Shown: piece after piece, positions 1 through 8,613 of the stretch
Numbering within the stretch: the stretch's first letter is position 1
Layout of the letters: every line of letters begins with the position of its first letter
NCBI GenBank assembly: GCA_024278345.1
Contig: JAJRTK010000145.1
Location: 1-8,613, forward strand
Reading direction: 5' to 3'
Source of the DNA: a bacterium
GTDB taxonomy: Bacteria; CSSED10-310; JAJRTK01
Length of the DNA: 8,613 nt
The notes under the pieces: model-generated
The model's input: only the letters and a program-made list of their open reading frames with translations
Told to the model about the DNA's origin: nothing
Database searches by the model: none
Position numbers and translations under genes: made by a program

Positions 1-27
1 AGCAGCGCTCCCAGCGGAGGTTCGGAG

Positions 28-65
28 GCGGAGCCTCCGCGGGGTTCCAGGGCCGGGGGCCCTGG
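28..65. repeat. Pair of tight GC-rich hairpins (REP-like)
   Basis: Two perfect inverted repeats lie side by side: GCGGAG-C-CTCCGC at 28-40 and CCAGGGCC-GGG-GGCCCTGG at 47-65 (8-bp stem, 3-nt loop). A copy of GCGGAGG at 14-20 could instead pair with CCTCCGC at 34-40, so alternative folds exist. No T-run follows, so this is not a classic intrinsic terminator. The 'GGAGCCTCCG...GGTTCCAGGG...CCCTGG' layout resembles dispersed REP-like hairpin elements seen in other GC-rich bacteria. That assignment is from memory, and only one copy is visible here. Confidence 0.4.
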
Positions 66-212
66 CGCTGTGTCCGGATTTCGCAGCGTGGCCGAAACGA
101 TGGACGAGGCCCCGTCGAGCCGCTTTGCGGCCTTGATCCCAGGCGCGGCGGCCTCGCGCGTCTCTACTGCGGCAGCTGATCCATCGTTGGCGCCTTCGGC
201 GGTTCTCGCTGA

Positions 213-344
213 CGCTCGCCGGGTCACGCCTCGCGTTACCCGACGGTCATCCTCTTCGGCCAGATCCTCGACGTAGTGCAGGACTACGCCTCCGGTGGGG
301 CCTTCCTCCTCCTTGGTGGCAACGCGCCTCGGACCGCCTCGTGA
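213..344 (+). pseudogene. Possible frame-broken C-terminal fragment of an upstream gene
   Basis: Right after an in-frame TGA at 210-212 there is a 43-codon stretch that reads like real protein, including VILFGQILDVVQDYASGG followed by AFLLLGG, and it stops at the TGA at 342-344. The hydrophobic-strand, helix, GG-strand-GG pattern resembles the core of glutamine-amidotransferase-like domains in some large membrane proteins. The stretch has no start codon and no ribosome binding site. The neighbouring frame is open upstream to the left edge, so a frameshift (genuine decay or a sequencing error) could have split one gene. Chance resemblance is quite possible. Confidence 0.2.
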
Positions 345-444
345 CGATCCGTGATGAGAGTTCCGGGTTTGCGTGCGGTGGCGCCGCGTTTCCGGTGTGG
401 GTCTCCGTCACTTGGGGAGGGATCCCTGGCCTGACAGCGGGAAT

Positions 445-466
445 TCCAGCAGTGAAACTGGATTTC
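445..466. promoter_or_regulatory. Overlapping inverted repeats upstream of the porin gene
   Basis: Two short inverted repeats overlap 15-36 nt before the porin start codon: TCCAG (445-449) with CTGGA (458-462), and GAAA (454-457) with TTTC (463-466). A palindrome at this distance could be an operator for a metal-sensing repressor of the Fur/Zur type or a small mRNA hairpin. It does not match the gammaproteobacterial Zur box I know, and the arms are only 4-5 bp, so this is weak. Confidence 0.2.
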
Positions 467-480
467 GTGCCCTGAAAAGG

Positions 481-2160
481 ATGCTTCTATTGCGAAAGTT
501 GCTTTGTTTCGTTCGGATTCGATTCTGCTGTTTTTCGTTTCTTTTTCTGATGTTGCCGGCCCTTGTAGGCGCGAGGGGAAACTCGGATTCCCCGGGTCCC
601 AAATCGGCGACAACTTCTAATGCTGGAGTGCCTAATTCGACAGTGCCCGCTTCTTCTTCCGCGTCCGAGGATGCCGGTGCCGATTCTCCTGAACCCGTTA
701 CAATGTCCGAGGATGCCGGTGCCGCTTCTCCTGAACCCGTTACAATGTCCGCAGGTCCGACCGCTTCTTCTGGAGCCCCTGCAACGTCCGAAGAAGAGTC
801 CGACGAAGATCTTCTTCGGGAACTTCAGCAAGAGCTCGGAGGGTCTTCCGCGCCGGATTCCGGCCAATCACCGAGCCAGGTGCGGTCAGTGGCAACGGTG
901 GCGAAGCCGGTCTCCTCCTCCGGTGGGACCATTGTTCGAGCCGGAAGATTGAAGCTCCTCGATCTCTCCTTCAATTCCCTTTTCGCGGCTGGCGGTACCA
1001 CGGCGCCCGCGGACAGGATCGGGGACCTCCAATCCGGGGGGCATGACCCGAAGCAGAACGGTTTCACGGTGCAGAACCTGGAAATGACGCTTCTTGGTGC
1101 CGTGGACCCCTATTTCCGAGGCTCGATTTTTCTTATCTTTCAGGTGGACGAGGCTGGGGAAAGCTTTGTGGAGGTGGAGGAGGCCTACCTGACGACCCAG
1201 AGCCTGCCGGCGGGCCTTCAGATCAAGGCGGGCACCTTTTTTACGGAGGCCGGACGCCTGAATCCCCGGCATCCCCACACCTGGGATTTCGCCGACCAAC
1301 CGGTGGTGAATTCCCGGATGTTCGGTGGCGACGGTCTTCGTGGGCCTGGCGCCCGGATCTCCTATTTGATGCCGCTCCCCTTCTACTCCGAGGTGTCCGG
1401 CACGGTGCAGAATGCTCGCGGTGAGACGGCTTTTTCATTTTTGGGCGCGGCGGACCAGGAAGATTTTTCAGGGCATCCCCTGGTGGATCGGCTTGTAAAC
1501 GGGCCGGAAGACCTTCTTTATACCCTAGGCTGGACCGGTTCCTTCGAGCTTTCGGAAACGACGACCTTCTTGCTCCAGGCCAGCGGAGTCTTTGGGCCCA
1601 ACCGCACGGGCCCCGGGGCTCGGACCACGATTGCCGGAGTGAGCGCGTACCTACACTGGCGTGGCATTCCGAACTACCAGGGCTACCCCTTCTTCAAGTG
1701 GCAGACGGAGGCATTTTACCGGAATTACGAGGTGGCGGGAAGTTCCCGCGGCTCGCCGGTCGCCGGTCGGGCGTCGGAGTCTGGTGGTTTTGGCGGCTTG
1801 TCGGCGGTGGATGGGGCGTCGGAGCCCGGTGGTTCGGTCGAGGCCGGGGAAGTTGGGGAGTGGTCGGGTTCGAGCCTGGAGGACGTGGGTCTGTACAGCC
1901 AAGTGGTCTGGGGTTTTCATCGTGGTTGGGTCGTGGGGACGAGGGTGGATTGGGCCGGCGGCAACGGAGATGCCGGCGATCCTCTGCGAGGCGCGCGGCT
2001 CCGGTTTTCGGCGAATCTCACGCGTTATCCAACGGAGTTTTCAAAGCTCCGCCTCCAATACAATCTGGATCGCGCCGAGTTCTTGGACAATGACCTTCAG
2101 CACTCGGTCTGGCTCCAATTCGAGTTTCTTCTTGGAGCCCACGGAGCCCACAAATTTTGA
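481..2160 (+). CDS. Metal-uptake-associated outer-membrane porin-like beta-barrel protein
   Basis: This 559-residue protein probably forms an outer-membrane barrel that admits metal ions for the binding protein and permease encoded next. The frame is open back to a GTG at 373, but ATG 481 is chosen because it starts directly with a signal peptide (Arg/Lys-containing N-region, hydrophobic core about residues 15-30, likely cleavage near Ala31). The SD is poor: AAAAGG directly abuts the ATG. Residues 34-150 are a Ser/Pro/Ala/Glu-rich linker with a 14-residue tandem repeat (62-89) and a short acidic helix (about 104-120). From about 152 onward alternating strands form the barrel, ending in HSVWLQFEFLLGAHGAHKF, whose final Phe is typical for BAM-assembled proteins. 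The core and ending match, from memory, uncharacterised barrels often found beside ZnuA-type genes. Residues 419-466 form a Gly/Ser/Glu-rich insertion, probably a surface loop. It is not TonB-dependent: no plug domain or TonB box is seen. Confidence 0.8.
   Translation: MLLLRKLLCFVRIRFCCFSFLFLMLPALVGARGNSDSPGPKSATTSNAGVPNSTVPASSSASEDAGADSPEPVTMSEDAGAASPEPVTMSAGPTASSGAPATSEEESDEDLLRELQQELGGSSAPDSGQSPSQVRSVATVAKPVSSSGGTIVRAGRLKLLDLSFNSLFAAGGTTAPADRIGDLQSGGHDPKQNGFTVQNLEMTLLGAVDPYFRGSIFLIFQVDEAGESFVEVEEAYLTTQSLPAGLQIKAGTFFTEAGRLNPRHPHTWDFADQPVVNSRMFGGDGLRGPGARISYLMPLPFYSEVSGTVQNARGETAFSFLGAADQEDFSGHPLVDRLVNGPEDLLYTLGWTGSFELSETTTFLLQASGVFGPNRTGPGARTTIAGVSAYLHWRGIPNYQGYPFFKWQTEAFYRNYEVAGSSRGSPVAGRASESGGFGGLSAVDGASEPGGSVEAGEVGEWSGSSLEDVGLYSQVVWGFHRGWVVGTRVDWAGGNGDAGDPLRGARLRFSANLTRYPTEFSKLRLQYNLDRAEFLDNDLQHSVWLQFEFLLGAHGAHKF
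664..747 (+). repeat. 42-bp tandem repeat, two copies, inside the porin gene
   Basis: Copies at 664-705 and 706-747 differ at one base only (A683 versus C725, giving Asp versus Ala). Each encodes 14 residues, SEDAGADSPEPVTM and SEDAGAASPEPVTM, in the linker between signal peptide and barrel. The near identity implies a recent in-frame duplication. Changes in copy number would lengthen the linker without breaking the frame. Confidence 0.9.
1771..1860 (+). repeat. Imperfect 45-nt direct repeat in the porin loop insertion
   Basis: GCGTCGGAG at 1771-1779 recurs at 1816-1824, each followed by a similar GGTGGTT context and spaced exactly 45 nt (15 codons). The encoded segments begin ASESGG and ASEPGG. 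Similarity fades in the second half of each unit, so this looks like an older, diverged duplication that helped build the Gly/Ser/Glu-rich insertion. Confidence 0.45.
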
Positions 2161-2197
2161 GCCCGGATGCAGGGCTGGCTGGGAGAATGTTCCGGGC
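2161..2197. repeat. Inverted repeat directly after the porin stop codon
   Basis: GCCCGGA (2161-2167) is exactly complementary to TCCGGGC (2191-2197), separated by 23 nt. It sits in the 148-nt gap between the porin stop and the binding-protein start. No T-run follows on the plus strand, so it is not a normal terminator. It could be an mRNA 3'-end stabiliser or attenuator that sets porin versus binding-protein levels, or it could be chance in GC-rich DNA. Confidence 0.3.
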
Positions 2198-2298
2198 GGG
2201 AAAAATGCGAGGGATGGGAGCGGCCGCGAGCAGCCTGAGCGGAACTCAAGCATGAAGAGAATCACGGGCCGGATCCAGAGGGTCTGGCCAACACGAAT

Positions 2299-2304
2299 GA
2301 GGTG
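2299..2304 (+). promoter_or_regulatory. Ribosome binding site that decides the binding-protein start
   Basis: GAGGTG lies a few bases before ATG 2309 (GAGG then 6 nt). The alternative in-frame starts are less well served: ATG 2252 has only GAGCGG upstream, ATG 2297 overlaps this SD itself, and ATG 2426 would leave the signal peptide without a basic N-region. Confidence 0.45.
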
Positions 2305-2308
2305 TGCG

Positions 2309-3427
2309 ATGGGATGGAATCGTTCTTTTGTTTTGAGCTTTCAATCTGCTGGTGATCGGTGGTTCTTGGAAAGATCGCCGGATTCACGGCGCGGTGGGGG
2401 CTTTTGGACTTGGGGAATTTCCCTGATGTTGTTTTTTTTGCTTCTGCCAATTCCTGCCTTGGGGAAGCTACGGATTCTGGCCACGACCTCTGATTTGGCG
2501 TCCATCGCGCAAATGGTGGGTGGGGATCACGTTCAGGTTCTGGCCATTGCCAAGGGTCGGCAGGATCCTCATTTCATCGACGCGAAGCCCAGCATCATGC
2601 TGGAGGCTCACAGGGCGGTTCTCTTCATTCGCGTGGGCCTCAGTCTGGAAATTGCGTGGGAGCCGGCGGTTCTGGAGGGCGCCCGCAACGGCAAGATCCA
2701 GCCCGGAAATCCGGGGCACCTGGACGCATCGGAGGGGGTTCGGGCCCTGGAAATCCCAGGGGTCGATCTGGATCGTTCCATGGGGGACGTCCATCCTTAC
2801 GGCAATCCACACATCTGGCTCGATCCGTGGAACGGTCGGATCATTGCCCGGAACATCGCTGTGCGCCTTTCGGAGATCGATCCAGAGCACAGCGGGGATT
2901 ACCGGGGTCACTTGGCTACTTTTCTGAAAAAACTGGACGGGAAGATGTTTGGAGTTTCGCTGGTGAAGGAGTTGGGGGGGGAGGAACTCTGGCGTCACGA
3001 GCTCGCGGGGGATTTGGCTGATTGGCTCCAAGCGCGGGAAAAACGCCTTGATCCGGGGAGTTGGGCTGGGCGAATGGCGACGCATCGCGGGCAGGAAATC
3101 CTCACGTTCCATAAGAGCTTTCCCTACTTCGCTCACCGATTCGGCCTTGTTGTGGCGACGGAGCTGGAGGCGAAGCCGGGAATCCCGCCGAGCCCCGTTC
3201 AGCTTATGAAGGTGATCCGCCTGATGCGCCAGCGGAAGGTGCGGGTGCTTCTGATGGAGCCGTTTTACGATCGGAAGCCCGCGGATCTGGTTGCGCGGAA
3301 GACGGGGGCCCTGGTGGTCCAGGTGGCGAACTCAACGGGGGGCCAGGAGGGAGTGGACGACTACCTGAGCCTCATCGACAACCTTGTTCAGCGCGTCGCG
3401 GATGCCCTGGACGGAAAGGAGTCTTGA
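2309..3427 (+). CDS. ZnuA/TroA-type metal ABC transporter substrate-binding protein
   Basis: This periplasmic cluster A-I binding protein (372 residues from ATG 2309) captures a divalent metal, probably zinc, and delivers it to the permease encoded 1 nt downstream. A hydrophobic segment at about 33-52 (ending PIPALG) is the signal peptide, unusually preceded by about 32 residues; the true start is uncertain (2252, 2297, 2309 or 2426). The mature part begins KLRILATTSDLASIAQ, typical of the family. Metal-ligand histidines are recognisable at His88 (QDPH), His168 (NPHIWLDP) and His268 (TFHKSFPYFAHRFGL). The C-terminal GIPPSP (291-296) and DYLSLIDNLV (351-360) are also family features. The aspartate used as fourth ligand in TroA seems replaced by Asn/Ser in VANSTGG (339-345), by eye. 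There is no His-rich loop of the kind many zinc-specific ZnuA proteins carry between the first two ligands, so manganese cannot be excluded. Confidence 0.88.
   Translation: MGWNRSFVLSFQSAGDRWFLERSPDSRRGGGFWTWGISLMLFFLLLPIPALGKLRILATTSDLASIAQMVGGDHVQVLAIAKGRQDPHFIDAKPSIMLEAHRAVLFIRVGLSLEIAWEPAVLEGARNGKIQPGNPGHLDASEGVRALEIPGVDLDRSMGDVHPYGNPHIWLDPWNGRIIARNIAVRLSEIDPEHSGDYRGHLATFLKKLDGKMFGVSLVKELGGEELWRHELAGDLADWLQAREKRLDPGSWAGRMATHRGQEILTFHKSFPYFAHRFGLVVATELEAKPGIPPSPVQLMKVIRLMRQRKVRVLLMEPFYDRKPADLVARKTGALVVQVANSTGGQEGVDDYLSLIDNLVQRVADALDGKES
3416..3421 (+). promoter_or_regulatory. Strong ribosome binding site for the permease
   Basis: AAGGAG lies inside the last codons of the binding-protein gene, 7 nt before GTG 3429. 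It supports a GTG start over the earlier in-frame TTG at 3384 and over the out-of-frame ATG at 3427. Confidence 0.75.
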
Positions 3428-3428
3428 T

Positions 3429-4268
3429 GTGTTTTCCGCGGAAGCCCTTCAGCTCTTGACGCTTCCATTCGTGGCTTGCCTGGTTCTCATCGGTATCCAC
3501 TGTTATCTGGGCATCCACGTGCTGGCCCGGGGCGTGATCTTCGTTGATCTGGCTTTGGCCCAGATTGCGGCGTTTGGCGGCGTCGTCGCTCTTCTTGTGG
3601 GATACGAGAGCGAAAGTCCGGCATCGTTCGGGTTTTCCTTGCTCTTTACCGTGTTGGGCGCCGCCCTCTTTTCTATCGCCCGATTCCGGGAAGAGCGGAT
3701 TCCCCAGGAGGCGATCATCGGGATCCTCTACGCCGTGGCTTCGGCCTTGGCCATTCTGGTCCTGAGCAAGTCACCCCACGGCCGCGAAGAGATGGAGTCG
3801 ATGCTCGTGGGGAGTATCCTTTTCGTCACCTGGCCGGAGATCTTCAAGACAGGGGCCATTTATCTGGCCGTGGGACTGTTCCACTACATTTTTCGGGAGC
3901 GGTTTCTCTTGATCTCCCAGGACGTGGAAGAGGCCCGGAGGCGCGGCTGGTCCATCCGTTTTTGGGATTTCCTCTTCTACTTGAGCTTTGGGGTGGTGGT
4001 GACGCGGTCGGTTCATATCGCGGGAGTTTTGCTGGTCTTCACCTATTTCGTGGTGCCCACGGTCTGCGCCATGCTCTTCGCCCACGGGTTGCGGCAGCGG
4101 CTGTTCCTGGGGTGGGGGATCGGTTTTGTCGCCAGCGTGTTGGGGCTTCTTTTGTCTTTGAAGATGGATCTTCCCACGGGAGCGTCGGTAGTGGCGTCGT
4201 CGGGCGGGGTCTTGCTGGTTTGCTCTATTGTCTACGCGTTGCTTCCGGGAAGGCCGGAAGATGGCTAG
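3429..4268 (+). CDS. ZnuB-type metal ABC transporter permease (ABC-3 family)
   Basis: This 279-residue inner-membrane protein should form the channel of the metal importer, normally as a dimer with an ABC ATPase. It is almost entirely hydrophobic, with roughly eight membrane segments (for example about 9-28, 39-57, 68-84, 94-112, 128-144, 161-185, 198-214 and 228-272 in part). Family hallmarks are LGIHVLARGVIFVDLALAQ (27-45), the loop HIAGVLLVFTYFVVP (166-180), which contacts the ATPase in relatives, and DLPTGASVV (217-225). The length is typical of ZnuB/TroC proteins. GTG 3429 is chosen because of AAGGAG 7 nt upstream; it leaves 1 nt after the preceding stop codon, so translation is probably coupled. 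No ATPase gene follows: the next gene is on the opposite strand. Confidence 0.9.
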   Translation: MFSAEALQLLTLPFVACLVLIGIHCYLGIHVLARGVIFVDLALAQIAAFGGVVALLVGYESESPASFGFSLLFTVLGAALFSIARFREERIPQEAIIGILYAVASALAILVLSKSPHGREEMESMLVGSILFVTWPEIFKTGAIYLAVGLFHYIFRERFLLISQDVEEARRRGWSIRFWDFLFYLSFGVVVTRSVHIAGVLLVFTYFVVPTVCAMLFAHGLRQRLFLGWGIGFVASVLGLLLSLKMDLPTGASVVASSGGVLLVCSIVYALLPGRPEDG

Positions 4269-4286
4269 AAAGTTGCCGAGGTGCCC

Positions 4287-4305
4287 TGAAAACCGGTATC
4301 ACCGG
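4287..4305 (-). terminator. Weak hairpin between the convergent genes
   Basis: CCGGT (4293-4297) pairs with ACCGG (4301-4305) across a 3-nt loop. On the minus strand the stem is followed by TTTT (4292-4289). It could help end the minus-strand GTPase transcript, whose TGA (4301-4299) lies in the loop and stem. A 5-bp stem and four T residues make a poor intrinsic terminator; Rho-dependent ending or simple convergence is equally likely. Confidence 0.25.
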
Positions 4306-5759
4306 GTGCCGTGGAGCGCCAGGGAAGTCAGGGCGACCATGGCGGAAAAAAAGGCCATGTCGGCCTTGTCGAAGGGGGGCGAAGGCTCGATCCGGTAGAT
4401 GCTCACGATGCCGAATTGACGCCCCTTGGCCACGAGAGGCTGGGAAATATGGCTCACGATGCCCCAGTGCTCGAGCTGTTTGTCGATGGGGCTTATTTTG
4501 CCTTCCGGGCCGGGGCCGGTGGAGGAGCGGCCCCTTTGGCAGAGCCCGGCGGCGACGCTGGGGAAATCTTTGCACGGGATGGAATTGAGCGGATCCGTGG
4601 CAAACCCTTCATGGACCACCGCCTTGAGCTTCGGACCGTTCCCCGTGGGCATGAGCACCGAGCCACCCGCGGCCCGCAGGGACTTGAGGATCACCGTGAA
4701 ATTGGACTGCAAGAGGTCGGGCAGGTTCGGCTTGACGCTGATGAGGCGTGCCAGCCGCGCCAAGTTGGCCAGTTGCCCAACCCGGCTTCGGAGTTCCCTC
4801 CTGGTGCGGTCGAGCTTGCTGTTGACCTCGGCCATGGCGACGTTGGCCTCCACAGCGCCCTCCACGAGGTGCTGAGACTCCAGAGCCTGGTTCGAATCGA
4901 TGCTTGCCCGGAAGCGGTGGCGAGTCACGGGAGCTTTTTCCGCCGCGGGCGGATTGGCCACAACTGGTGGTTGCTTGAGGAAAGGCGTCCGTTCCTCTTG
5001 CCGATCGACCAGTTGAGAATCGAGGTCTTTTGGCTTGGCTTGCTCCAGGATTTCCTTGCGGCTAAGGAGTAGCTCAGAGCTGGAGCCCGTCTCTGCTTTC
5101 GCCTCTTGATGGGCGCCGGGAAGGAGGGTTTGGAGCGAAGAGACCAACCGTTCCGGGAAGCTGGAGACGAAGCGATAGCGTTCCGTGATGCTCCCGGCCA
5201 TCATTTTCGTCGCCTCCAGGAAAGGCTCAAAAACGCCCTTTCCCATGGTGGCCACCGAATCGTAGCGTGCCCATTGGTTTTTGTTCAGAGCCTGGTCCAG
5301 GGTGTCCACGGGCAGCACATTGGGTAGATCCCGTTTGTTGTACTGGAGGACGAGGGGGATTTGGCGGATATTGAGGTCGTGGGAATCGAGGTGCTCAGCT
5401 AATTCCCTCAGTGCGAGCCGGTTTTCCGAGAGCCGATCATCAGCCGAATCCACCACCAGAACAATGGCATCGACGCCAGAAAGAACAGCGCGGCGCGTGG
5501 ATCCATATTGGACCTGGCCAGGTACGGTAAAAAGCTGGAGTTTTACCGAATACCCGCTGATATGCCCCAGATCCAGGGGCAGAAGATCGAAGAAAAGAGT
5601 CCGGTCGTTTGCCGTGTTCAGACTGAAAAGCCGGCTGCGCTGGTTGTTCTGTATGGCTTTGTGGATCTGCTCGAGGGTCGTCGTCTTGCCGCTCAAAGCG
5701 CAGCCCACGTACACGAGCTTGAGGCTCATCTCCCGGTCGGTGTTGTTGAAAAGAACCAT
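4299..5759 (-). CDS. MglA-like Ras-family GTPase fused to a C-terminal GAF domain
   Basis: This 486-residue cytoplasmic protein begins with a full MglA-type G domain (about 1-195). It lines up without gaps with Myxococcus MglA, as I recall it, through the start MVLFNNTDRE, supporting ATG 5759. Visible motifs are the P-loop GCALSGKTT (19-27), NDRTLFFD (51-58) with the intrinsic arginine finger Arg53, TVPGQ (78-82) with Gln82, and NKRDLP (141-146). A polar linker (about 215-295) leads to a probable coiled coil (about 300-340) and a GAF domain (about 341-486), which in other proteins binds small ligands or mediates dimerisation. MglA controls front-rear polarity and motility in myxobacteria; the role here is unknown. 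Ala21 stands where MglA has Gly21 (Ras Gly12). No mglB gene is adjacent. The SD AAGGAG (5771-5776) is 11 nt upstream. The gene follows the EHD-like GTPase gene by 48 nt, so co-transcription is likely. Confidence 0.88.
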   Translation of the reverse strand: MVLFNNTDREMSLKLVYVGCALSGKTTTLEQIHKAIQNNQRSRLFSLNTANDRTLFFDLLPLDLGHISGYSVKLQLFTVPGQVQYGSTRRAVLSGVDAIVLVVDSADDRLSENRLALRELAEHLDSHDLNIRQIPLVLQYNKRDLPNVLPVDTLDQALNKNQWARYDSVATMGKGVFEPFLEATKMMAGSITERYRFVSSFPERLVSSLQTLLPGAHQEAKAETGSSSELLLSRKEILEQAKPKDLDSQLVDRQEERTPFLKQPPVVANPPAAEKAPVTRHRFRASIDSNQALESQHLVEGAVEANVAMAEVNSKLDRTRRELRSRVGQLANLARLARLISVKPNLPDLLQSNFTVILKSLRAAGGSVLMPTGNGPKLKAVVHEGFATDPLNSIPCKDFPSVAAGLCQRGRSSTGPGPEGKISPIDKQLEHWGIVSHISQPLVAKGRQFGIVSIYRIEPSPPFDKADMAFFSAMVALTSLALHGTR

Positions 5760-5807
5760 CTCCCAGCCCGCTCCTTGGGGTCCGCCGAGCGGTCCCGATG
5801 CAAATCG

Positions 5808-7328
5808 TCAAGCGATCTCGGCCGCTGGCGAACTTTGGATCGAGGTTCCCGCGGGAACGACTCTTACCACGTCGCCACCCGGTCCACCCTGGCTCTCTAC
5901 CGCCTCGATTCCACCGGCGCCTTCCGCTGTCCCCGGGGAGCTCTCCACAAATGTCTCTCGCCCGCTCGGGTCGATGAAGGCATCGTTCGAGCGCAAAGTC
6001 AGCTCCACGGCTTGCTGTTCGATCTCTTGAAGCTCCCACAGCCAACCGTTGCTCTGGGCCTGGAGCCGGAACAACGAAAAGAGGGGTAAGCTGCTCAGGT
6101 GCTGGAAAAGTCGTTTGGCCCGATCATTTTGGGTCGCCAGGGTTGGCCTTTGCCAAAGTCGGAGCACACGGCGGAGCAGGGGATAGCCTAAGGCCATGAC
6201 CATCAGTGCCACCATGACACCTCCGCCCAAAACCCAAGGCAGCTCCAATTCCAAGTTGCTCCTGGCCACGAGCGACCAGCCGCCAAAGGCCAGGAACCCC
6301 AAGATCCCCAACGACAAAAGGAGCGCCGAGCGGATCTTGAGAACTGCCGGAAGAGCCTTAGAAAGCGAGTGCCCAAGATGGCGAGCCTCTTCCCGGAGCA
6401 CCGAGATCGCCCGATAGGTCCGATCCCGGTTGACGCGGCCGATCCTATCGTAGATCTCTTCCCGATCCCTCTCCCACTCCGGATGCTCCGCAAGCCTCTC
6501 CTTGTTTGCCTTCGACTTGTCGGGACTACAGATGATGTAGGTATCCCCGGCCTGAAGCCCTGCCGTGGCAAGGCAGGCTTTCCAGCGGGAATAGACGTCC
6601 AGGAGGTCGTCGTCGGGAACCTCGTCAATCCGATTCAACACATAGACCACCTTCGATGCGTCGGAGCGGTGAAGGATCTGGCTCACCATTTCCAGCGTCC
6701 GGGGAATCACTTTCCGCTCGGTCTTGTGGACGTCGAAAAGGAAAAGGACCAAATCGGAGACATCGACGATCTGCTCCGCAAGGGTCAAAATCCCTTCCCT
6801 CTGCATATCGGCGTCATAACCGGGGGAGTCGATGAGGATCACTCCCCGGAGCCGAGCGGCCGGGCATGCCTTGAGATCGATGTAGGTACTGATGTCAGTG
6901 CTGGCTCCACCCCCTCCCACAGCCCGCGACAGCTTTTCGTCGATATTGTAGAAAGGGAACCTTGGATCCGCCGCCAACGCCAGTCCGGGCAACGTTTGCA
7001 CCGAGCCGCCACCGCCGTAGCAAAGCACGCTGAACTTGTCGTTGACCGCCTGGATCCCATCTTTCTGGACGGGTATCCCTAAAAGATCATTGACGAACGT
7101 GCTCTTCCCCGACGAGTACGTGCCCAGCAAACTGATGACTGGCCACCAGCGAACCGATTTTGCCAAACTCTCTCCCGGCCCGATGGCTCCCACCCGGGCC
7201 GCCAGACGATCAAGCCCTTCAAAGCTCTGCAAGACGTCTAGCAGCACGGGGTGCTGTTCACTGGAAAGATGGCGCTTGAGGCGATCCATCCAGCCTCGAT
7301 CCACGGAACTCGCTTGCATGACCTTCAC
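5808..7328 (-). CDS. EHD/dynamin-like GTPase with transmembrane hairpin
   Basis: Proteins of this family bind nucleotide and remodel or tether membranes. The G domain shows the P-loop GTYSSGKST (69-77), DSPG (167-170), VHKTE (200-204) and LNRIDEV (231-237). The stretch around PGLALAADPRFPF (114-126) and the phrase LFLFDVHK recall eukaryotic EHD proteins more than classical dynamins. Two hydrophobic segments at about 334-355 and 365-385, separated by a short loop, form a membrane hairpin. The tail (about 450-506) is Gly/Ser/Glu-rich and looks disordered. GTG 7328 (506 residues) is preferred because GGAGG (7341-7337) lies 8 nt upstream; ATG 7355 (515 residues) and ATG 7319 are alternatives. The switch-I threonine of EHD proteins appears to be missing (AVNDKF, 94-99). 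It is the first gene of the minus-strand unit. Functions to consider are envelope stress, membrane vesicle or cell-polarity roles; none is shown by the sequence. Confidence 0.85.
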   Translation of the reverse strand: MKVMQASSVDRGWMDRLKRHLSSEQHPVLLDVLQSFEGLDRLAARVGAIGPGESLAKSVRWWPVISLLGTYSSGKSTFVNDLLGIPVQKDGIQAVNDKFSVLCYGGGGSVQTLPGLALAADPRFPFYNIDEKLSRAVGGGGASTDISTYIDLKACPAARLRGVILIDSPGYDADMQREGILTLAEQIVDVSDLVLFLFDVHKTERKVIPRTLEMVSQILHRSDASKVVYVLNRIDEVPDDDLLDVYSRWKACLATAGLQAGDTYIICSPDKSKANKERLAEHPEWERDREEIYDRIGRVNRDRTYRAISVLREEARHLGHSLSKALPAVLKIRSALLLSLGILGFLAFGGWSLVARSNLELELPWVLGGGVMVALMVMALGYPLLRRVLRLWQRPTLATQNDRAKRLFQHLSSLPLFSLFRLQAQSNGWLWELQEIEQQAVELTLRSNDAFIDPSGRETFVESSPGTAEGAGGIEAVESQGGPGGDVVRVVPAGTSIQSSPAAEIA

Positions 7329-7364
7329 GTTTTTCCCCTCCGCAGGGCATCCCACCTAAATCGC

Positions 7365-7375
7365 GAGATGATCTC
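7365..7375. promoter_or_regulatory. Perfect palindrome GAGAT-G-ATCTC
   Basis: This 5-1-5 inverted repeat lies in the divergent control region, just downstream of the candidate minus-strand promoter and 13 nt upstream of the plus-strand -35 box. It could be an operator acting on the GTPase genes. It is short and could be chance. Confidence 0.25.
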
Positions 7376-7387
7376 AAAAGCTGCGGG

Positions 7388-7415
7388 TTGACATTTGAAG
7401 TAAATACCATAACAT
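7388..7415 (+). promoter_or_regulatory. Candidate sigma-70 promoter for the LolA-like gene
   Basis: A perfect -35 box TTGACA (7388-7393) is followed after 16 nt by TAACAT (7410-7415, four of six matches to TATAAT). The surroundings are the most AT-rich intergenic DNA in the window. Transcription would begin near 7422, giving a leader of roughly 100 nt before ATG 7520. Confidence 0.5.
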
Positions 7416-7434
7416 CCCCCTCGGCCAGAGCCAA
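7406..7434 (-). promoter_or_regulatory. Candidate divergent promoter for the GTPase genes
   Basis: On the minus strand TTGGCT (7434-7429) is followed after 17 nt by TATGGT (7411-7406), each four of six to consensus. Its -10 box overlaps the -10 box of the opposing plus-strand promoter, so polymerases would compete. This is weaker than the plus-strand candidate and is a guess from consensus only. Confidence 0.25.
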
Positions 7435-7519
7435 GAGATTCGCGCCGGATGTTTGACGACAGGTGACTCTTAAATTCTCGGATCCTTCCGGGATAGCCAA
7501 CGACCTAAAGGATACGACG

Positions 7520-8305
7520 ATGCTTTTTCTCCGCGTGCTGAGAAACACCTGCTTCACGCTTGCGCTGGTGAGCACCGCGATGTTTGCCCCGCCCTCCCTC
7601 CCAGCCCGGGAAGCGAACAGGGCCGATGATAACATCGACGCACTCATCCACGACATTGACCGCATTTACCGAGGAAAGACAAGCATCGGTGACATCGAGA
7701 TGACCATCACGCGCCCGCGCCACACAAACCACCTCAAAATGCGGCTTTGGAGCCGGGGCCTCGAAGACACCTTCATCCGCGTCGATTCACCGCGAAAGCT
7801 CAAGGGGGTCACCACTCTCAAGCTTGGCGGGAAAATGTGGAACTATATTCCGAAGATTAACAAGGTCGTCAAAATCTCGGGCTCCATGATGCTCGGCTCC
7901 TGGATGGGATCGGACTTCACCAACGACGACATGGTCAAAGAGAGTACCTTCCAGAACGACTATACCTATCGCCTCACTCAGTCAGCACACGCCGGCGAGA
8001 TCGTCATCGAGTTCATTCCGAAGCCCAATGCCCCCGTCGTTTGGGGAAAACTCGTCATGACCGTCAACAAAAAAAGCCGCCTTCCGGAACGGATCGACTA
8101 CTTCGAGGAAGGTGGCGACAAGGTTCGAGCCCTTCTTTTTACTGATGTACGCAAAGTCGGGGGAAGGACGATCCCCACGCGGCTTGTCATGCGCCCCCTG
8201 AATAAGGAGGGCCACAAAACCGAGATTCTCTATGAAAACCTCAAGTTTGATACAGAAATCCCCCATCGCACCTTTAGCGTGGCCAACCTCAAGTCACGAA
8301 GGTAG
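7520..8305 (+). CDS. LolA-like outer-membrane lipoprotein-sorting protein
   Basis: This 261-residue periplasmic protein has a signal peptide (about 1-29, core around 10-23, likely cleavage after SLPA). The mature domain looks like the LolA/LolB-type half-barrel that carries lipids or lipoprotein acyl chains. Recognisable family phrases are GDIEMTITRP (57-66), FIRVDSPRKLKGVTTL (85-100), GGKMWNYIPKINKVVKIS (103-120), MMLGSWMGSDFTNDDMV (123-139) and KKSRLPERIDYF (184-195). The start ATG 7520 follows AAAGGA (7506-7511) at 8 nt; the earlier in-frame GTG at 7463 would put 19 extra residues before the signal peptide and is not favoured. Genes of this family commonly neighbour FtsX/MacB-type permease genes, as here, suggesting a joint envelope export or trafficking system. 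The cargo is unknown. Confidence 0.85.
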   Translation: MLFLRVLRNTCFTLALVSTAMFAPPSLPAREANRADDNIDALIHDIDRIYRGKTSIGDIEMTITRPRHTNHLKMRLWSRGLEDTFIRVDSPRKLKGVTTLKLGGKMWNYIPKINKVVKISGSMMLGSWMGSDFTNDDMVKESTFQNDYTYRLTQSAHAGEIVIEFIPKPNAPVVWGKLVMTVNKKSRLPERIDYFEEGGDKVRALLFTDVRKVGGRTIPTRLVMRPLNKEGHKTEILYENLKFDTEIPHRTFSVANLKSRR

Positions 8306-8415
8306 GTCCCCCGGGGTCTTCATCCCCTACGCTCTCTTTCTCACGTTTCCATGAACGGTTCAATTGAGGCCACTCTCACCGAACAAGAGACATCTATTCT
8401 CTGTTCCGCTCACGC

Positions 8416-8435
8416 TGGACGCGTGCCCGCGTCCA
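8416..8435. repeat. Strong hairpin between the LolA-like and permease genes
   Basis: TGGACGCG (8416-8423) and CGCGTCCA (8428-8435) form a perfect 8-bp stem with a 4-nt TGCC loop, 37 nt before the permease start. No T-run follows, so it is not a standard terminator. In the shared mRNA it could block RNA decay from the 3' side of the upstream gene or tune expression of the permease. The rest of the 167-nt gap holds nothing recognisable. Confidence 0.5.
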
Positions 8436-8472
8436 TCACTCGCGCGGCTTCCCGGCGGGGAAAGGCGCTGCC

Positions 8473-8613
8473 ATGGTCAACCTGCTGAAAATGGCTCTTC
8501 GAAACCTGGCACGGCATCGTCGGCGAACCCTGTTGACCGCTCTCGCTATCGTCTTCGGTACCTCCCTCTCCACCCTGAGCTACGGCATCGCCTTCGGCGC
8601 CTATAGGGACATG
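8473..8613 (+). CDS. FtsX/MacB-type ABC transporter permease (partial, N-terminus)
   Basis: Only the first 47 codons are present; the frame is open to the right edge. MVNLLKMALRNLARHRRRTL (1-20) is the usual amphipathic, arginine-rich start of MacB/LolC/LolE-type permeases. It is followed by the first membrane segment, TALAIVFGTSLSTLSYGIAF (22-41). Such proteins pair with an ABC ATPase to move substrates through or out of the inner membrane. GGGGAAAGG upstream is a plausible SD. With the LolA-like gene before it, an envelope lipid or lipoprotein transport operon is likely, and an ATPase gene would be expected further right. Confidence 0.8.
   Translation, partial: MVNLLKMALRNLARHRRRTLLTALAIVFGTSLSTLSYGIAFGAYRDM

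Follow-up and report, generated by a model that had tools for sequence, protein, structure and literature searches.

The question raised by this locus is whether two GTPases of different families, encoded one behind the other on the same strand, form a functional pair in which a polarity-type switch acts on a membrane-associated partner, or are neighbours by chance. The window analysed here, 8,613 bases long, is an entire contig of an uncultured bacterium, whose draft genome comprises 6.06 Mb in 550 contigs at 87.9% completeness. The first-pass annotation had described two GTPase genes on one strand, 48 nt apart and with no third gene in the unit, and both the ORFs and their surroundings bore this out. 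On the minus strand, the gene of P0002 (7328-5808) comes first and encodes a GTPase of the dynamin superfamily, in which an EHD-like G domain is combined with a C-terminal hairpin predicted to be transmembrane; after an intergenic gap of 48 nt follows the gene of P0001 (5759-4299), an MglA-helix-GAF protein of 486 aa with an ATG start. The ORF of P0002 opens at 7355; the GTG at 7328 was taken as the start, which gives a protein of 506 aa, and a Shine-Dalgarno sequence, GGAGGGG (7335..7341, minus strand), is located 6 nt upstream of it. Within the gap, AAGGAG (5771..5776, minus strand) is a possible ribosome-binding site of P0001, 11 nt before its ATG. The left neighbour, a gene for an ABC-3 zinc-type permease, is convergent and ends at 4268, 30 nt from the end of P0001, and the right neighbour, a LolA-like gene, is divergent and starts at 7463; since these flanking genes run the opposite way, the unit consists of the P0002 and P0001 genes only. 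G+C contents by codon position were of the coding type in both ORFs (0.63/0.42/0.74 and 0.63/0.44/0.72), and the domain matches described below lie well outside what chance would produce. A scan of the 48-nt gap returned no promoter or terminator site, a result of little weight because scan counts were at chance level. The common strand, the short gap, the two ribosome-binding sites, the isolating neighbours and the lack of a promoter- or terminator-like site in the gap were all counted for a functional pair.

The identity of P0001 as a polarity-type MglA GTPase carrying its own GAF domain, as previously annotated, was confirmed. Its MglA G domain (residues 1-195; 5175..5759, minus strand) keeps R53, T78, Q82 (M. 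xanthus numbering) and NKRD, matches Thermus MglA by sequence at 1.5e-46 and superimposes on M. xanthus MglA (6h17) with Z 26.9 and rmsd 1.7 over 191 residues. The fold search with the whole model was dominated by this domain, with the dual-sensor kinase 6oap appearing at Foldseek rank 24. A disordered linker joins the MglA domain to a long predicted helix (residues about 292-341; 4737..4886, minus strand), and this is followed by the GAF domain (residues about 346-485; 4305..4724, minus strand), which scored just above the Pfam cut-off (24.6 bits vs 22.4).

The two closest full-length relatives of P0001 are proteins of Acidobacteria MAGs, L025 and L026. The helix sequence is conserved with both of them, and the C-terminal 286 residues of P0001 alone match their helix and GAF region (4e-16 and 8e-14, respectively). 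Both relatives run on into a histidine kinase, whereas P0001 stops right after the GAF domain and showed no Pfam match to a kinase core (HisKA/HATPase). In the MglA tree, P0001 grouped with L025 and L026, with the MglA-GAF proteins of the genomes G082 and G106 and with MglA-PAS-kinase-receiver proteins of Holophagaceae (support 94/83, on long branches). P0001 thus shares with L025 and L026 the clade, the domain order up to GAF and an alanine at position 21; the proteins of G106 and G082 are of the same clade and domain order, but have Gly21 and a dnaA neighbourhood. It should be mentioned that Pfam matched the GAF domain in G106 only, and that of G082 was assigned by sequence likeness to G106. 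The clustering of MglA-GAF-kinase, MglA-GAF and MglA-PAS-kinase proteins suggests a signalling branch with swapped outputs, in the history of which the kinase output may have been lost or exchanged, as far as the sequences tell; that the dynamin became the new output replacing the kinase in the lineage of P0001 is our hypothesis.

The same relationships could be read as decay, with P0001 being a declining, truncated MglA-GAF-kinase from which the kinase output was deleted and to which no specific partner is left. Its full-length similarity to L025 and L026, with their histidine-kinase extension, fits this reading, as does the gene end just behind the GAF domain, with the end of the convergent gene 30 nt away. 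We nevertheless consider it improbable: the reading frame of P0001 is intact, its codon-position G+C is normal and its GTPase motifs are preserved, and the kinase-less MglA-GAF form exists elsewhere as a stable architecture (in G106 and, by alignment, in G082).

The alanine mentioned above lies in the P-loop GCALSGKT (codon at 5697..5699, minus strand) and is equivalent to Gly12 of Ras and Gly21 of M. xanthus MglA. This position was glycine in 89 of the 104 MglA domains compared, and alanine in P0001, L025 and L026; it is a variant inside the MglA family, where A/S21 has been noted before (PMC3983030), and no ground for exclusion. In Thermus MglA, the G21V exchange cuts kcat seven-fold (PMC3000849), while the MglA of Bdellovibrio, with its natural Ser21 and lost MglB, was predicted to be a GTP-prone switch (PMC3983030). 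Across 84 MglA loci, a roadblock gene was found nearby in 23 of the 70 with Gly21 and in none of the 14 with another residue (p 0.009, relatedness ignored), and no roadblock (MglB) match was obtained anywhere in the window. On the basis of Ala21, of the Thermus and Bdellovibrio papers and of the roadblock-free non-Gly21 loci, we predict that P0001 hydrolyses GTP slowly and independently of MglB. The earlier remark that MglA normally acts with MglB may therefore be retained for the family, and needs care for P0001, which belongs to a class without roadblock neighbours in the loci examined. A second MglA gene (L005) is present elsewhere in the host genome, and a roadblock gene lies beside it.

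Compared with the MglA/MglB switch of Myxococcus xanthus and Thermus, P0001 has in common the MglA fold, the motifs and T78, R53 and Q82, and differs in Ala21 instead of Gly21, in the fusion with helix and GAF and in the lack of an adjacent roadblock or motility gene. A plain MglA motility operon was discarded, as no motility gene is located nearby. Bdellovibrio MglA resembles P0001 in its natural non-glycine residue at position 21 and in having no MglB partner (PMC3983030), but the Bdellovibrio MglA loci found here encode proteins of about 196 aa without an extra domain, whereas P0001 carries GAF.

The G domain of P0002 was recognised by Pfam Dynamin_N with 40.3 bits against a cut-off of 27 (E 4.4e-10; residues 74-217; 6705..7136, minus strand). 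Its G1 (GTYSSGKS), G3 (DSPG) and G4 (NRID, residues 241-244, beyond the Pfam range) motifs are all intact, and the corresponding residues are invariant or near-invariant across 42 aligned sequences of the family, with the lysine of G4 replaced by arginine in about half of its members. The best PDB sequence matches were all EHD2 or EHD4, with EHD4 on top at 3.5e-10 and the match confined to the G domain; neither an EH domain nor EHD_N was detected by a Pfam scan at E values up to 0.1. The designation ‘EHD-like’ given by the first-pass annotation thus holds, by sequence matching, for the G domain and fails beyond it: in the absence of EH and EHD_N, P0002 is not an EHD protein, and EHD orthology was rejected for the missing EH domain. 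The membrane hairpin noted on the same occasion was found again, as two hydrophobic segments at residues 345-363 and 372-390 (predicted hairpin at residues about 345-392; 6180..6323, minus strand), with hydropathy peaks of 2.03 at residue 345 and 1.96 at residue 372. Two matching peaks were seen in three of the four relatives scanned, and a single one in the fourth. The single-sequence structure model of P0002 (pLDDT 45) was too poor for a fold search.

Eukaryotic EHD dynamin-related ATPases accordingly provide the nearest solved G domain, and membrane remodelling is proposed for both groups; the differences are the missing EH and EHD_N and the predicted transmembrane hairpin in P0002 in place of the peripheral membrane-binding tip. 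In eukaryotes, small GTPases steer the recruitment of EHD proteins. With the bacterial dynamin-like proteins BDLP, DynA and LeoA, P0002 shares the Dynamin_N superfamily and a membrane segment after the helical region, but the DynA and LeoA profiles matched it weakly or partially, and its family is a separate one, found in our sample mainly in Planctomycetota and in the Desulfobacterota-like set.

One might imagine a device for defence or against envelope stress, whose LeoA-like or DynA-like dynamin would answer membrane damage or phage entry under the regulation of MglA-GAF. The profiles of LeoBC and LeoA indeed produced weak matches to P0002 (1.1e-6 and 5e-4), but these span a portion of the G domain only, and any two dynamins would be expected to match to that degree; the DynmDynABac profile gave 12 bits against a cut-off of 1600. 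A defence dynamin in the strict sense was dismissed for want of a full-length match to the LeoABC or DynABac profiles, PADLOC returned no match for P0001, and the neighbours are genes of zinc uptake and a LolA-like gene rather than defence genes. We regard this scenario as very unlikely. The DO-GTPase conflict systems also have two GTPases side by side, but those are paralogues with a GAP1 partner (PMC7159879), whereas P0001 and P0002 come from different families and the unit contains no third (GAP1) gene, so this assignment was rejected as well.

Conservation of the pair across distant species, which the first-pass annotation had put forward as its check, was assessed by searching for relatives of P0002 in about 1,490 genomes: 8 of the host's own phylum, 50 mixed, 294 Planctomycetota, 396 Acidobacteriota, 395 Nitrospirota and 345 Desulfobacterota-like, the last set being the phylum of a ‘Deltaproteobacteria’ MAG. 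P0002 itself served as the query, because Pfam Dynamin_N used as bait within the phylum caught mostly Era, Der, HflX and MnmE. The 41 relatives recovered were distributed over 19 Planctomycetota genomes, 19 Desulfobacterota-like genomes, one of Nitrospirota and two others, the family being hardly present in Nitrospirota (1/395) and Acidobacteriota (0/396). The closest by identity were those of G1006 (42%), G082 (40%) and G942 (40%). Viral contigs contained no relative, and plasmids had one distant dynamin, on a Lysinibacillus plasmid.

Flanks of up to 1.5 kb per side were read around the 41 relatives, and mostly of 4-6 kb for 18 of them; MglA or roadblock genes were found in none. Reciprocally, none of 80 MglA loci contained a P0002-type dynamin, and four matches of the dynamin HMM at these loci turned out to be Der/EngA and were rejected. 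The pair is therefore not kept across the distant species sampled. Other orthologues have different company: the best Desulfobacterota-like ones sit between sensor kinase and aminotransferase genes, and a Planctomycetota orthologue adjoins a glycosyltransferase gene. Moreover, the genomes G1006 and G942, home of the best Desulfobacterota-like orthologues (40-42% identity), yielded no MglA hit, so the P0002-type dynamin needs no MglA there. In the Planctomycetota genome G082, one contig carries both a dynamin orthologue and an MglA-GAF, about 30 kb apart, which was counted for a functional pair. The chance of two given genes lying within about 30 kb in a 5.6-Mb genome is about 1%; as the case was selected post hoc, this proximity is suggestive at most. 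The MglA-GAF genes of G082 and G106 adjoin dnaA (in G082 also dnaN and gyrB), not a dynamin. This location of same-clade proteins was counted against a functional pair, together with the adjacency being seen in no other genome examined and with the dynamins of G1006 and G942 in genomes without detected MglA.

Judged by sequence comparison over about 1,490 genomes, the reading of a conserved MglA-dynamin module is not supported. These counts argue for fortuitous neighbours, that is, genes of unrelated pathways that lie on one strand and may be transcribed together, with the dynamin serving general membrane maintenance and the MglA-GAF having its effector elsewhere: neither family keeps the other as a neighbour, and the dynamin orthologues both stand beside other genes and occur where no MglA was detected. 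At our locus, on the other hand, the two genes are arranged as in a compact operon and are set apart from their surroundings on either side, and sampling near the host is almost empty, with one genome in the family (the host itself) and eight in the phylum. We put this explanation just short of an even chance. A lineage-specific functional pair is possible as well, since the host is the sole sampled genome of its genus and family, and we hold fortuitous adjacency and a functional pair to be about equally likely. Our proposal, tentative and held with somewhat less than even confidence, is a lineage-restricted, co-transcribed pair in which a GAF-controlled switch would recruit or gate a membrane dynamin.

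Such a pair would be an operon of two genes, presumably co-transcribed and confined to the lineage, whose GTPases stem from independent families. P0002 would be held in the inner membrane by its predicted hairpin and may assemble in a nucleotide-dependent manner, shaping or sealing the membrane. P0001 would dimerise through helix and GAF, and its GTP hydrolysis would be slow and not set by MglB; its GAF domain would switch it on or off in response to a ligand or partner, and the GTP form might recruit or gate P0002 at a chosen site. As for the origin, an MglA-GAF-kinase protein probably lost its kinase, and the neighbouring membrane GTPase would have become the output. Taken in its full form, with a ligand-sensing, GTP-prone MglA-GAF placing or gating an EHD-like GTPase anchored in the membrane, and with membrane remodelling having taken the place of a fused histidine-kinase output, the proposal is less likely still, and we would call it rather doubtful.

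The first-pass annotation knew of no described module of this kind, and in agreement with it our literature search, which missed most subscription journals, found no paper describing an MglA-dynamin pair. A survey of prokaryotic Ras-like GTPases treats them as single-domain switches, mentions no GAF domain and reports conserved neighbour genes for some MglA groups (PMC4316618). The new part is the placement of P0001, by its sequence relationships, in an MglA branch with sensor (GAF, PAS) and histidine-kinase domains fused in one chain. Both GTPases are real, but their pairing was seen in just one of the genomes examined, and we advance their joint working as a hypothesis. Such a logic is otherwise known from eukaryotes, in which Arf and Rab control membrane remodelling. 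If P0001 and P0002 do work together, they would represent, as far as known to us, the first bacterial MglA-type switch steering a dynamin-type GTPase, and hence a bacterial parallel to the control of dynamins by small GTPases.

In the window, the plus-strand ORF at 373-2160 (595 aa), which lies upstream of a ZnuA-like gene, had no match in a Pfam search. Its C-terminal part, judged by eye from the sequence, looks like an outer-membrane barrel, and the ORF is perhaps a metal-linked porin. The same genome also encodes a very divergent MglA-like protein (L006:1117-2133, minus strand), which forms the longest branch of the MglA tree. Its P-loop reads GPRKAGKS and TASGS replaces TVPGQ; judging from these motifs, hydrolysis is probably altered.

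In four loci of Acidobacteriota and Nitrospirota, der/EngA lies upstream of mglA on the plus strand (L029:4474-5862, L049:4573-5952, L081:3686-4993 and L097:2263-3699), making this a recurrent gene neighbourhood that contains two GTPases. Zixibacteria loci (L051, L052, L058, L063, L064, L068, L076, L078 and L080) carry three roadblock-domain genes around mglA instead of one mglB. In the genomes G082 and G106, dnaA, dnaN and gyrB adjoin the MglA-GAF gene (L198:7733-9511 and L200:10063-11757, both minus strand), dnaA being confirmed by Pfam in G082; the MglA-GAF gene lies close to the putative replication origin. The closest Desulfobacterota-like orthologues of the dynamin-superfamily GTPase P0002 have a PAS-kinase-receiver gene on one side and an aminotransferase gene on the other (L172:3547-8997; L171), the kinase domains being confirmed, of these two loci, in L172 only.

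MglA was also found fused to kinase modules within one chain. Two Acidobacteria MAGs encode MglA-GAF-histidine kinase as a single polypeptide (L025:6001-8247, 748 aa, and L026:6001-8217, 738 aa; both plus strand), in which the polarity-type GTPase is joined directly to a sensor kinase. MglA-PAS-HATPase-receiver fusions of approximately 790 aa are present in Holophagaceae, including Geothrix fermentans (L030:6001-8352 and L031:6001-8406 in this family, plus strand). Holophagaceae are a cultured group, in which the latter fusion would be open to experiment.
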